DNA of 64,000 nucleotides from Kaistia adipata DSM 17808. GTDB lineage: Bacteria; Pseudomonadota; Alphaproteobacteria; Rhizobiales; Kaistiaceae. The notes under the pieces are model-generated. The model was not told the DNA's origin, searched no databases, and was given only the letters and a program-made list of their open reading frames with translations. The translations under genes were made by a program, and so were the position numbers. Below, piece by piece: positions 1-64,000 of the stretch. The stretch is from contig NZ_KE383991.1 in NCBI RefSeq assembly GCF_000423225.1, positions 568,217 to 632,216 of the forward strand, in the 5' to 3' direction. Every line of letters begins with the position of its first letter. Position 1 is the first letter of the stretch.

Positions 1-3000
1 GGTGTTGATGGACGTGGAAACCTCCTCCACCAGCCAGTTCAGGCAATAGGATTCGACGTCGGCCTCGATCTCCGAACTCGTCGCTGACTGGACAAGAACC
101 AGCGGTCCGTCGAGCGCGGCGATCGCCTGGTTGACCGTGCGTACGCGCTCCGCGCTTCCCTCGACGAGGGCCGCGCAGAAGGGGCCGTCCTTGTTCCAGT
201 CCACCGTCCATGACACACGCCCCGCCACACTCGACGGGAGGTCGCCAAGCAACGACTGCAGTCCGGACGCCGCGTCGACGAAGATCCGGTTGCCCGTGGC
301 AAGGCCCGCCGCGACCTGGCGATAGAGGCCCGTCTCGGTGAGCGGGGCGAGCAGGACGGCGCCGCGCGGATGCAGCGCATAGAGGTTGCGCTCGCCGACC
401 GGGCCGACGAGTTCCCGTTCCATTCCGACGGCGGAACGGCTGCCGAGTTCCCGTGCGGCGACGGCATCCCTTGCCCTGCCCTTGTCCGCCAGCCATGCAG
501 CGAAATCTACAAGCGCCGGATCGGTGTGGCCCGGGCTCTGCCGCGGCGGTGCCGGGGCCTTCTGCACGAGGCGGCCGATATAGAGCGGTCCGCCCGCCTT
601 CGGACCCGTTCCGGAAAGACCTCGGCCGCCGAAGGGCTGGACGCCGACGACCGCGCCGATGATGTTGCGGTTCACATAGAGATTGCCGGCCTGGATCCGC
701 CCAGTGACATGGGCGATGGTCTCGTCGAGACGGGTGTGAAGGCCGAAGGTCAGGCCATATCCCGAACCATTGATGTCGTCGATCAGCCGATCCAGGTCCT
801 CGCGGCGATAGCGGATGACGTGCAGCACCGGCCCGAAGATCTCCTTCTCGAGATCGGAGAGCCGGTTGATCTCGATGATGGTGGGCGCAACGAAGGTGCC
901 GAGGCCAGCCGTCGGCGGCAACGGCAATTGCTCGACCTTGCAACCACGCGCCTTCATCTTCTCGATATGAGCGTCGATCTCGGCCTTCGCGCCTTCCGTG
1001 ATCACCGGGCCGACATCGACGCTCAGGTGGTCGGTGCGCCCGATCGCGAGCTCCCGCAGCGCCCCCTTCAGCATGGTCAGGACGCGATCGGCCACATCCT
1101 GCTGCAGGCAAAGCACGCGAAGCGCCGAGCAGCGCTGGCCGGCGCTGTCGAAGGCGGATGCGATCACGTCGCCGACGACCTGCTCGGCAAGCGCGGAGGA
1201 GTCAACGATCATGCCGTTCTGGCCGCCGGTCTCGGCGATCAGTGGAATGGGCTTGCCCGACCTTGAAAGCCGGTTGGCGAGCTGAGCCTGGATCAGGCGG
1301 GCGACGCCCGTCGATCCCGTGAACATGACGCCGGCCGTCTCTTCGGCGTCAATGAGCGCGGCGCCCAGCTGCCCGCCGCCGGGCACGAACTGGAGCGCGG
1401 CGCGCGGTACACCGGCCTCGTGCAGGATCTTCACGCTCTCGAACGCGATGATCGGCGTGACGCCCGCGGGCTTTGCCATGACCGCGTTGCCGGCGACCAG
1501 CGCGGCGGCCACCTGGCCGGTAAAGATCGCGAGCGGGAAGTTCCAGGGGCTGATGCAGACGATCGGGCCAAGCGGCGCGTGCGTGGCGTCGAGTGTGCGG
1601 CGCGCCTGTTCGGCGTAGTAGCGCAGGAAGTCGACGGCCTCGCGCACCTCGCCGATCGCGTTGGCGGCAGACTTGCCCGCCTCGCGCATGATGACGCCCA
1701 TCAGCGGCTCGATGCGCGCCTGCATGATCTCGGCGGCCCGATCCAGGCAGGCCGCCCGGTCGGCCGGCGCGACCGCGGCCCATTCGCGCGCGCCGATTTC
1801 GGCGAGCCGCGCGATCCTGGGGGCGGCGTCCGGTTCCAGTTCCGTGACCCGGCCGACGACGTCGCCGTAATCGGCGGGATTGAGGATCGGCCGGGTCTTG
1901 CCCCCCGCCTCGCCATCGGCGAGGAGCGGGGTGGCATGCCAGGCTTCCGTCACCGTCGCGCGCAGGCTGTCCGCCAGCCGCGCCAGTTCCGTCTCGTTGG
2001 AAAGATCGATGCCGGAGGAGTTCCGACGCTCCGCGCCATAAAGGTCGCGCGGCAACGCGATCAGGTCGTGCGGCTTTCCGACCGGAGCGACCGCTTCGAC
2101 GGCATCGACCGGATCGGTGGTGAGTTCGTCGACGGAGACGTTCGGATCGGAGATGCGGTTCACGAACGAGGAGTTGGCACCGTTCTCCAGCAGACGGCGA
2201 ACCAGATAGGCGAGCAGCGTCTCGTGCGTGCCGACCGGCGCGTAGATCCGGCACGGCCGGTCGAGGTTCTGCTTGCCGACGACTTCGTCATAGAGGGGCT
2301 CGCCCATGCCGTGGAGGCACTGGAACTCATACTTGCCAACCTCGAACTCGGGACCGGCGAGATGGTAGATCGTGGCCAGCGTCTGGGCGTTGTGCGTGGC
2401 GAATTGCGGGAAGATCGCGTCCGTCGCGGCCAGAAGCTTCCTGGCGCAGGCGACATAGGAAACGTCGGTGTGAACCTTCCGGGTGTAGACGGGAAAATCC
2501 GGGAGACCGTCGAGTTGGGCGCGCTTGATCTCCGCGTCCCAGTAGGCGCCCTTGACGAGGCGCACCATCATGCGGCGTCCGGAGCGGCGCGCCAGGTCGA
2601 TGATGAAGTCGAGGACGAACGGGCAGCGCCTGCCATAGGCCTGGACGACGAAGCCGAGGCCGTTCCAGCCCGCGAGCCCGGCGTCGAAGCTCAGCGCCTC
2701 CAGCAGGTCGAGCGAGAGCTCGAGGCGGTCCGCTTCCTCCGCGTCGATGTTCAGGCCGATGTCATAGCGGCGAGCGAGCAGCGCGAGCGCGCGAACGCGC
2801 GGCAGAAGTTCGTCCATGACGCGCGTCGACTGCGCGCGGACGTAGCGCGGATGCAGCGCGGAAAGCTTGATCGAGATGCCGGGGCCCTCATAGACGCCGC
2901 GGCCGTCCGACGCCTTGCCGATCGCATGGATGGCGTTCTCATAATCGCGATAGTAGCGCTCGGCGTCCGCGGCCGTCGTGGCGGCCTCGCCGAGCATGTC

Positions 3001-3660
3001 GTAGGAGTAGCGGAAGCCGCGGGTTTCGAGCGAACGCGCCCGCTTCAGCGCCTCGTCGATCGTCTCGCCGGTCACGAACTGCTCGCCCATCATGCGCATC
3101 GCCATGTCGACGCCACGGCGGATCACGGGCTCGCCGCATCGGGCGATCAGCCGCGTCAGCGCCGCCGAAAGGCCGCGGTCGTTGACACTGGCAGTGAGCT
3201 TGCCGGTGACGACAAGGCCCCAGGTCGCCGCATTCACGAACAACGACCGGCCGCCGCCGACATGGGACTTCCAGTCGCCCTCGGCGATCTTGTCGCGGAT
3301 CAGGGCGTCGCGCGTTGCCGTGTCCGGAATGCGCAGCAGCGCTTCGGCCAGACACATGAGGGCGACACCCTCCTGGCTCGACAGCGAGTATTCCTGGACA
3401 AGCCCTTCGACACCCGTTCCCCTGTGCTTGGCGCGAAGCGCCTCGATCAGCTTGCTGGCGGTGGCGCGGACGGTCGCCTTCTGCGCGGCGGGAAGCCGCG
3501 CGGCGTCGAGGAGCGGCGGCAGGCATTCGGTTTCGGGCCGCCGATAGGCCGCCGTCACCGCCTTGCGCAGTTCGGATTGCTCGCGGATCGGGGGGGCAAA
3601 CTGCGAGAAGGGAGCAGAGGCGTCTGCAACGTGATCGGTTTCGGCGACGATTTTGAGCAT
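1..3660 (-). CDS. putA: Bifunctional proline dehydrogenase / L-glutamate gamma-semialdehyde dehydrogenase PutA (3' end cut by window edge)
   Basis: Oxidises L-proline to P5C with FAD (electrons to quinone), then glutamate semialdehyde to L-glutamate with NAD+. The frame runs from ATG at 3660 without a stop to base 1 (1,220 codons). The residues at the edge, LNWLVEEVSTSINT, match the extreme C-terminus of the family, so only about a dozen codons are missing. Seen: the PRODH barrel motif RLVKGAYWD at residues 367-375, the P5C dehydrogenase nucleophile Cys844 in GQRCSALRV, and LSGTGPKAGG near 1015. A C-terminal tail of about 190 residues follows, as in type B PutA. The N-terminus shows no ribbon-helix-helix domain, so this PutA should not repress its own gene; the Lrp-type gene at 5546 is the likely regulator. 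Lies downstream of gdh on the same strand. Confidence 0.96.
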   Translation of the reverse strand, partial: MLKIVAETDHVADASAPFSQFAPPIREQSELRKAVTAAYRRPETECLPPLLDAARLPAAQKATVRATASKLIEALRAKHRGTGVEGLVQEYSLSSQEGVALMCLAEALLRIPDTATRDALIRDKIAEGDWKSHVGGGRSLFVNAATWGLVVTGKLTASVNDRGLSAALTRLIARCGEPVIRRGVDMAMRMMGEQFVTGETIDEALKRARSLETRGFRYSYDMLGEAATTAADAERYYRDYENAIHAIGKASDGRGVYEGPGISIKLSALHPRYVRAQSTRVMDELLPRVRALALLARRYDIGLNIDAEEADRLELSLDLLEALSFDAGLAGWNGLGFVVQAYGRRCPFVLDFIIDLARRSGRRMMVRLVKGAYWDAEIKRAQLDGLPDFPVYTRKVHTDVSYVACARKLLAATDAIFPQFATHNAQTLATIYHLAGPEFEVGKYEFQCLHGMGEPLYDEVVGKQNLDRPCRIYAPVGTHETLLAYLVRRLLENGANSSFVNRISDPNVSVDELTTDPVDAVEAVAPVGKPHDLIALPRDLYGAERRNSSGIDLSNETELARLADSLRATVTEAWHATPLLADGEAGGKTRPILNPADYGDVVGRVTELEPDAAPRIARLAEIGAREWAAVAPADRAACLDRAAEIMQARIEPLMGVIMREAGKSAANAIGEVREAVDFLRYYAEQARRTLDATHAPLGPIVCISPWNFPLAIFTGQVAAALVAGNAVMAKPAGVTPIIAFESVKILHEAGVPRAALQFVPGGGQLGAALIDAEETAGVMFTGSTGVARLIQAQLANRLSRSGKPIPLIAETGGQNGMIVDSSALAEQVVGDVIASAFDSAGQRCSALRVLCLQQDVADRVLTMLKGALRELAIGRTDHLSVDVGPVITEGAKAEIDAHIEKMKARGCKVEQLPLPPTAGLGTFVAPTIIEINRLSDLEKEIFGPVLHVIRYRREDLDRLIDDINGSGYGLTFGLHTRLDETIAHVTGRIQAGNLYVNRNIIGAVVGVQPFGGRGLSGTGPKAGGPLYIGRLVQKAPAPPRQSPGHTDPALVDFAAWLADKGRARDAVAARELGSRSAVGMERELVGPVGERNLYALHPRGAVLLAPLTETGLYRQVAAGLATGNRIFVDAASGLQSLLGDLPSSVAGRVSWTVDWNKDGPFCAALVEGSAERVRTVNQAIAALDGPLVLVQSATSSEIEADVESYCLNWLVEEVSTSINT

Positions 3661-3982
3661 TTTGGTTCCAGGAGGAGCGCTTGCGCGCGAAGTGGGGAGC
3701 GGCACGCGCGCAGAAGACGCGATAGGCCCAACGAAATGGAGAGTGGCCTGGCGAACTCGGCGGTCCGGCAGGGTTTCGGCAGGGGTTCGGGCCGGAGCAG
3801 ATCGACCGGAAAGGCATCCCTCGGGGGGCCCGATCCTTCCCGGCGGGCACGGCGATCGCCGCCCCCGCTGTCTCGCCTCGGATCAGGCGGTATCTTGCGC
3901 CGGATCGAGCGGCCAGCGGTCCCGCCTGGCTGTCGCGTCTTTCATGACGAACCGAGCCTGTTTGCTTGTGCCTGGCCCATGA
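3661..3982. other. Intergenic stretch between gdh and putA (322 bp)
   Basis: No convincing gene. ORFs that cross it in other frames are shadows of putA and lack any recognisable motif. It is long enough to hold a promoter and operator for putA, which has a weak purine-rich RBS (GGAA a few bases before its ATG). I see no clear terminator after gdh, so read-through into putA is possible. Confidence 0.4.
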
Positions 3983-5425
3983 TCAGATCCCGATTGCCTT
4001 ATAGGCATCACCGATTTCCTTCAGGGCGACATAGTAGGCGGCCGTGCGGAAATCCTGGATCTCCGGCATATCGCGCAGGACGGACGTCATGCGCTCGTAG
4101 CCCCCTCGCATGACATCGTCGAGGCCGGAGCGAACGAGATCGATCTCGCTCCCTCCTTCGAGAAACTCATCCCGCATGTCCTCGGGAAAGGCCTTGCCGG
4201 TCATCGATTCCAACGCGCTGGTGATCTGTGCGTTGCGGCGTTCGCGGCGGCGACGCTCCATGAGGCCGAACGGGATGTGCGTCAGATTCTTGACCCACTC
4301 GAAATAGCTGACGATGACGCCTCCGGCATTGACGAAGAGATCCGGCAGAATGACGACACCTTTTTCGAGGAGCGTCGCCTCGGCCGCGAAACTCACGGGT
4401 CCGTTGGCGGCCTCCGCGATCAGCCTTGCGCGAATTCGATCGGCATTGTGCGACGTGATTGCGTTTTCCATCGCCGCCGGGATGAGAATGTCGCAATCGA
4501 CCTCCAGACCTCGATCCTTGTCGGGGGAGCTGATTGCGCCCTCGAATCCAAGGATGCTTCCGGTACGAAGGCGATGCTGCCGCACCGCCTCGACGTCGAG
4601 CCCGGCGGCATCGAAGATGTACCCGTCGCGCTCGACGATGCAGACGATTTTGGCGCCGTCTTCCTCGCTCAGGAACTTGGCAGCGTGGAAACCGACATTG
4701 CCGAAGCCCTGAACGGCGACAGTCATGCCGGACAGGTCGCGCCGGCCCTGAATGCCCTGGTGCGCGCGGTCGCGAAGATAGCAATGGATCGCATACTGGA
4801 CGCCCCGCCCCGTAGCTTCGGTGCGACCGGCAATTCCGCCGCGTGACAAGGGCTTGCCGGTGACGCAGGCATTCGCGTTGACGATATCGGCAGGGCCGGT
4901 GCGCTTGTACTCGTCGGCCATCCAGGCCATCTCGCGCTCGCCCGTCCCCATGTCGGGAGCGGGAACGTTGCGGCCGGGCGAGATCAGGTTGCGCTTTGCC
5001 AACTCCTGCGTGAAACGGCGGGTGATGCGCTCAAGCTCATGGACCTCCCATTGCTTGGGATCGATGCGGAGAGCGCCTTTTGAGCCGCCGAACGGCACGT
5101 CGACCAACGCGCATTTAAGGCTCATGAGCGCGGCGAGCGCCTCGACCTCATTCGCGTTCGCCGCCGCGTCATAGCGAATGCCACCCTTGGCGGGCTCGAC
5201 ATGCTCGCTGTGAACCGACCGCCAGCCCGTAAAGCTGTACATGCGCCCGCGCAGTCGAACCCCAAACCGAACCGTATAGGTGGAGTTGCAGGCGCGGATC
5301 CGCTCGGCGAGGCCCTCGGGAAGGTCGAGATGCGCAAGGGCCCGGTCGATATAGCTCTCGACACTGTCGAGGAAGGTTCCTTCTTGCGAAGCGGATGCGT
5401 TCTCTTGTTCCAGCGCGATATCCAT
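3983..5425 (-). CDS. Glu/Leu/Phe/Val-family dehydrogenase, probable glutamate dehydrogenase
   Basis: Catalyses reversible oxidative deamination of an amino acid, most likely glutamate to 2-oxoglutarate. 480 residues. The dehydrogenase signature is clear: GGIRYD at 81-86, the catalytic lysine in VPFGGSKG (Lys116), the catalytic aspartate in PAPDMGTGE (Asp158), and an NAD(P)-binding Rossmann motif VQGFGNVG around 238-245. Start is ATG at 5425. It precedes putA on the same strand, so the pair would take proline through glutamate to 2-oxoglutarate. The regulator gene at 5546 is divergent and shares the 120-bp promoter region. Specificity for glutamate rather than leucine or valine is inferred from the putA context. 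Confidence 0.92.
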   Translation of the reverse strand: MDIALEQENASASQEGTFLDSVESYIDRALAHLDLPEGLAERIRACNSTYTVRFGVRLRGRMYSFTGWRSVHSEHVEPAKGGIRYDAAANANEVEALAALMSLKCALVDVPFGGSKGALRIDPKQWEVHELERITRRFTQELAKRNLISPGRNVPAPDMGTGEREMAWMADEYKRTGPADIVNANACVTGKPLSRGGIAGRTEATGRGVQYAIHCYLRDRAHQGIQGRRDLSGMTVAVQGFGNVGFHAAKFLSEEDGAKIVCIVERDGYIFDAAGLDVEAVRQHRLRTGSILGFEGAISSPDKDRGLEVDCDILIPAAMENAITSHNADRIRARLIAEAANGPVSFAAEATLLEKGVVILPDLFVNAGGVIVSYFEWVKNLTHIPFGLMERRRRERRNAQITSALESMTGKAFPEDMRDEFLEGGSEIDLVRSGLDDVMRGGYERMTSVLRDMPEIQDFRTAAYYVALKEIGDAYKAIGI

Positions 5426-5491
5426 ACGCCACTTCCTCCAGCCGACAGGCAGAGAAAGCTAACACGACAGATCCAAGCCCTTCCCACTTTG

Positions 5492-5535
5492 TTTCGGCCG
5501 AATTCCAGTGGTATGAGCTAATAGTGCGGCCGAAA
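5492..5535. promoter_or_regulatory. Perfect 9-bp inverted repeat upstream of the Lrp-family gene
   Basis: TTTCGGCCG (5492-5500) and CGGCCGAAA (5527-5535) form an exact inverted repeat with centres 35 bp apart, in the divergent gdh/lrp promoter region. The right arm ends 10 bp before the ATG at 5546 and runs into its RBS. Two half-sites on the same helical face would suit an Lrp octamer, so this is a candidate operator. An mRNA hairpin masking the RBS is the alternative. Confidence 0.45.
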
Positions 5536-5545
5536 GGGATCCATT

Positions 5546-6037
5546 ATGACTAAAGATGCCCATGTTTTTGGTGAACTTGACCAGTTCGACCAGCACATTC
5601 TCCAGGCCCTGTCGGAGGATGGCCGCATGTCGATCACCGATCTGGCGGCGCGCATCGGCCTATCCAAGACCCCCTGCCAGATCCGCTTCAGGCGCCTGAT
5701 CGCAGAGGGGTACATCGAAGGCTTCAAAGCCATCCTGAACCCGACGAAAATGCAGCTCGACCATGTCGCCTTCGTCGAGGTGAAGCTGACCGATACGCGG
5801 GAGGCCGCCCTGAAGAGCTTCAACGACGCCGTCAAGAAAGTCGCGGAGGTTGACGAATGCCACATGATCGCGGGCCGGTTCGACTACCTTCTGAAGGTGC
5901 GGACGCGCGATATCAGCAAATACCGGCGGGTCCTCGGCGACAAGATATCGACCCTCCCCTATGTTGGCAGCACGTCGACCTACCCCGCCATGGAAACCAT
6001 CAAGGAAGGCTGGAGCAGGGTCACGTCGATTGCCTGA
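5546..6037 (+). CDS. Lrp/AsnC-family transcriptional regulator, PutR-like
   Basis: 163 residues: an N-terminal winged helix-turn-helix (about 10-65, with LSKTPCQIRFRRL as recognition region) and a C-terminal RAM ligand-binding/oligomerisation domain (about 75-155). The usual Lrp layout is one ligand-sensing octamer acting on divergent genes. It stands back to back with gdh-putA. In Agrobacterium and relatives a PutR of this family activates putA in response to proline, which makes proline the likely effector here (inference). RBS is AAAGGGA about 7 bp before the ATG. Confidence 0.92.
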   Translation: MTKDAHVFGELDQFDQHILQALSEDGRMSITDLAARIGLSKTPCQIRFRRLIAEGYIEGFKAILNPTKMQLDHVAFVEVKLTDTREAALKSFNDAVKKVAEVDECHMIAGRFDYLLKVRTRDISKYRRVLGDKISTLPYVGSTSTYPAMETIKEGWSRVTSIA

Positions 6038-6075
6038 GCGCGATGATCAGCCGGCGTGCCGGATCGGAAACTGAA

Positions 6076-6095
6076 TCCCCCTTTCGGCAGGGGGA
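6076..6095. repeat. Short hairpin CCCCCT-TTCGGC-AGGGGG
   Basis: Six-bp arms at 6077-6082 and 6089-6094 with a TTCGGC loop, 40 bp after the Lrp stop codon. No T-run follows, so it is at best a weak terminator for the regulator gene. The sequence also resembles short GC palindromes dispersed in related genomes. Confidence 0.4.
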
Positions 6096-6154
6096 GGAGA
6101 AAGGCAGCGATTCAAGGCAAATGCATCCTGCCGTGCCGGCCGCGACCTGCGGCA

Positions 6155-6184
6155 CAAAAAAGGGCCGCTCTTGCGAGCGGCCCT
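6155..6184 (-). terminator. Rho-independent terminator of the XRE/binding-protein operon
   Basis: A perfect 10-bp stem AGGGCCGCTC / GAGCGGCCCT (6161-6170 and 6175-6184) with a 4-nt loop. Read on the minus strand it is followed by a run of six T. It lies 31 bp beyond the stop codon of the binding-protein gene at 6215. Confidence 0.88.
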
Positions 6185-6214
6185 CCATGCCGGATCGGCC
6201 CCGCCGGGCGCCGA

Positions 6215-7810
6215 TCAGTTCTTTTTGACCTGACGGTAGAACACGAAGTCGGAGAGGGCGCCGTTGACGTAGCCCTCGACGTTCTTGGCGCGGGCGACCT
6301 GGGTGGCGGCCTGGAACATGATGACGATCGGCGAGTTCGCCTGCACCTTCTTCTGCAGATCGATGTACATCGCGTCGCGCTTGGCCGGGTCGGCCTCGGC
6401 GAGCGCCGCCTTCGTCTCCTTGTTCATCTCGTCCGGCACGGCCCAGCTGTTGCGCCATGCGGCGCTGCCCTGGACATGGTCGTCCGAGTTGTCCGCATTG
6501 TAGGCGAAAGCCGCTGCGTTGGAGTCCGGGTCCATGAAGTCGGGAGCCCAGTACAGCAGCATCGCCTCGTGCGTGCGGGAACGATACTTGGTGATCACCT
6601 GCGAGCCGGTGCCCGGGATGATGTCGAAGGTGATCCCCGCTTCGGCGAAGCCCGCCTGCAACGACTGCGCGATATCGGTGAACGGCGTCGAGTTGATGAC
6701 GTCGAGCGTTACCTTGATCGGCGTCTTGATGCCGGCATCCGCCAGGATCTGCTTGGCCTTGGCCGGATCATAGCTATAGGGATTCTCGTCGAGCGAGCCC
6801 GGGAAACCCTTCGGCCAGAAGGCCTGGTGCGTCTCCATCTGACCCTTCAGGAAGGTGTCGGTCATGCCCTTGTAGTTGACCAGATAGCGGGCAGCTTCCC
6901 AGACGGCCGGCGGCGTCAGCGCCGCGGTCTTCTGGTTGAACGACAGGAAGTGGACGGCCGCCTGCGGATAGGTCTCGGTCGCCAGCTTGTCGTTGCCGGC
7001 GAGGCTGGCGATCTGGTCCGAGGTCAGGTTCTTGGCCATATCGACGTCGCCCGACTGCAGCAGCAGCTGCTGGGTCGCGGCTTCGGCGACATGGCGGATG
7101 ATCACGCCCTTGAGCGCGGGAGCGCCGTTGAAATAGTCGGGATTGGCCTTCAGGTTGATGAGCTCGCCCGGGCGGAACGCCTTGAGCACGAACGGGCCGG
7201 TGCCGGCCGAATTCGCCTTCAGCCAGGCATTGCCCATGTCGCCATTGGCTTCATTCGCCTGCACGGTGACGGCGTCGACGATCGAGGCAGGACGGGAAGC
7301 GAGCACGTTGAGCACGAAGGCCGACGAGAAGTCGCCCTCATACTTCACCTTCACCTTGCCGTCGTCGACCGTGACCATCTTGTCGTAGTTCTCGGGCGTC
7401 CAGCCGAGCTGCGTCAGGATGAAGGCCGGCGCCTTGTTGAGGTCGACCACGCGCTTCCAGGAATAGACCACGTCCTCGGCGCGGAGCGGATTGCCGGAAC
7501 TGAACTTGACGCCGTCGCGCAGCGTGAAGGTGATCGTCTTGTTTGCGTCGTCGGCGACCCACTCCTTGGCGAGGCCGGCAACCAGCGCCTTCGGATTGGG
7601 GGCATCGTACTGCACGAGACGGTCATAGGTCTGGGTTGCGTATTCGCCGGACGAGAACTCGTAGGCCTCGGCCGGGTCGATGCTCACGATGTCGTCGATG
7701 TTCTGCGCAACGACAAGCACGTCGGCCGGCGTCGCAGCCCAGCCCTGGATCGGCAAAATCGGCATTGCCAGCGCTGCTGCGAGCAGCGCGACCCTGAATA
7801 CTTTCGTCAT
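6215..7810 (-). CDS. Peptide/nickel-type ABC transporter substrate-binding protein (SBP family 5, DppA/OppA-like)
   Basis: Periplasmic binding protein that would deliver oligopeptides to the permease encoded divergently from 8591. 531 residues, the usual size of family 5. Residues 1-26 form a signal peptide (basic MTKVFR, a hydrophobic core, then IQGWAA as likely cleavage region). The mature protein shows the family pattern, for example ISIDPAEAYEFSSGEY-like N-lobe sequence and TLRDGVKFSSGNPL near 95. The start overlaps the stop of the XRE-cupin gene by 4 bp (ATGA), so the two are translationally coupled. A strong terminator follows. The ligand could also be an opine or another amine; a peptide is favoured by the iminopeptidase gene in the partner operon. 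Confidence 0.93.
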   Translation of the reverse strand: MTKVFRVALLAAALAMPILPIQGWAATPADVLVVAQNIDDIVSIDPAEAYEFSSGEYATQTYDRLVQYDAPNPKALVAGLAKEWVADDANKTITFTLRDGVKFSSGNPLRAEDVVYSWKRVVDLNKAPAFILTQLGWTPENYDKMVTVDDGKVKVKYEGDFSSAFVLNVLASRPASIVDAVTVQANEANGDMGNAWLKANSAGTGPFVLKAFRPGELINLKANPDYFNGAPALKGVIIRHVAEAATQQLLLQSGDVDMAKNLTSDQIASLAGNDKLATETYPQAAVHFLSFNQKTAALTPPAVWEAARYLVNYKGMTDTFLKGQMETHQAFWPKGFPGSLDENPYSYDPAKAKQILADAGIKTPIKVTLDVINSTPFTDIAQSLQAGFAEAGITFDIIPGTGSQVITKYRSRTHEAMLLYWAPDFMDPDSNAAAFAYNADNSDDHVQGSAAWRNSWAVPDEMNKETKAALAEADPAKRDAMYIDLQKKVQANSPIVIMFQAATQVARAKNVEGYVNGALSDFVFYRQVKKN

Positions 7811-8460
7811 ATTTTCTCCTCGTTGGTTCCCGTCTTCTTGGTCCTGCCCCCGGTAGCACGCAGGGGCGGATGTTCCGTGCGCGACCTGAATATCGGCATG
7901 GTGCCGGTCCAGAGCATGCGCGCGAACGTCTCGGTGTCGTTCGACCAGGAATGGAGGCGATTGCCGCGAAAATGCAGGCTGTCGCCGGCCGAAAGCACCA
8001 TTTCGTCGTCCTCGAGGCGGTGAGCAATCTGGCCTTCGAGAATGAACACAATTTCCTCACCCTCGTGGCTCACGGTCTCGGACCGGTAGCCGGGCGGAAT
8101 ATGGAGAATGAAGGACGACAGCACGTTGCCTGTGAAATCGGCCGCGATGCGCTCGTAGATGACCGACGAGCCGTCAACCGAGAAGCGGCTGCGCGCGGTC
8201 GCACGCGTCAGCCCGTCCTCCATCGACGTCGTCGCGATGAAATAGTCGATCGGCACGTCGAGCCCGCGCGCAATATGGGCGAGCGTACCGAGCGACGGGG
8301 TGGCCTGATCGCGTTCAACCTGGCTCAGATAGCCGACGGAAATGCCTGCGGCATTGCACAATTCCTGCAATGTCATTGACAGCTGCCGGCGGCGGCCACG
8401 GATCAGCGCCCCCACCTTCGGCTGGCCCGCCTTCGCTTTCCTGCTGGTCTCCGAGGACAC
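7807..8460 (-). CDS. XRE-family transcriptional regulator with C-terminal cupin domain
   Basis: 217 residues beginning at a GTG (8460). The N-terminal helix-turn-helix spans about 14-70 (GALIRGRRRQLSMTLQEL, then SVGYLSQVERD). A small cupin barrel spans about 125-200 (GEEIVFILEGQ, then LSAGDSLHFRGNRLHSW). The cupin is expected to bind the inducer, as in PuuR-type repressors. The gene is cotranscribed with the binding protein downstream and divergent from the permease operon. A palindrome-rich AT tract starts 14 bp upstream and probably holds its operator, which would coordinate both halves of the transporter. Confidence 0.93.
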   Translation of the reverse strand: MSSETSRKAKAGQPKVGALIRGRRRQLSMTLQELCNAAGISVGYLSQVERDQATPSLGTLAHIARGLDVPIDYFIATTSMEDGLTRATARSRFSVDGSSVIYERIAADFTGNVLSSFILHIPPGYRSETVSHEGEEIVFILEGQIAHRLEDDEMVLSAGDSLHFRGNRLHSWSNDTETFARMLWTGTMPIFRSRTEHPPLRATGGRTKKTGTNEEKI

Positions 8461-8474
8461 GCTCGCTTCGCTCC

Positions 8475-8500
8475 ATCAAATTTTTTTTGATTTAATCAAA
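8475..8500. promoter_or_regulatory. AT-rich palindromic operator candidate between the XRE gene and the permease operon
   Basis: Three half-sites follow each other: ATCAAA (8475-8480), TTTGAT (8486-8491) and AATCAAA (8494-8500). The last two form the near-perfect palindrome TTTGATTTAATCAAA with 7-bp arms around one base. It is an AT island in very GC-rich surroundings, in a divergent promoter region next to an HTH regulator gene, which is the usual position of an XRE operator. Confidence 0.6.
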
Positions 8501-8590
8501 GTTATTTGTATGGTCCAAGCGGAATGTTTCTCGACTAACGACATCCGTGCCGCACTCGCGCCACGGCCATTGGAGCAGGACCCACACCAC

Positions 8591-9676
8591 GTGGCATCAG
8601 AAACCGACCCCGCGCTGGCGCTTCCATCCGGCTCCAGAGGCGCATCGCACACGGCGCGGCGCGCCTGGAAAATGGGCAAAGGGCTGCTCAGCATCCTCTT
8701 TGCCGTTGCCTTTACCTTCCTCGGCCTCCTTGCCATCACCTTTTTCATCGGCCGCGTCGTGCCGATCGATCCGGTGCTGGCCGTTGTCGGCGACCGCGCT
8801 CCGCGCGCCGTCTACGAAGCGGCCCGCCTCGAGATGGGCCTGGACAGGCCGCTGATCGTCCAGTTCCTCGATTATGTCGGGAATGTGCTGACGGGAAATC
8901 TCGGCATGTCGGTGTCGACCGGCCGGCCCGTCGCCGAGGATCTCGCCCGTGTTTTCCCCGCCACGCTGGAGATGGCGACGCTCGGCATCCTCATCGGCGT
9001 GCTGCTCGGCGTGCCAATGGGGGTTTATGCCGCCAGCCGCCAGGGCAGCCTGGTCGACCAGGTCATCCGCGTCGTTGGCCTGCTCGGCTATTCGATACCG
9101 GCGTTCTGGCTCGGCCTTGTCGGTCTCGCGCTGTTCTACGCCAAGCTGCAATGGGTCGGGGGACCCGGCCGTATCGACGTCTTCTATGACGGCATGGTGG
9201 ATCCCGTCACGGGCCTGCTGCTGGTCGACAGCCTGCTCGCCGGCGAAACCGAGATCTTCTTCAATGCCTTATCGCATATCTTGCTGCCGGCGGCGGTGCT
9301 TGGCTTCTTCAGCCTGGCCTACATCGCCCGCATGACGCGCTCCTTCATGCTCGACCAACTGGCGCAGGAATACATCACCACCGCCCGCGTCAAGGGCGTG
9401 CCGGAGCGCCTCGTCCTCTGGCGCCATGCGTTCCGGCCGATCCTCGTGCCGCTGATCACTGTCATCGCCCTGTCCTATGCCGGCCTGCTCGAGGGCTCGG
9501 TCATGATCGAGACCGTCTTTTCCTGGCCCGGCATCGGCAACTATCTTACCACGGCGCTGCTCAACGCCGACATGAACGCCGTTCTGGGCGCAACGCTGGT
9601 CATCGGCGCCGTGTTCATCGGCATCAACAAGATTTCGGACGTGCTCTACCGCGTCCTCGACCCGAGGGCGCGCTGA
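8591..9676 (+). CDS. Peptide-type ABC transporter permease (DppB-like)
   Basis: First membrane subunit of the importer. The hydrophobic body begins at MGKGLLSILFAVAFTFLGL and carries the family features: PVDPV-like VVPIDPVLAV after the first helix, LDRPLIVQFLDYVGNVLTGNLG-type periplasmic segment, and the cytoplasmic EAA loop YITTARVKGVPERLVLWRHAFR that docks on the ATPases. The start is uncertain. I take GTG at 8591 (GGAGCAGGA upstream; 361 residues). ATG at 8672 (334 residues, closer to family length) and ATG at 8510 are alternatives in the same frame. The stop overlaps the next gene's ATG (TGATG). Confidence 0.92.
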   Translation: MASETDPALALPSGSRGASHTARRAWKMGKGLLSILFAVAFTFLGLLAITFFIGRVVPIDPVLAVVGDRAPRAVYEAARLEMGLDRPLIVQFLDYVGNVLTGNLGMSVSTGRPVAEDLARVFPATLEMATLGILIGVLLGVPMGVYAASRQGSLVDQVIRVVGLLGYSIPAFWLGLVGLALFYAKLQWVGGPGRIDVFYDGMVDPVTGLLLVDSLLAGETEIFFNALSHILLPAAVLGFFSLAYIARMTRSFMLDQLAQEYITTARVKGVPERLVLWRHAFRPILVPLITVIALSYAGLLEGSVMIETVFSWPGIGNYLTTALLNADMNAVLGATLVIGAVFIGINKISDVLYRVLDPRAR

Positions 9677-10581
9677 TGGCGACCACACGCGACTGGCTTC
9701 TCGACGATTCACCGTCCTCGCGCCTGCAGGCGCGCCTTGGCCGCGGCTATCGTCTGTCCCGCGCCCTGATGCGCAATCCGCTGGCGATGGTCGGTGCCCT
9801 GATCGTGCTGGCGCTGATCCTGGCCGCGCTGTTTGCGCCCTGGATCGCCACCCATTCGCCCATCACCCAGGACCTCGCCATGCGGCTCAAGCCGCCAAGC
9901 GCCGAGTACTGGATGGGCACGGACGAACTCGGCCGCGACATCTGGAGCCGCGTCGTCTACGGCGCCCGCATCACCCTGATGATCGTGATGCTGGTGGCGG
10001 TGCTCGCGGCGCCCGTCGGGCTCGTCATTGGCGCGATCGCCGGCTACTATGGCGGCTGGGTCGATCGCATCCTGATGGGCATCACCGACATCTTCCTGTC
10101 GATGCCGAAGCTGATCCTGGCGCTGGCTTTCGTCGCAGCCCTCGGGCCCGGCATCCAGAACGCCATCATCGCCATCGCGATCGCGACCTGGCCGGGCTAT
10201 GCCCGCATCGCCCGCGCCGAGACGCTGACCATCCGCAACTCGGAGTTCGTCTCCGCGGTCGAGCTTCAGGGCGCGTCATCCTTCCGCGTCATCGTCAACC
10301 ACATCCTGCCGCTGTGCAGTTCGTCGATGATCATCCGCGTCACGCTCGACATGGCCGGCATCATCCTGACCGCGGCGGGCCTCGGCTTCATCGGCCTCGG
10401 CGCGCAGCCGCCGCTGCCCGAATGGGGCGCGATGATCTCGCGCGGCCGTTCCTTCATCCTCAACGAGTGGTGGGTTGCGACCATGCCGGGCTTCGCGATC
10501 GTCATCGTCAGCCTCGGCTTCTGCTTCCTCGGAGACGGCCTGCGCGATGTCCTCGACCCCAAGCATGGAGACCGTCAATGA
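9676..10581 (+). CDS. Peptide-type ABC transporter permease (DppC-like)
   Basis: Second membrane subunit, 301 residues. It shows the N-terminal OppC-type helix (NPLAMVGALIVLALILAAL), the extracytoplasmic motif YWMGTDELGRDIWSRVVYG typical of DppC/OppC, several further hydrophobic helices and an EAA loop (FVSAVELQGASSFRVIVNHILP). It overlaps both neighbours by a few bases (TGATG in, ATGA out), so the four transport genes are read as one unit. Confidence 0.95.
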   Translation: MATTRDWLLDDSPSSRLQARLGRGYRLSRALMRNPLAMVGALIVLALILAALFAPWIATHSPITQDLAMRLKPPSAEYWMGTDELGRDIWSRVVYGARITLMIVMLVAVLAAPVGLVIGAIAGYYGGWVDRILMGITDIFLSMPKLILALAFVAALGPGIQNAIIAIAIATWPGYARIARAETLTIRNSEFVSAVELQGASSFRVIVNHILPLCSSSMIIRVTLDMAGIILTAAGLGFIGLGAQPPLPEWGAMISRGRSFILNEWWVATMPGFAIVIVSLGFCFLGDGLRDVLDPKHGDRQ

Positions 10582-11408
10582 GCGCCTTGCTTGAAATCGA
10601 GAACCTGCGCGTCACCTTCCCGACCGCGCGCGGTCCGGTCGACGTGGTCAAGGGGCTGTCGCTGACGCTCGGCCGCGAGCGCCTCGGCATCGTCGGCGAA
10701 AGCGGCTCCGGCAAGTCGATGACCGGTCGCTCGATCCTGCGGCTGATCCGGGCCCCGGGCAAGGTCACGGCCGACAAGCTGCGCTTCGACGGCATCGACC
10801 TGCTCGCCCAGTCGGATCGGCAGATGCGCGCCATCCGGGGCGCGCGCATTTCGATGGTCATGCAGGACCCGAAATATTCGCTCAATCCGGTCATGACCAT
10901 CGGCGCCCAGATCGCCGAGGCGCTGCTGACGCACCAGAAGCTCGGTCGCACCGACATCCGCGGCCGCACCCTCGCCATGCTGGAGGCCGTTCGCATCAAC
11001 GATCCCGCGCGCGTGCTCGGCCTCTATCCGCACGAGGTCTCCGGCGGCATGGGCCAGCGCATCATGATCGCCATGATGCTGATCCCGGAGCCGGACCTCC
11101 TGATCGCCGACGAGCCGACCTCGGCGCTCGACGTATCGGTACAGGCACAAGTGCTCGAGATCATCGACGATCTCGTCAAGCGCAAGGGCATGGGGCTGAT
11201 CCTGGTCAGCCACGACCTTGACCTGGTGTCGGGCTATTGCGACCGCATCCTGGTGATGCGCGCCGGCGAGGTGGTGGAGGAGTGCATCGCAAGCGAGCTC
11301 CGCAACGCCAAGCATCCCTATACGCGCGGCCTGCTCGCCGCGATCCCGCGTCTCGATGAGGATCGCGAGGAATTGCCGGTCCTGCAACGCGACGAGGCTT
11401 CGACATGA
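10578..11408 (+). CDS. Peptide ABC transporter ATP-binding protein (DppD-like)
   Basis: 276 residues. Walker A GESGSGKS at 40-47, signature VSGGMGQ at 154-160, Walker B DLLIADEP at 173-180, and the switch histidine in LVSHDLD. The start is the ATG at 10578, which overlaps the DppC stop by 4 bp; upstream codons in this frame lie inside dppC. The family's C-terminal peptide-transporter extension is reduced (usual length about 320-330), as in many compact alphaproteobacterial systems. Confidence 0.95.
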   Translation: MSALLEIENLRVTFPTARGPVDVVKGLSLTLGRERLGIVGESGSGKSMTGRSILRLIRAPGKVTADKLRFDGIDLLAQSDRQMRAIRGARISMVMQDPKYSLNPVMTIGAQIAEALLTHQKLGRTDIRGRTLAMLEAVRINDPARVLGLYPHEVSGGMGQRIMIAMMLIPEPDLLIADEPTSALDVSVQAQVLEIIDDLVKRKGMGLILVSHDLDLVSGYCDRILVMRAGEVVEECIASELRNAKHPYTRGLLAAIPRLDEDREELPVLQRDEAST

Positions 11409-12145
11409 GCGCGCTGACGATCGAAAACCTTGATATCTGCTACGGCGAATCGAAGGTTACGCACGACATCAACCTCTCGGTCGCCGAGGGCGAGAGCTTC
11501 GCGCTGGTCGGCGAGAGCGGCTCGGGCAAGACCACGGTGCTCAGGGCCATTGCGGGCATCGCGACGAGCTGGACCGGTTCCATAACGGCATTCGGCCAGG
11601 CCCGTTCGCCCGGCATCGATCGCGGCTTCGCGCGCCAGTGCCAGATGGTGTTCCAGGATCCCTACGGCTCGCTCCACCCGCGCAAGACGGTGGATGCGAC
11701 GCTGAGCGAGCCGCTGGCCATCCATGGCATCGCCGACAATGGCGAGCGCGTCGACGAGGTGATGCAATCGGTCGGCCTCGACCGCCGCTTCCGCTTCCGC
11801 TTCCCGCATCAGCTCTCCGGCGGCCAGCGCCAGCGGGTGGCGATTGCGCGGGCGCTCATCCTCAGGCCCAAGCTGCTGCTGCTCGACGAACCGACCTCGG
11901 CGCTCGACGTCTCGGTGCAGGCGGAGATCCTCAACCTGCTCAAGCGCCTGCGCCGCGAGCAGGGGCTGACCTATCTGATGGTCACCCACAATCTTGCCGT
12001 CGTCTCCTTCCTCTGCGATCGGCTGGCCGTCATGCGGCATGGCCGCATCGTCGAGGTCGCCAGCGCCGATCAGCTCAAGCGCGGCGCACTGGAAGACCCC
12101 TATTCGCGCGAACTGATCCAGTTCAGCCCGTCCCACCCGGCTTGA
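11405..12145 (+). CDS. Peptide ABC transporter ATP-binding protein (DppF-like)
   Basis: Second ATPase, 246 residues. Walker A GESGSGKT at 36-43, signature LSGGQRQ at 137-143, Walker B LLLLDEP at 157-163, followed by MVTHNLAVV with the switch histidine. It is short because the C-terminal oligopeptide-transporter domain found in E. coli DppF is absent. The ATGA overlap with the preceding ATPase gene implies coupled translation. Confidence 0.95.
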   Translation: MSALTIENLDICYGESKVTHDINLSVAEGESFALVGESGSGKTTVLRAIAGIATSWTGSITAFGQARSPGIDRGFARQCQMVFQDPYGSLHPRKTVDATLSEPLAIHGIADNGERVDEVMQSVGLDRRFRFRFPHQLSGGQRQRVAIARALILRPKLLLLDEPTSALDVSVQAEILNLLKRLRREQGLTYLMVTHNLAVVSFLCDRLAVMRHGRIVEVASADQLKRGALEDPYSRELIQFSPSHPA

Positions 12146-12190
12146 GCCCTCCCAGGCCGAACTCCCAAGATCTGAAATATCGAGATTGCC

Positions 12191-12697
12191 ATGACCGACA
12201 CCGCAATCGCCGAGGCGCTGGTCGCCTTCGACGCCGCCATCGCGACGACAACGGAGGTCGAGGGCGTCTGGAAGGCGCTCCAGGCGCTGGCCGATGTCAT
12301 CGTCGGCGCCAAGCTCTTCACCGTCATGCGGCTCGACTGGGCCAACGACTGCTCGGCCCGCACATTCACCAGCCACCCGGATGCCTATCCGGTCTCCGGC
12401 ACCAAGCCGATCAACCGCACCCATTGGTTCGAGACGATCCACGTCAAGCGCCAGCCCTTCGTCGCCAACACGATCAAGGACATAGCCGACGTCTTCCCCG
12501 ACCATGAGACGATCTGGTCGCTCGGCACCGGCTCGGTGCTCAACTGGCCAGTCTTCGTCGGCGACAGGATGCTTGGCACCGTCAACATGCTGCACGAGGA
12601 GCACTACTACACGCCCGAGCGTGTCGAGGCGGCCAAGTTGCTGTCGCTGGCGGCCAAGGCCGCCTTCCTCGCCGTCGAGCACCTCGAACGCGGCTAA
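12191..12697 (+). CDS. GAF domain-containing protein
   Basis: 168 residues made of one GAF domain and nothing else recognisable: the helix at the start, VWKALQALADVIVGAKLFTV, the strand block VLNWPVFVGDRMLGTVNML and the closing helix VEAAKLLSLAAKAAFLAVEH. GAF domains bind small molecules or cyclic nucleotides; this one has no output domain, so it may be a stand-alone sensor or an enzyme of unknown activity. It sits 45 bp after the transporter genes and 54 bp before the peptidase gene, in a row that reads as one operon. Ligand unknown. Confidence 0.85.
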   Translation: MTDTAIAEALVAFDAAIATTTEVEGVWKALQALADVIVGAKLFTVMRLDWANDCSARTFTSHPDAYPVSGTKPINRTHWFETIHVKRQPFVANTIKDIADVFPDHETIWSLGTGSVLNWPVFVGDRMLGTVNMLHEEHYYTPERVEAAKLLSLAAKAAFLAVEHLERG

Positions 12698-12751
12698 GTC
12701 ATCCCTCGCCCTGGAAAATGACGGGCCGGGCCTCAAGCGAGAGCGAACCAC

Positions 12752-14053
12752 ATGATCGTTTCGGAATACACCCTCCCGGGCATGCACATCCGCGACCATG
12801 TCATTCCCGTGCCGCTCGATTGGTCGAATCCGGCCGGCCCGGCCATCCAGCTGTTCGCGCGCGAGGTGGTCGATCCGGCCCGCAAGTTCGAAGATCTTCC
12901 GCTGCTCTGCTTTCTTCAAGGCGGCCCAGGTGGCAAGTCCCCTCGTCCAACCGGCAACTCGCCCGGTTGGCTTCACGAGGCCCTGAAGACCTATCGGGTC
13001 GTCCTCCCGGACCAGCGCGGCACCGGACGCTCGACACCCGTGACGTCGGGCACCATGGCCCGATTTGCCGATGGCGAGGCCGCGGCTGACCATCTGCAGC
13101 TGTTTCTGGCCGATTCCATCGTCGCGGATCTCGAACATCTGCGAAATTCCGCGTTTGGCGGCAAGCGCTGGCAGACGCTCGGCCAAAGCTATGGCGGCTT
13201 TCTGACCCTGACCTATCTCAGCCACGCGCCCGAGGCGCTGACGGCCTGCTACATTACCGGCGGCCTGCCTGGCCTGGGCACATCCGCGGCCCAGACCTAC
13301 CAGCATACCTATCCACGCGTTGCCGCGAAGAATGCCGCCTTCTACAAGCGCTTTCCGCAGAATATCGCCCGCGTGGCCGATATTGCCGATCGGCTGGAGG
13401 AGCGGACGCCGACACTCCCGGACGGCGACAGGCTCACGGTTCGGCGGCTCCAGATGCTTGGCATCGATTTCGGCCTGAAGCTCGGATTTGAGAACACCCA
13501 CTGGCTGTTGGACGAAGCGCTCGATGACGCTGCGCAGTCCGGCCTTTCCGCGCTGTTCATTCGCTCGGTCTGCGATGGGACGTCCTTCGCGAGCAATCCG
13601 CTCTATGCCGTCCTGCAAGAGGCCATATACGCCGGAGACGAACCAACGGCCTGGAGCGCGGAACAGCAAAGACCGGCTCTCTTCTGTTCGAGTGCGCGGC
13701 CGCTCCTGTTCACCGGCGAGATGATGTTTCCGTGGATGTACGACGACATCGCTGCCCTCAGGCCGTTCAAGGCTGGCGCGGAGGCGCTTGCGCGACGCAA
13801 GAACGAACGTCGGTTCTACGATAGCGCCAAGCTCGCTGCGAATGCCGTTCCCGTGGCCGCCGCGATCTACCATGACGACATGTATGTCGACGCTGAGCTA
13901 TCGCTTCAGACGGCCCGGCATGTCGGAAACTTGGACTACTGGATTACCAATGAGTTCGAGCATGACGGCCTCCGCCAGTCCGGTTCGGTACTCACGCGGC
14001 TGGTCGGCATGGTCGGGGACAAGGGCGGCCCCCTTCTCGGCTCTCCGTCTTGA
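12752..14053 (+). CDS. Alpha/beta hydrolase, proline iminopeptidase-like (peptidase family S33)
   Basis: Expected to remove an N-terminal residue, typically proline, from peptides in the cytoplasm. 433 residues. The S33 motifs are in order: the oxyanion loop LQGGPGG at 55-61, DQRGTGRS at 87-94, and the nucleophile elbow GQSYGG at 144-149 (Ser146). The acid is probably in YHDDMYVD near 385 and the base His in FEHDGLR near 412. Last gene of the peptide-transporter operon, so imported peptides would be its substrates. The putA-gdh pair 7 kb away would burn the released proline. Specificity is inferred from family and context. Confidence 0.88.
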   Translation: MIVSEYTLPGMHIRDHVIPVPLDWSNPAGPAIQLFAREVVDPARKFEDLPLLCFLQGGPGGKSPRPTGNSPGWLHEALKTYRVVLPDQRGTGRSTPVTSGTMARFADGEAAADHLQLFLADSIVADLEHLRNSAFGGKRWQTLGQSYGGFLTLTYLSHAPEALTACYITGGLPGLGTSAAQTYQHTYPRVAAKNAAFYKRFPQNIARVADIADRLEERTPTLPDGDRLTVRRLQMLGIDFGLKLGFENTHWLLDEALDDAAQSGLSALFIRSVCDGTSFASNPLYAVLQEAIYAGDEPTAWSAEQQRPALFCSSARPLLFTGEMMFPWMYDDIAALRPFKAGAEALARRKNERRFYDSAKLAANAVPVAAAIYHDDMYVDAELSLQTARHVGNLDYWITNEFEHDGLRQSGSVLTRLVGMVGDKGGPLLGSPS

Positions 14054-14671
14054 CCGCCGCGATATCGAACCAGCAGGACGATGCGGGGTAGCCAGTCGAT
14101 GGGACCGGGGCGCCCAGCGCCCCGCCATCGCCCTGTCCGCCCGGCATCGTGCCAAGGGCGTCGACTGGCCAGGGTGCGTCGCCCTCCTCCGTGCCCGGCT
14201 CTCCGCCCCGCCATCCGGCAAACGGATCGGCACCGGAGACTTCGTACCGCTTCGCCGCCCCTTCCACACTGCAGCGAGATCGGAAGCGAACCGGGTGATG
14301 TGCGACCGGAAATGCGCTCGCCCCCATTCGGATGACGGGGACAGGGTCCCGGCGAAGAAAGGCGGCGTGGTCTTTGAAATGGTGACCTGGCCTATGAGGA
14401 AGCGCGGGTGGAACCGAGCCCGTGGACGGTCCCTAGCCGGCCGATGGTCTGGTCAGCCAGGCTAGAGCGCCTGTCCCTCTGACGGCCTCTCCAAGAGCCG
14501 CTTGACGAGTTCGGAGAACGGCGTCCTGAAGCGGTCAGGCAGGGGTGAGTTGCGGACTTGCAGGAAATCCTGCAAGGGGAGCGGCCCTACGGGCCGTCGA
14601 GAAAATCGAGGGGCCCAAACTCAGGCCACCAAGCTCGCACAAGCCGTCAACATTGTCGATTTCTGAGAAAG
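14054..14671. other. Gene-poor stretch between the S33 peptidase and tRNA-Gln (618 bp)
   Basis: I find no complete gene. The plus-strand frame ending at 14465 is only the tail of a frame that overlaps the peptidase gene. On the minus strand an open stretch of about 54 codons ends with a stop at about 14463 and reads ...DRFRTPFSELVKRLLERP..., which looks like protein but has no proper start and no family I recognise; it may be a decayed gene end. A perfect 9-bp inverted repeat lies at 14557-14576. Confidence 0.4.
14557..14576. repeat. Perfect inverted repeat CTTGCAGGA-AA-TCCTGCAAG
   Basis: Nine-bp arms around a 2-bp centre. The tiny loop makes an RNA terminator unlikely and a protein-binding or recombination site more plausible. 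It lies about 95 bp beyond the 3' end of tRNA-Gln. No function assigned. Confidence 0.5.
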
Positions 14672-14745
14672 TGGCTGGGGAACCTGGATTCGAACCAAGA
14701 CTAACGGAGTCAGAGTCCGTCGTTCTACCGTTAAACTATTCCCCA
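14672..14745 (-). tRNA. tRNA-Gln (anticodon CTG)
   Basis: The minus strand reads TGGGGAA...TTCCCCAGCCA: a 7-bp acceptor stem, discriminator G and encoded CCA. The anticodon arm is ACGGA-CTCTGAC-TCCGT, placing CTG at 34-36 after U33, and the T arm contains GGTTCGAATCC. It decodes CAG, the preferred Gln codon in GC-rich genomes. As gatB is present in this window, this tRNA may be charged by mischarging with Glu followed by amidation. Confidence 0.96.
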
Positions 14746-15290
14746 ACTAAGCGCTTGATCGACCTCACCTTTTTTCGGACCTAGGGTCCGGCGGGGAGGC
14801 GTCTGCAACGAGCGCCGCGTCGTGGGTGTGGAGATAGGCGGTTTCGGCGGGAGGGTCAAGCGCCTGTTTTCCGAAATTCACACCCCGGTGATCGAAGCCT
14901 GGGGATTGTCGCGCGCCGCCTGCCATCCACCGCCGGCCGCCCGAGCGCCGCGAGCACGACCGCCGCGACCACCACAGCCGGGGCCAGCCTCCCCTCGCCT
15001 GCCGCCTCGCCGCGCGCCATCCGCCGGCCGCGCCCTGCCCGGCAAAGTGCCGGCGCCGCGACGCCGGGCGACAAATGTTTCGGCGCGGGTCGCGCCCGTC
15101 GGCCGCCCAACGCATCCGGTCCTCACTGCCGGTGACAGGATTGTGTGTTAGCCGCCCCGACAGCCCGTAGTATTGTCCGCGCCGGCGGAAAGACCGCCGC
15201 AGATCAGCAGTCCAAATCGCGCATTCCCCTGTCGCGTTCCTTGTCGCGCGCCCATCCGCGCGCGCTCATTCATTTGAAAAGGACGACAAC
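14746..15290. other. Non-coding stretch upstream of the arylsulfatase gene (545 bp)
   Basis: Extremely GC-rich and without a credible gene. Frames open here in several registers, but their translations are Arg/Ala/Pro-rich and free of motifs. The left end should hold the tRNA-Gln promoter (minus strand) and the right end the promoter of the sulfatase gene. A 6-bp palindrome CGGACC-TAG-GGTCCG lies at 14776-14790, next to a T-run on its wrong side for a terminator. Confidence 0.4.
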
Positions 15291-16979
15291 ATGCATGCCA
15301 TGCGAAATATTTGCGCCGGCTTGCTGTCCTCCACGTTCATCCTTGCCATGAACACGGCGGCCCCGGCCCAGCAGGCGAACCAGGCCAGGCCCAACATCGT
15401 CGTGATCATGGGCGACGACGTGGGCTGGTTCAACATCGGCGCCTATCACCGCGGAATCATGTCCGGCAAGACGCCGAACCTCGACCGGCTGGCGTCGGAG
15501 GGCATGATGTTCACCGACTATTACGCCGAGGCGAGCTGCACGGCCGGCCGCGCCAGCTTCATCACCGGCGAGATCCCGCTGCGCACCGGCCTGACGACGG
15601 TCGGCCAGGCGGGCGCCGATGTCGGCATGCCGGACAAGGCGGCGACGATCGCCTCCGCGCTCAGGGAACAGGGCTACGCCACCGGCCAGTTCGGCAAGAA
15701 CCACCTCGGCGACCTGAACAAGTACCTGCCGACGCTGCACGGCTTCGACGAGTTCTTCGGCTACCTCTATCACCTCGACGCGATGTCGGACCCGTACTGG
15801 TATTCCTTCCCGGACGACCAGTCGTACCGGGACAAGGTCGGTCCGCGCAATCTCGTGCACAGCTACGCCACCGACGTCGACGACGCGACGGTGATGCCGC
15901 GCTGGGGCAAGGTCGGCAAGCAGCGCATCGTCGACGAGGGGCCGCTGGCGCCCTATCCCGACATGACCAACGTGCCGAACATGCACGACATCACGCCGAA
16001 GGCGAAATACGACATGGGCACCTTCGACGAGGTGCTGGTGAAGGCGTCCTGCGACTTCATGGACAAGGCGAAGACGGACGGAAAGCCGTTCTTCCTCTGG
16101 CACAACACGACGCGCATGCATGTCTGGACCTTCCTGTCGCCGAAATACCAGGCGCTGATGAACGCCGACACCAATTACGGCCTCGAGGAAGCCGGCATGG
16201 CGCAGCTCGACGACAATGTCGGCGCGCTGATGAAATGCATCGACGACGCCGGCGAGGCCGACAACACCATCCTGGTCTTCACGACCGACAATGGCGCCGA
16301 GGTGTTCACCTGGCCGGATGGCGGCATGACGCCGTTCAAGGGCACCAAGGGCACGGTGATGGAGGGCGGCTTCCGGGCGCCGGCGATCATCCGCTGGCCG
16401 GGCAAGGTCAAGCCCGGCACGGTCGAGAACGGTATCTTCTCGGCGCTCGACTGGTTCCCGACGCTGGTCGCGGCGGCTGGCAATCCCGACATCACGGCCC
16501 AGCTCCTGAAGGGCGTCCAGCTCGGCGACCGCACCTACAAGAACCATCTCGACGGCTATGACCAGACCGCCCTGCTGACCGGCAAGGGCCCGTCGGCGCG
16601 GCACGAATTCTTCTATTTCGGCGGCCCGGAACTCGGCGCCGTCCGGATCGACAACTTCAAGTTCCAGTTCTTCCAGCAGCCGGGCGGCTGGCCGGGCGCC
16701 AAGGAAACGACCGACATGCCGGTCATGGTCAACATCCGCCAGGATCCGTTCGAGCGCACGCCGTCGACCGGCGGACAGAGCCTGAACGACCTCGGCGGCG
16801 GCTACATGAACGACTTCTACGCCCGCGAGTTCTGGCGCTTCGTCAGCGTGCAGAACGAGGTCGCCAAGCTGGCGATGACGGCGATCGACTATCCGCCGAT
16901 GCAGGACCCCGCCTCGTTCAATCTGGACGCGGTGAAGCGGAAGATCGACGCCGCGATCAAGAACCAGCCCGGCAACTGA
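15291..16979 (+). CDS. Arylsulfatase, type I (formylglycine-dependent), exported
   Basis: Hydrolyses sulfate esters with a formylglycine made from Cys83 in the motif CTAGR, which fits the (C/S)-x-(P/A)-x-R rule with Ala instead of the commoner Pro. 562 residues. A signal peptide covers about 1-28 (NICAGLLSSTFILAM core, AAPAQQ cleavage region). Metal-binding residues are visible in VIMGDDVGW (Asp42, Asp43) and FTTDNGAE. AAAAGGA lies 7 bp before the ATG at 15291. The activating enzyme is not in the window. An ABC importer begins 410 bp downstream and may take up the product, but the long gap means a single operon is not shown. Confidence 0.92.
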   Translation: MHAMRNICAGLLSSTFILAMNTAAPAQQANQARPNIVVIMGDDVGWFNIGAYHRGIMSGKTPNLDRLASEGMMFTDYYAEASCTAGRASFITGEIPLRTGLTTVGQAGADVGMPDKAATIASALREQGYATGQFGKNHLGDLNKYLPTLHGFDEFFGYLYHLDAMSDPYWYSFPDDQSYRDKVGPRNLVHSYATDVDDATVMPRWGKVGKQRIVDEGPLAPYPDMTNVPNMHDITPKAKYDMGTFDEVLVKASCDFMDKAKTDGKPFFLWHNTTRMHVWTFLSPKYQALMNADTNYGLEEAGMAQLDDNVGALMKCIDDAGEADNTILVFTTDNGAEVFTWPDGGMTPFKGTKGTVMEGGFRAPAIIRWPGKVKPGTVENGIFSALDWFPTLVAAAGNPDITAQLLKGVQLGDRTYKNHLDGYDQTALLTGKGPSARHEFFYFGGPELGAVRIDNFKFQFFQQPGGWPGAKETTDMPVMVNIRQDPFERTPSTGGQSLNDLGGGYMNDFYAREFWRFVSVQNEVAKLAMTAIDYPPMQDPASFNLDAVKRKIDAAIKNQPGN

Positions 16980-17389
16980 GCCGGCCCGCCGGCGGCGCCC
17001 CCCGCCGTCAGGTTGAGCTCGACGCGGGGGTGGCGGCTGGCAGCAGGCCGCCGCCACGCCCGCCGCGGCGGCGCCGGATTCGCCCAATCTCCCCCGCAGC
17101 CATCCCTCCGAATCCGACGCGATGAGCCGCCTTACGAACCGTCGCGAGCTGCGATATGGTTGCATCGTCGGTGTCCGCGCCCGTTTCCGGCGGCAGGCAG
17201 CGTCCTGGACAAACGCTCGAGCGCACGGGAGGCGGAAGGCGGATCTTCCACAGGCCGCGTCACGAATAACGAGCGACATCCAAGCTTCAAACTTGCGTGC
17301 TAGCTATCGCATGAGACGGCTTATCATCTGGCCGGCCAGGGGGCCGAGCCGGGGCAATCGGGCGATGATGTGCCGAGGGGAGAACAAGC
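16980..17389. other. Intergenic stretch before the ABC binding-protein gene (410 bp)
   Basis: No credible gene: the open frames here are low-complexity Arg/Ala-rich and lack an RBS. It begins with a run of C/G repeats that can fold, possibly ending sulfatase transcription. It ends with the RBS GGGGAG of the binding-protein gene. Promoter elements are likely but I cannot point to one. Confidence 0.4.
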
Positions 17390-18493
17390 ATGAAGACGAA
17401 CTGGCTGCGGATTTCGGTATCCGCGCTCGCCATCTGCGCGACCACGGGCGTTGCGCTCGGACAGAACCTCGACGAGCTGATCGCGGCGGCCAAGAAGGAA
17501 GGCCAGCTGACGACGATCGCGCTGCCGCATGACTGGTGCGGCTATGGCGCCGTCATCGAGGGCTTCAAGAACAAGTACGGCATCGCCGTCAACGAGCTGA
17601 ACCCGGACGCCAGCTCCGGCGACGAGATCGAGGCGATCAAGGCGAACAAGGGCAATACCGGCCCGCAGGCCCCCGACGTGATCGACGTCGGCCTGCCCTT
17701 CGGCCCCTCGGCCAAGGCCGAGGGCCTGCTGCAGCCCTACAAGGTCTCGACCTGGGACACGATCCCGGACGCCGCCAAGGACGCTGACGGCTACTGGTAC
17801 GGCGACTATTACGGCGTGATGTCGTTCCTGGTGAACACCGACATCATCAAGACCGTGCCGCAGGACTGGAAGGACCTGCTCTCGGATGAATACGCCAACT
17901 CCGTCGCCCTCGCCGGCGACCCGCGCGTCGCGGCGCAGGCGATCCAGGGCGTCTTCGCCGCCGGCCTGTCCGGCTCGAAGGGCGACATCGCCAAGGCCGG
18001 CGACGAGGGCCTGAAGTTCTTCGCCGAGCTGAACAAGAAGGGCAATTTCGTGCCCGTCATCGGCAAGGCCGCGTCGCTGGCGCAGGGCTCGACGCCGATC
18101 CTGATCGCCTGGGACTACAATTCGCTTGCCTGGCGCGACGTGCTGAAGGGCAACCCGGCCGCCGAGGTCGTGGTGCCGAAGACCGGCGTCGTCGCCGGCG
18201 TCTACGTGCAGGGCATCAGCGCCTACGCCCCGCACCCGAACGCCGCCAAGCTCTGGATGGAGTATCTCTATTCCGACGAGGGCCAGCTCGCCTGGCTCGC
18301 CGGCTACTGCCACCCGATCCGCTTCGACGATCTCGCCAAGAACGGCAAGATCCCGGCCGACCTGCTCGCCAAGCTGCCGCCGGCCGAGGGCTACGCCAAG
18401 GCCGTCTTCCCGACGGTCGAGCAGCAGAACGCCTCCAAGGAAGTGATCGCCAAGCAGTGGGATTCGGTCGTCGGCGCCGACATTCCGAAGTAA
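17390..18493 (+). CDS. ABC transporter substrate-binding protein (FbpA/PotD-like, SBP family 1/6 type)
   Basis: Periplasmic receptor, 367 residues, with a signal peptide at about 1-24 (RISVSALAICATTGVALG, then QNLDEL). The body has the LVxAAKKEGQLTTI-type N-terminus and IDVGLPFGPSAKAEGLL region of binding proteins for iron, polyamines, phosphonates or similar ligands. It leads a four-gene importer with two permeases and one ATPase. A hairpin between it and the first permease gene probably keeps permease levels lower than receptor levels. The ligand is unknown; the sulfatase upstream suggests a desulfated product only by proximity. Confidence 0.9.
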   Translation: MKTNWLRISVSALAICATTGVALGQNLDELIAAAKKEGQLTTIALPHDWCGYGAVIEGFKNKYGIAVNELNPDASSGDEIEAIKANKGNTGPQAPDVIDVGLPFGPSAKAEGLLQPYKVSTWDTIPDAAKDADGYWYGDYYGVMSFLVNTDIIKTVPQDWKDLLSDEYANSVALAGDPRVAAQAIQGVFAAGLSGSKGDIAKAGDEGLKFFAELNKKGNFVPVIGKAASLAQGSTPILIAWDYNSLAWRDVLKGNPAAEVVVPKTGVVAGVYVQGISAYAPHPNAAKLWMEYLYSDEGQLAWLAGYCHPIRFDDLAKNGKIPADLLAKLPPAEGYAKAVFPTVEQQNASKEVIAKQWDSVVGADIPK

Positions 18494-18537
18494 GGCGCTT
18501 CGCCGGACAGGCGGCGCTTCGGCCCGCGCAGAACAAG

Positions 18538-18562
18538 GAGCCCGGCCCCGGCCGGGCTCTTT
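18538..18562 (+). terminator. Hairpin between binding-protein and permease genes (partial terminator)
   Basis: Perfect 9-bp stem GAGCCCGGC / GCCGGGCTC (18538-18546, 18551-18559) with a 4-nt loop and only a short T-run after it. The position, right after the receptor gene inside an importer operon, fits an attenuator that lets part of transcription continue. Confidence 0.65.
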
Positions 18563-18681
18563 CCCGTGATGCAGCCGCCCCGCCCCGGCGGCGACTCTCC
18601 CGTATTATTTAGCCGCCTGCCCTTGCCTCGATCCGGGCGGGCCAGCATCCTCAGTTCCCGAGCAACCGCAGACAGGCCGCC

Positions 18682-19566
18682 ATGGCAGCATCCGCCGCAG
18701 AGTCCGCCCGAGCGAGACCGCGCCCCCTCTCGCTGACCTGGCTCGGCGTCGTGCCCTTCATGCTGTTCGCGCTGATGTTCCTGATCATACCGGCGACGCT
18801 GCTGATGATCGGCGCCTTCCAGGATCCGCAGGGCAATTTCACGCTGCAGAACATCGCCAACCTGAACCAGCCGACGATCATCAAGGCCTATCGCACCTCG
18901 ATCGCGATCAGCGCCGCCTCCGCCTTCGGCGGCGCGCTGATCGGCTTCGGGATCGCCTATGCAGTGGCGCTCGGCCGCGTGCCGCGCTGGATCCGCCCGA
19001 CGATGATGACGTTCTCGGGCGTGGCGTCGAATTTCGCCGGCGTGCCGCTCGCCTTCGCCTTCATGGCGACGCTCGGCCGAACCGGCCTCGTCACGGCGCT
19101 CCTGACCAGCATCTTCGGCTTCAACATCTACCGCTACGGCTTCAACCTGCTGAGCTTCGGCGGCCTGACGCTGACCTATCTCTATTTCCAGATCCCGCTG
19201 ATGATCCTGATCATGACGCCGGCGATCGACGGGCTGAAGCGCGAATGGCGCGAGGCCTCGGCCATCCTCGGCGCCACGACCTGGCAGTACTGGCGCATGG
19301 TCGCCTTCCCGATCCTGTGGCCGAGCCTGCTCGGCGCCTTCCTGCTGCTCTTCGCCAACGCCTTCGGCGCCATCGCCACCGCCTATGCGCTGACCGGCTC
19401 GTCGCTCAACATCATCACCATCCTGCTGTTCGCGCAGATCCGCGGCGACGTTCTGCACGATCCGAACCTCGGCTACGCGCTGGCGCTCGGCATGATCCTG
19501 ATCACCGGACTTTCGAACGGCGCCTATATCTGGCTCCGCTCGCGCAGCGAGAGGTGGATGCGATGA
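18682..19566 (+). CDS. ABC transporter permease (PotB/FbpB-type)
   Basis: 294 residues with about six hydrophobic helices (first FMLFALMFLIIPATLLMIG). The cytoplasmic EAA loop is REWREASAILGATTWQYWRM, which contacts the ATPase. It forms a heterodimer with the next permease, whose ATG overlaps this stop (ATGA). It starts 188 bp after the receptor gene, beyond the intercistronic hairpin. Confidence 0.93.
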   Translation: MAASAAESARARPRPLSLTWLGVVPFMLFALMFLIIPATLLMIGAFQDPQGNFTLQNIANLNQPTIIKAYRTSIAISAASAFGGALIGFGIAYAVALGRVPRWIRPTMMTFSGVASNFAGVPLAFAFMATLGRTGLVTALLTSIFGFNIYRYGFNLLSFGGLTLTYLYFQIPLMILIMTPAIDGLKREWREASAILGATTWQYWRMVAFPILWPSLLGAFLLLFANAFGAIATAYALTGSSLNIITILLFAQIRGDVLHDPNLGYALALGMILITGLSNGAYIWLRSRSERWMR

Positions 19567-20348
19567 AGCGTCCGGTCATCGGCCCCTGGATCACCATCAT
19601 CCTCGGCGCGATCTATTTCCTCGTGCCGCTCGTCGCGACCTTCGAGTTCTCGCTCCGGATGAAGCGCGGCGAATATTCGTTCGAGGCCTACCGCGTCGTC
19701 TTCGGCGACCCGAACTTCCAGGCGAGCTTCACCTATTCGGCGCTGATCGCCGTCGCCGCGATCATCGTCGGCGTGCTGATCGTGGTGCCAACCGCCTATA
19801 TCGTGCAGCTGAAGCTGCCGCGGCTGCGGCCGCTGGTCGAGTTCATCACCCTGCTGCCACTGGTGATCCCGGCCATCGTGCTCGTCTTCGGCTATATCCG
19901 GATGTACAATTCCTCGTCCTGGATCCCGCTCACCAATTCCGCGCGGGGAACGGACTTCCTGCTCACCTGCGCCTATGTCACGCTCGCCCTGCCCTACATG
20001 TACCGGGCGGTCGACACGGGGCTGCGCGCCATCGACATCCGCACGCTGACAGAGGCCGCGCAGAGCCTCGGCAGTTCCTGGCCGCGCATCCTGTTCCAGG
20101 TGATCCTGCCGAACGTGCGCGTCGCGGTGCTCTCCGGTGCGTTCCTTACCTTCGCCATCGTCATCGGCGAGTTCACCATGGCGAGCCTGCTGAACCGGCC
20201 GGCCTTCGGACCCTATCTGCAGCTCGTCGGCGCCAATAGGGCCTATGAGCCGGCGGCGCTCGCCATCATCGCCTTCATCATCACCTGGGCCTGCATGGGC
20301 CTGATCCAGCTCTTCGGCGGCGGCCGCCGCAACGACACCCGCCGTTGA
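19563..20348 (+). CDS. ABC transporter permease (PotC-type)
   Basis: 261 residues from ATG 19563, which overlaps the previous stop by 4 bp; upstream codons in this frame belong to the shadow of the first permease. Several transmembrane helices (for example GPWITIILGAIYFLVPLVAT and LRPLVEFITLLPLVIPAIVL). EAA loop: LTEAAQSLGSSWPRILFQVI. Partner of the permease at 18682. Confidence 0.93.
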   Translation: MKRPVIGPWITIILGAIYFLVPLVATFEFSLRMKRGEYSFEAYRVVFGDPNFQASFTYSALIAVAAIIVGVLIVVPTAYIVQLKLPRLRPLVEFITLLPLVIPAIVLVFGYIRMYNSSSWIPLTNSARGTDFLLTCAYVTLALPYMYRAVDTGLRAIDIRTLTEAAQSLGSSWPRILFQVILPNVRVAVLSGAFLTFAIVIGEFTMASLLNRPAFGPYLQLVGANRAYEPAALAIIAFIITWACMGLIQLFGGGRRNDTRR

Positions 20349-20364
20349 ACCCGGGACCCCGCGC

Positions 20365-21435
20365 ATGGCTTTCCTGACGCTCGAGAAGATCACCAAGACC
20401 TTCGGCAACCAGACGACGATCCACGGCATCGACCTTGCCGTCGAGCGCGGCGAGTTCGTCTCGTTCCTGGGGCCGTCGGGCTGCGGCAAGACGACGACGC
20501 TCAGGATGATCGCCGGCTTCGAGACGCCGACGTCCGGCACGATCAAGATCGACGGCAAGGACGTCACCGACCTCCGCCCGAACCAGCGCAACATCGGCAT
20601 GGTGTTCCAGGCCTATGCGCTGTTCCCGAACATGACGGTCGCCGACAACATCGCCTTCGGCCTCAAGGTGGCGAAGAAGTCCTCGGCCGAGATCGCGGCG
20701 CGGGTGAAGGAGATGCTGGCGCTGATCAAGCTGCCGGATGTCGGCAACCGCTTTCCCTACCAGCTCTCCGGCGGCCAGCAACAGCGCGTGGCGCTCGCCC
20801 GCGCGCTGGCCATCCAGCCGAAGATCCTGCTGCTCGACGAGCCGCTCTCCGCCCTCGACGCCAAGATCCGCATCGCGCTCCGCGACGAGATCCGCGCCGT
20901 GCAGCGCTCGCTCGGCATCACGACCATCTATGTGACGCACGACCAGGAAGAAGCGCTCTCCATGTCGGATCGCATCTGCGTCATGAACGAGGGCCGCATC
21001 GAGCAGCTCGGCACGCCGTTCGAGATCTACAACAACCCGAAGACGCGCTTCGTCGCCACCTTCGTCGGCACGCTCAACGTGCTGAACGGCACGATGGTCG
21101 ACACCGCCACCGGCCGCATCGCCATCGACGGCCAGGAGGTCGTGGCGACGCGCGGCGCCAACGGCGCCTCGACGGGTGACAGCCTCGCCGTGGCGCTCCG
21201 GCCCGAGGCGCTCTCGATCGGCGAGACGGAGCCCGGCCGGAACGGGCTGAAGGGCGTCATCGAGGAGGTGCATTTCCTCGGCCCCGTCGTCCGCATCCGC
21301 GTCCGCTTCGGCGACAACGTCGTCTCGCTCGACACCTTCAACCGCCCGCACAGCGCCCCGCCGGTGCGCGGCGAGCCGGTGAACGTGCATTTCGGTCATG
21401 AGGACCTGCTGGTGCTCGACCGGCCGGCGATCTGA
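20365..21435 (+). CDS. ABC transporter ATP-binding protein (PotA/UgpC-type)
   Basis: 356 residues. Walker A GPSGCGKT at 36-43, signature LSGGQQQ at 134-140, Walker B ILLLDEP at 154-160 and VTHDQEEA with the switch His. A TOBE domain follows at about 280-350 (LAVALRPEALSIG), typical of importers of polyamines, iron or sugars. It lies 16 bp after the second permease gene and closes the operon before a strong bidirectional terminator. Confidence 0.95.
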   Translation: MAFLTLEKITKTFGNQTTIHGIDLAVERGEFVSFLGPSGCGKTTTLRMIAGFETPTSGTIKIDGKDVTDLRPNQRNIGMVFQAYALFPNMTVADNIAFGLKVAKKSSAEIAARVKEMLALIKLPDVGNRFPYQLSGGQQQRVALARALAIQPKILLLDEPLSALDAKIRIALRDEIRAVQRSLGITTIYVTHDQEEALSMSDRICVMNEGRIEQLGTPFEIYNNPKTRFVATFVGTLNVLNGTMVDTATGRIAIDGQEVVATRGANGASTGDSLAVALRPEALSIGETEPGRNGLKGVIEEVHFLGPVVRIRVRFGDNVVSLDTFNRPHSAPPVRGEPVNVHFGHEDLLVLDRPAI

Positions 21436-21520
21436 TCGATCGCGCCTGCGCGCCATGCGCGCGGCCTGTTGCCGCCGCCTCATGCCGATCGCGCGCCGCT
21501 CCGGCCCGACGGTGCGAAAC

Positions 21521-21556
21521 GAAAACGGGCGCCCGAAGGCGCCCGTTTCCCTTTGC
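21521..21556. terminator. Bidirectional Rho-independent terminator
   Basis: A perfect 11-bp stem AAACGGGCGCC / GGCGCCCGTTT (21523-21533, 21538-21548) with loop CGAA. T-rich sequence flanks it in both directions, so it can stop the ABC operon from the left and the aldehyde dehydrogenase operon from the right. Confidence 0.88.
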
Positions 21557-21572
21557 TCGAACCCGAGGCCGA

Positions 21573-23009
21573 TTACGGCAGGGTGTAAGCGGTCTTAACG
21601 GTCGTGAAGAACTCGGCCGCGTACTTGCCCTGCTCGCGCGGGCCGTAGCTCGAACCCTTCCGGCCGCCGAACGGCACGTGATAGTCGACGCCGGCGGTCG
21701 GCAGGTTGACCATGACCATGCCGGCCTCGGAGTGACGCTTGAAGTGCGTCGCATGCTTGAGGCTGGTGGTCACGATGCCGGCGGCGAGGCCGAAGGTCGT
21801 GTCGTTGGCGACGGCGAGCGCCTCCTCGTAGTCCTTGACCTTGATCACGCTGGCGACCGGGCCGAAGACCTCTTCCTTGTTGATGCGCATGTCGGGCGTC
21901 GTGTTGGTGAACAGCGCCGGCTGCAGGAAGAAGCCCGGGTTCTCGCGCTCGATCCGCTCGCCGCCGAAGGCGAGCGTGGCGCCCTCGTCCTTGGCGATCT
22001 GGATGTAGCGCTCGTCCTGGTCGAGCTGGCTCTGGTCGACGACCGGGCCGATATGCGTGCCCTGCTTGACGGCGTCGTCGACGACGAGGTCCTTCATGCG
22101 GGCGGTCAGCGCCTCGACATACTGGTCGTGGATCTTCTCGGTGACGATCAGGCGCGACGAAGCGGTGCAGCGCTGGCCGGTCGAGAAGAAGGCACTGTTG
22201 GCGGTCGACTCGACCGCGACCTTCAGGTCGGCGTCATCGAGCACGATGGTCGGGTTCTTGCCGCCCATCTCGAGCTGGAACTTGCGCATGACGGCGATCG
22301 AGGCCTCGGCGACCTTCTTGCCGGTGCCGACCGAGCCGGTGAACGAGAGCGCGTTGATCTTCGGCGAGTCGAGCATCGCCTGGCCGACGACCGAGCCGCG
22401 GCCCATGACCAGGTTGACGACGCCCTTGGGCAGGCCGTTGCGAACCAGGATGTCGACGATCGTCCAGGCGCAGCCCGGAACCAGGTCGGCCGGCTTCAAA
22501 ACGACGGTGTTGCCATAGGCGATCGCCGGGGCGAGCTTCCAGGCCGGAATGGCGATCGGGAAGTTCCACGGCGTGATCAGGCCGACGACGCCGACCGGCT
22601 CGCGGGTGATCGCGACGTCGATGCCCGGACGCACGCTCGGCAGCAGCTCGCCCGAGAGACGCAGCGTCTCGCCGGCGAAGAAGTGGAAGATCTGCGCGGC
22701 GCGGATGGTCTCGCCGATGCCCTCGGGAAGGGTCTTGCCCTCTTCGCGCGACAGCAGGCGGCCGATCTCATCCTTGCGGGCGAGGATCTCGTCGCCGGTC
22801 GCCTTCAGGATGTCGTGGCGCTGCTGGATGCCCGAGACCGACCAGGTCTTGAACGCGTCGGCAGCGGCGTCGATCGCGGCCTTGGCGTCCTCGACGGTCG
22901 CCTGCGCGAATTCACCGACCACTTCGTTCGTATTGGACGGATTGATGTTGGGGCGCGCGGTGCCGCCGACCCATTCACCACCGATGTAGTTCTTGTGGAG
23001 TGTGCTCAT
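21573..23009 (-). CDS. Aldehyde dehydrogenase, probable 2,5-dioxovalerate (alpha-ketoglutaric semialdehyde) dehydrogenase
   Basis: Oxidises an aldehyde with NAD(P)+, probably 2-oxoglutarate semialdehyde to 2-oxoglutarate. 478 residues. Family residues: TPWNFPIAIPAWK (146-158), general base Glu247 in LEMGGKNP, nucleophile Cys281 in GQRCTASSR, and PFGGRKGSSYGPREQG near the end. I take ATG 23009 (AAGGA 9 bp upstream); the frame is open further upstream but that stretch is not homologous in character. Third gene after the FadR-type regulator and the AraD1 dehydratase, which is the basis for the substrate call. Confidence 0.9.
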   Translation of the reverse strand: MSTLHKNYIGGEWVGGTARPNINPSNTNEVVGEFAQATVEDAKAAIDAAADAFKTWSVSGIQQRHDILKATGDEILARKDEIGRLLSREEGKTLPEGIGETIRAAQIFHFFAGETLRLSGELLPSVRPGIDVAITREPVGVVGLITPWNFPIAIPAWKLAPAIAYGNTVVLKPADLVPGCAWTIVDILVRNGLPKGVVNLVMGRGSVVGQAMLDSPKINALSFTGSVGTGKKVAEASIAVMRKFQLEMGGKNPTIVLDDADLKVAVESTANSAFFSTGQRCTASSRLIVTEKIHDQYVEALTARMKDLVVDDAVKQGTHIGPVVDQSQLDQDERYIQIAKDEGATLAFGGERIERENPGFFLQPALFTNTTPDMRINKEEVFGPVASVIKVKDYEEALAVANDTTFGLAAGIVTTSLKHATHFKRHSEAGMVMVNLPTAGVDYHVPFGGRKGSSYGPREQGKYAAEFFTTVKTAYTLP

Positions 23010-23131
23010 CAGAAAATCCTTGAACGTCGTGGAACGGATATGGCCCCGGCCGGAGCCGGGGAAAGGGGGGCGGGAACCGAGGTTCGGAGAGTCCCGGTCC
23101 TTGTATCCCGCCAGCCCCCCATGGCCAACCC

Positions 23132-24136
23132 TCAAAGCTGGGTGACGGTGACCTTCTCTTCCTTGGCGAAGGCGAGCGGGTTCTGGAGCGGCAGGCCGAA
23201 GGTGTCGGACTGGATCTCGAACACGTCGCCGGCCTCGGTCTTGACACCGAACGCCACGGAGAGCGTCGCCGTGCCATAGGTGTGGACGTGCACCTGGCCC
23301 GGGCGGCGGAAGAAATCATACTTGAAGTGGTGATATTCGAGGTTGGCGAGCGTATGCGACATGTTCGCCTCGCCCGACAGGAACGGCTCGTCGAAGATCA
23401 CCTTGCCGTCGCGGAAGATCTTCGAGCGGCCGCGCACGTCGTCCGGCAGCGCGCCGACGAGCAGCTCCGGGCCGACCGAGCACGGGCGCAGCTTGGAATG
23501 GGCGAGGTAGAGGTAGTTCACCCGCTCCATGATGTGGTCGGAGAACTCGTTCGCCATGGCGAAGCCGATCCGGTACGGGTGGCCGTCGTCGCCGACGATG
23601 TAGATGCCGGCGACTTCCGGCTCCTCGCCGCCGTCCTGGGCGAAGGACGGAGCGGTCAGCGGCTGGCCGGGGCCGACGAGCAGCGCGCCGTCGCCCTTGT
23701 AGAACCACTCCGGCTGCACGCCCTGCTGGCCGGGCGCCGGCTTGCCGTTCTCGAGGCCCATGCGGAACATCTTCATCGAGTCGGTGAGGACTTCGTCCTC
23801 ATCCGGCGTCTTGTGCATGGCGTCGCGGGCCGAGGCCGAGCCGAGATGGGTCAGGCCCGTGCCGGTGATCAGGAGATGCGCCGGATCCTCGTGGTCGATC
23901 GGCGCGAGCACGCAGCCGGAAGCGAGCAGCGCGGCGCGATCGACTTCCTCGGTGGCGCCGACGGAGGCCGCCTCGACGAGGGCCTCGATGCCGCTCTTGG
24001 CGGCGATCGCCGCCTTGGCGAGCTCGTAGACGGTCTTGTAGCCCGGCACGATGTAGGACCGCTCGCCGGTGCCGTTCGACACCGTTGCGACGACGGCGCG
24101 ATCGCCGGCCTCGGTCTTGATCTGCATCAGTCTCAT
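23132..24136 (-). CDS. AraD1/GguC-family protein (fumarylacetoacetate-hydrolase fold), probable 2-keto-3-deoxypentonate dehydratase
   Basis: 334 residues. It resembles the GguC/AraD1 group, which has an FAH-type fold and is linked to L-arabinonate or similar pentonate breakdown. Seen: LLITGTGLTHLGSA near 90, QPEWFYKGDGALLVGPG near 142, AGIYIVGDDGHPYRIGFA and the conserved NEFSDH (metal-binding region), and YHHFKYDFFRRPGQVHVH near 270. With the aldehyde dehydrogenase downstream it would convert 2-keto-3-deoxypentonate to 2-oxoglutarate semialdehyde and then 2-oxoglutarate. RBS GGAGAG lies 7 bp before the ATG. Confidence 0.82.
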   Translation of the reverse strand: MRLMQIKTEAGDRAVVATVSNGTGERSYIVPGYKTVYELAKAAIAAKSGIEALVEAASVGATEEVDRAALLASGCVLAPIDHEDPAHLLITGTGLTHLGSASARDAMHKTPDEDEVLTDSMKMFRMGLENGKPAPGQQGVQPEWFYKGDGALLVGPGQPLTAPSFAQDGGEEPEVAGIYIVGDDGHPYRIGFAMANEFSDHIMERVNYLYLAHSKLRPCSVGPELLVGALPDDVRGRSKIFRDGKVIFDEPFLSGEANMSHTLANLEYHHFKYDFFRRPGQVHVHTYGTATLSVAFGVKTEAGDVFEIQSDTFGLPLQNPLAFAKEEKVTVTQL

Positions 24137-24212
24137 TCGTTTCTCTCCTGTTATGCCGAGCGGCCGTCAGCGGTTCCGCCGCGGCCGATTCTTGTGAAGT
24201 CGATGCGATGAA

Positions 24213-24992
24213 CTAGCTGAGGCTCGTCTCGTCCTCGGCATCGGCGTTGCGGCCGACCCAGATCGAATCGAACACATTGCCCTTGGCGTTGCGCAGCAGC
24301 CGCCGCATGGCGAGGAACGCCTCGTCGGCATTGCGGTCGCGGATCGCCTCGAAGACATCGCGATGCTGCACCACGGCGTCGTCGCCCATGACGGTACGCC
24401 AGCCGAGCGAAAAACTGATGACAAGGCCGGATTCGATCAGGCCGCCGACGGAGCGCAGCATCGGATTGTGCGACGCCTCGAGCACCGTCATGTGGAAGGT
24501 GAGGTCGGCGCGGATCTGGTCGATGCTGCCGCGATCGCGATTCTTGATGCCGTCGAGCGCGCGCCCAAGCTTCTCGATCTCTTCCGGCGTCGCCCGTTCG
24601 GCCGCGCGCGCGGCGGCGGCCGGCTCGATGATCTCGCGCATCTCGAACAGGGAATGGATGAACTCGTCGCTCGGCCGCTGGTCGATCTGCCAGCTGAGCA
24701 CGTCGGGATCGAGCATGTTCCAGTCGACGCGCGGGCGAACCTTGGTGCCGATCTTGGGGCGCGACACGGTGAGCCCCTTGGCGGCCAGCAGGCGGACCGC
24801 CTCGCGCACCGCCGTGCGGGAGACGCGGAACTCTTCCTGCACCATCGGCTCGGTCGGCAGCGTATCGCCGGGATTGTAGACGCCGGAAACGATGCGGCGG
24901 CCGAGCTCCGCCGCCACCTGTTCCGACAGGCTGCCGGAGCGCTCCCTGCCGGGAACCCGCAGCGATCGCGTCTTGTCCTGGGTAGCGCGCAT
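24213..24992 (-). CDS. GntR-family transcriptional regulator, FadR (FCD) subfamily
   Basis: 259 residues from ATG 24992, chosen because GGAAGGGGG precedes it and the longer frame upstream has no motif. Winged HTH at about 20-85 (LPTEPMVQEEFRVSRTAVRE), then an all-helical FCD ligand-binding domain with the metal-ligand histidines visible in ADLTFHMTVLEASHNP and VVQHRDVF. It heads the operon with the AraD1 dehydratase 76 bp downstream, so it probably represses that operon until a pentonate intermediate binds. A near-palindromic ATCATAGGAT at 25071-25080 is a possible operator. Confidence 0.92.
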   Translation of the reverse strand: MRATQDKTRSLRVPGRERSGSLSEQVAAELGRRIVSGVYNPGDTLPTEPMVQEEFRVSRTAVREAVRLLAAKGLTVSRPKIGTKVRPRVDWNMLDPDVLSWQIDQRPSDEFIHSLFEMREIIEPAAAARAAERATPEEIEKLGRALDGIKNRDRGSIDQIRADLTFHMTVLEASHNPMLRSVGGLIESGLVISFSLGWRTVMGDDAVVQHRDVFEAIRDRNADEAFLAMRRLLRNAKGNVFDSIWVGRNADAEDETSLS

Positions 24993-25177
24993 CCGCCGGG
25001 AGCCCCCTTCCGCGATCTGGTCCGGAAACGAAAAGCGGCATGTCGAAAGGCAGGCCGCCGAACTGCCGTTATCATAGGATGTTTGCTTCGGCGAGGCTAC
25101 CACCCCGCCGGGGAACAACTGCTTCTCCGTTTCGCGGTGGGTCGGCCGCCATCGCGGGCGGCCGGCCCGTCCGGAAC

Positions 25178-25888
25178 CTAGCGGGCGCGCTGGTTGAAGA
25201 GGACCTTCTGTGCTTCCTGATCGTCGGCCAGGCTGACCGGCGCGACCGGCGCCTTGACCGCCATGCCGCGCGCCACGGCCGGGCGCGCATTCATCCGATC
25301 GATCCAGCGCTTCACGTTCGGGAACTCGGACGTGTCGAAACGCTGGCTCTCCCAGCCTGCGGCCCAGCCGAAGATCGCCATGTCGGCGATCGAATACTCG
25401 CCGGCGACGAAGTCCCGGTCGGCGAGACGACGATCCAGCACGCCATAGAGGCGGTGCGTCTCGTCCTGGTAGCGCTTGGTGGCGTAGGGAATGCGCTCCG
25501 GCGCATATTCGGAGAAGTGGTTGCGCTGGCCGAGCATGGGGCCGAAGCCGCCCATCTGCCACATCAGCCATTCCTCGACCTCGACGCGGGCGCGCTCGTC
25601 GCCGGTCGGGTAGAACTTGCCGAACTTGCGGCCGAGATAGAGCAGGATGGCGCCGGATTCGAACACCGAGATCGGCTTGCCGCCCGGCCCTTCCGGATCG
25701 AGGATCGCCGGCATCTTGTTGTTCGGCGAGATCGCGAGGAACTCCGGCTTGAACTGGTCGCCCTTGCCGATGTTGACGAAGTGGAGCGCGTAGGGAACGC
25801 CCAGCTCCTCCAGCATGATGCTGATCTTCTTGCCGTTCGGGGTCGGCCAGTAATGCAGCTCGATCGGCTGCGTCTGCGTCACGGTCAT
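25178..25888 (-). CDS. Glutathione S-transferase family protein (YfcG/YghU disulfide-bond oxidoreductase type)
   Basis: 236 residues from ATG 25888 (AAAGG about 8 bp upstream). N-terminal thioredoxin-like domain at about 8-95, with the Nu-class pattern HYWPTPNGKKISIMLEELG and VFESGAILLYLGRKFG (the ESGAI glutathione-binding turn). The C-terminal helical domain carries VAGEYSIADMAIFGW, the N-capping box. Nu-class enzymes reduce disulfides or peroxides with two glutathiones. It may be its own transcription unit upstream of the GntR gene. Confidence 0.92.
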   Translation of the reverse strand: MTVTQTQPIELHYWPTPNGKKISIMLEELGVPYALHFVNIGKGDQFKPEFLAISPNNKMPAILDPEGPGGKPISVFESGAILLYLGRKFGKFYPTGDERARVEVEEWLMWQMGGFGPMLGQRNHFSEYAPERIPYATKRYQDETHRLYGVLDRRLADRDFVAGEYSIADMAIFGWAAGWESQRFDTSEFPNVKRWIDRMNARPAVARGMAVKAPVAPVSLADDQEAQKVLFNQRAR

Positions 25889-26046
25889 GGGAAACCTTTG
25901 GCTTTGGCTGGGACTGGATCGGTCACCGATCGGCGAGCGATGGGAAGTCTCCCATATTTGGGTTTGCCACGCCGACAAGGCAAGGCTTCCATACCAAGGC
26001 CGCTGGGCGGCACCTCCAGCCAGGCCCGCCGGACGCCGAATGCCCC

Positions 26047-26265
26047 CTATCGGGGCGTCGGCGCCCCGGTATCGCGGACGTCGAGATGCTCGACCGTCAG
26101 CGTCCCGACGCTGAGCCTGTCGATCCGGGCTTCCAGGATGCGCAGGCGGCCGATCGCCATGGCGCCAAAGGCGATCGCGCCAATCGCCGCCGCGCCGATC
26201 GCGAGCGCCCCCAGCGCGGATGCCCCGGTAGCGCTCGCCTGTGTCTTCCGCACAATCTTCGTCAT
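26047..26265 (-). CDS. Small Ala/Gly/Ile-rich repeat protein, function unknown
   Basis: 72 residues from ATG 26265 (GAGAGGGCGACC upstream). The middle is a run of five-residue-like units, ALGALAIGAAAIGAIAFGAM, ending in IGRLRI; the C-terminal third is a charged segment ARIDRLSVGTLTVEHLDVRD. The repeat pattern could be a membrane hairpin or a stacked repeat coil. I recognise the type from related genomes but know of no function. It lies 71 bp beyond gatB's stop on the same strand, so it may be cotranscribed with gatB. Confidence 0.7.
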   Translation of the reverse strand: MTKIVRKTQASATGASALGALAIGAAAIGAIAFGAMAIGRLRILEARIDRLSVGTLTVEHLDVRDTGAPTPR

Positions 26266-26336
26266 GGTCGCCCTCTCGACAGCTGTCGGAAGGGCGACCA
26301 TAGCGCGAAATCGTACCGGTCCGCGGATATCCCGCC

Positions 26337-27818
26337 TTACTCGAGCCCGAGCTTCTTCTTCAGGATCTCGTTGACCGCCTGCGGGTTGGCCTTGCCACCC
26401 GACGCCTTCATGATCTGACCGACGAACCAGCCGGCGAGCGTCGGCTTCAGCTTGACCTGCTCGACCTTGTCCGGATTGGCGGCGATGATGTCGTCGACGA
26501 CCTTCTCGATCGCGCCCGTGTCCGTGACCTGCTTCAGGCCGCGCGCCTCGACAACCTGGCGCGGATCGCCACCCTCGTTCCAGACGATCTCGAACAGGTC
26601 CTTGGCGATCTTGCCGGAGATGGTGCCGTCGCCGATCAGGTCGATGATCGCGCCGAGCTGTTCAGCCGATACCGGACTGGCGGCGATGTCCTTGCCGTCC
26701 TTGTTGAGGCGGGCGGCCAGTTCCTGCGTCACCCAGTTGGCGGCCGCCTTGGCGTCGCGGCCCTTGGCGACGGCCTCGAAATAGTCGGCCGTGTCGCGCT
26801 CCAGCACCAGCACGCTGGCGTCGTAGGCGGACAGGCCCATCCCGTCGACGAAGCGCGCCTTCTTGGCGTCCGGCAGCTCGGGCAGCGCCGCCTTCAGGCC
26901 GTCGACCCAGCTCTGCTCCAGTTCGAGCGGCAGCAGGTCGGGATCGGGGAAGTAGCGGTAGTCATGCGCCTCTTCCTTCGAGCGCATCGAGCGCGTCTCG
27001 CCCTTGTTGGCGTCGAACAGGCGGGTTTCCTGATGGATCGAGCCGCCATCCTCGAGGATGGCGATCTGCCGGCGCGCCTCGTAGTCGACGGCCTGGCCGA
27101 CGAAGCGGATCGAGTTGACGTTCTTGATCTCGCAGCGCGTGCCGAGCGGCTCGCCCGGACGGCGCACCGAGACGTTGACATCGGCGCGCATCGAGCCTTC
27201 GTCCATGTTGCCGTCGCAGGTGCCGAGATAGCGCACGATGGTGCGCAGCTTGGTCAGATAGGCCTTGGCCTCGTCGGCCGAACGCAGGTCCGGCTTGGAG
27301 ACGATCTCCATCAGCGCCACGCCCGAGCGGTTCAGGTCGACGAAGCTCATGGTCGGGTGCTGGTCATGCAGCGACTTGCCGGCGTCCTGCTCGAGATGCA
27401 GGCGCTCGATGCCGACCGTCACGCTCTCGCCGCCGTCGAGATCGATGACGATCTCGCCCTCGCCGACGATCGGCTGCTTGAACTGCGAGATCTGGTAGCC
27501 CTGCGGCAGGTCCGGGTAGAAATAGTTCTTGCGGTCGAAGACGCTGTAATTGTTGATCTGCGCCTTGAGGCCGAGGCCGGTGCGCACCGCCTGCGCCACG
27601 CATTCCTCGTTGATCACCGGCAGCATGCCCGGCATGGCCGCGTCGACCAGGCTGACATGCGAGTTGGGCGCGCCGCCAAACTCGGTCGAGGCGCCGGAGA
27701 ACAGCTTCGACTGCGACAGGACCTGGGCATGCACTTCCATGCCGATCACGACTTCCCAATCCCCGGTCGCGCCCTTGATCAGCTTCTTGGGATCGGGCTG
27801 GCGGACGATGGCGTTCAT
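26337..27818 (-). CDS. gatB: Asp-tRNA(Asn)/Glu-tRNA(Gln) amidotransferase subunit B
   Basis: Binds mischarged Glu-tRNA(Gln) or Asp-tRNA(Asn) in GatCAB and activates the acyl group for amidation. 493 residues, the normal length. Motifs: [20 protein letters not shown] at the start, LPGMLPVIN-type [10 protein letters not shown], the kinase-domain block [29 protein letters not shown] and the C-terminal YqeY-like tRNA-binding tail. gatA and gatC are not in the window. Start ATG 27818. Its presence suggests that Gln-tRNA is made indirectly here. Confidence 0.97.
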
Positions 27819-27941
27819 GCGAGATTAGCTCCGAAACAGAATACTGCTCTTCCGGTTAGTGCCTCGCGCGCGCTCCCGCAAGGCTTGTCGGTCAGATCGG
27901 CTGCCGATCCGCGCGATATCGCGGTTGGAACGCGGCCTCGC

Positions 27942-28451
27942 CTATTTCAGATAGTCGCCGCACTTCACCGCCGGGGCGTCGCCCCACGGCATGATCGGCA
28001 CGCTCGAGATCGAGTTCTTCGGGCTGCCGTCGACGAGCTTGTCGGAATAGACGAGATAGACGAGCACGTTGCGCGTCGCGTCGCAGCCGCGCGAGATCCG
28101 CATCTTCTTGAACCAGATCGAGCGGCGCTGGTTGAACATCTCCTGGCCCTGGCTGATCTTGCCCTTGAAGCTGATCGGCCCGACCTGCCGGCAGGCGAGC
28201 GAGACGTCCGAGGTCTCCTCGGCCACGCCGAACATGCCGGCGACGCCGCCGCGCTCGGCCGCCGCGAAATAGCAGGCGACGCCCTCGACGTCGGGATCGT
28301 CGACGGCATAGGTCGCGATCTTGTCGTTCGGCGTCACCCACTTGAACGTGGTCGATTCCTTGAAGATCAGCTCGGGATCGGCGGCCATCGCCGGAGCCAC
28401 CGCCCCGGCAAGAGCAGCGGCGACAGTCAGGGCGGCGAGGACGAGGCGCAT
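27942..28451 (-). CDS. CreA family protein, exported
   Basis: 169 residues with a signal peptide at about 1-23 (LVLAALTVAAALAGAVAPAMA). The mature part follows the CreA pattern: DDPDVEGVACYFAAAERGG, VSLACRQVGPI, RSIWFKKMRISRGCDATRNVLVYLVYS. Three or four cysteines suggest disulfides in the periplasm. The molecular role of CreA is not established. No obvious operon partners; gatB lies downstream on the same strand. Confidence 0.9.
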   Translation of the reverse strand: MRLVLAALTVAAALAGAVAPAMAADPELIFKESTTFKWVTPNDKIATYAVDDPDVEGVACYFAAAERGGVAGMFGVAEETSDVSLACRQVGPISFKGKISQGQEMFNQRRSIWFKKMRISRGCDATRNVLVYLVYSDKLVDGSPKNSISSVPIMPWGDAPAVKCGDYLK

Positions 28452-28535
28452 GGCATTCTCCGTTGCGAAACTGCGCCCAATATAGGAAGGCCCGCCGTCG
28501 CCGCGAGGGCATGGCGGGTAAAATCGGTCACGGCA

Positions 28536-29960
28536 TCAATGCGACACGATCGGCGCCGCGCCACCCCGCGTCAGCCCGTGCCGCTCGCGCCGTAGCCAGC
28601 GCGCGATCAGCATGACCGACACGGCGGCCAATCCCGTCGCCAGCCCGATCCAGATGCCGATACCCCCCATCTTCACCCAGAAACCGAGCAGGACGCTCAG
28701 GCTGAGCCCGACGCCCCAGAACCCGATCGCCGCATAGATCATCGGCACGCGCGCATCATGAAGCCCGCGCAGCATGCCGCCGGCGATCGCCTGGGCACCG
28801 TCGAACACCTGGAACAGGGCGGCGATGCCGAGGAAGGTAACGGCGAGCGCGATGACCTCGGCATTCTTGGGGTCGGCGCGATCGAGGAAGATGCCGATCA
28901 GCGTATTCGGGATGGCGAACATCATCAGCGCCGTGCAGGCCATGAAGCCAACGCCGAGGATGAACGGCGTCCAGCCAGCCCGGCGGATCGCGTCGACATC
29001 GCCGGCGCCATAGGCGATGCCGACCCGGACGGTGACCGCCTGCGAAAAGCCGAGCGGCACCATGAAGCAGAGCCCCGCGATCTGTATGGCGATGGCATGG
29101 GCCGCCACGGCGGAGGCGCTGATCAGGCCCATCAGGAACACGGCTGCGTTGAAGACCGTGACCTCGAGCGCGATGGCGACCGCCATCGGCAGGCCAAGGC
29201 GCCAGAGCGCGCGGAAGCGGGCCCAGTCGGGACGCCAGAAGCGGCCGAAGACGTGATAGCGGCGGAACTGGCGGTCGAGCACGCAGACCGCCACCATGCC
29301 GAGAAACATCATCCAGGCCGAAAGCGTGCTGCCGATGCCGGCGCCGAGCATGTCGAGCGCCGGCAGGCCGAAATGGCCGAACACCAGCGCCCAGACGATC
29401 AGCGCGTTGAAGACGACGCCGCCAATGCCGACGACCAGCGACCAGGCCGGCCGCTCCAGCGCGGCGATGAACGAACGCAGCACGATGTACCAAAGGAACG
29501 GCAGCATCGCCCATTGCAGGCCGCGCATGTTGGCGGCGGCGAGGCGCGACAGCTCGGGCTCCTGGCCGAGCCAGAGCAGCAGCGCCTCCGTGTGCCAGAG
29601 CACGATCCAGAACGGCACGGAAACGGCGACGGCCGCCCAGAGGCCCTGTCGCACGGTACGGCGGACTTCCCGAACCGCATGCCGGTTGCGCCCGCGTTCA
29701 CGCGCCACCATCGGCGATACCGCCGAGACGAGGCCGATGCCGAAGATCAGGAACGCGAAATAGAGATTGGTCGCCAAGGCGCCCGCCGCGAGGCGATCGG
29801 CGCCGACCCAGCCGAGAATGACGACATCGGTCGCGGTGATGACGGTCTGGGCGAGATTCGTGAGAATCAGCGGCACCGACAGGAGCAGCGTCGCCCGGAC
29901 TTCCGCCAGCCAGGGCCAACGCCGGTCGCCCCCGGCCGGGAGGAATGCTAGCGCGGTCAT
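28536..29960 (-). CDS. MATE family efflux transporter (NorM-like)
   Basis: 474 residues with about twelve hydrophobic helices. The family motifs are present in both halves: LLLSVPLILTNLAQTVITAT at the start, then IFGIGLVSAVSPMVARERG, and in the second half HAIAIQIAGLCFMVPLGFSQ and VRVGIAYGAGD. Exports cationic drugs or metabolites against Na+ or H+. I use ATG 29960; the frame is open a further 21 codons upstream but without a good RBS in either case. Divergent from the DUF2865 gene. Confidence 0.93.
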   Translation of the reverse strand: MTALAFLPAGGDRRWPWLAEVRATLLLSVPLILTNLAQTVITATDVVILGWVGADRLAAGALATNLYFAFLIFGIGLVSAVSPMVARERGRNRHAVREVRRTVRQGLWAAVAVSVPFWIVLWHTEALLLWLGQEPELSRLAAANMRGLQWAMLPFLWYIVLRSFIAALERPAWSLVVGIGGVVFNALIVWALVFGHFGLPALDMLGAGIGSTLSAWMMFLGMVAVCVLDRQFRRYHVFGRFWRPDWARFRALWRLGLPMAVAIALEVTVFNAAVFLMGLISASAVAAHAIAIQIAGLCFMVPLGFSQAVTVRVGIAYGAGDVDAIRRAGWTPFILGVGFMACTALMMFAIPNTLIGIFLDRADPKNAEVIALAVTFLGIAALFQVFDGAQAIAGGMLRGLHDARVPMIYAAIGFWGVGLSLSVLLGFWVKMGGIGIWIGLATGLAAVSVMLIARWLRRERHGLTRGGAAPIVSH

Positions 29961-30220
29961 GATGCAAAGGGTCTCGTCGTGAATCGGCGGCGATCGCCGC
30001 CCGCTCCATGGATTTGCGGCCACCTAGTCACAAGACGGCGCCGTTTGCCAACCAAACATCGTGATATCTGCCATCAGCGCGACCGGATCGCACGGCGGGC
30101 GGCGGAATCCGCCCCCCGGCCGACAGCGGCGGGTGACCCTGCCGGCCATCCATGCTATTGCGGTCTGCCGCCCGGGAGCAGGCCGGGCGAACGGGAAGCA
30201 GCGGGGCAAGGGCCGCCTCA

Positions 30221-31321
30221 ATGGGTGTCGAGAGAGTGTTTTCGCGTATCGTATGGACGGCGATGATTCTCGCCGCCGGCATCGGCATGGCCGAGGCGGC
30301 GTCGAGCGTCTGTGTGCGACTGGAACGTCAGCTGGCCTCGCTGCAGCGCAGCCAGAGCGCCGGCGCGGGACAGCAGGCCAATGTCGGCAGGCTCCGTTCC
30401 GACCTCAACGCCGCCAACAACGACGCGCGCCGGGCGGGCTGCCGCGGCGGCCTGTTCAAGGCCGCCAACACCGGCCCCGAATGCACCGCGATCGCCAAGC
30501 GCATCAACTCGATCCAGGCGCGCCTCAACAAGGCCGAACAGGGCAGCCGCGCGTCGAATCCGGCGGCGATCGATCGCCAGCGCGGCGACATCCTGCGCCA
30601 GCTCGGCCAGAACGACTGCGGCCCCCGCTACGCCGCCTATGCCAACGCGCCCGAGCGGCCGCGCAACTTCTTCGAACGCCTGTTCAACCCGGACAACCGC
30701 GTCTACGTGCAGCCGCAGGACGTCGCCCGCGTCCCGGCCCGCGACCCCGGGCGCGACGGGGCGACCGTGTCGAACGAGCGCGGCTTCGGCGGCGGCAGCT
30801 ACCGCACGCTCTGCGTGCGCACCTGCGACGGCTATTATTTCCCGATCAGCTTCGCGACGCGCCGGGCGAACTTCGCCGCCGACGAGGCCACCTGCCGGCA
30901 GATGTGCCCGAGCGCCGACGTGGCGCTCTACGCCCACCGCAATCCCGGTCAGAACAGCACCGATGCGCGCTCCGTCGCCGACGAGACGCCGTATAGCGCG
31001 CTCGCCAGCGCCTTCTCCTACCGCACCAGCTTCAATCCGAGCTGCAGCTGCGGCACGCCGTCCACCTTCCAGGCGATGAATGGCGGCTACAGCGCGGCCA
31101 AGCTGGCCTCGACGCCCGCCGCCGAGGCCGTGCCGCCGATCCCCGGTGCCGCGCCCTTCCTCGGCGAGGATCCCGAGACGCTCGCCAACCGGGCCGGCCG
31201 CATCGCGCCGGACGATCTCGGCACGTCGGATGTCGAGACCCCGGTCGCCGGCCTGCCCGAAGGACCGCGCACCGCCGGCGTCACCCGCCGCGTCGGCCCC
31301 TCCTACTTCTACGCCCAGTAG
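30221..31321 (+). CDS. DUF2865 domain-containing exported protein
   Basis: 366 residues from ATG 30221 (GGGCAAGGG upstream). A signal peptide covers about 1-25 (VWTAMILAAGIGMAEA). A helical, possibly coiled-coil region of about 90 residues follows (LERQLASLQRSQSAG, IAKRINSIQARLNKAEQ). The DUF2865 core at about 200-295 has paired cysteines: YRTLCVRTCDGYYFPISFAT, EATCRQMCPSADVALY and FNPSCSCGTPS. The tail is Ala/Pro/Glu-rich. It is a cell-envelope protein widespread in Hyphomicrobiales with no known function. Confidence 0.9.
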   Translation: MGVERVFSRIVWTAMILAAGIGMAEAASSVCVRLERQLASLQRSQSAGAGQQANVGRLRSDLNAANNDARRAGCRGGLFKAANTGPECTAIAKRINSIQARLNKAEQGSRASNPAAIDRQRGDILRQLGQNDCGPRYAAYANAPERPRNFFERLFNPDNRVYVQPQDVARVPARDPGRDGATVSNERGFGGGSYRTLCVRTCDGYYFPISFATRRANFAADEATCRQMCPSADVALYAHRNPGQNSTDARSVADETPYSALASAFSYRTSFNPSCSCGTPSTFQAMNGGYSAAKLASTPAAEAVPPIPGAAPFLGEDPETLANRAGRIAPDDLGTSDVETPVAGLPEGPRTAGVTRRVGPSYFYAQ

Positions 31322-31505
31322 CGGCGACGGCCGGCCGCCCCCCAAGGGACGGCCCATGGACGTCCCGGTCGACTCGGTGTTCAACTAGCGCCGCCGCCCC
31401 GCCGGCGCGACGCGGCATGCCTGCCGAGAAGAACTGTAACGAGTCCATCCGATCCTGGCCCATCCGGCAGCGATCCGGCCGTGGACCATCTGGGAGAGGA
31501 ACAGG

Positions 31506-32744
31506 ATGACTTCGACCGCCACGCCGCCCTGGCTCGCCACGCCGTCCCATTGCGACTGGCTGGACGACCAGTTCCGCCGCCTGATCCGCTTCATGCACGG
31601 CGCGCGGCTCGAAGCCGGCGGCTTCGGCTACCTGCTCGAGGACGGCACCAGCGACCTGACGCGCCCGCGCGAGCTCTATCTCACCTGCCGCAAGACGCAT
31701 GTCGCGGCGCTGGCGCATCTGCGCGGCATTCCCGGCACCGGCCCGCTGATCGACCACGGCATCGAGGCGCTGCTCGGCATCTTCCACGACGGGAAGAATG
31801 ACGGCTGGTTCTCGGCGCTGAGCCCGACCGGCGGCCCGATCGCCGGCCGCAAGGAAGCCTATGCCCATGCCTTCGTGCTGCTCGCCGGCTCCTCGGCGAC
31901 CGAAGCCGGCCGGCCGCGCGGACGCGAGCTGTTCGAGCGCGCCCAGGCCGTGTTCCTGAAGCATTTCTGGGACGAGGAAGCCGGCATGTCGCGCGAATCC
32001 TTCGCGGACGACTTCTCCGATCCGGAAAACTACCGCGGCGCCAATTCCAACATGCACCTGGTCGAGGCCTGCCTCGCCGCCGGCGACACCTCGGGCGACC
32101 CGGTCTGGTACGACCGCGCGCTGTCGATGGCGAACCGGCTGATCAACGGCGCGGCGCGCAGCCACAACTGGTTCCTGCCCGAGCATTTCGACCCCGACTG
32201 GAAGCCGGTGCCGGAATACAACACCGACGACCGCGCCCATCCGTTCCGCCCCTATGGCTCGACCGTCGGGCACTGGCTGGAATGGTCGCGCCTGCTGCTG
32301 CATGTCGAGGCATCGGTCGCCAATCCGCCCGCCTGGCTGCGCGAGGCCTCGATCGCGCTGTTCAACCACGCCGTCACCTATGGCTGGTCGGTCGATGGCC
32401 ATGACGGCTTCGTCTACACGACGGATTTCGACGGCAAGGTCGTCACCGACGTGCGCATGCACTGGGCGCTGTGCGAGGGCATCGCGGCGGCGGCGCTGCT
32501 CGGCGCCGTCACCGGCGACCCGCTCTACGAGCGCTGGTACCGCAAGCTCTGGGACCATGCGGCGTTGCATTTCGTCGAACAGGAGCGCGGCACCTGGAAG
32601 CACCAGCTCGCCGCCGATCTCTCCGAGGCCGGCACGGTCTGGCCCGGCCGCCCGGACGTCTACCACGTCGTCAACGCGCTGCTGCTGCCGCAGCTCCCGG
32701 TGGCGCCGAGCGCCGCCCCGGCCCTCGCGCGCGGCTTCTTGTAG
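31506..32744 (+). CDS. AGE (N-acylglucosamine 2-epimerase) family epimerase/isomerase
   Basis: 412 residues forming an (alpha/alpha)6 barrel that interconverts aldose and ketose or C2-epimers. Catalytic-type residues are in LTCRKTHVAALAHLRG (Arg/His), YAHAFVLLAGSSA, SNMHLVEACLAA (His), GHWLEWSRLLLH and VWPGRPDVYHVVNALLLPQ. The layout is closest to the mannose/sulfoquinovose isomerase branch (YihS-like), but the substrate cannot be fixed from sequence alone. RBS GAGAGGAACAGG lies directly before ATG 31506. Confidence 0.9.
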   Translation: MTSTATPPWLATPSHCDWLDDQFRRLIRFMHGARLEAGGFGYLLEDGTSDLTRPRELYLTCRKTHVAALAHLRGIPGTGPLIDHGIEALLGIFHDGKNDGWFSALSPTGGPIAGRKEAYAHAFVLLAGSSATEAGRPRGRELFERAQAVFLKHFWDEEAGMSRESFADDFSDPENYRGANSNMHLVEACLAAGDTSGDPVWYDRALSMANRLINGAARSHNWFLPEHFDPDWKPVPEYNTDDRAHPFRPYGSTVGHWLEWSRLLLHVEASVANPPAWLREASIALFNHAVTYGWSVDGHDGFVYTTDFDGKVVTDVRMHWALCEGIAAAALLGAVTGDPLYERWYRKLWDHAALHFVEQERGTWKHQLAADLSEAGTVWPGRPDVYHVVNALLLPQLPVAPSAAPALARGFL

Positions 32745-32789
32745 AGGTAGCCCACATCTCCTGCCTCACACTGCTGAGGCAGGAGCGCG

Positions 32790-32895
32790 TCGCCCCGGCG
32801 GAGGCCGGGGCCCATAAACACGGGCGGGGAAAGCCGAGGCCCGGCCTTCGGGCCATGGGTCGGCGCGACTGGATCCCGGCCTCCGCCGGGATGAC
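32790..32895. repeat. Long palindromic intergenic repeat (type A)
   Basis: The left arm CCCCGGCGGAGGCCGGGG pairs with the right arm CCCGGCCTCCGCCGGGA, about 70 bp apart, and the arms are flanked by CCCA and TGGAT. A smaller hairpin (GGCCCGGCC-TTC-GGGCC) sits in the loop. It lies between the convergent stops of the AGE epimerase and gltX genes, so it may end transcription from either side. The sequence belongs to a mobile palindrome family seen in many alphaproteobacteria. Confidence 0.8.
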
Positions 32896-32952
32896 GCCGG
32901 AGCTTCGCCGGCGCTGCGCGAACGTTTCCCCTCAAGGAGAGGTGAAGAGCCC

Positions 32953-34326
32953 TCAGCCGGCCGGCGCGGCGACCGCCTGAAGCCGCGCCACGGCGCCGTC
33001 GCGGCCGATCAGCGGCAGCAGCGCCGCCAGCTCCGGCCCATGGTCGAGCCCGGTCAGCGCCTGGCGCAGCGGCATGAACAGCGCCCTGCCCTTGCGGCCC
33101 GTCGCGGCCTTGACCGCGTCGGTCCAGAGCTTCCAGCTCTGGCCGTCCAGCGTGCCTTCCGGCAGCAGCGTCGCGGCCGTGCCGATGAACGCCGCCTCGT
33201 CGACATCGGCGGCGACATGCGGCGCGACGGGCCCGGTGACGACCTGCCACCAGTCGACAGCATCCTTCAGGCGGACGAGATTGCCGCGAACCGCGTTCCA
33301 GAATTCCTCGCCGCCTTCGACGCCGAGGGCGGCAAGCCGCCCGGCGATCTCGGCATAGGGCTTGGCGTGCAGGAGCTTCGCGTTGAGGCCGTCGAGATCG
33401 GCGGGATCGAACTTCGCCGGCGCCTTCGAGACCATGGAGAGATCGACCATGCCGGCGAGCGTCGGAAGATCGACGACCGGCTCGACCGGCGCCGAGGTGC
33501 CGATCAGCACGGCGAGCGAACTGACCGCCATCGGCTCGTAGCCGGCCTCGCGCAGCGAGCCGAGCGACAGCGCGCCGGAGCGCTTGGAAAGCCCCTCGCC
33601 CGTCGCCGTCGTCAGCGTGTTGTGGTGGCCGAACACGGGTGCGGCCGCGCCGAGCGCCTCGAACAGCTGCAGCTGCACGCCCGTGTTGGTCACGTGGTCG
33701 TCGCCGCGGATGATGTGGGTCACGCCCATGTCGGCGTCGTCGACGACGGAAGGCAGCGTGTAGAGATAGGTCCCATCCTCGCGCACCAGCACGGGATCGG
33801 AGAGCGAGGCGATGTCGACCGTCTGGGGACCGCGCACCAGATCGTCCCAGGTGACGTGGCCGACGCTCTCGTCGAGCTTGAAGCGCCAATGCGGCTTGCG
33901 GCCCTCGGCCTCCAGCTTTTCCCGATCCGCCTCGGTGAGCCTCAACCCGGCGCGGTCATAGACCGGCGGCAGGCCGCGCGCCTGCTGGCGCTTGCGCTTG
34001 CGGTCGAGTTCTTCCGCCGTCTCGTAGCAGGCATAGAGCCGGCCGGCAGCCTTCAGCCGGACGACCGCCGCGTCATAGGCCTCGGTGCGCAGCGACTGGC
34101 GCTCGAAGCGGTGCGGCGCGATGCCGAGCCAGCCGAGATCGCGCCGGATCGCCTCGGCATATTCCTCTTTCGAGCGCTCGCGATCGGTGTCGTCCAGCCG
34201 CAGGATGAATTGCCCGCCGGCCTTCAGCGCGAACAGCCAGTTGTAGAGCGCGGGGCGCGCATTGCCGATGTGCAGATAGCCGGTCGGCGACGGCGCGAAG
34301 CGGACGGTGACGGGTGCGTGGGTCAT
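32953..34326 (-). CDS. gltX: Glutamyl-tRNA synthetase, GltX2-type
   Basis: Charges tRNA with glutamate. 457 residues from ATG 34326 (a GTG six bases upstream is also possible). Class I motifs: HIGH-type [14 protein letters not shown] near 17-30, and the KMSKS-type [10 protein letters not shown]. The [20 protein letters not shown] block is typical. Alphaproteobacteria often carry two gltX genes, one acting on tRNA-Glu and one relaxed towards tRNA-Gln; sequence reading alone does not tell which this is. gatB and tRNA-Gln occur in the same window. Confidence 0.95.
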
Positions 34327-34385
34327 GCGCACGCTTTAGCGCGCACCGCCGGACCGCGCAATCGGCCCGGCGGTGCCGCTTGTGC

Positions 34386-35375
34386 CTAGTAGCGCTGCGG
34401 CGCGGCCGGCTTGTTGCCGAGGATCGCGTCGATCTTCGCCAGCACGTCCGCCGTCAGCTTGTCGCGGTTCTCGAGCGCCGACAGATTGTCCTCGAGCTGC
34501 GCCTTCCTGGAGGCGCCGAGGATGACCGTCGAGACGTTCGGATTGGCCAGGCACCAGAGCAGCGCCATGTGGTGGATCGGCATGCCGATCTCCTCGGCGA
34601 CCCCGGCCAGCTTTTCGACCTGGGCGATCCGCTCGCGGCCCTTCTCGCTCTGCCAGATTTCCTTAAGCCACTCATAGCCCGGCAGGTCGAGCCGGCTGCC
34701 GGCCGGGATGCCCTTGTTGTACTTGCCGGTCAGGATGCCGGAAGCGAGCGGCGACCAGATCGTCGTGCCGAGCCCCATCAGCGGGTAGAGCGGGCGATAA
34801 TCGCCCTCGACCTTCTCGCGCTCGAACAGGTTGTATTGCGGCTGCTCCATGGTCGGCGGCGTGATCCGCAGATCCTTGGCGACCGCCCAGGCCTCGGTCA
34901 GCTGCTGCGCCGACCATTCCGACGTGCCCCAGTAGAGCACCTTGCCCTGCTGCACGAGGTCGTGCATGGCGCGCACCGTCTCCTCGATCGGCGTGTCGAT
35001 GTCGGGGCGGTGGCAGAAATAGAGATCGAGATACTCGACCTGCAGGCGCTTCAGCGCCGCGTGGCAGGCATCGGTGACATGCTTGCGCGACAAGCCGCGC
35101 TGGGTCGGCTTGTCGCCACCCCAGAACACCTTGCTCGACACGATGTAGCTGTCGCGGCTCCAGTTGAGCTTGGCCAGCGCCTCGCCCATCAGCGTCTCGG
35201 AGACGCCCGCCTCGTAGCCCTCGGCATTGTCGAAGAAGTTGATGCCGCGCTCATAGGCCAGCGCCATGATGTCGAGCGCTTCGCGCTGGTCCACCTGCTT
35301 GCCGAACGTGACCCAGGAGCCGAGCGACAGCTCGCTGACCTGAAGGCCCGACTTCCCCAAACGACGATACTGCAT
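34386..35375 (-). CDS. Aldo/keto reductase (Kv-beta/YghZ-like)
   Basis: NADP-dependent reductase with a TIM barrel, 329 residues from ATG 35375 (GGAAG 7 bp upstream). Catalytic tetrad: Asp in NFFDNAEGYE, Tyr in the same block, Lys in YIVSSKVFWGG and His in DLYFCHRPD. The KCNAB signatures MQYRRLGKSGLQVSELSLG and SVDQREALDIM-like QVDQREALDIMALAYE are clear. Likely reduces aldehydes or methylglyoxal; the physiological substrate is unknown. Confidence 0.93.
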   Translation of the reverse strand: MQYRRLGKSGLQVSELSLGSWVTFGKQVDQREALDIMALAYERGINFFDNAEGYEAGVSETLMGEALAKLNWSRDSYIVSSKVFWGGDKPTQRGLSRKHVTDACHAALKRLQVEYLDLYFCHRPDIDTPIEETVRAMHDLVQQGKVLYWGTSEWSAQQLTEAWAVAKDLRITPPTMEQPQYNLFEREKVEGDYRPLYPLMGLGTTIWSPLASGILTGKYNKGIPAGSRLDLPGYEWLKEIWQSEKGRERIAQVEKLAGVAEEIGMPIHHMALLWCLANPNVSTVILGASRKAQLEDNLSALENRDKLTADVLAKIDAILGNKPAAPQRY

Positions 35376-35498
35376 ATCGCTTCCGATCATTCCCGAACAT
35401 GACGTCGATCGCCTGGCGGCAGCCCTGCGCGGGCGGCACGCTAGCGCATCTCCGCCCCGAAGCGCCATCCCGACATCAATGGCGGCTCCGCCGGCCCG

Positions 35499-35981
35499 TC
35501 ACACGGCCTCGCCTTCATAGGCGGAGCGCAGCGTTTCCATGTCGAGCTTGTCCATGCCGCGCAGCGCCTGCATCACCCGCGACGACCGGCCGGCATCCGG
35601 ATCGGCCAGCATGGCGCCGAGCGTGCTCGGCACGATCTGCCACGACATGCCGAATCGGTCCTTGAGCCACCCCATCTGCCCGGTCGAGCCGCCGCCTTCG
35701 GGCAGGCGCTCCCAGAGTTCGTCGATTTCCTCCTGCATGTCGCAGGCGACGACGAACGAGATGGCCTCGTTGAAGGTGTGGCGCGGGCCGCCGTTCAGCG
35801 CGGTGAACTCGAGCCCCGCCAGCTCGAACGAGGCCAGCATGACCTCCCCCTTCGGGCCGGGCCCCGCATCGCCATAGCGCGCGACCCGATGGACCTTGGC
35901 GTGCTTGAAGATCGATACATAGAAGATGATGGCCTCCTCGACCTGATTGTCGAACCAGAGGAACGGCTTGATCTTCTGCAT
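35499..35981 (-). CDS. VOC family / PhnB-like protein
   Basis: 160 residues from ATG 35981 (AAAGGA 9 bp upstream). Two beta-alpha-beta-beta-beta modules of the glyoxalase fold in the PhnB/3-demethylubiquinone-type subgroup: MQKIKPFLWFDNQVEEAIIF, LASFELAGLEFTALNGGP, NEAISFVVACD and GWLKDRFGMSWQIVPSTL. Such proteins are metal enzymes or binding proteins of unknown substrate. Divergent from the ATP-grasp operon, with 424 bp between. Confidence 0.9.
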   Translation of the reverse strand: MQKIKPFLWFDNQVEEAIIFYVSIFKHAKVHRVARYGDAGPGPKGEVMLASFELAGLEFTALNGGPRHTFNEAISFVVACDMQEEIDELWERLPEGGGSTGQMGWLKDRFGMSWQIVPSTLGAMLADPDAGRSSRVMQALRGMDKLDMETLRSAYEGEAV

Positions 35982-36405
35982 GGACCCAATCCTTTCTGCC
36001 GCTGGCAGACGGCGCGGGGACAGACCTTGGCAGCGGCCAGGGCGCGCGGCGTCCGTCGGTACGGCGTCGCGGCGCCCGGCCCATCCCGACGCGTCCGCCG
36101 ACGCATTCGATGCGAGAGACAGAAAAACGCGCTGGAGGGACATGCGTTCCCCGCAGCGCCGCGACGGGGGCGGCGCGGGAACTGCCTGCGCGCGCGGCGG
36201 ATCGCCTGATCGGTTTCGCGGCAATTGCCCCGTTACGCGGCGGTTTCGAAGAAATCGGCCGATTGGCACTAGCCAAGACTGCCCCGCTCCTATGCAATGA
36301 ACCCTGCAATCCCGGCGCGGAAGCCGCCGTCTCGTCAATCGGAAGCGGTTGGCACGATGCTTGCGGTTCCGAAACCGGGACAACACAAGGGGGGATAGCG
36401 CGCAG
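35982..36405. promoter_or_regulatory. Divergent promoter region of the Anbu operon with an enhancer-like palindrome
   Basis: No gene. About 80 bp upstream of the sigma-54 element there is a palindrome TTGGC-ACTA-GCCAA (36263-36276), at a distance typical of a bacterial enhancer-binding protein site. It does not match the NtrC consensus well. The left part is GC-rich and presumably contains the VOC gene's promoter. Confidence 0.5.
36350..36364 (+). promoter_or_regulatory. Sigma-54 (RpoN) promoter, -24/-12 elements
   Basis: TGGCAC (36350-36355), five bases, then TTGC (36361-36364), preceded by T. This is the consensus -24/-12 arrangement with correct spacing. Transcription would begin near 36375, giving a leader of about 30 bases with the GGGGGGAT RBS before ATG 36406. 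It implies activation by an enhancer-binding protein, most often in response to nitrogen supply. Confidence 0.8.
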
Positions 36406-37824
36406 ATGTTCGTTGCCTTCGACGAGATGAGCGCCACCAGCGATGGCTGCCGGCCCGGCTACGAGATCCTCAAGCGCTGGCTGGACACGACAGCACCCGA
36501 TCTCCTGTCCACCCGCCGCGCCGAGGCCGAACTGCTGTTCCGCCGCATCGGCATCACCTTCGCCGTCTATGGCGACAATGACGGCGAGGAACGGATCATC
36601 CCGTTCGACATCATCCCGCGCATCATCACCGCGCCGGAATGGACCCGGCTGTCGAAGGGGCTGGAGCAGCGGGTGAAGGCGCTCAACGCCTTCCTCGCCG
36701 ACATCTACTTCAAGGGCGAGATCCTGAGGGCCGGCGTCGTGCCCGAGGACCTGATCTACCAGAACCCCTACTACCGGCCGGAGATGGCGGGGCTGAAGCT
36801 CGCGCATGACATCTACGTGATGATCGCCGGCATCGACATCGTCCGCGTCGATCCCGACACCTTCTACGTGTTGGAGGACAATGCCCGCACGCCGTCCGGC
36901 GTCTCCTACATGCTGGAGAACCGGGAAGTGATGATGAAGCTGTTCCCGGACCTGTTCGCGGAACATCGCATCGCGCCGGTCGAGAACTATCCGGACGCCC
37001 TGCTCGCGACGCTGAAGTCGGTCGCGCCGCGCTCGGCGCCGGGCGACCCGACCGTGGCGCTGCTGACGCCGGGCCCGTTCAACTCGGCCTTCTACGAGCA
37101 CTCGTTCCTGGCCGACAAGCTCGGCATCGAGCTGGTCGAGGGCCGCGACCTGCTGGTGCGCGACAATGTCGTCTACATGCGTACCACCGAGGGGCCGAAG
37201 CGCGTCGACGTGCTCTATCGCCGCCTCGATGACGACTTCCTCGACCCCCTGACCTTCCGGCCGGATTCGATCCTCGGCGTGCCGGGGCTGATGAACGCCT
37301 ATCGCGCCGGCAACATCACGCTGTCCAACGCCGTCGGCACCGGCGTTGCCGACGACAAGGCGGTCTATTCCTACATGCCGGAGATCGTCCGCTTCTATCT
37401 CGGCGAGGAGCCGATCCTGAAGAACGTGCCGACCTGGCGCTGCCGCGAGCCCGACTCGCTCAAATACGTGCTCGACAATCTCGAGAGCATGGTCGTGAAG
37501 GAAGTCGCCGGATCGGGCGGCTACGGCATGCTGATCGGCCCGGCCTCCGACCGCAAGACGCGGGAGGAATTCGGCGCCAAGCTGAAGGCCAATCCGGACG
37601 ATTTCATCGCCCAGCCGACGCTGGCGCTCTCGACCTCGCCCACCTTCGTCGACGCCGGCATCGCGCCGCGCCATGTCGACCTGCGCCCCTTCGTGCTGTC
37701 GGGCCGCGACAAGGTCCGCATCGTGCCGGGCGGCCTGACCCGCGTGGCGCTGAAGGAAGGCTCGCTGGTCGTCAATTCCAGCCAGGGCGGAGGCACCAAG
37801 GATACCTGGGTGCTCGATGCCTGA
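36406..37824 (+). CDS. Circularly permuted ATP-grasp type 2 protein (DUF404/DUF407)
   Basis: Probable peptide or amide ligase that uses ATP to join a carboxylate and an amine; the substrate is unknown. 472 residues from ATG 36406. Conserved blocks: LQRVKALNAFLADIYF-type QRVKALNAFLADIY near 87-100, QNPYYRPEMAG near 121, VLEDNARTPSGVSYMLENR near 160, LLTPGPFNSAFYEHSFLAD near 222, and the ATP-site strands SMVVKEVAGSGGYGML near 363. First gene of the four-gene Anbu cluster behind the sigma-54 promoter. Comparative genomics has linked this family with alpha-E, transglutaminase and Anbu genes. Confidence 0.93.
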   Translation: MFVAFDEMSATSDGCRPGYEILKRWLDTTAPDLLSTRRAEAELLFRRIGITFAVYGDNDGEERIIPFDIIPRIITAPEWTRLSKGLEQRVKALNAFLADIYFKGEILRAGVVPEDLIYQNPYYRPEMAGLKLAHDIYVMIAGIDIVRVDPDTFYVLEDNARTPSGVSYMLENREVMMKLFPDLFAEHRIAPVENYPDALLATLKSVAPRSAPGDPTVALLTPGPFNSAFYEHSFLADKLGIELVEGRDLLVRDNVVYMRTTEGPKRVDVLYRRLDDDFLDPLTFRPDSILGVPGLMNAYRAGNITLSNAVGTGVADDKAVYSYMPEIVRFYLGEEPILKNVPTWRCREPDSLKYVLDNLESMVVKEVAGSGGYGMLIGPASDRKTREEFGAKLKANPDDFIAQPTLALSTSPTFVDAGIAPRHVDLRPFVLSGRDKVRIVPGGLTRVALKEGSLVVNSSQGGGTKDTWVLDA

Positions 37825-37851
37825 CCGTCCCGATCCCCGGAGTTCCGTTTC

Positions 37852-38793
37852 GTGCTGAGCCGTACCGCCGACAACCTGTTCTGGCTGGCCCGCTATGTCG
37901 AGCGAGCCGAGAACACCGCCCGCATCATCGATGCCGCCAACCGCCTCGCCGCCATGCCGATCGCCTATGCGGGCGGCTCGAACGAATGGGAGTCGGCCGT
38001 CGCCGCCACCGGCGCGCTCGGCCTGTTCAAGTCGCTGAACCGCGAGCCGACAGCCGAGAACATCATCGATTTCCTCGCCTTCTCGCCGGAAAACCCCTCC
38101 TCGATCCGCTCCTGCCTGGAGCGCGCCCGCGTCAATGCCCGCACGGTGCGCACCGCGCTGACTTCGGAGATGTGGGAGGCGATCAACGGCGCCTGGCTGG
38201 GCTTGCGCGATTTCGACGGCGCCGCGCGCGACCGCATGAAGCTCAACGCCTTCCTGATCTATGTGAAGGAGGCGTCGCTGCGCTTCGACGGCTCGGCCTA
38301 CCGGACGATGATCCGCAACGACGTCTATTTCTTCTCGAGCCTCGGCACCTTCATCGAGCGGGCCGACAACACGGCCCGCATCCTCGACGTAAAATACCAC
38401 CTGCTGTTGCCGGCGCAGGAGAGCGTCGGCGGCGGCCTCGACTATTTCCAGTGGTCGTCGATCCTGCGCTCGGTCTCGGCCAACACCGCCTATCATTGGG
38501 TCTATCGCGAGAGCCTGAAGCCCTCGCTCGTCGCCGACCTCCTGGTGCTGAACGACCAGCTGCCGCGCTCGCTCGCCTCCTGCTACGACAATATCTGCGG
38601 CTTCCTCGACGAGCTGTCGCTCGCCTATGGCCGCCAGGGCCTGGCGCAGCGCGTCGCCCGCTCGACCCGCAACCGGCTGCAGAACGCCACCATCGACGAC
38701 GTCTTCCGCGACGGCCTGCACGAGTTCCTGACCGAGTTCATCGGCGAGAACGGGCGCCTCGGCCAGGCGATCACCGACCAGTATCTCGTCTGA
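37852..38793 (+). CDS. Alpha-E domain-containing protein (DUF403)
   Basis: 313 residues, almost all helical. The signature is the opening MLSRTADNLFWLARYVERAE, repeated in spirit later as LGTFIERADNTARILDVKYH; RxxDNxFWLARYxERAE is diagnostic of the family. It begins with GTG at 37852, 27 bp after the ATP-grasp gene. The biochemical role is unknown, but the family almost always accompanies the permuted ATP-grasp protein and is thought to work with it. Confidence 0.93.
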   Translation: MLSRTADNLFWLARYVERAENTARIIDAANRLAAMPIAYAGGSNEWESAVAATGALGLFKSLNREPTAENIIDFLAFSPENPSSIRSCLERARVNARTVRTALTSEMWEAINGAWLGLRDFDGAARDRMKLNAFLIYVKEASLRFDGSAYRTMIRNDVYFFSSLGTFIERADNTARILDVKYHLLLPAQESVGGGLDYFQWSSILRSVSANTAYHWVYRESLKPSLVADLLVLNDQLPRSLASCYDNICGFLDELSLAYGRQGLAQRVARSTRNRLQNATIDDVFRDGLHEFLTEFIGENGRLGQAITDQYLV

Positions 38794-38806
38794 ACGGACC
38801 CGCGTC

Positions 38807-39625
38807 ATGCGCCTCAAAATCGTTCACGAGACCGCCTATCGCTTCGATCCGCCGGCGACCGGCGCGATCCAGACCCTGCGGCTGACGCCGCGCGGCCATG
38901 ACGGCCAGTTCGTCGTCAACTGGCGGATCGAGGTCGACCACGACTGCCGCCTCGACCCGGCGACCGACCCGTTCGGCAACATCGTGCACTCGTTCACGAC
39001 GGAGGGCCGGCTCGACGGGCTGACGATCACCGCGCTCGGCGACGTCGAGACGCACGACATGGCCGGCATGGTGCGCGGCCAGAAGGAGCGCTTCCCGATC
39101 GGCGTGTTCCTGCGCACAACGCCGCTGACCGTGCCGGACGCCGCCATCCGCGCCTTCGCCGAGGACGTCGCCGCCGCGGCGCCGGCCGACCCGCTGTCGC
39201 GCCTGCACGCGCTGATGGGGGCGCTGCACGAAAAGATCCTGCCGGGCGGCGACGGCGCCGACGACAGCGCCAGGGCGACCTTCGCCTCGGGCCGGGGCGA
39301 CGCGCGCGCCGCGGCGCATGCGATGATCGCCGCCGCCCGCCATCTCGGCCTCCCCGCCCGCTTCGCCAGCGGCTATCTCTTCCGCCCCGACGCCGCCGCG
39401 CCGGCCGGCGCCGAGCATGGCTGGGCCGAGGCGCATGTCGACGGCGTCGGCTGGATCGGCTTCGACGTCGCCCTGAATCTCTGCCCGACCGACACGCATG
39501 TGCGCCTCGCCATCGGCCTGGACGGCACCGGCGCCGCGCCCGTGCGCGGCACGGCCTATGGCGCAGGCCCCGCCATGCCGGCGGTTTCGATCAGCGTCGC
39601 GGAGGCACGCGCGGCCACGAGATAG
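38807..39625 (+). CDS. Transglutaminase-fold protein lacking the catalytic cysteine
   Basis: 272 residues: an N-terminal bacterial transglutaminase-like beta domain (MRLKIVHETAYRFDPPATGA) and a transglutaminase-core domain at about 110-225. In active relatives the core has GVCQD followed by a short gap and His. Here the aligned stretch is SGRGDARAAAH (161-171), so Cys is replaced by Ala166, Gln by Arg and Asp by Ala. The other triad members remain: His204 in AEHGWAEAHV and Asp220 in GWIGFDVALN. The protein should therefore be unable to act as a thiol peptidase or transferase, unless the reading is affected by sequence error, of which the frame shows no sign. It may bind rather than cut its substrate. 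It follows the alpha-E gene by 13 bp. Confidence 0.9.
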   Translation: MRLKIVHETAYRFDPPATGAIQTLRLTPRGHDGQFVVNWRIEVDHDCRLDPATDPFGNIVHSFTTEGRLDGLTITALGDVETHDMAGMVRGQKERFPIGVFLRTTPLTVPDAAIRAFAEDVAAAAPADPLSRLHALMGALHEKILPGGDGADDSARATFASGRGDARAAAHAMIAAARHLGLPARFASGYLFRPDAAAPAGAEHGWAEAHVDGVGWIGFDVALNLCPTDTHVRLAIGLDGTGAAPVRGTAYGAGPAMPAVSISVAEARAATR

Positions 39626-39704
39626 GGGAGGCATCGGAATTTCGCTTGCACCTCAAATCCACTCCCCTAAAACTCCGGCCGGGGTTGGGCAGGACGAAGA
39701 GTTT

Positions 39705-40448
39705 ATGACCTATTGCGTTGGAATTCTGGTGCGCGACGGGTTGGTCATGCTGGCCGACACCCGCACCAATGCCGGGCTCGACAACATCGCGACGTACCGG
39801 AAACTGCATCTTTTCCAGAACGACGGCGAGCGCGTGATCGCGATCGCCACGGCCGGCAATCTCGCCGTCAGCCAGTCCGTGCTGAACGTGCTGAGCGACG
39901 GCCTGGAAAACCCCGAGACCGGCAAGATCGAGACGATCCACACCGTCTCCTCGATGTTCAAGGTGGCCCAGTTCGTCGGCCGCGCGATCCGCGAGGTCTA
40001 TCGCATCCACGGCAAGTCGATGGAGCAGCAGGCGGCGGCCTTCGACGTCACCATGCTGATCGGCGGCCAGGTCAAGGGCGGGCGGCTGCGCCTGTTCATG
40101 GTCTATTCGGCCGGCAACTTCATCGAGGCCACCGCCGATACGCCCTATCTGCAGATCGGCGAGCACAAATACGGCAAGCCGATCCTGGACCGCGCCATTA
40201 CCGGCGAGACCGACCTCTCCGAGACCCTGAAGCTCGGCCTGATCTCGATGGATTCGACCCTGCGCTCGAACCTCGGCGTCGGCATGCCGATCGACATCGC
40301 CGTCATCCGCCGCGACGGGCTCAAGATCGAGACGTCGCACCGCATCGACGAGAGCGACGTCTATTTCGCCGATCTCCGGGCGCATTGGTCGGCGGCGCTG
40401 CGCGCCGCACACCAGGCGATCCCCAACCCGCCCTACGGGCGGGACTGA
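39705..40448 (+). CDS. Anbu peptidase (ancestral beta-subunit proteasome homologue)
   Basis: 247 residues. It begins MTYCVGILVRDGLVMLADTR; removal of Met exposes Thr as the N-terminal nucleophile of the Ntn-hydrolase fold. Asp17 and a lysine at position 32 (numbering from that Thr) complete the expected triad (ADTR, YRKL). It is longer than HslV, as Anbu is, and has the family's C-terminal extension (SAALRAAHQAIPNPPYG). Anbu proteins assemble into open rings or helices and their substrates are unknown. RBS AGGACGAAG precedes ATG 39705. Last gene of the cluster, 79 bp after the transglutaminase-fold gene. Confidence 0.93.
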   Translation: MTYCVGILVRDGLVMLADTRTNAGLDNIATYRKLHLFQNDGERVIAIATAGNLAVSQSVLNVLSDGLENPETGKIETIHTVSSMFKVAQFVGRAIREVYRIHGKSMEQQAAAFDVTMLIGGQVKGGRLRLFMVYSAGNFIEATADTPYLQIGEHKYGKPILDRAITGETDLSETLKLGLISMDSTLRSNLGVGMPIDIAVIRRDGLKIETSHRIDESDVYFADLRAHWSAALRAAHQAIPNPPYGRD

Positions 40449-40516
40449 TTGCTGCCCTGGCGTTGCTGATGCCGATCACCTCTCTTTGAGAGGGACATTC
40501 GCACAACACGGTTCCC

Positions 40517-40638
40517 AACATGCTGAGGAGCCCCGAAGGGGCGTCTCGAAGCACGCAGGGTGGCGATCAATCCATGCGTTGCCCCCTAAGCCGTGCGTCC
40601 TTCGAGACGGCTTGCTGTGCAAGCCTCCTCAGGATGTT
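40517..40638. repeat. Long palindromic intergenic repeat (type B)
   Basis: About 122 bp. The outer arms AACATGCTGAGGAG and CTCCTCAGGATGTT pair with one mismatch. Inner arms GTCTCGAAGCACGC and GCGTCCTTCGAGAC also pair, and there are small hairpins CCCCGAAGGGG and GCTTGCTGTGCAAGC. It lies between the convergent stops of anbu and usg. It is a dispersed element well known in Hyphomicrobiales genomes and could stabilise or end both transcripts. Confidence 0.85.
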
Positions 40639-40695
40639 GCCGACAGGGCGCTGCATGACTGGCTCTTGTCACGCTCGCGCACGCTGCCGATGCCC

Positions 40696-41022
40696 TCAGT
40701 TCAGGCTGAACTCCGCCGCGGCGATCCGACACTCCGCCGCGCCGATCAGCCTTTGATGCGCGACCCGGACCGAGTGCAGTGGCCCGTCGAGATCGCGCCG
40801 CCAGAAATCAAGGAAGCGGATCAGCTCCGGGAAATCCGGCGCCAGATCGTATTCCTGCCAGACATAGCTCTGCAGGAAGGAAGGATGATCGGGAAGCCGG
40901 TACAGGATATGGGCGGTCGTCAGTCCATAGCCGGAAAGCTGGCGCAACAGGGATGACGGCATGGGCACCTCATCGCAGATCAGAGCCATCCCGATGACGG
41001 GATGGTGGAATCGTCTCGCCAT
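40696..41022 (-). CDS. Usg family protein
   Basis: 108 residues, matching the short Usg proteins of alphaproteobacteria: LLRQLSGYGLTTAHILYRLP, SFLQSYVWQEYDLAPDFPEL and FLDFWRRDLDGPLHSVRVAH. The name comes from a gene upstream of an unrelated locus in other bacteria; no biochemical role is known. ATG 41022 is preceded by GGGGCG. It stands alone, convergent with anbu and divergent from the ArsR gene. Confidence 0.88.
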   Translation of the reverse strand: MARRFHHPVIGMALICDEVPMPSSLLRQLSGYGLTTAHILYRLPDHPSFLQSYVWQEYDLAPDFPELIRFLDFWRRDLDGPLHSVRVAHQRLIGAAECRIAAAEFSLN

Positions 41023-41178
41023 CGCCCCGAAAAAGCAAATGCAAAATGCACTTTATCGATTGAAATCATATATTTAGCAGCCATCCCTTCGAGTGCTGCC
41101 AAAGGACGTCCTGCCACCCTGGCGCCCCTGCCGGCCGGCCCCTTGACACCGACGGCCCAGGCGCCTTAACTTAACCGC

Positions 41179-41514
41179 ATGGTTAAGTATAGCGAAGCCG
41201 ATCTCGACCGCACCTTCTCCGCCCTGGCGGACCCGACCCGGAGGGCGCTGCTCGCCCGTCTTGGCCGCGAGGACGGCGTGTCGGTGAGCGAATTGGCCGA
41301 GCCGTTCCCGGTCTCGCTGCCGGCGATCATGAAGCACCTGAACGTCCTTTCGGACGCGGGCCTGATCCGCCGCGAGAAGTCCGGGCGCACGGTCACCTGC
41401 CGGCTGAACGCCGCGCCGCTCGCCGATGCGATGGCCTGGCTCGACTTCTATCAACGCTTCTGGTCGGCGCAGCTCGACCGCCTCGCGGACTTCGTGGAGA
41501 ACGAACCGACATGA
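41179..41514 (+). CDS. ArsR/SmtB-family transcriptional regulator
   Basis: 111 residues forming one winged HTH: LDRTFSALADPTRRALLARL at the start, VSELAEPFPVSLPAIMKHLNV as the recognition helix region, and SGRTVTCRLNA as the wing. No metal-binding cysteine motif (such as ELCVCDL) is present, so it probably senses something other than arsenic or zinc. Its stop overlaps the ATG of the AHSA1 gene (ATGA), a common pairing. TTAACTTAACCGC just upstream is AT-rich and may be part of its own promoter. Confidence 0.93.
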   Translation: MVKYSEADLDRTFSALADPTRRALLARLGREDGVSVSELAEPFPVSLPAIMKHLNVLSDAGLIRREKSGRTVTCRLNAAPLADAMAWLDFYQRFWSAQLDRLADFVENEPT

Positions 41515-41969
41515 CCGACACTGCCACCCTGCCGAGCGTCACGATCAAGCGCCAGATCAAGGCGTCGCCCGCCCGCATCTTCAAGGCCTGGACCGACCCC
41601 TCCAAGCTCGTGCACTGGTGGGGCCCGCACGAGACCGTGGACGGCAGCGTCGAGGCGGAGACGGACCTGCGGATCGGCGGCGGCTTTCGCCTGAGCTTCC
41701 GGACGGAGGACGGCCAGACCCATGCGGCGACCGGCCAGTTCCAGGAAATCGTCCCGGACGAGAAGCTGGTCTTCACCTGGACCTGGGACCGCGAGCCCGA
41801 CCAGAAGACGCTGATGACGATCACCATGCGCGGCGAGGAAGGCGGCACGATGCTGACCCTGACGCACGCGCTTCTCGCCGACGAGCCGACCCGCGCCAGC
41901 CACGAGAAGGGCTGGACCGGCGTCGTCGACCGGCTCGAGCGCTTCGTCACGCGCGGCGCGAAAAAGTAG
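41511..41969 (+). CDS. SRPBCC family protein (AHSA1-like)
   Basis: 152 residues with the START/Bet v 1-like fold: VTIKRQIKASPARIFKAWTD, LVHWWGPHETVDG, IVPDEKLVFTWTWD and SHEKGWTGVVDRLERFV. The cavity of these proteins binds small hydrophobic molecules; the exact role of bacterial AHSA1-type proteins next to ArsR regulators is not settled. Translationally coupled to the regulator. Confidence 0.92.
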   Translation: MTDTATLPSVTIKRQIKASPARIFKAWTDPSKLVHWWGPHETVDGSVEAETDLRIGGGFRLSFRTEDGQTHAATGQFQEIVPDEKLVFTWTWDREPDQKTLMTITMRGEEGGTMLTLTHALLADEPTRASHEKGWTGVVDRLERFVTRGAKK

Positions 41970-42142
41970 GGTCCGGCGACGGCGGTCCAAAAGGCCGCCG
42001 CGCGATCCACGGCATTCCATTGCGTTTGGCAGGCCCGCCCTGCCGATGACGGCCGGGTCCTGCCCGGCCGAATGCCCCGGCGTGCGCGTCCCCCGCTGCG
42101 CCCGTCGACATGGAAGGACAGTTTTCAGGAGGAGTTTCCAAA

Positions 42143-42895
42143 ATGAACATGCTCGACCGATCGACACCCGCCCCTCGCATCGTCTCGCGCGAGGAATGGC
42201 GCGCGGCCCGCAAGGCGCATCTCGCCCGCGAACGGGAAGTGACCCATCTCCACGACCAGCTCAGCGCCGAGCGGCGCGCCCTGCCCTGGGTCGAGGTCGA
42301 CAAGGACTATGTCTTCGAGGGGCCGAACGGCCGCGAGACGCTGGCCGACCTCTTCGAAGGCCGCAGCCAGCTCATCGTCTATCACTTCATGTTCGGACCG
42401 GACTGGAAGGAAGGCTGCGTCGGCTGCTCCTTCACCGCCGACCATTTCGACGGCGCCAACCTGCATCTCGCCCATCATGACGTGACTCTGGTCGCCGCCT
42501 CGCGCGCGCCCTATGCCGCGTTCCAGGAATTCCGCCAGCGCATGGGCTGGAAGTTCAAATGGGTGTCCTCGGCCGGCAGCGATTTCAACATCGACTACCA
42601 GGTCTACCCGTCCGAGGCGGAAGGCGCCGCCGGACGCTACGAATACAACTACGAGCTCCACGACGGCGCGCCGGACGAACATCACGGCATCAGCGTGTTC
42701 GTGAAGGGCGCGGACGGTCGGATCTTCCACACCTACTCGTCCTATGCGCGCGGCGTCGACATCCTTCTGGGTGCCCACAACATCCTCGACCTGACGCCGA
42801 AGGGGCGGAACGAGCGATCGACGATGGACTGGGTCCGCCTGCATGACCGCTACGAGGATCGCCCGGCCGCCGCCCACAGCTGCTGCGCCGACTAG
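42143..42895 (+). CDS. DUF899 family thioredoxin-fold protein
   Basis: 250 residues from ATG 42143, chosen for the strong RBS AGGAGGAG 9 bp upstream. N-terminal helical part (IVSREEWRAARKAHLARERE), then a thioredoxin-like domain with YHFMFGPDWKEGCVGCSF, whose CVGC sits where thioredoxins carry CxxC. Downstream blocks are RMGWKFKWVSSAGSDFNIDY and HTYSSYARGVDILLGAHNIL. Likely a redox protein of unknown substrate. The 173-bp gap from the AHSA1 gene leaves open whether it is in the same operon. The C-terminus ends in SCCAD. Confidence 0.92.
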   Translation: MNMLDRSTPAPRIVSREEWRAARKAHLAREREVTHLHDQLSAERRALPWVEVDKDYVFEGPNGRETLADLFEGRSQLIVYHFMFGPDWKEGCVGCSFTADHFDGANLHLAHHDVTLVAASRAPYAAFQEFRQRMGWKFKWVSSAGSDFNIDYQVYPSEAEGAAGRYEYNYELHDGAPDEHHGISVFVKGADGRIFHTYSSYARGVDILLGAHNILDLTPKGRNERSTMDWVRLHDRYEDRPAAAHSCCAD

Positions 42896-42913
42896 GATCG
42901 CATCACCGTCCTT

Positions 42914-43036
42914 CACCTCTCCCTGAGGGAGAGGTCGACGGCCGGAGGCCGGCGGGTGAGGGTTTACGCCTTCTCCGGATGGTTCCCTAAACCCTCACCC
43001 GGCTCTTCGAGCCGACCTCTCCCTCAGGGAGAGGTG
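42914..43036. repeat. Long palindromic intergenic repeat (type C)
   Basis: About 123 bp. Arms begin CACCTCTCCCTGAGGGAGAG and end with the same motif inverted; inner arms GGGTGAGGGTTTA and TAAACCCTCACCC pair as well. Each arm is itself a hairpin (CTCCCTGAGGGAG). It sits between the convergent DUF899 and MobA-fusion genes. Sequences of this type are dispersed in many alpha- and betaproteobacteria. Confidence 0.88.
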
Positions 43037-43111
43037 AGGAGCCACCACACCTGAGATCGCGCTCGGAAGGGCCGGATGAGGGGCAGGCTCGGGCATTCCG
43101 CTGAAGTCCGC

Positions 43112-44722
43112 TCAGGCCGGCAGCGTGCCGCCGGCCGCCCTGAGCGCCTCGGGCGTATCGAGATCGAGCGCGACCTCGGGCCCGATCTCGACCTCGACGA
43201 CGGCGTCGGCATGGGCGCCGATCAGGTGCCGCGCGCCGGTGTCGCCCTCGATCGCCTGCAGCTCGGCGAAGAAGGCGCGCGACCAGAGCACCGGATTGCC
43301 GCGCTTGCCGTCATGCGTCGGCACGACCACCAGCCGGTCGGCGGCCGGATCGAAGGCGGCGATCAGCCGATCGAGGATCGGCGCCGTCAGCAGCGGCATG
43401 TCGGCCAGCATGACCAGCACGCCGTCGACATCGGCGGCGAGGCTGGCGACGCCCTGCCGGAGCGAGGTGGAGAGGCCTTCCTCGTAGTCGGGGTTGTGCA
43501 CCCACTGGACCGCGGTCCCGGCGAGAGCCGCCTCCACGTCCGCGCGGCGATGTCCGGTCACCACCGTCACCGACGCGGCCCGGCTCGCCAAAGCGGCGTC
43601 GACGACGGTCCGCACCAGGCTGCGCCCGCGATATTCGGCGAGCAGCTTGTTCGGTCCGCCCATCCGCCGCCCCTGGCCCGCCGCCAGCACCAGCGCCGCC
43701 ACCTTCGGCGCCTTCGGCTCCGGCGTCTCGCGCGGCTGCGGCCGCGAGGCGATCTCCATCAAGAGCCCGCCGACGCCAAGGCCGGAGATCTCCTCCGGCC
43801 CGACCTGGAGCCCCGCCAGCAGGCGGCCGAGCACCCAGTCGAAGCCGTTTTCGCGCGGACTGCGGGCGCAGCCCGGCGCGCCGATCACCGGCCGTCCGCC
43901 GAGTTCGCCGAGCAGCAGCAGATTGCCGGGATCGACCGGCATGCCGAGATGCAGCACGCGCCCGCCGGCCGTGCGCAGGCCGGCCGGCACGACGTCGTCG
44001 GCGTCGACCATGGCCGAGGCGCCGAAGACGATCGAAAGCTCGGCCCCCTCGCGCGCCAGTTCGGACAGCGCGGCGGCGATGGCATCCGCGTCATGCTCCA
44101 CCCGCCGCTCGGCGAGCAGTGTGGCTCCGGCCGGCTTCAGCCGCGCCTCGGTCATGCGGCGGGTCTTGTCCATCACCGACGGCTTGAGGCTCGGCAGCAC
44201 GGTGGCGACCAGACCGACCTTCAGCGGCCGGTAGGGCGCGACGCGGACCAGCGCCGACGCCGCGGCGATCCGTTCCGCCGCCTCCAGCGGATCATGCCGC
44301 ACGGCGAACGGAATGATCTTCACGGTGGCGACCATCTGTCCCGCCGTCACCGGCGCATGGGCGGCGAGCGTCGCCAGCGTGATCGCCGGATCGGCGCGGT
44401 TGAAGGCATCGATCGCGGCGCGGTCGACGACCAGGATGCCGTTCGCGCTGGCGTGCAGGTTGGCGCGGCCGGTGAACGGCGCATCGACCGTGACGCCCGG
44501 CCCGGCAACGGCGGTGGCGAGCCGGGCGGCCGCCTCGTCCTCGTGCACGTCGCCCGGTTCGAGCCGCGCCACCACCACCGTCTCGACCTCGGCCGCCGCG
44601 AGCGCCGCGAGATGGGCAGCGTCGAGCCGCGTGCCCTTGCGCAGGGTGCGGCCGTCGAAGGCGAGCGAATGGGCGAGGATGGCTCCCTCGGCCTCGGCGA
44701 CGGGAACGGGTCCAAACCTCAC
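43112..44722 (-). CDS. Fusion of molybdopterin-binding domain and MobA-like NTP transferase
   Basis: 536 residues in two parts. Residues about 1-330 are a MoeA/MogA-like molybdopterin-binding module (IVFGASAMVDADDVVPAG near 231-248). Residues 341-530 are a nucleotidyltransferase domain with LAAGQGRRMGGPNKLL (346-361), VLVMLADMPLL and GNPVLWSR, as in the MocA/MobA enzymes that add CMP or GMP to the cofactor. It probably makes the dinucleotide form used by the enzyme that the neighbouring Xdh/Cox genes mature. It starts with GTG overlapping the XdhC stop (GTGA). The fusion is recurrent in rhizobia. Confidence 0.9.
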   Translation of the reverse strand: MRFGPVPVAEAEGAILAHSLAFDGRTLRKGTRLDAAHLAALAAAEVETVVVARLEPGDVHEDEAAARLATAVAGPGVTVDAPFTGRANLHASANGILVVDRAAIDAFNRADPAITLATLAAHAPVTAGQMVATVKIIPFAVRHDPLEAAERIAAASALVRVAPYRPLKVGLVATVLPSLKPSVMDKTRRMTEARLKPAGATLLAERRVEHDADAIAAALSELAREGAELSIVFGASAMVDADDVVPAGLRTAGGRVLHLGMPVDPGNLLLLGELGGRPVIGAPGCARSPRENGFDWVLGRLLAGLQVGPEEISGLGVGGLLMEIASRPQPRETPEPKAPKVAALVLAAGQGRRMGGPNKLLAEYRGRSLVRTVVDAALASRAASVTVVTGHRRADVEAALAGTAVQWVHNPDYEEGLSTSLRQGVASLAADVDGVLVMLADMPLLTAPILDRLIAAFDPAADRLVVVPTHDGKRGNPVLWSRAFFAELQAIEGDTGARHLIGAHADAVVEVEIGPEVALDLDTPEALRAAGGTLPA

Positions 44723-45441
44723 GGGTCCGCCCCCTCGCCCGCGACGCCGCGCTTCCGCAGCGCGTCGATCACCTCGGCGAGCACGGAGACGGCGATCTCG
44801 GCCGGCGATTGCGCGCCGATGGCGAGCCCGATCGGCGCGCGGATCCGCGCGAGCGCCTCCGGCTCGGTCCCCTCGGCCGAAAGCCGCTCCAGCCGCTTCG
44901 CATGCGTCTTGCGGCTGCCGAGCGCGCCGACATAGAAGCAGTTCGCCTCCAGCGCCGCCCGCAGCGGCAGGTCGTCGATCTTCGGGTCATGCGTCAGCGC
45001 GGCGACGGCCGTGAAGGCGTCGAGCGGCGCGCGCGCGAGCACGTCCTCCGGCCATTCGGCAAGGAGATTGCTGCCGGCGAAACGCTCCGGCGTCGCAAAC
45101 GCCGTGCGCGGATCGATGATCGTCACGTCGAAGCCGGCGATGCGCGCCATCGGCGCCAGCGCCTGCGAGATGTGCACCGCGCCGATGACGACGAGACGCG
45201 GCGGCGGCACATGCACGGTCAGGAAGAACTCGTCACCCTCCGGCGTCTGCACCAGGCCGGAGCGGGCCGAGCGAAAGCGCTCCGGCAGCAGCGCGGCGAG
45301 CGCCGGCTCGATCATCAACTCGAGCCCGGCATCGTCCTCGCGGAACAGGCGGACGACGCCCGAGGCGAGATTGGTGACGAGAATGGCGGCCTGGCGCTGC
45401 CGGCGCGCCTCGTTTAGGGCGCTGAGCGTGAAGCGGTCCAC
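44719..45441 (-). CDS. XdhC/CoxF-family protein, C-terminal (Rossmann) part
   Basis: 240 residues. It includes a short XdhC N-domain remnant and the XdhC Rossmann domain (PRLVVIGAVHISQALAPMA near 81-99; FYVGALGSRKTHAKRLERL near 168; IGLAIGAQSPAEIAVSVLAE). XdhC proteins insert the sulfurated molybdenum cofactor into xanthine dehydrogenase-like enzymes. The start is GTG at 45441, immediately after the TAA of the gene upstream, with no intervening base. Confidence 0.9.
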   Translation of the reverse strand: MDRFTLSALNEARRQRQAAILVTNLASGVVRLFREDDAGLELMIEPALAALLPERFRSARSGLVQTPEGDEFFLTVHVPPPRLVVIGAVHISQALAPMARIAGFDVTIIDPRTAFATPERFAGSNLLAEWPEDVLARAPLDAFTAVAALTHDPKIDDLPLRAALEANCFYVGALGSRKTHAKRLERLSAEGTEPEALARIRAPIGLAIGAQSPAEIAVSVLAEVIDALRKRGVAGEGADP

Positions 45442-45783
45442 TTACACCACCTTCTCGACATAGACGCGGATGCGGCCGCCGCAGGAGAGCCCGACCCGCC
45501 AGGCCGTCTCGTCGGCGACGCCGAATTCGAGCAGCCGCGGCGTGCCCGTCCCGATCACCTCGACCGCCTCGGCGATGACCGCCCCCTCAACGCAGCCTCC
45601 CGAGACCGAGCCCTCGAAATGGCCGTCCGCGTCGATGACGAGATGGCTGCCGACCGGGCGCGGCGCCGATCCCCAGGTCTCGACCACGGTGGCGAGCGCG
45701 ACGCCGCGCCCGGCCTGCACCCAGTCCTCGGCGAGGCCGAGCACGTCGGCATCCTCCAGTCGCAGCGAGTCCTCGGTGCCCAT
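45442..45783 (-). CDS. XdhC/CoxI-family protein, N-terminal (CoxI) domain only
   Basis: 113 residues: the N-terminal XdhC/CoxI domain on its own, with VALATVVETWGSAPRPVGSH, FEGSVSGGCVEGAVIAEA and the conserved cysteines in GGCVEG and LSCGGRIRVYVE. Together with the next gene it makes a split XdhC, as in Cox gene clusters (CoxI/CoxF). It follows the VWA gene by 18 bp. Confidence 0.92.
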   Translation of the reverse strand: MGTEDSLRLEDADVLGLAEDWVQAGRGVALATVVETWGSAPRPVGSHLVIDADGHFEGSVSGGCVEGAVIAEAVEVIGTGTPRLLEFGVADETAWRVGLSCGGRIRVYVEKVV

Positions 45784-45801
45784 CGATCCCTCCCTCCTCC
45801 G

Positions 45802-47022
45802 TCAAGCGATCGCCAGCAGGCGGCGCAGGTCCGGGGCCTCGCCCCGATCCGCTCCAAGCGCCTGCACCAGATCCGCCACCGCCTCCAGCGAATGCACGGC
45901 GCGGAACTCGTCGACATGCGGCAGCATCGCCCGGATGCCGCGCGCCCGCGCCTCGAAGCCGTCGAAGCGCAGCAGCGGATTGAGCCAGATCAGCCGGCGG
46001 CAGGACCGGTGCAGCCGCTCCATGGCGCCGGCGAGCCGCCCGACATCCTCGCGCTCCAGCCCGTCCGTCACCAGCAGCACGATCGCGCCCTGGCCGAGCA
46101 CGCGACGCGACCAGCGCCGGTTGAACTCGTCGAGCGCGGCGGCGATGCGCGTGCCGCCGGACCAGTCCGGCGCCGCCTCGGCGCAGGCCGCGAGCGCCGC
46201 GTCGGGATCCCTGAGCCGAAGCGCCCGCGTCACGTTGGAGAGCCGCGTGCCGAACAGGAAGCTCTCGACCCGCCGGGTCTCGCCGAGCGCATGCAGGAAG
46301 TGCAGCAGGATGCGGCTGTATTGCTGCATCGAGCCGGAGATGTCGCAGAGCGCGACGACGGGCGGCACCGTGACGGCGGGCTTGCGCGCCAGCGGCAGGA
46401 TCATGTCGCCGCCGGTGCGCAGCGCCCCGCGCAGCGTCCGGCGCGGATCGATGCGGCCGCGCGGCGCCGCGACCAGGCGGCGGGTGCGGACGCGGTCGGC
46501 GGCAAACGCCAGCCCGGCGATGCGCGCCTTCGCCTCGGCGATCTCGGCGGCGCTCATCTGCGCGAAGTCGCGCTTCAGCAAGCGCTCGTCGACCGAGGTC
46601 GCGAGGCGCAGCTCGCGCTCCCGCATGTCCTCTGCGGCGGGCGAATCGATCTCGGCGAACAGCGCCTGCGCGACGCGGGCGGCCGCGGGATCGGGTTGCT
46701 CCTGCTCCGGCCCCGCGACGCCCGGCGGGCGATCGACCAGCACCGGCGCGCGCAACCGCCCCGCCCGCCAGAACAGCCGGAACGCCTCGTCGAAGACGGC
46801 GCGCTGCTCGCGCTTCGTCACCAGCACGGCATGCAGCGTCCAGTAGAGATCGTCGCGCGAGGCGATGCCGGCGATCTCGACGGCGCGGATCGCGTCGACG
46901 ATCGCCGCCGGCCCGACCGGCAATCCGGCGCGCCGCAGCAACCGGCCGAAGGCGAGGATGTTCTCGGCGAGCCGACCGCCTGAGGAAACCTCCCTATCGC
47001 CTTGATCCGACTCCCGCATCAT
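45802..47022 (-). CDS. VWA domain-containing CoxE-like protein
   Basis: 406 residues from ATG 47022 (a second ATG follows at once). Helical N-terminal region (LAENILAFGRLLRRAGLPVG), then a von Willebrand A domain with the MIDAS motif DISGS at 227-231 and LLVTDGLERED. CoxE works with the MoxR ATPase CoxD to build the active site of aerobic CO dehydrogenase-type enzymes. The gene overlaps the MoxR stop codon, so the two are coupled. Confidence 0.92.
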   Translation of the reverse strand: MMRESDQGDREVSSGGRLAENILAFGRLLRRAGLPVGPAAIVDAIRAVEIAGIASRDDLYWTLHAVLVTKREQRAVFDEAFRLFWRAGRLRAPVLVDRPPGVAGPEQEQPDPAAARVAQALFAEIDSPAAEDMRERELRLATSVDERLLKRDFAQMSAAEIAEAKARIAGLAFAADRVRTRRLVAAPRGRIDPRRTLRGALRTGGDMILPLARKPAVTVPPVVALCDISGSMQQYSRILLHFLHALGETRRVESFLFGTRLSNVTRALRLRDPDAALAACAEAAPDWSGGTRIAAALDEFNRRWSRRVLGQGAIVLLVTDGLEREDVGRLAGAMERLHRSCRRLIWLNPLLRFDGFEARARGIRAMLPHVDEFRAVHSLEAVADLVQALGADRGEAPDLRRLLAIA

Positions 47023-47933
47023 CCCACCGCCTCCGCCCGCGCGGCGTCGACCAGCGCCTGGACGCGGCTGCCTGCGATCCTGGCGATATCGTCCTGATAC
47101 TTGAGCAGGACGCCGAGCGTGTCCGAGGCGACCGCCGGCTCGAGCACGGTCTGGTCGAGCTCGACCAGCGCCGCCGCCCAGTCGAGCGTCTCGGCGACGC
47201 CGGGGTTCTTGAACAGCTCCTCGCCCCGGAGCGCCTGCACGAAGGCAACGACCTGCCGGGACAGCCGCTCGCCGGCGCCGGGCACCTTGGCCCGCAGGAT
47301 CGCCAGCTCGCGCTCGCGATCGGGATAGTCGACCCAGTGATAGAGGCAGCGCCGCTTCAGCGCGTCGTGGATCTCGCGCGTGCGGTTGGTGGTGACGACG
47401 ACGATCGGCGGCTCGCTCGCGCGGATCGTGCCGAGCTCCGGCACGGTGACCTGGTTGTCGGCCAGCACCTCGAGCAGATAGGCCTCGAACGCCTCGTCGG
47501 CGCGGTCGAGCTCGTCGATCAGGAGAACGGGCGCGCCGCCCGGCGCCGCTTCCAGCGCCTGCAGCAGCGGCCGGCGGATCAGGAAGCGCTCGGAGAAGAC
47601 GTCGTCGACCAGCCGCTCGCGATCGACGCTGCCGGCCGCCTCGGCGGCGCGGATCTCGACCATCTGCGCGGCGTAGTTCCATTCATAGACGGCGGAGGCG
47701 ACGTCGAGCCCCTCATAGCATTGCAGGCGGATCAGCGGCCGGCCGAGCTGCGCCGCCAGCACCTTGGCGATCTCCGTCTTGCCGACGCCCGCCTCGCCCT
47801 CGAGGAAGAGCGGCCGCTTCAGCCGCAGCGACAGGAACAGCACGGTCGCGAGCGCGCGATCGGACACATAGCCGCCCTTCGCCAGCAGGTCCTGGGTCGC
47901 TTCGATCGAGGTGGGGAGCGGCCGCATATTCAT
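47019..47933 (-). CDS. MoxR-family AAA+ ATPase, CoxD-like
   Basis: 304 residues. Walker A GEAGVGKT at 46-53, Walker B VLLIDEL at 136-142, sensor 1 in VVVTTNRTRE and an Arg finger region RRCLYHWVDYP. MoxR ATPases pair with VWA proteins as metal-insertion or remodelling chaperones; with CoxE, XdhC and a MobA-like gene following, the client is a molybdenum hydroxylase. ATG 47933 with AGG 8 bp upstream. The promoter region is AT-rich, with TACTAT/ATAGTA arms at 47933-47954 next to the start. Confidence 0.93.
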   Translation of the reverse strand: MNMRPLPTSIEATQDLLAKGGYVSDRALATVLFLSLRLKRPLFLEGEAGVGKTEIAKVLAAQLGRPLIRLQCYEGLDVASAVYEWNYAAQMVEIRAAEAAGSVDRERLVDDVFSERFLIRRPLLQALEAAPGGAPVLLIDELDRADEAFEAYLLEVLADNQVTVPELGTIRASEPPIVVVTTNRTREIHDALKRRCLYHWVDYPDRERELAILRAKVPGAGERLSRQVVAFVQALRGEELFKNPGVAETLDWAAALVELDQTVLEPAVASDTLGVLLKYQDDIARIAGSRVQALVDAARAEAVG

Positions 47934-48105
47934 ACTATATACCTACAGATAGTAAAACCTGAATACAACCGGAGACCAGCGCCCCGCTGCGTAAACCTGT
48001 CTCTTGGCCGGACCCTCTGCTTTATATAGGCTGGAACCGACGCGGGGACGCGCCGGCATCATGCGGGCCGGCCGGTCCCGCTGGCAAGCTTGTACGGGGT
48101 TACTC

Positions 48106-48891
48106 ATGCCACTGATCGCTATGGACGATCGCATCCGACTGAATGTCGAGGCCGATCCGGACAATGGCAAACCAGCACTGCTCCTGACCAACGCGCTCGG
48201 ATCGGACATGACGATGTGGGAGGACCAGCTCCCGGCATTGCGCGAGCATTTCCGCGTCATCCGCTTCGACGACCGCGGCCATGGCGGCTCGGACGTCCCC
48301 GACACGCCCTATACCATCGACCGCCTCGGCCGCGACGCGCGCAGCGTGCTCGACGCCGTGGGCGTCGAGAGCGCCCATGTCGTCGGCCTGTCGAAGGGCG
48401 GCATGGTCGCCGCCTGGCTGGCGGCCAACAAGCCGGACTATGTGGAGAAGCTGGTGATCTGCGCCGCGGCGCCGCATCTGCCGCCGCGCGACATGTGGGA
48501 AGGACGCGCCAAGACGGCCCGCAACGAGGGCCTGACCGCGCTGGTCGACGCGGTCATCGGCCGCTGGTTCCGCGAAGGCTTCCGCCAGGCCGCGCCGGAC
48601 AAGGTGGCGCGCGTCCGCGCCATGGTGCTGGCGACGCCGGCCGAGGGCTATGCCGCCTGCTGCGAGGCGATCGGCGAGATGGACCTGCGCGACGACCTCG
48701 GCCTGATCCAGGCGCCGACCCTGGTGATCTGCGGCGAGCACGACGCCGGCGCGCAGCCGGCCAAGACGCGCGAATGGGTCGCCTCGATCGACGGCGCCCG
48801 GATGGAAGTCATCCGCAACGCCGCCCATCTGTGCAATGTCGAGCAGCCCGCCGCCTTCAACGCCGCGCTGCTCGGCTTCCTGACCGCGTGA
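48106..48891 (+). CDS. Alpha/beta hydrolase, 3-oxoadipate enol-lactonase-like
   Basis: 261 residues from ATG 48106. Oxyanion region LLLTNALGSDMTMWEDQL near 24-41, RFDDRGHGGSD, nucleophile elbow VGLSKGGM (Ser at about 95), acid in CGEHDAGA and base His in AAHLCNVEQP. The pattern LTNSLGTxxxMWDxQ and FDxRGHGxS is that of PcaD, which opens the lactone in the beta-ketoadipate path. No other pca gene lies nearby, so the substrate is uncertain. Confidence 0.88.
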   Translation: MPLIAMDDRIRLNVEADPDNGKPALLLTNALGSDMTMWEDQLPALREHFRVIRFDDRGHGGSDVPDTPYTIDRLGRDARSVLDAVGVESAHVVGLSKGGMVAAWLAANKPDYVEKLVICAAAPHLPPRDMWEGRAKTARNEGLTALVDAVIGRWFREGFRQAAPDKVARVRAMVLATPAEGYAACCEAIGEMDLRDDLGLIQAPTLVICGEHDAGAQPAKTREWVASIDGARMEVIRNAAHLCNVEQPAAFNAALLGFLTA

Positions 48892-49308
48892 TCAGACCCG
48901 CTCGCGGCCCGTCAGCGCGTCGAGGCTGAAGCGGCCGGGGCCGGCGAAGACGATGTACAGGAACACGAAGCAATAAAGGATGGCGGCATCGCCGCCATTG
49001 TTCACCGGGTAGAAATTCTGCGGTGCATGGGCGATCCAGTAGGCGAACGCCATCAGGCCCGACAGCACGAAGGCGACCGGCCGCGAGAACAGGCCGATGA
49101 TCAGCAGGAAGCCGCCGACAAGCTCCAGCACGCCCGCCGTCCAGGACAGGCTGAACATCTCCGGTGCACCCCGGCCCGATGCCGGAAAGCCAAGGATCTT
49201 CTGCGTACCGTGAGCAAAGAAGATCAGGGCGGAAACAATGCGCAGCAGACCGAGCGTGGACGACTGGAACTTAGAAAGCTTCTCAACAAGCACTGACAGA
49301 TTCTCCAT
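48892..49308 (-). CDS. DoxX family membrane protein
   Basis: 138 residues with four hydrophobic helices: LLRIVSALIFFAHGTQKILG, FSLSWTAGVLELVGGFLLII, PVAFVLSGLMAFAYWIAH and AAILYCFVFLYIVFAGPG. The HG-xQK motif of helix 1 and the GRFSLD tail mark the DoxX family, inner-membrane proteins tied to redox homeostasis. Its stop codon abuts that of the hydrolase gene (convergent). A 13-bp perfect inverted repeat lies 62 bp upstream. Confidence 0.93.
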   Translation of the reverse strand: MENLSVLVEKLSKFQSSTLGLLRIVSALIFFAHGTQKILGFPASGRGAPEMFSLSWTAGVLELVGGFLLIIGLFSRPVAFVLSGLMAFAYWIAHAPQNFYPVNNGGDAAILYCFVFLYIVFAGPGRFSLDALTGRERV

Positions 49309-49369
49309 GGGTCAAAAATTGACCGAGCCTGTTAGCACGACGCCGATACAGAACCCACCCATGGAGATG

Positions 49370-49402
49370 CGATATCGGTGAACGCAGCATTCACCGATAT
49401 CG
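49370..49402. promoter_or_regulatory. Perfect 13-bp inverted repeat upstream of doxX
   Basis: CGATATCGGTGAA (49370-49382) and TTCACCGATATCG (49390-49402) around a 7-bp spacer, in the 106-bp gap between the ETF-QO stop and the DoxX start. No T-run follows on either strand, so a Rho-independent terminator is unlikely. A dimeric regulator's operator for doxX is the better guess; an mRNA-stabilising hairpin for ETF-QO is the other. Confidence 0.55.
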
Positions 49403-49414
49403 ATCGCATTACTG

Positions 49415-51076
49415 TCACATATTCGGATAGTTAGGGCCGCCCGCGCCTTCCGGCGTGGTCCAGTTGATGTTCTGGTTCGGATCCTTGATGTCGCAGGTCT
49501 TGCAGTGCACGCAGTTCTGCGCGTTGATCACGAAGCGCGGCCCATCCGCCTCTTCGACCCATTCATAGACGCCGGCCGGGCAGTAGCGGCCGGACGGGCC
49601 GGCATAGACGTCGTGCTCCGACGTCTTCTGCAGGGCGGCGTCGAGCACCTTCAGATGCACCGGCTGGTCCTCCTCGTGATTGGTGTTCGACAGGAACACC
49701 GAGGAGAGGCGATCGAAGGTCAGCACGCCGTCGGGCTTCGGATACTCGATCTTCTTGCACTGCGAGGCGGGCTTCAGCGACGCGAAGTCCGGCTTGCCGT
49801 GCTTCAGCGTGCCGAACAGCGAGAAGCCGAGCGTGTTGGCCCACATGTCGGCGGCGCCGAGCGCGATGCCGAGATAGGTGCCGAGCTTCGACCAGAGCGG
49901 CTTGACGTTGCGCACCCGCTTCAGGTCGCGGCCGATCGGACCCGAGCGCCAGTTCGCCTCATAGCCGAGGATCTCGTCATGCGCGCGGCCGGCGGACAGC
50001 GCGTCGGCGACGTTCTCGGCCGCCTCCATGCCGGAGAGCATGGCGTTGTGGCTGCCCTTGATGCGCGGCACGTTGACGAAGCCGGCCGAGCAGCCGATCA
50101 GCGCGCCGCCTGGGAACACCAGCTTCGGCACCGACTGGTAGCCGCCCTCGGTGATCGCGCGCGCGCCATAGGAGATGCGCTTTGCCCCCGCGAACACCGG
50201 CGCGATCGCCGGGTGCGTCTTGAAGCGCTGGAATTCCTCGAACGGCGACAGATACGGATTGTCGTAGTTCAGGTGCACGACGAAGCCGATGACGACCTGG
50301 TTGTCCTCGAGGTGATAGAGGAACGAGCCGCCGCCGGTCGAGCCGCCGAGCGGCCAGCCGAAGGAGTGCCGCACCAGGCCGGGACGATGCAGCTTCGGAT
50401 CGACCTGCCAGAGCTCCTTGATGCCGATGCCGTATTTCTGCGGCTCGCGCCCTTCGGCGAGGCCGAAGGCGCCGATCAGCTGCTTGGCGAGCGAGCCGCG
50501 CGCGCCCTCGCCGATCAGCGTGTACTTGCCGCGCAACTCCATGCCGCGCTGAAAATTCGGGCCGGGCTCGCCGTCGCGGCCGACACCCATGTCGCCGGTG
50601 GCGACGCCGGCGACGGCGCCGTTCTCGTCGTGCAGCAGCTCGGCAGCGGCGAAGCCCGGATAGATCTCGACGCCGAGCGCCTCGGCCTTGGCCGCCATCC
50701 AGCGGCAGACATTGCCAAGCGACACGACATAGTTGCCGTGGTTCGACATCAAGGGCGGCATCAGGAAATTGGGCAGGCGGACGGAACCGGCCGGCCCCAG
50801 GAACAGGAACTGGTCCTCGGTCACCGGGGTCTTCAGCGGCGTGTCGTCCTCCTGCCGCCATTCCGGCAGCAGCTTGTCGAGCGCGATCGGATCGATGACG
50901 GCGCCCGACAGGATATGCGCGCCGACCTCGGAGCCCTTTTCCACCACCACGACGGAGATATCCGGATCGCGCTGTTTCAGGCGGATGGCGGCAGCAAGAC
51001 CGGCGGGGCCCGCCCCGACGATCACAACATCGAATTCCATGGCTTCGCGCTCGGGAAGCTCAATCGTATCTGTCAT
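49415..51076 (-). CDS. Electron transfer flavoprotein-ubiquinone oxidoreductase
   Basis: Inner-membrane iron-sulfur flavoprotein that moves electrons from ETF (fatty acid and amino acid oxidation) to ubiquinone. 553 residues from ATG 51076. FAD site: FDVVIVGAGPAGLAAAIRL near 14-32. Quinone and FAD region: GALIGCSAGFVNVPRIKGSH. The C-terminal 4Fe-4S module has INAQNCVHCKTCDIKDPNQN, the three close cysteines of the cluster. Length and C-terminus are normal. ETF subunits are not in the window. Confidence 0.96.
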   Translation of the reverse strand: MTDTIELPEREAMEFDVVIVGAGPAGLAAAIRLKQRDPDISVVVVEKGSEVGAHILSGAVIDPIALDKLLPEWRQEDDTPLKTPVTEDQFLFLGPAGSVRLPNFLMPPLMSNHGNYVVSLGNVCRWMAAKAEALGVEIYPGFAAAELLHDENGAVAGVATGDMGVGRDGEPGPNFQRGMELRGKYTLIGEGARGSLAKQLIGAFGLAEGREPQKYGIGIKELWQVDPKLHRPGLVRHSFGWPLGGSTGGGSFLYHLEDNQVVIGFVVHLNYDNPYLSPFEEFQRFKTHPAIAPVFAGAKRISYGARAITEGGYQSVPKLVFPGGALIGCSAGFVNVPRIKGSHNAMLSGMEAAENVADALSAGRAHDEILGYEANWRSGPIGRDLKRVRNVKPLWSKLGTYLGIALGAADMWANTLGFSLFGTLKHGKPDFASLKPASQCKKIEYPKPDGVLTFDRLSSVFLSNTNHEEDQPVHLKVLDAALQKTSEHDVYAGPSGRYCPAGVYEWVEEADGPRFVINAQNCVHCKTCDIKDPNQNINWTTPEGAGGPNYPNM

Positions 51077-51220
51077 GCTGCCTATCCGGTTCCCTGACTG
51101 GACCCTCTTTAGAAGAGCAGCAAACCGCAGGCAATGCCGAAAATGCTGCAATGCGAAGGACTTGATGAAGCTTTCGCATCAACATCATGCGGAGCATGCC
51201 GGCTCAGGAAACACAGCGCT

Positions 51221-52534
51221 TTATTTCGATGCCCGAACACGCCAGACCGTTCCATTGGCATCCTCCGAGACATAGAGGGCGCCATCCCGGCCGACCGCGA
51301 CGCCGACCGGCCGCCCCCACAGCGCTTCGTCGGAAAGCACGAAGCCGGTCATGAAGTCTTCGTAGCCACCGGTCGGGCGGCCATCGCGCATCGGCAGGCG
51401 GACGACCTTGTAGCCGGTCGGACTGTCGCGGTTCCAGGAACCGTGCAGCGCCACGAAGGCATCGCCGCGATACTCCGCCGGAAAGGCGTCGTGATCATAG
51501 AAGGCCATGCCGAGCGGCGCGGAATGCGGTTGCAGCAACACGTCCGGCACGGTCACGGAACCGGAGAGGTCGGCCCGGGCGCCACCCTGCCGAGGATCCG
51601 GGTTGGCGCCGATGTAGAACCACGGCCAGCCATAGAAGGCGCCGTCGGCGACGCGGGTGACGAAATCGGGCGGCAGGTCGTCGCCGAGGCCGTCGCGCTC
51701 GTTGACCGCGCACCACGGATCGTTGCTGCCCGGCGCGACGGCGAGCCCCGAACAATTGCGCAGGCCCGTGGCGAAGGTGCGGAGGTTCGCGCCCTCGGGC
51801 GTCGCCACGAAGACGGCGGCGCGCCCCGCCTCGTTGCCCCAGGCGGCGCCCTTGCCGTGCCGGGCCTCCCAGGCGGCGATCTCGGCCGCGTCCTTGCGGC
51901 CCATGCCGGAGCCGATGTTCGAGGCCGAGCCGACGGCGATGAACATCTGCCGGCCGTCGTTCGAGAAGGCGAGGTCGCGCGTCCAGTGCGAACCGCCATC
52001 CGGCAGGCGCTTCACGACGATTTCCGGCGCCCCGCCGGCCCGGCGCGCGCCGGCCTCATACGGGAAACGAACGACGCGGTTCCGCTCGGCGACATAGACG
52101 AACTTCGGGTCCGGCCCCGGCGGATAGAAGGCCAGGCCATAGGGCCGGTTGAGCCCGCGCGCGAAGAGGACCGGCTGGCCGCCATCGGCCGGCAGGACGC
52201 GGATGCGCCCTGCCCGGCTTTCGACGACGAAGAGATCGCCGTCGGGCGCTGCCCGCAGCGTGCGCGGCCCTTCCAGCCCGTCCGCGACCAGTTCGACGAC
52301 GAACCCGTCGGGAACCCGCGGCATGGCGCCGGAAGGGCGCGGCACGATGTCGGGCTGCGTCGCATGGGCGTCGGTCGCGAAGGGTGGCGGCAGGTCCTGC
52401 GGCCGGATCCGGCGCTCGACGCCCGGCGCATCGCCGCGCCAGCCGCCGAAGGCCGCCGCGCCCTGCCGCGGCTCGGCCGCCAGCGCGGCGACGGGAAGCA
52501 GGATCGAGGCGATGGCAACCAAGCGGATCGGCAC
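51221..52534 (-). CDS. PQQ-dependent sugar dehydrogenase / sorbosone dehydrogenase-like, exported
   Basis: 437 residues from GTG 52534, chosen because AGGAG lies 8 bp upstream and a signal peptide (RLVAIASILLPVAALAA) begins there. The mature protein is a six-bladed propeller of the soluble glucose/sorbosone dehydrogenase type: LNRPYGLAFYPPGP, HWTRDLAFSNDGRQMFIAVG, VNERDGLGDDLPPDF, GWPWFYIGANPDP and HSAPLGMAFYDHDAFP. It should oxidise a sugar or alcohol in the periplasm with PQQ. Divergent from the glycosylase-like gene. Confidence 0.9.
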   Translation of the reverse strand: MPIRLVAIASILLPVAALAAEPRQGAAAFGGWRGDAPGVERRIRPQDLPPPFATDAHATQPDIVPRPSGAMPRVPDGFVVELVADGLEGPRTLRAAPDGDLFVVESRAGRIRVLPADGGQPVLFARGLNRPYGLAFYPPGPDPKFVYVAERNRVVRFPYEAGARRAGGAPEIVVKRLPDGGSHWTRDLAFSNDGRQMFIAVGSASNIGSGMGRKDAAEIAAWEARHGKGAAWGNEAGRAAVFVATPEGANLRTFATGLRNCSGLAVAPGSNDPWCAVNERDGLGDDLPPDFVTRVADGAFYGWPWFYIGANPDPRQGGARADLSGSVTVPDVLLQPHSAPLGMAFYDHDAFPAEYRGDAFVALHGSWNRDSPTGYKVVRLPMRDGRPTGGYEDFMTGFVLSDEALWGRPVGVAVGRDGALYVSEDANGTVWRVRASK

Positions 52535-52616
52535 GGCGAATTCTCCTGGAGTTTGTCGTCGGGCGGCAAGCCGACAGGGTCGACACGGGCACCGGTTGAG
52601 CCTACTCAATAACGAC

Positions 52617-53456
52617 ATGATGGCTCCCGAGTTTCCTGCCCCGTCCCGCGAAGCGCTGGCGGCGCTCCTGGATTGGTACGTCGCCAACGAGGTCGACGTG
52701 GCGATCGACGAGGCGCCCGTCAACCGGCTCGTGCCGCGCCCGCCCGAGGAGGCGGCGCAGCCGGCGGAGCCGCGCGCGCTGCCGCCCATGGCGGAGCCGC
52801 CTTCCCCGCAGCCGATGATCGCCACCGCCATGTCGCCGGAGGCCGACGCGCTGGCGGCGCGCGACGCGGCGGCGCGGGCCGGAACCCTGGCCGAGCTTCG
52901 GGACATCGTGGCGAATTTCGAGGGCTGCGCGCTCCGGACCACGGCGAAGTCGCTGGTCTTCGCGGAAGGCAACCCGTCGGCGCGGGTGATGCTGGTCGGC
53001 GATCCGCCCGGCCGCGACGAGGATCTGCAGGGCGAGGTGTTCGCCGGTCCGGCCGGCCAGTTGCTCGACCGCATGCTGGCGGCGATCGGCCTTCGCCGCG
53101 CCGACGTCTACATGGCGCCGATCGTGCCCTGGCGGCCGCCGGGCAATCGCGCCCTGACGCCCCAGGAATCGGCCGTCTGCCGTCCCTTCATCGAGCGCCA
53201 GGTCACGCTCGTCGATCCGGACTTCCTGATCTGCCTCGGCGCGACCGCGGCGCGCGAGCTTCTGCAGACCTCGGAGGCCATCCTGCGCCTGCGCGGCCAA
53301 TGGCGCCCCTACGTCACCGGGCAACGCGAGATCCAGGCGATGGCGACGCTGCCGCCGTCGCTGCTTTTGTTACAGCCACTACAAAAACGTCTCGTCTGGC
53401 GCGATCTTCTGGCGCTCAAGGCCGCCCTTTCCGGCAACAGCATGACGAAGACCTGA
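52617..53456 (+). CDS. Family-4-type uracil-DNA glycosylase homologue with altered active-site motifs
   Basis: 279 residues from ATG 52617 (ATG 52620 equally possible). It has the alphaproteobacterial layout: a variable N-terminal extension of about 95 residues, then FEGCALRTTAKSLVFAEGNP, AGQLLDRMLAAIGL, WRPPGNR, LICLGATAARELL and a typical C-terminus. Three motifs differ from the usual pattern: GEAPGRDED has become GDPPGRDED (128-136), the Asn of VYIANIVPW has become Pro168, and the His of TFHPAYLLR has become Pro246 (TLPPSLLLL). The frame is intact. Either catalysis is lost or the protein has another role. Whether an intact paralogue exists elsewhere cannot be seen here. Confidence 0.85.
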   Translation: MMAPEFPAPSREALAALLDWYVANEVDVAIDEAPVNRLVPRPPEEAAQPAEPRALPPMAEPPSPQPMIATAMSPEADALAARDAAARAGTLAELRDIVANFEGCALRTTAKSLVFAEGNPSARVMLVGDPPGRDEDLQGEVFAGPAGQLLDRMLAAIGLRRADVYMAPIVPWRPPGNRALTPQESAVCRPFIERQVTLVDPDFLICLGATAARELLQTSEAILRLRGQWRPYVTGQREIQAMATLPPSLLLLQPLQKRLVWRDLLALKAALSGNSMTKT

Positions 53457-53475
53457 AAACGCTGCGGTTTTTCAG
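53453..53475 (+). terminator. Possible weak terminator after the glycosylase-like gene
   Basis: CTGAAAAC and G(T)TTTTCAG pair over eight bases with one bulged T. The structure spans the stop codon at 53454-53456 and is A/T-rich, so it would be weak. An AT-rich, promoter-like TTAATATT (53486-53493) follows and may serve the MFS gene. Confidence 0.3.
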
Positions 53476-53517
53476 TCTGTAAACTTAATATTCACCATAC
53501 AGTGCCATCATTTGGAC

Positions 53518-54903
53518 ATGGGAACGGCCGACAAAGCCGTACCGTCGCAATCGATTCAAATTCGGACGCATCCGGCGCCCCTGGTCCACATGGCATCCCA
53601 GCTCATTCCCGTCGCCGCGCTCCTGATGGGGTCGGCCCTTCTCCTCGTCGCAGGCGGCATCCACGGCCTGCTTCTGCCGATCCGCGGTGCGATCGAGGGG
53701 TTCTCGACGACGGAGCTGGGCCTGATCGGCACCGGCTGGGCCGTCGGCTTCGTGCTCGGCTGCCTGGTGGTGCCGCGCATCGTGCGCCGGGTCGGCCATG
53801 TCCGCGCCTATGGTGTCATGGCCTCGATCGCCGGCGTGGTCATCCTGCTCAACCTCCTGATCATCTCGCCCTGGGCGTGGATCGGCCTGCGCGCCTTCTC
53901 CGGCTTCTGCTTCGCCGGTGCGCAGATGATCGTCGAGAGCTGGCTCAACGAGCGCTGCACCCGCGAGAACCGCGGCACGATCTTCTCCGTCTACCAGATG
54001 GTGAATTTCGCCGCCTCGACCGCCGGCCAGCTGCTGCTGGCGACGGCGCCGGCCGAGGGTTTCTTCTTCTTCGTGCTCGGCGCGATCTTCTACAGCCTGG
54101 CCATCCTGCCCTCGGCGCTGTCGACGGCGCAGACGCCGCGGCCGCTGAAGACGACCAAGGTCGACCTGCGCAGCCTGTTCCGCAACTCGCCCGTCTCGGC
54201 CGTCGGCTGCTTCATGATCGGCATGGTCAATGGCGCCTTCGGCACGCTCGGCGCCGTCTATGGCCAGAAGATCGGCCTGCCGACCGCCGTGATCGCCTTC
54301 TTCATGAGCGCGGCCGTGCTCGGCGGCGCCATCACCCAGGTGCCGCTCGGCAAGCTCTCCGACCGGGTCGACCGCCGCGCCGTGCTGATCGGCGTCGCCG
54401 CCGCGGCCATCGTGATGAGCCTGGCGATCGCCTTCATCAACCCGACCCAGCCGGTGCTGGCGATCGGCATGATCACGCTGTTCGGCGGCATGATCTATCC
54501 GATGTACGGCCTGACCGTGGCCCACGCCAACGACTACGCCGCGCCGGACGATTTCGTGAAGATCGCCAGCGGCCTGCTGCTGATGTCCGGCATCGGCACG
54601 ATGATCGGCCCGATCATCGGCGCGCTCGCCATGGAGCATCTCGGCCCCGGCGGCCTGTTCAGCTTCTTCTCGGTCATGCATGTGCTGCTGATCGCCTACA
54701 CGGCCTATCGCATGACCCGCCGGCCCGCCGCCCGCGACGTGCCGCGCGACGCCTTCCAGTCGGTGCCGCCGCTGAAGACCGCGACGCCAGAGGCGATCGC
54801 CATGGATCCGCGCGCCGACGAGGCCAAGCCCGCGCCGGCAACGCCCGCCCCGGCGGCGGCCGCCCCGACACTCACGCCGGAACCCGTCTCCGAAACCCGC
54901 TGA
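53518..54903 (+). CDS. MFS transporter (YcaD-like)
   Basis: 461 residues from ATG 53518. ATG 53590, directly before the hydrophobic part (MASQLIPVAALLMGSALLL), is an equally good start; neither has a clear RBS. About twelve transmembrane helices. Family features: RAFSGFCFAGAQMIVESWLN with the conserved ESWLNE, and the loop GKLSDRVDRR between helices 8 and 9. The last 60 residues are cytoplasmic, Ala/Pro-rich and probably disordered. Substrate unknown. Confidence 0.92.
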   Translation: MGTADKAVPSQSIQIRTHPAPLVHMASQLIPVAALLMGSALLLVAGGIHGLLLPIRGAIEGFSTTELGLIGTGWAVGFVLGCLVVPRIVRRVGHVRAYGVMASIAGVVILLNLLIISPWAWIGLRAFSGFCFAGAQMIVESWLNERCTRENRGTIFSVYQMVNFAASTAGQLLLATAPAEGFFFFVLGAIFYSLAILPSALSTAQTPRPLKTTKVDLRSLFRNSPVSAVGCFMIGMVNGAFGTLGAVYGQKIGLPTAVIAFFMSAAVLGGAITQVPLGKLSDRVDRRAVLIGVAAAAIVMSLAIAFINPTQPVLAIGMITLFGGMIYPMYGLTVAHANDYAAPDDFVKIASGLLLMSGIGTMIGPIIGALAMEHLGPGGLFSFFSVMHVLLIAYTAYRMTRRPAARDVPRDAFQSVPPLKTATPEAIAMDPRADEAKPAPATPAPAAAAPTLTPEPVSETR

Positions 54904-54910
54904 AGCGCCG

Positions 54911-55408
54911 TCAGACCCGGCGATAGGCGCGGTCGAGATAGACCAGCGCCTGGTCGTGCGAGCCGACCCGCACGGCCTCGACCAGGCCGAACAGCACCGA
55001 GTGCGAGCCCTGCTCGATCACCTCGGTCAGGCGGCAGTCGAAGCTCGCCCGCGCCGATTCCAGCACCGGCGCGCCGGTCGCCAGCGTCACCCAGGAGCCG
55101 AGCGCGAACCGCTCCGGCATGGAAAGCCCGGTGCGGCCGGCGAACGCCTCGGCCAGCGGCTGCTGGTTGCCCTCCAGCGTGTTGACGCAGAAGCGGCCAT
55201 TCTTCTTGAAGGCGGCGTTGGTCTGGCTCTTACGGTTGACGCAGACCAGCACGATCGGCGGGCTGTCGGAGACGGAGGTCACCGCCGAGGCGGTCAGGCC
55301 GCAGGAGCCGCCCTCGCCCGAGGTCGTGATCACATGAACCGGGGCGACGAGCCGGCTCATCGCCTCGCGGTACATTGCCGGATCGACGAGATCCGTGAGC
55401 GTGTCCAT
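54911..55408 (-). CDS. Flavin reductase family protein (HpaC/RutF-like)
   Basis: 165 residues from ATG 55408 (AAGG about 8 bp upstream; an in-frame ATG at 55429 is less likely). FMN-binding split-barrel fold with AMSRLVAPVHVITTSGEGG, GLTASAVTSVSDSPPIVLVC, NGRFCVNTLEGNQQPLAEAF and ASFDCRLTEVIEQGSHSVLF. Such proteins supply reduced flavin to a two-component monooxygenase; no oxygenase partner is in the window. Its stop lies 8 bp from the MFS stop (convergent). Confidence 0.92.
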   Translation of the reverse strand: MDTLTDLVDPAMYREAMSRLVAPVHVITTSGEGGSCGLTASAVTSVSDSPPIVLVCVNRKSQTNAAFKKNGRFCVNTLEGNQQPLAEAFAGRTGLSMPERFALGSWVTLATGAPVLESARASFDCRLTEVIEQGSHSVLFGLVEAVRVGSHDQALVYLDRAYRRV

Positions 55409-55685
55409 GCCTAGCCTTATCCCACTCATGCCTGCGGCGTCAGGAGTGGTCGTATCGGGTCGAGCCGGCGCCGACAAGCCACCCTGCCGCGCCGCGGCAA
55501 AAATTCGGCCGCGACACTGATCAGGCAAACTTATCAAATTACGTTTGGGAACCTTAATGTTCTTCGCAGCGCTGTTGTTTTGTTCGTTTCCAGTTGCCAA
55601 GCGAAAGGATCGGTGACAGGCTCAGGGTGGGAATAAAGCATCAAAAGAAGCAACAAAAATTGAGCTTCATGCGGGGATCCAACCT

Positions 55686-56603
55686 ATGGAAGTATTCCTT
55701 CAGCAGCTGATCAACGGGATCACGCTGGGGTCGATCTATGGCCTGATTGCAATCGGATACACGATGGTGTTCGGCATCATCGGAATGGTCAATTTTTCAC
55801 ACGGCGACGTATTCATGACGTCGGCCTTCTTCGCCCTCATCTTCCTGCTTGTTCTTACCACCGTCTTCGGCATGTCGTCGATGATACTGGCGCTGATCAT
55901 CGTTCTCATCATCGCGATGGTGCTGACGAGCCTGTTGAGTTGGGCCATCGAGCGCATCGCCTACCGCCCCTTGCGCGGTTCGTTCCGCCTCGCGCCGCTA
56001 ATTTCGGCGATCGGCATGTCGATCGTGCTTTCGAATTTCGTCCAGGTCGCCCAGGGCCCGCGCAACAAGCCGATCCCGCCCATGTTCACCGGCGGCTTCG
56101 AGGTGATGAACGCGAACAATTTCGCCGTCACCCTCTCCTACAAGCAGCTGATGATCTGGGTCGTCACCGCCGTGCTGCTGGCGGCGTTCTGGTACATCGT
56201 CCAGAAGACGCCGCTCGGCCGCGCCCAGCGCGCCTGCGAGCAGGACCGCAAGATGGCGGCGCTGCTCGGCGTCAATGTCGATCGCACCATCTCGCTCACC
56301 TTCGTCATGGGCGCGGCCCTCGCCGCCGTCGCCGGCACGCTCTATCTGTCCTACTACGGTGTGGTGAACTTCTCGGACGGCTTCGTGCCGGGTGTGAAGG
56401 CGTTCACGGCGGCCGTGCTGGGCGGTATCGGCTCGTTGCCGGGCGCCGTCATCGGCGGCCTGCTCATCGGCCTGATCGAGACGTTCTGGTCCGGCTATTT
56501 CTCGATCGACTACAAGGACGTCGCCGCGTTCTCGATCCTCGCCATCGTGCTCATCTTCATGCCGCAGGGCCTGCTCGGCCGCCCGGAAGTCGAGAAGGTG
56601 TGA
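55686..56603 (+). CDS. livH: Branched-chain amino acid ABC transporter permease LivH
   Basis: 305 residues with about eight helices: FLQQLINGITLGSIYGLIAI at the start, PLRGSFRLAPLISAIGMSIV, RAQRACEQDRKMAALLGVNV (coupling loop) and GVKAFTAAVLGGIGSLPGAV. First gene of a Liv operon (livH, livM, livG, livF, small membrane protein, livK). The 277-bp region before it is comparatively AT-rich and should hold the promoter. It ends one base before the livM start. Confidence 0.96.
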   Translation: MEVFLQQLINGITLGSIYGLIAIGYTMVFGIIGMVNFSHGDVFMTSAFFALIFLLVLTTVFGMSSMILALIIVLIIAMVLTSLLSWAIERIAYRPLRGSFRLAPLISAIGMSIVLSNFVQVAQGPRNKPIPPMFTGGFEVMNANNFAVTLSYKQLMIWVVTAVLLAAFWYIVQKTPLGRAQRACEQDRKMAALLGVNVDRTISLTFVMGAALAAVAGTLYLSYYGVVNFSDGFVPGVKAFTAAVLGGIGSLPGAVIGGLLIGLIETFWSGYFSIDYKDVAAFSILAIVLIFMPQGLLGRPEVEKV

Positions 56604-56604
56604 C

Positions 56605-57986
<1,382 letters not shown>

Positions 57987-57987
<1 letters not shown>

Positions 57988-58879
57988 TGAGCGAGCTCCT
58001 TCAGACGGCGCCCGCCGCCCTGCCCTGGGAGAACAACCCGGTCCTCGCCGTCGAGCATGTCTTCATGCGCTTCGGCGGCCTGATCGCGGTCAACGACCTC
58101 TCCTTCAGCGTCGGCCGCGGCGACATCACGGCCCTGATCGGCCCCAACGGGGCCGGCAAGACGACGGTGTTCAACTGCATCACCGGCTTCTACAAGCCGA
58201 CGCAGGGCATGCTGCGCCTGCAGCATGCCAGCGGCGCCACCTTCCTGCTCGAGCGGATGCCCGACTTCCGGATCTCCGCCAAGGCCCGTGTCGCCCGCAC
58301 CTTCCAGAACATCCGCCTGTTCTCCGGCATGACCGTGCTGGAGAACCTCCTGGTCGCGCAGCACAACCCGCTGATGCTGGCCTCGGGCATGACCGTCCTC
58401 GGCATCCTCGGCCTGCCGGGCTATCGCCGGGCCGAGCACGAGGCGGTGGAGCGCGCCAAATACTGGCTCGAGCGGACGGGGCTGACGCCGCGCGCCGACG
58501 ACCCGGCCGGCGATCTTCCCTATGGCGCGCAGCGCCGGCTGGAGATCGCCCGCGCCATGTGCACTGGGCCGGAACTGCTCTGCCTCGACGAGCCGGCCGC
58601 CGGCCTCAACCCGAGGGAATCGGCCGAGCTCAACGCCCTCCTGCTCGGCATCCGCGAGACCGAGAAGACATCGCTCCTCCTGATCGAGCACGACATGTCG
58701 GTGGTCATGGAGATCTCCGACCATGTCATCGTCCTCGAATACGGCACCAAGATCGCCGACGGCACGCCGCCGGAGGTTCGCAACGACCCGCGCGTCATCG
58801 CCGCCTATCTCGGCGTCGACGACCGGGAGGTCGAGGTGGTCGAGGAAAGGCTGGATCAGATCGTCGAAGGAGCGGCGAC

Positions 58880-58883
<4 letters not shown>
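57987..58883 (+). CDS. livG: Branched-chain amino acid ABC transporter ATP-binding protein LivG
   Basis: 298 residues. Walker A GPNGAGKT at 52-59; the signature region is LPYGAQRRLEIARAM, a YGxQRRLE variant that is normal for LivG; Walker B LLCLDEPAAGLNP; LIEHDMSVVM with the switch His. It has the usual insert between Walker A and the signature with ARTFQNIRLFSGMTVLENLL. It overlaps both livM and livF by a few bases. Confidence 0.96.
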
Positions 58884-59617
<734 letters not shown>

Positions 59618-59654
59618 TGCCCACCCCTTCCCGCCCCAATGCGAGAGACGACTG

Positions 59655-59999
59655 ATGTCCGGCATCCTCTACGAAGAATCCTCCTTCGCCACCTTTCTCT
59701 TCGTCACCCTGGTTCTGGGCGGCGCCGGCGCCTGGATGACCGGGCGCGCCTGCGCCATCACCTGGCGGCCCTATCCGATGCTGCTCTTCTACCTGCTGGT
59801 GCTGTCCTTCGCGGTGCGCTTCATCCACTTCTCGCTGTTCGAGGCGACGCTGCTCTCGCTGCACTACTGGATCGTCGACGCGGCCTTCTGCCTGCTGATC
59901 GGCTCGATCGCCTACCGCTACACCCGCACCAACCAGATGACGACGCAGTACTACTGGCTTTACGCAAAGTCAGGCCCCTTCTCATGGCGCCCGATCTAG
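59655..59999 (+). CDS. Small membrane protein of the Liv operon (DUF6867-type)
   Basis: 114 residues with three hydrophobic helices: SFATFLFVTLVLGGAGAWMT, PMLLFYLLVLSFAVRFIHF and WIVDAAFCLLIGSIAYRYTR, ending in YWLYAKSGPFSWRP. I recognise it as the short conserved protein found after livF in Hyphomicrobiales. Its position, 37 bp after livF and before the receptor gene, implies a role in the importer, perhaps as an accessory membrane subunit. That is inference; no function has been shown to my knowledge. Confidence 0.85.
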   Translation: MSGILYEESSFATFLFVTLVLGGAGAWMTGRACAITWRPYPMLLFYLLVLSFAVRFIHFSLFEATLLSLHYWIVDAAFCLLIGSIAYRYTRTNQMTTQYYWLYAKSGPFSWRPI

Positions 60000-60164
60000 C
60001 GACGACTCAACCGCAACGCCCGATCGAAGGTTGACGGGATGTTGCAGCCAAGAATCCGGATGACAGCCCGCAAGAAATCAGCAAGATAAGCGGTCAAGAA
60101 CGGAGCTGTCATCCGACTAAAGGGCCAAAGCGCCCACCTTCCAGTACCAACGGGAGTCTTACGA

Positions 60165-61283
60165 ATGAAGAAGTCCATTCTCTCCGGCATCGCGCTCGCC
60201 GCGGGCCTGACGCTGGCCGGCATGGCCCATGCGGACGACATCAAGATCGCCGCGGCGGGCCCGCTGACCGGTCCGAACGCCGCCTTCGGCGCGCAGATCC
60301 AGAAGGGCACCGAGCAGGCCATCGCCGACATCAACGCCGCCGGCGGCGTCAACGGCAACAAGTTCGTCCTGTCGCTCGGCGACGACGTTTCCGATCCGAA
60401 GCAGGGCGTCTCGGTCGCCAACAAGTTCGTCGGCGACGGCGTCAGCTTCGTGGTCGGCCACTTCAACTCCGGCGTGTCGATCCCGGCCTCGGAAGTCTAT
60501 GCCGAGAACGGCATCTTCCAGATCTCGCCGGCCTCGACCAACCCGAAATTCACCGAGCGCGACCTCTGGAACACCTTCCGCACCTGCGGTCGCGACGACC
60601 AGCAGGGCATCGTCGCCGGCCAGTACATCGTCGACCACCTGAAGGACAAGAAGCTCGCCATCATCCACGACAAGACCCCCTATGGTCAGGGCCTTGCCGA
60701 CGAGACCAAGAAGGCCGCCAATGCCGGCGGCGTCACCGAGGTCATCTATGAAGGCATCAATGTCGGCGACAAGGACTTCTCCGCGCTGATCTCCAAGATG
60801 AAGTCGGCCGGCGTCGAGGTCATCTATTACGGCGGCCTGCACCAGGAAGCCGGCTTGATCGTCCGCCAGGCGGCCGAGCAGGGCCTCAAGGCCGTGCTGT
60901 TCTCCGGCGACGGCATCACCGACCGCGAATTCGCCGCCATCGCCGGCCCGGCCGCCGAGGGCACGCTGATGACCTTCGGTCCCGATCCGCGCCTGAACCC
61001 GGACGCCAAGGAAGTCGTCGAGCGCTTCCGCGCCTCGGGCTTCGAGCCGGAAGCCTACACGCTCTACTCCTACGCCAGCGTCCAGATCATCGCCCAGGCG
61101 ATGGAGAAGGCCGGCTCGACCGATCCGCAGAAGGTCGCGGAAATGGTCAAGTCGGGCGGCCCGTGGAAGACTGTTCTCGGCCCGCTCTCCTTCGACGCCA
61201 AGGGCGACCGCACCACCGCCGACTATGTCGTCTACTCCTGGGTCAAGGACGCCGACGGCAAGCTCGACTACAAGCAGCTCTGA
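60165..61283 (+). CDS. livK: Branched-chain amino acid ABC transporter substrate-binding protein
   Basis: 372 residues, with a signal peptide at about 1-23 ([22 protein letters not shown]). Periplasmic type I fold: [29 protein letters not shown]-type [40 protein letters not shown], and [19 protein letters not shown]. These match the Leu/Ile/Val-binding group. The gene follows the small membrane protein by 165 bp and may also have its own promoter. A strong terminator follows. Confidence 0.95.
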
Positions 61284-61303
61284 TCGAGCCACAGCCTGAA
61301 CAG

Positions 61304-61336
61304 CGCCCGCGTCATCCGACGCGGGCGTTTTCTTTT
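61304..61336 (+). terminator. Rho-independent terminator after livK
   Basis: A perfect 10-bp stem CGCCCGCGTC / GACGCGGGCG with loop ATCC, followed by TTTTCTTTT. It ends the Liv operon. Confidence 0.92.
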
Positions 61337-61379
61337 GGGCGGCCGGAGGGCATGATCGCCTCGTGATCCCGAAGGACGA

Positions 61380-62522
61380 ATGATGCCGCGCCGCGCCAAG
61401 CCCCCGCTCAAGACCCTGTTCCAGTCGCCGTTCGCCCTGGCGCTCGCCGCCATGCTGGCGGGCCCCGCCGCCGCCTCGGCCGATATCCGCGTCATGGTGG
61501 TCGGCCCGATGACGGGCCCCTACCAGGCGCTCGGCAAGCAGATCCGCGCCGGCGTCGAGACGGCCGTCGACGCGCTGAACGCCACCGGCGGCATCGCCGG
61601 CGAGCGGATCCGCGTCGATGTCGAGGACGATGCCTGCAAGGCGGACAACGCGCTCGCCGCCGCCAACCGCGCCATCGGCCGCGGCGACGCGCTCGTGGTC
61701 GGCCATGTCTGCGCCGAGAGCGCGTTCGCCGCCGCGCCGGTCTATGTCGAGCACGGGCTGCTGGCGATCACGCCGGCCGTCACCGCCGACCGCTTCACCG
61801 ACCAGCGCCCGGGGCCGACGCTGTTCCGCCTCGCCGCGCGCGACGACGCGCAAGGGGCGACCGCCGGCGCCTTCCTGGCCGAGCGCTTCGGCGGCCGGCG
61901 CATCGCCATCCTCAATGACGGCTCGCCCTACGGCAAGCCGCTGGCCGAGGCGACCCGGCGGGCCATGAACGACGCCGGCAAGCGCGAGGCCCGCGCCGAC
62001 ACCTACGACCCCGGCGCCAAGGATTACGCCGCGCTGGCGGAGCGGCTGATCGCCGACGCCATCGACGTCGTCTTCGTCGGTGGCGACCAGGGCGACGTCG
62101 CGCTGATCCTGAAGGCGCTGCGGGCCGGCGGTTCGGACGCCGTCGTGGTCGGCGGCGACGCGCTGGCGACCAGCGAGTTCGCCGCCTCGGCCGGCCCCGC
62201 CGCCGAAGGCACTCTCCTGACCTTCTTCACCGACTGGCGCCGCGGCGGCGATGCCGACGGCGTCACCGCGACCTTGCGCACCGCCGGCGTCGAGCCGCAG
62301 GGCTACGTCCTCCCCGCCTATGCCGCCGTCCAGCTCTGGGCCGCCGGCCGCCGCGCCAGCGGCTCCGCCGAGGGCGCCGTGCTCGCCTCGACGCTCTCGG
62401 GCACGACGACCCCGACCGTGCTCGGCACGGTCGGTTTCGACCCGAAGGGCGACGCCGCGATCCAGGGCTTCTCGATCTTCCGCTGGCAGGACGGCGCGCT
62501 CGTGCCCGACGCGCGTGACTAG
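61380..62522 (+). CDS. Second, divergent LivK-like ABC transporter substrate-binding protein
   Basis: 380 residues from ATG 61380 (ATG 61383 also possible). A signal peptide covers about 1-34 (LFQSPFALALAAMLAGPAAASA). It has the same type I architecture as livK: MVVGPMTGPYQALGKQIRAG, VEDDACKADNALAAANRAI, VVGHVCAESAFAAAPVYVEH and RRIAILNDGSPYGKPLAEAT. It looks like a diverged duplicate that probably widens the ligand range of the same permease. It lies beyond the livK terminator, so it must be expressed separately or by read-through. Confidence 0.92.
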   Translation: MMPRRAKPPLKTLFQSPFALALAAMLAGPAAASADIRVMVVGPMTGPYQALGKQIRAGVETAVDALNATGGIAGERIRVDVEDDACKADNALAAANRAIGRGDALVVGHVCAESAFAAAPVYVEHGLLAITPAVTADRFTDQRPGPTLFRLAARDDAQGATAGAFLAERFGGRRIAILNDGSPYGKPLAEATRRAMNDAGKREARADTYDPGAKDYAALAERLIADAIDVVFVGGDQGDVALILKALRAGGSDAVVVGGDALATSEFAASAGPAAEGTLLTFFTDWRRGGDADGVTATLRTAGVEPQGYVLPAYAAVQLWAAGRRASGSAEGAVLASTLSGTTTPTVLGTVGFDPKGDAAIQGFSIFRWQDGALVPDARD

Positions 62523-62524
62523 GG

Positions 62525-62552
62525 TTAACGAAGGGCTAACGAGCGGCTAACG
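62525..62552. repeat. Three TAACG direct repeats with 11-bp period (CtrA-box-like)
   Basis: TAACG occurs at 62526, 62537 and 62548, exactly one helical turn apart, within units of the form GG(T/C)TAACG. TTAA-N7-CTAA-N7-CTAA resembles the alphaproteobacterial CtrA site TTAA-N7-TTAA. It lies between the convergent stops of the second binding protein and the DadA-like gene, which is not a normal promoter position. Confidence 0.45.
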
Positions 62553-63794
62553 GAAGCGCAGCGGGCTGAACGGCGCCGGATCGACGAACGGCATCTCGCG
62601 CGTGATCAGCTCCGAGACCAAGCGTCCGGTCGCCGGACCGAGCGTGAAGCCGAGATGGCCATGGCCGAAATTGAGCCAGAGGCCGGGGTGGCGGGGCGCG
62701 GCGCCGACGATCGGCATCGAATCCGGCAGGCACGGGCGCGAGCCCATCCACGGCTCCGCCTCGACCGCCTCGCCGAGCGGGAACAGCGCCTTGGCCTGCG
62801 GCAGGATGCGGCCGATCTGCACCGGCGTCGGCGGCGCGTCGCGATCGTCGAACTCGATGCCCGAGGTGATGCGATAGCCCTGCCGCATCGGCGTCAGCAC
62901 ATAGCCATGCGCGACATCGACCACCGGCCGTTCCAGCGCCGCGTCGCCGCGCGGCTTGAAATGCTGGTGATAGCCGCGCTTGACGGCGAGCGGATAGCGG
63001 TAGCCGAGCGGCCGCAGCAGGTCCATCGCCCAGGGGCCGAGGGAGACGACGATGTCAGGCGCCGCCACCTTGCGCTCGCCCATGTCGACCATCCACAGGT
63101 CGCTCTCGCGGCGCAGCGACAGCGCGTCGCCCTGGCCGATCGTGCCACCCATCGCCTCGAACAGCCGCGCATAGGCCTTGGTGACGCCGCCCGGGCTCGC
63201 CACCGACACCGTATCCGGCCAGAAGACGGCGCGTGCGAAGACCGGCGCGAGATCGGGCTCGAGATCGGTGATCTCATGGCTGTCGAGGATCTCGTAGCGG
63301 ACGCCGAAGCGCTCGGCGAGCGCCAGATGCGCCTTGGTGTCGGCCTCGAAATGCGCGAGGCTGCGATAGCCCTTGATCCAGCCCGTGCCGCGGAAGAGTT
63401 CGACCGCCCTGCCCTTGCCGGCGAGAACGCCATGCTCGCTCGCCGCATGGGCCAGGATCGGATCCATCGCCGCGGCGTAGTCCTCGATCGCGCGCGGCGA
63501 CGAGCCGGCGCGCAGGCGAATCAGCCAGGGCGCGACCTTCGGCAGGAAGCGGCCATTATAGTGAAGCTCCGCCTCCTGGTTGCGGGCATATCGCCAGAGC
63601 TCGCCGAGCTTGCGCGGGAAGACGATCGGGTAGAACCCCTCCCGCTCGATCACACCGGCATTGCCATAGGACGTCGCCTCGCCCGGCTCGCGCCGGTCGA
63701 CCAGCGCCACCGTCCGGTTGCGCTTCTGCAGGTTGAGGGCCGTCGCCACGCCAACAATGCCGGCGCCGAGCACGATCGCATCAAACCGTTCCAT
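62547..63794 (-). CDS. FAD-dependent D-amino acid dehydrogenase-like oxidoreductase (DadA family)
   Basis: 415 residues. An N-terminal FAD Rossmann motif AIVLGAGIVGVATALNLQKR (6-25), followed by VDRREPGEATSYGNAGVI; the substrate domain has VKRGYHQHFKPRG, and the C-terminal FAD block is LWLNFGHGHLGFTLGPATGR. Oxidises a D-amino acid (or similar N-substituted amino acid) to the keto acid with electrons going to the respiratory chain. The neighbouring amino acid importers fit such a role. Convergent with the second binding-protein gene. Confidence 0.92.
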   Translation of the reverse strand: MERFDAIVLGAGIVGVATALNLQKRNRTVALVDRREPGEATSYGNAGVIEREGFYPIVFPRKLGELWRYARNQEAELHYNGRFLPKVAPWLIRLRAGSSPRAIEDYAAAMDPILAHAASEHGVLAGKGRAVELFRGTGWIKGYRSLAHFEADTKAHLALAERFGVRYEILDSHEITDLEPDLAPVFARAVFWPDTVSVASPGGVTKAYARLFEAMGGTIGQGDALSLRRESDLWMVDMGERKVAAPDIVVSLGPWAMDLLRPLGYRYPLAVKRGYHQHFKPRGDAALERPVVDVAHGYVLTPMRQGYRITSGIEFDDRDAPPTPVQIGRILPQAKALFPLGEAVEAEPWMGSRPCLPDSMPIVGAAPRHPGLWLNFGHGHLGFTLGPATGRLVSELITREMPFVDPAPFSPLRFR

Positions 63795-63953
63795 CTCGCT
63801 CCTGTCGGGAATCGCCCTGCTCCTTCCTGTGCCGTCTCAAGTTTGCCCGTCCACGCCCGGGGCGACAATTGCCCGCGCGAACATGGCATGTTACGGGCGG
63901 AAGACATGTGATCCGGGCCCGGACCGAGGGTCCCCGAAGCTGAAAGCATTATC

Positions 63954-64000
63954 ATGGCCGCGCTCCCGCTGATCTCGCCCTCGATCCTCGCCTCGGACTT
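63954..64000 (+). CDS. rpe: Ribulose-phosphate 3-epimerase, first 15 codons (cut by window edge)
   Basis: From ATG 63954 the sequence reads MAALPLISPSILASD and then leaves the window. IxPSILxxDF is the opening beta-strand of ribulose-phosphate 3-epimerase, with the catalytic-site Ser at PSIL. The call rests on this short stretch only. Confidence 0.8.
   Translation, partial: MAALPLISPSILASD

Follow-up and report, generated by a model that had tools for sequence, protein, structure and literature searches.

Anbu, a proteasome relative among the Ntn hydrolases, was named in 2008. In Yersinia bercovieri and Pseudomonas putida (PP_2685-2688), its operon is composed of the same four families as the Kaistia operon described here, in an order described as conserved (PMC6376114). 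According to the same source, the Yersinia ATP-grasp protein releases phosphate from ATP, no specific interaction was detected among the Yersinia operon products, and none of three standard substrates was turned over by Anbu from Yersinia, Hyphomicrobium or Pseudomonas. On the basis of inhibitor binding and the ring of active sites, Fuchs et al. 2017 make the case that Anbu degrades proteins (PMC5666114). Iyer et al. 2009, as cited in PMC6376114 and PMC5666114, proposed peptide or metabolite synthesis, which Fuchs et al. consider less likely.

Nitrogen control of the P. putida Anbu operon has already been published. In the P. putida rpoN mutant, PP_2686-2688 are still induced 14-20 fold, and in the wild type the rise of Anbu itself (PP_2685) is only 1.12 fold, according to the data in PMC7801951; older work with induced Anbu is cited by PMC7801951 and PMC5666114. 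Because urtABCD is likewise induced in the rpoN mutant (7-17 fold; PMC7801951), the result may call into question either the mutant or the dependence on sigma-54. In Burkholderia cenocepacia, I35_5080-5083 is reported as an NtrC/sigma-54 cluster whose expression is lowered 6.0 to 9.4 fold by an ntrC mutation, and many of the named targets in that report serve nitrogen uptake and use (PMC5491218). Its families (DUF404/DUF407, DUF403, transglutaminase and large transglutaminase) are related to those of the Kaistia operon, but the fourth gene is annotated as a large transglutaminase, whereas in Kaistia it encodes Anbu.

The Anbu operon of Kaistia adipata

The window is a 64-kb stretch of the Kaistia adipata DSM 17808 genome. 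As the original prediction stated, it carries four genes in one direction, separated by gaps of 27, 13 and 79 bp, and their families are confirmed by the open reading frames, Pfam models and relatives in the PDB (Table 1). The expected order of ATP-grasp, Alpha-E, transglutaminase-like protein and Anbu identifies this as the known, poorly understood four-gene Anbu operon, although Anbu may also have a promoter of its own within the 79-bp gap. The first product belongs by family models (CP_ATPgrasp_2, E 8.9e-167, and CP_ATPgrasp_1) and by its solved relative (E 5.6e-201) to the circularly permuted ATP-grasp family, and is a presumed amide ligase. The Alpha-E protein is predicted by AlphaFold2 to be all-helical (pLDDT 90.0); phmmer (E <= 1) and Foldseek (E <= 0.001) found no PDB relative. 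Scans of positions 35,900-40,800 gave one sigma-70 promoter (0.6 expected) and one terminator (2.3 expected), and no Rfam family was found in 35,800-40,800.

Table 1. Coordinates of the features of the Kaistia Anbu operon within the window
Feature	Position	Strand	Basis
Imperfect palindrome TTGGCACTAGCCAAG	36263..36277	+	Nine aligned upstream regions; conserved block in Kaistia clusters
NtrC-type dyad TGCCCCGCTCCTATGCA (YGCMY-N7-RKGCR)	36280..36296	+	Motif match; NtrC binding inferred
-24/-12 (sigma-54) element TGGCACGATGCTTGC	36350..36364	+	Sequence match; conservation in orthologues
Ribosome-binding-like AAGGGGGG	36387..36394	+	Sequence itself
Circularly permuted ATP-grasp protein, 472 aa	36406..37824	+	Pfam PF14403/PF04174; solved relative 3n6x
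Alpha-E protein, 313 aa, GTG start	37852..38793	+	Pfam PF04168 (E 2.7e-95)
Transglutaminase-fold protein, 272 aa, without catalytic Cys	38807..39625	+	Pfam PF08379/PF01841 (Bact_transglu_N, Transglut_core)
Codon GCG, Ala166, at the catalytic Cys position	39302..39304	+	Alignment; comparison with 3isr
Anbu, 247 aa	39705..40448	+	Pfam Proteasome (E 5.2e-07); PDB relatives

The best explanation of the locus, and in our judgment a probable one, is an NtrC/sigma-54-controlled Anbu operon with a pseudoenzyme transglutaminase and a cycle in which ATP-grasp ligates and Anbu cleaves. Nitrogen limitation would switch on the operon. Phosphorylated NtrC would bind the dyad, perhaps also the palindrome, and activate sigma-54 RNA polymerase at the -24/-12 element. 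The operon would then supply the ATP-grasp amide ligase, Alpha-E, the transglutaminase-fold protein and the Anbu hydrolase. Two activities would then remain in the operon: ATP-grasp would form amide bonds at the expense of ATP, and Anbu would hydrolyze amide bonds, from which we infer a ligate-and-cleave cycle on a small molecule, a peptide or a protein.

Anbu and the case for degradation

The fourth gene product is assigned to Anbu by its solved relatives, 5loy (E 1.1e-78) followed by 5nyj, 5nyf, 5nyw and 5lox (to 1.4e-64). The active-site residues Thr1 (after Met removal), Asp17 and Lys32(33) are all present in the window, kept as in other Anbu operons. Asp17 and Lys32 are found in 101 of 101 Anbu proteins. 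Thr1 is found in 99 of them; of the other two, one has Ser and one a gap at that position.

Catalytic residues that hardly vary are what would be expected of a nitrogen-scavenging protease, in which a cell starved of nitrogen would use Anbu, working without an ATPase, to break down proteins or peptides, while the remaining three products would serve only to prepare or deliver its substrates. The argument of Fuchs et al. for degradation and the nitrogen-uptake role of many named Burkholderia targets point the same way. This reading is nevertheless doubtful. It leaves the conserved ATP-grasp ligase unexplained, three Anbus are reported as inactive on standard substrates, and Anbu was barely induced in the one P. 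putida wild-type data set noted above. Moreover, Anbu can leave the operon: it is separate from the other three genes in all six genomes of Xanthobacter, Azorhizobium and Labrys that were examined, which also makes a single, tightly bound system of four proteins less plausible. The five of these six unlinked genes that were read have no convincing sigma-54 element of their own. The best sites match 9 and 8 of 11 positions in the two Labrys genes and at most 7 of 11 in the other three, two of which carry a perfect dyad without an element. As a test of co-regulation, the unlinked genes gave no support.

A transglutaminase fold without its catalytic Cys

The transglutaminase-fold protein retains His204 and Asp220 of the Cys-His-Asp triad that marks catalytic bacterial transglutaminases and transglutaminase-fold proteases, but Ala166 aligns opposite the Cys of 3isr, its nearest solved fold. 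This loss of the Cys in the operon's transglutaminase-fold protein is apparently new. The protein is therefore expected to form no isopeptide bonds by known transglutaminase chemistry, and, as far as its residues tell, the operon's own transglutaminase cannot be the ligase of a modification system in Kaistia. All eight aligned Kaistia loci are without the Cys, which is replaced by Ala or Pro; the Yersinia and P. putida operons are compared here by description only. In an alignment limited to proteins of 240-340 aa, which retains near-copies and may misplace a few unusual rows (L045, for example), the Cys is absent in 37 of 139 proteins, the window included.

The original prediction of a system that makes and removes a peptide or amide modification is thus contradicted in its transglutaminase part, and a make-and-remove modification system is possible. 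The proposal of Iyer et al., in which all three are enzymes, ATP-grasp ligating amino acids and the other two (the transglutaminase-fold protein and Anbu) trimming or transferring, fits the chemistry of ATP-grasp and is cited in both papers on Anbu. Since the Cys is absent in 37 of 139 proteins, the eight Kaistia loci among them, the transglutaminase enzyme step is not general within the operon; with the reservation of Fuchs et al. added, we consider this proposal unlikely. The survey narrows the chemistry: the same 37 operon transglutaminases cannot use the known mechanism, while the Anbu active site hardly varies.

The Cys state changed more than once. On a quick tree of 119 rows without near-copies, in which the window is represented by relatives, changes are undirected and long-branch warnings apply, the Cys state changes at least 13 times, 10 of these forced by starred branches. 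Cys-less forms recur in separate lineages and last through clades such as Xanthobacter/Azorhizobium. This persistence, an open frame of 270-272 codons in eight Kaistia loci, a confident AlphaFold2 model (pLDDT 94.9) and dN/dS values all well below 1 make it improbable that the gene is merely decaying and its lost Cys uninformative on the system, even though its dN/dS (0.15-0.49 in eight comparisons) exceeds that of ATP-grasp (0.07-0.19) every time and that of Anbu in all but one. Judged by these substitution ratios, the gene is under purifying selection, and with the predicted fold the Kaistia protein is best described as a maintained pseudoenzyme.

Erythrocyte protein 4.2 and menin are pseudo-transglutaminases, which share the transglutaminase fold but lack enzymatic activity. 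The Foldseek list for the Cys-less model includes both, at low rank (protein 4.2, 7uzs, E 0.042; menin, from E 0.031). These proteins are eukaryotic and distant, and the weak similarity in fold offers an analogy, not kinship. By this analogy, the Cys-less protein most likely binds a substrate or acts as a scaffold. A further, speculative suggestion, to which we give little weight, is that the transglutaminase fold of Anbu systems is at root an amide-substrate-binding adaptor for which the Cys is dispensable. The core would then be a nitrogen-regulated cycle of two enzymes, with conjugation by ATP-grasp and deconjugation by Anbu. Its ligate/hydrolyze logic would be like that of ubiquitin, but without ubiquitin, and would serve to store or mark amide nitrogen. 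The sister lineages Kaistia (Cys-less) and Bauldia (Cys-bearing) provide a natural comparison.

A candidate sigma-54 promoter and its conservation

The sigma-54 consensus is TGGCACG-N4-TTGC, with the core GG-N10-GC. All 11 specified bases are present in TGGCACGATGCTTGC, and the ATG of the ATP-grasp gene starts 41 nt after its final base, which bears out the consensus -24/-12 element of the original prediction. It is the sole exact match to TGGCAC-N5-TTGC on either strand of the window, where shuffling gives 0.05 (a match in 5 of 100 shuffles); with one mismatch allowed, there are four sites against 3.5 expected. The frequency of the exact motif was rejected as proof. Genome-wide, TGGCACG-N4-TTGC occurs twice and the reversed pattern three times, so the letters prove little by themselves, and the case for a sigma-54 element is carried by position and conservation.

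Conservation was scored in the 200 nt before the ATP-grasp genes of the window and of 80 relatives' loci, the nearest 80 of 409, mostly named and rich in Ancylobacter and Xanthobacter. Sites of at least 9 of 11 positions are present in 54 of the 81 regions (reverse strand, 3; shuffles, 2.15) and of at least 10 in 45 (reverse strand, 0; shuffles, 0.15); here and below, shuffle expectations ignore kinship among loci. As a control, 365 other long ORFs from these 80 loci were scored, each with 250 nt or more upstream; they were called by a mechanical rule and may include non-genes. Of these, 9 reach the lower threshold and none the higher. The initial scoring required GC at -12 and missed the TGGCACG-N4-TTGT of Ancylobacter, Xanthobacter and Azorhizobium; the rule was loosened to G after these forms had been seen, and the controls were scored by the same loosened rule.

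A wider set comprised 60 of about 155 listed places, hand-picked across genera, with two loci each from two genomes. Counts by clade omit loci with less than 150 nt upstream and include one locus entered twice (L043 and L142, G060), siteless both times. The element, sought upstream of orthologous clusters as the original prediction had proposed, is present in all 13 Kaistia loci at both thresholds (reverse strand, 0 and 0; shuffles, 0.5 and 0.1), so the absence from close relatives that the original prediction named as a refutation is not seen. In the rest of the order, a class that includes L052 (which matches at 62% and lies on a 4.5-kb contig from one same-genus assembly), 28 of 54 loci reach at least 9 of 11 (reverse strand, 7; shuffles, 1.8) and 18 at least 10 (reverse strand, 0; shuffles, 0.2), and it is missing or weak in 26. 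The corresponding numbers for other classes of the phylum are 21 of 32 (reverse strand, 3; shuffles, 1.35) and 8 of 32 (reverse strand, 1; shuffles, 0.1). Other alphaproteobacterial orders mostly have a missing or weak element, with at least 9 of 11 in only 3 of 23 loci. It is missing or weak in 9 of 14 loci from the rest of the family, some of these being sites in Bauldia that match 8 of 11 positions. Judged by the element, sigma-54 control of the Anbu operon is patchy across lineages. The survey offers a testable condition for Anbu well beyond Pseudomonas and Burkholderia, namely nitrogen limitation acting by way of NtrC and sigma-54, and also shows where the nitrogen-type promoter is missing.

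The NtrC-type dyad and candidate regulators

The centre of TGCCCCGCTCCTATGCA lies 62 bp upstream of the -24 element. A perfect dyad is found 50-70 bp upstream in 25 of 77 non-redundant loci (0.33 in shuffles), and the stricter textbook NtrC motif in 26 of 77 (8.4 expected); the relaxed dyad motif and both distance bands were set after some of these loci had been seen. The neighbouring TTGGCACTAGCCAAG is possibly a second activator site. A 30-base block from the upstream alignment has one match genome-wide at up to three mismatches.

RpoN (TIGR02395, 428 bits; cut-off 277.35) and NtrC (TIGR01818, 718.4 bits; cut-off 558.6) are encoded in the genome, as is NtrX, above its NCBIfam cut-off. Each of the two PII genes has an element matching 10 of 11 positions (TGGCACGGAGCCTGC and TGGCACGGCACTTGA); a perfect dyad, CGCCTAAGAATTAGGCA, also precedes one of them, but at a greater distance of about 135 bp. 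Conservation of the element in orthologues and the presence of rpoN support a sigma-54 promoter. Together with ntrC, the dyad at the preferred spacing and the papers on relatives, they favor the predicted nitrogen control and strongly suggest activation of sigma-54 RNA polymerase by NtrC at this promoter. No support was found for stress control in general, the other signal that had been put forward.

It is quite unlikely that the promoter is real and answers to another activator, NtrX or one of two unassigned activators, with a signal other than nitrogen: the genome does have four strong sigma-54 activator-domain matches, two without assignment, and the window dyad fits the textbook NtrC motif at only 8 of 10 positions, but perfect textbook dyads occur at nearly the same spacing in other lineages (L171, L192 and L229) and nitrogen control is published for relatives. 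Also on the side of another activator are the other dyads of the genome. TGCMC-N7-RTGCA has 12 strand matches at 10 places, against 4 in controls, and at the nine other places, with one ORF per strand checked, there is no evident nitrogen-gene promoter. One of the nine sits within an apparent amino-acid transporter gene.

A sister cluster in the same genome

Kaistia also has a cluster resembling I35_5080-5083, which encodes a DUF2126 protein, an ATP-grasp/Alpha-E fusion and a transglutaminase. No dyad scoring at least 9 was found upstream of it; TGGCGCGAATCTTGC lies 54 nt ahead of its first ORF. Both sister-cluster transglutaminases retain the Cys, so transglutaminase activity could come in trans.

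The Anbu operon

The Kaistia-type host genome is 4.84 Mb, with K. granuli as its nearest named match (96%, among the matches listed). Its predicted four-gene Anbu cluster was confirmed, and the genes match the Anbu operon outlined in PMC6376114, gene order included. Alpha-E has a confident all-helical predicted model (pLDDT 90.0), and a search for a solved relative of this protein found none.

Features of the Anbu operon and the sister cluster
Feature	Position	Strand	Detail
Candidate NtrC-type dyad	36280-36296		TGCCCCGCTCCTATGCA; within conserved upstream block
-24/-12 element	36350-36364		TGGCACGATGCTTGC; 11/11 specified bases
Circularly permuted ATP-grasp protein	36406-37824	+
Alpha-E protein	37852-38793	+
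Transglutaminase-fold protein	38807-39625	+
Ala166 codon	39302-39304		catalytic Cys position (alignment)
Anbu	39705-40448	+
Sister cluster	L058 (own-genome locus) 5520-12263		DUF2126 protein carrying a transglutaminase domain; fused ATP-grasp/Alpha-E protein; small transglutaminase that has the Cys

Recurrent loss of the transglutaminase cysteine

The transglutaminase-fold protein (predicted model pLDDT 94.9) has 3isr as its nearest solved structure, and the catalytic Cys of 3isr aligns with Ala166. The motif here is G-D-A-R-A, versus G-V-C-Q-D in most relatives. Among 139 aligned proteins, the Cys is present in 102 and replaced in 37 (A 11, S 11, P 9, V 4, T 1, K 1); the Asp and His of the triad are found in 139 and 128, respectively. 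The Cys is absent from all eight Kaistia-type loci aligned (the window and L061-L067) and from Prosthecomicrobium pneumaticum, and present in 4/4 loci of Bauldia, a member of the same family as Kaistia. A quick tree of ATP-grasp proteins, with 119 rows of which 29 are Cys-less, requires no fewer than 13 changes of Cys state, and starred branches force at least 10 of these. On this tree, L065 and L066 cluster with Kaistia; their records, labelled as Mesorhizobium sp. BR1-1-16 and as a Bosea MAG, are probably misnamed. The gene is constrained despite Cys loss (dN/dS 0.15-0.49 in eight comparisons). Judged from its sequence, the Kaistia protein would not be a transglutaminase.

By alignment, Anbu is the reverse case, with its active-site residues kept. 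Asp17 and Lys32 are invariant in 101/101 Anbus, and Thr1 is found in 99/101, the exceptions being one Ser and one gap due to a short start call. Separately, the Anbu gene of locus L049 (G041:C181:9540-10268) has a single in-frame TAG. A search of the open-access literature found, among the matches listed, no publication on a Cys-less transglutaminase of the Anbu operon, and the word cysteine is absent from PMC6376114. Within the reach of these searches, the recurrent Cys loss next to a constant Anbu site is new, and it is the finding that most deserves follow-up.

Both transglutaminases of the sister cluster retain their Cys, so transglutaminase activity could come in trans. A -24/-12 element (TGGCGCGAATCTTGC) lies 54 nt before the first ORF of this cluster, and no dyad was found upstream.

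A conserved sigma-54 promoter element

Elements were scored against the 11 specified bases of the sigma-54 consensus TGGCACG-N4-TTGC. The operon's element is the sole exact TGGCAC-N5-TTGC within 64 kb. Its letters taken alone are weak evidence for the predicted promoter; its conservation argues strongly for it. Within 200 nt upstream of the ATP-grasp gene, 54 of 81 loci (the 80 nearest of 409 plus the window) scored at least 9 (reverse strand 3, shuffles 2.15) and 45 at least 10 (reverse strand 0, shuffles 0.15), versus 9 and 0 upstream of 365 other long ORFs of these loci. A wider set, scored over 250 nt, gave uneven counts across taxa; the predicted sigma-54 control is therefore widespread but patchy.

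Element counts in the wider set
Group	>=9 of 11	>=10	Reverse strand (>=9 / >=10)	Shuffles (>=9)
Kaistia	13/13	13	0 / 0	0.5
Rest of family	5/14	2	0 / 0	0.65
Rest of order	28/54	18	7 / 0	1.8
Other orders of class	3/23	1	0 / 0	1.1
Other classes of phylum	21/32	8	3 / 1	1.35

The element occurs in 1/8 loci of family code f23 and 0/10 of f46, which we guess to be Rhizobiaceae-like and Rhodobacteraceae-like. Ancylobacter, Xanthobacter and Azorhizobium have the form TGGCACG-N4-TTGT. Most upstreams of the loci of these three genera (L078-L135) carry this form, where GT replaces GC in the -12 box. The genome's only other exact TGGCACG-N4-TTGC, at about 6001-6015 of own-genome locus L060, sits within an ABC-transporter ATPase ORF (as called), close to its start.

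Probable nitrogen control

The textbook NtrC dyad is TGCAC-N7-GTGCA. In nine aligned upstreams (eight Kaistia-type and one P. pneumaticum), a common block surrounds CCAAG-N2-TG and TGCAAT. It contains the candidate dyad, whose centre lies 62 bp ahead of the -24 element. Across 77 non-redundant upstreams that have an element, the best textbook match lies 54-70 bp upstream in 26 (shuffles 8.4, maximum 16 in 100 runs), and YGCMY-N7-RKGCR is perfect at 50-70 bp in 25 (shuffles 0.33, maximum 3), with this motif and both distance bands picked after part of the data was known. The more independent dyad evidence is the agreement between lineages together with a PII gene: both PII genes of the genome have 10-of-11 elements, and one has a perfect dyad about 135 bp from its element. 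The genome encodes RpoN, NtrC and NtrX.

The original prediction of a nitrogen- or stress-controlled system that makes and removes a peptide or amide modification was half right: the predicted nitrogen control now has firmer grounds, and as an idea it is not new. Nitrogen-limitation induction of P. putida PP_2685-2688 has been ascribed to NtrB/NtrC (PMC7801951, citing Hervas 2009). In a B. cenocepacia ntrC mutant, I35_5080-5083 are reported down 6.0 to 9.4 fold, and they are named among common sigma-54 and NtrC targets (PMC5491218). Marine metagenome data link urea metabolism to these domains (PMC3597751). A Bradyrhizobium DOA9 RpoN-target table includes an ATP-grasp gene, possibly of this family, with TGGCATACCACATGC (PMC13207237). 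However, PP_2686-2688 were reportedly still induced 14-20 fold in a P. putida rpoN mutant, and Anbu changed only 1.12 fold in the wild type (PMC7801951). Keyword searches of two further papers, one on Caulobacter NtrC and one on nitrogen in Paraburkholderia, found no mention of the Anbu operon.

Proposed mechanism

ATP-dependent formation of amide bonds is the chemistry of ATP-grasp enzymes, whereas Ntn hydrolases break such bonds. Under nitrogen limitation, the operon would become active and an ATP-driven ligation step would act on one substrate. The same substrate would be cleaved through Anbu, and two putative partners, Alpha-E and the transglutaminase-fold protein, would position it.

Anbu outside the operon

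An Anbu match is found in 200/297 genomes of the order. Where the operon lacks Anbu, the gene was found elsewhere in the genome in 6/6 cases (Xanthobacter, Labrys, Azorhizobium); in Labrys sp. KNU-23, it is only about 10 kb downstream. None of the five unlinked Anbus that were read had a convincing -24/-12 element (best 9, 8, 7, 6 and 5 of 11). Anbu is therefore retained, but it is less tightly tied to nitrogen control than the other three genes are.

Directly downstream of Anbu, at 40500-40650, lies a repeat that contains inverted copies at 40542-40560 and 40591-40609. It has 54 own-genome matches, whole or partial, some overlapping on both strands, and resembles rhizobial intergenic mosaic elements.
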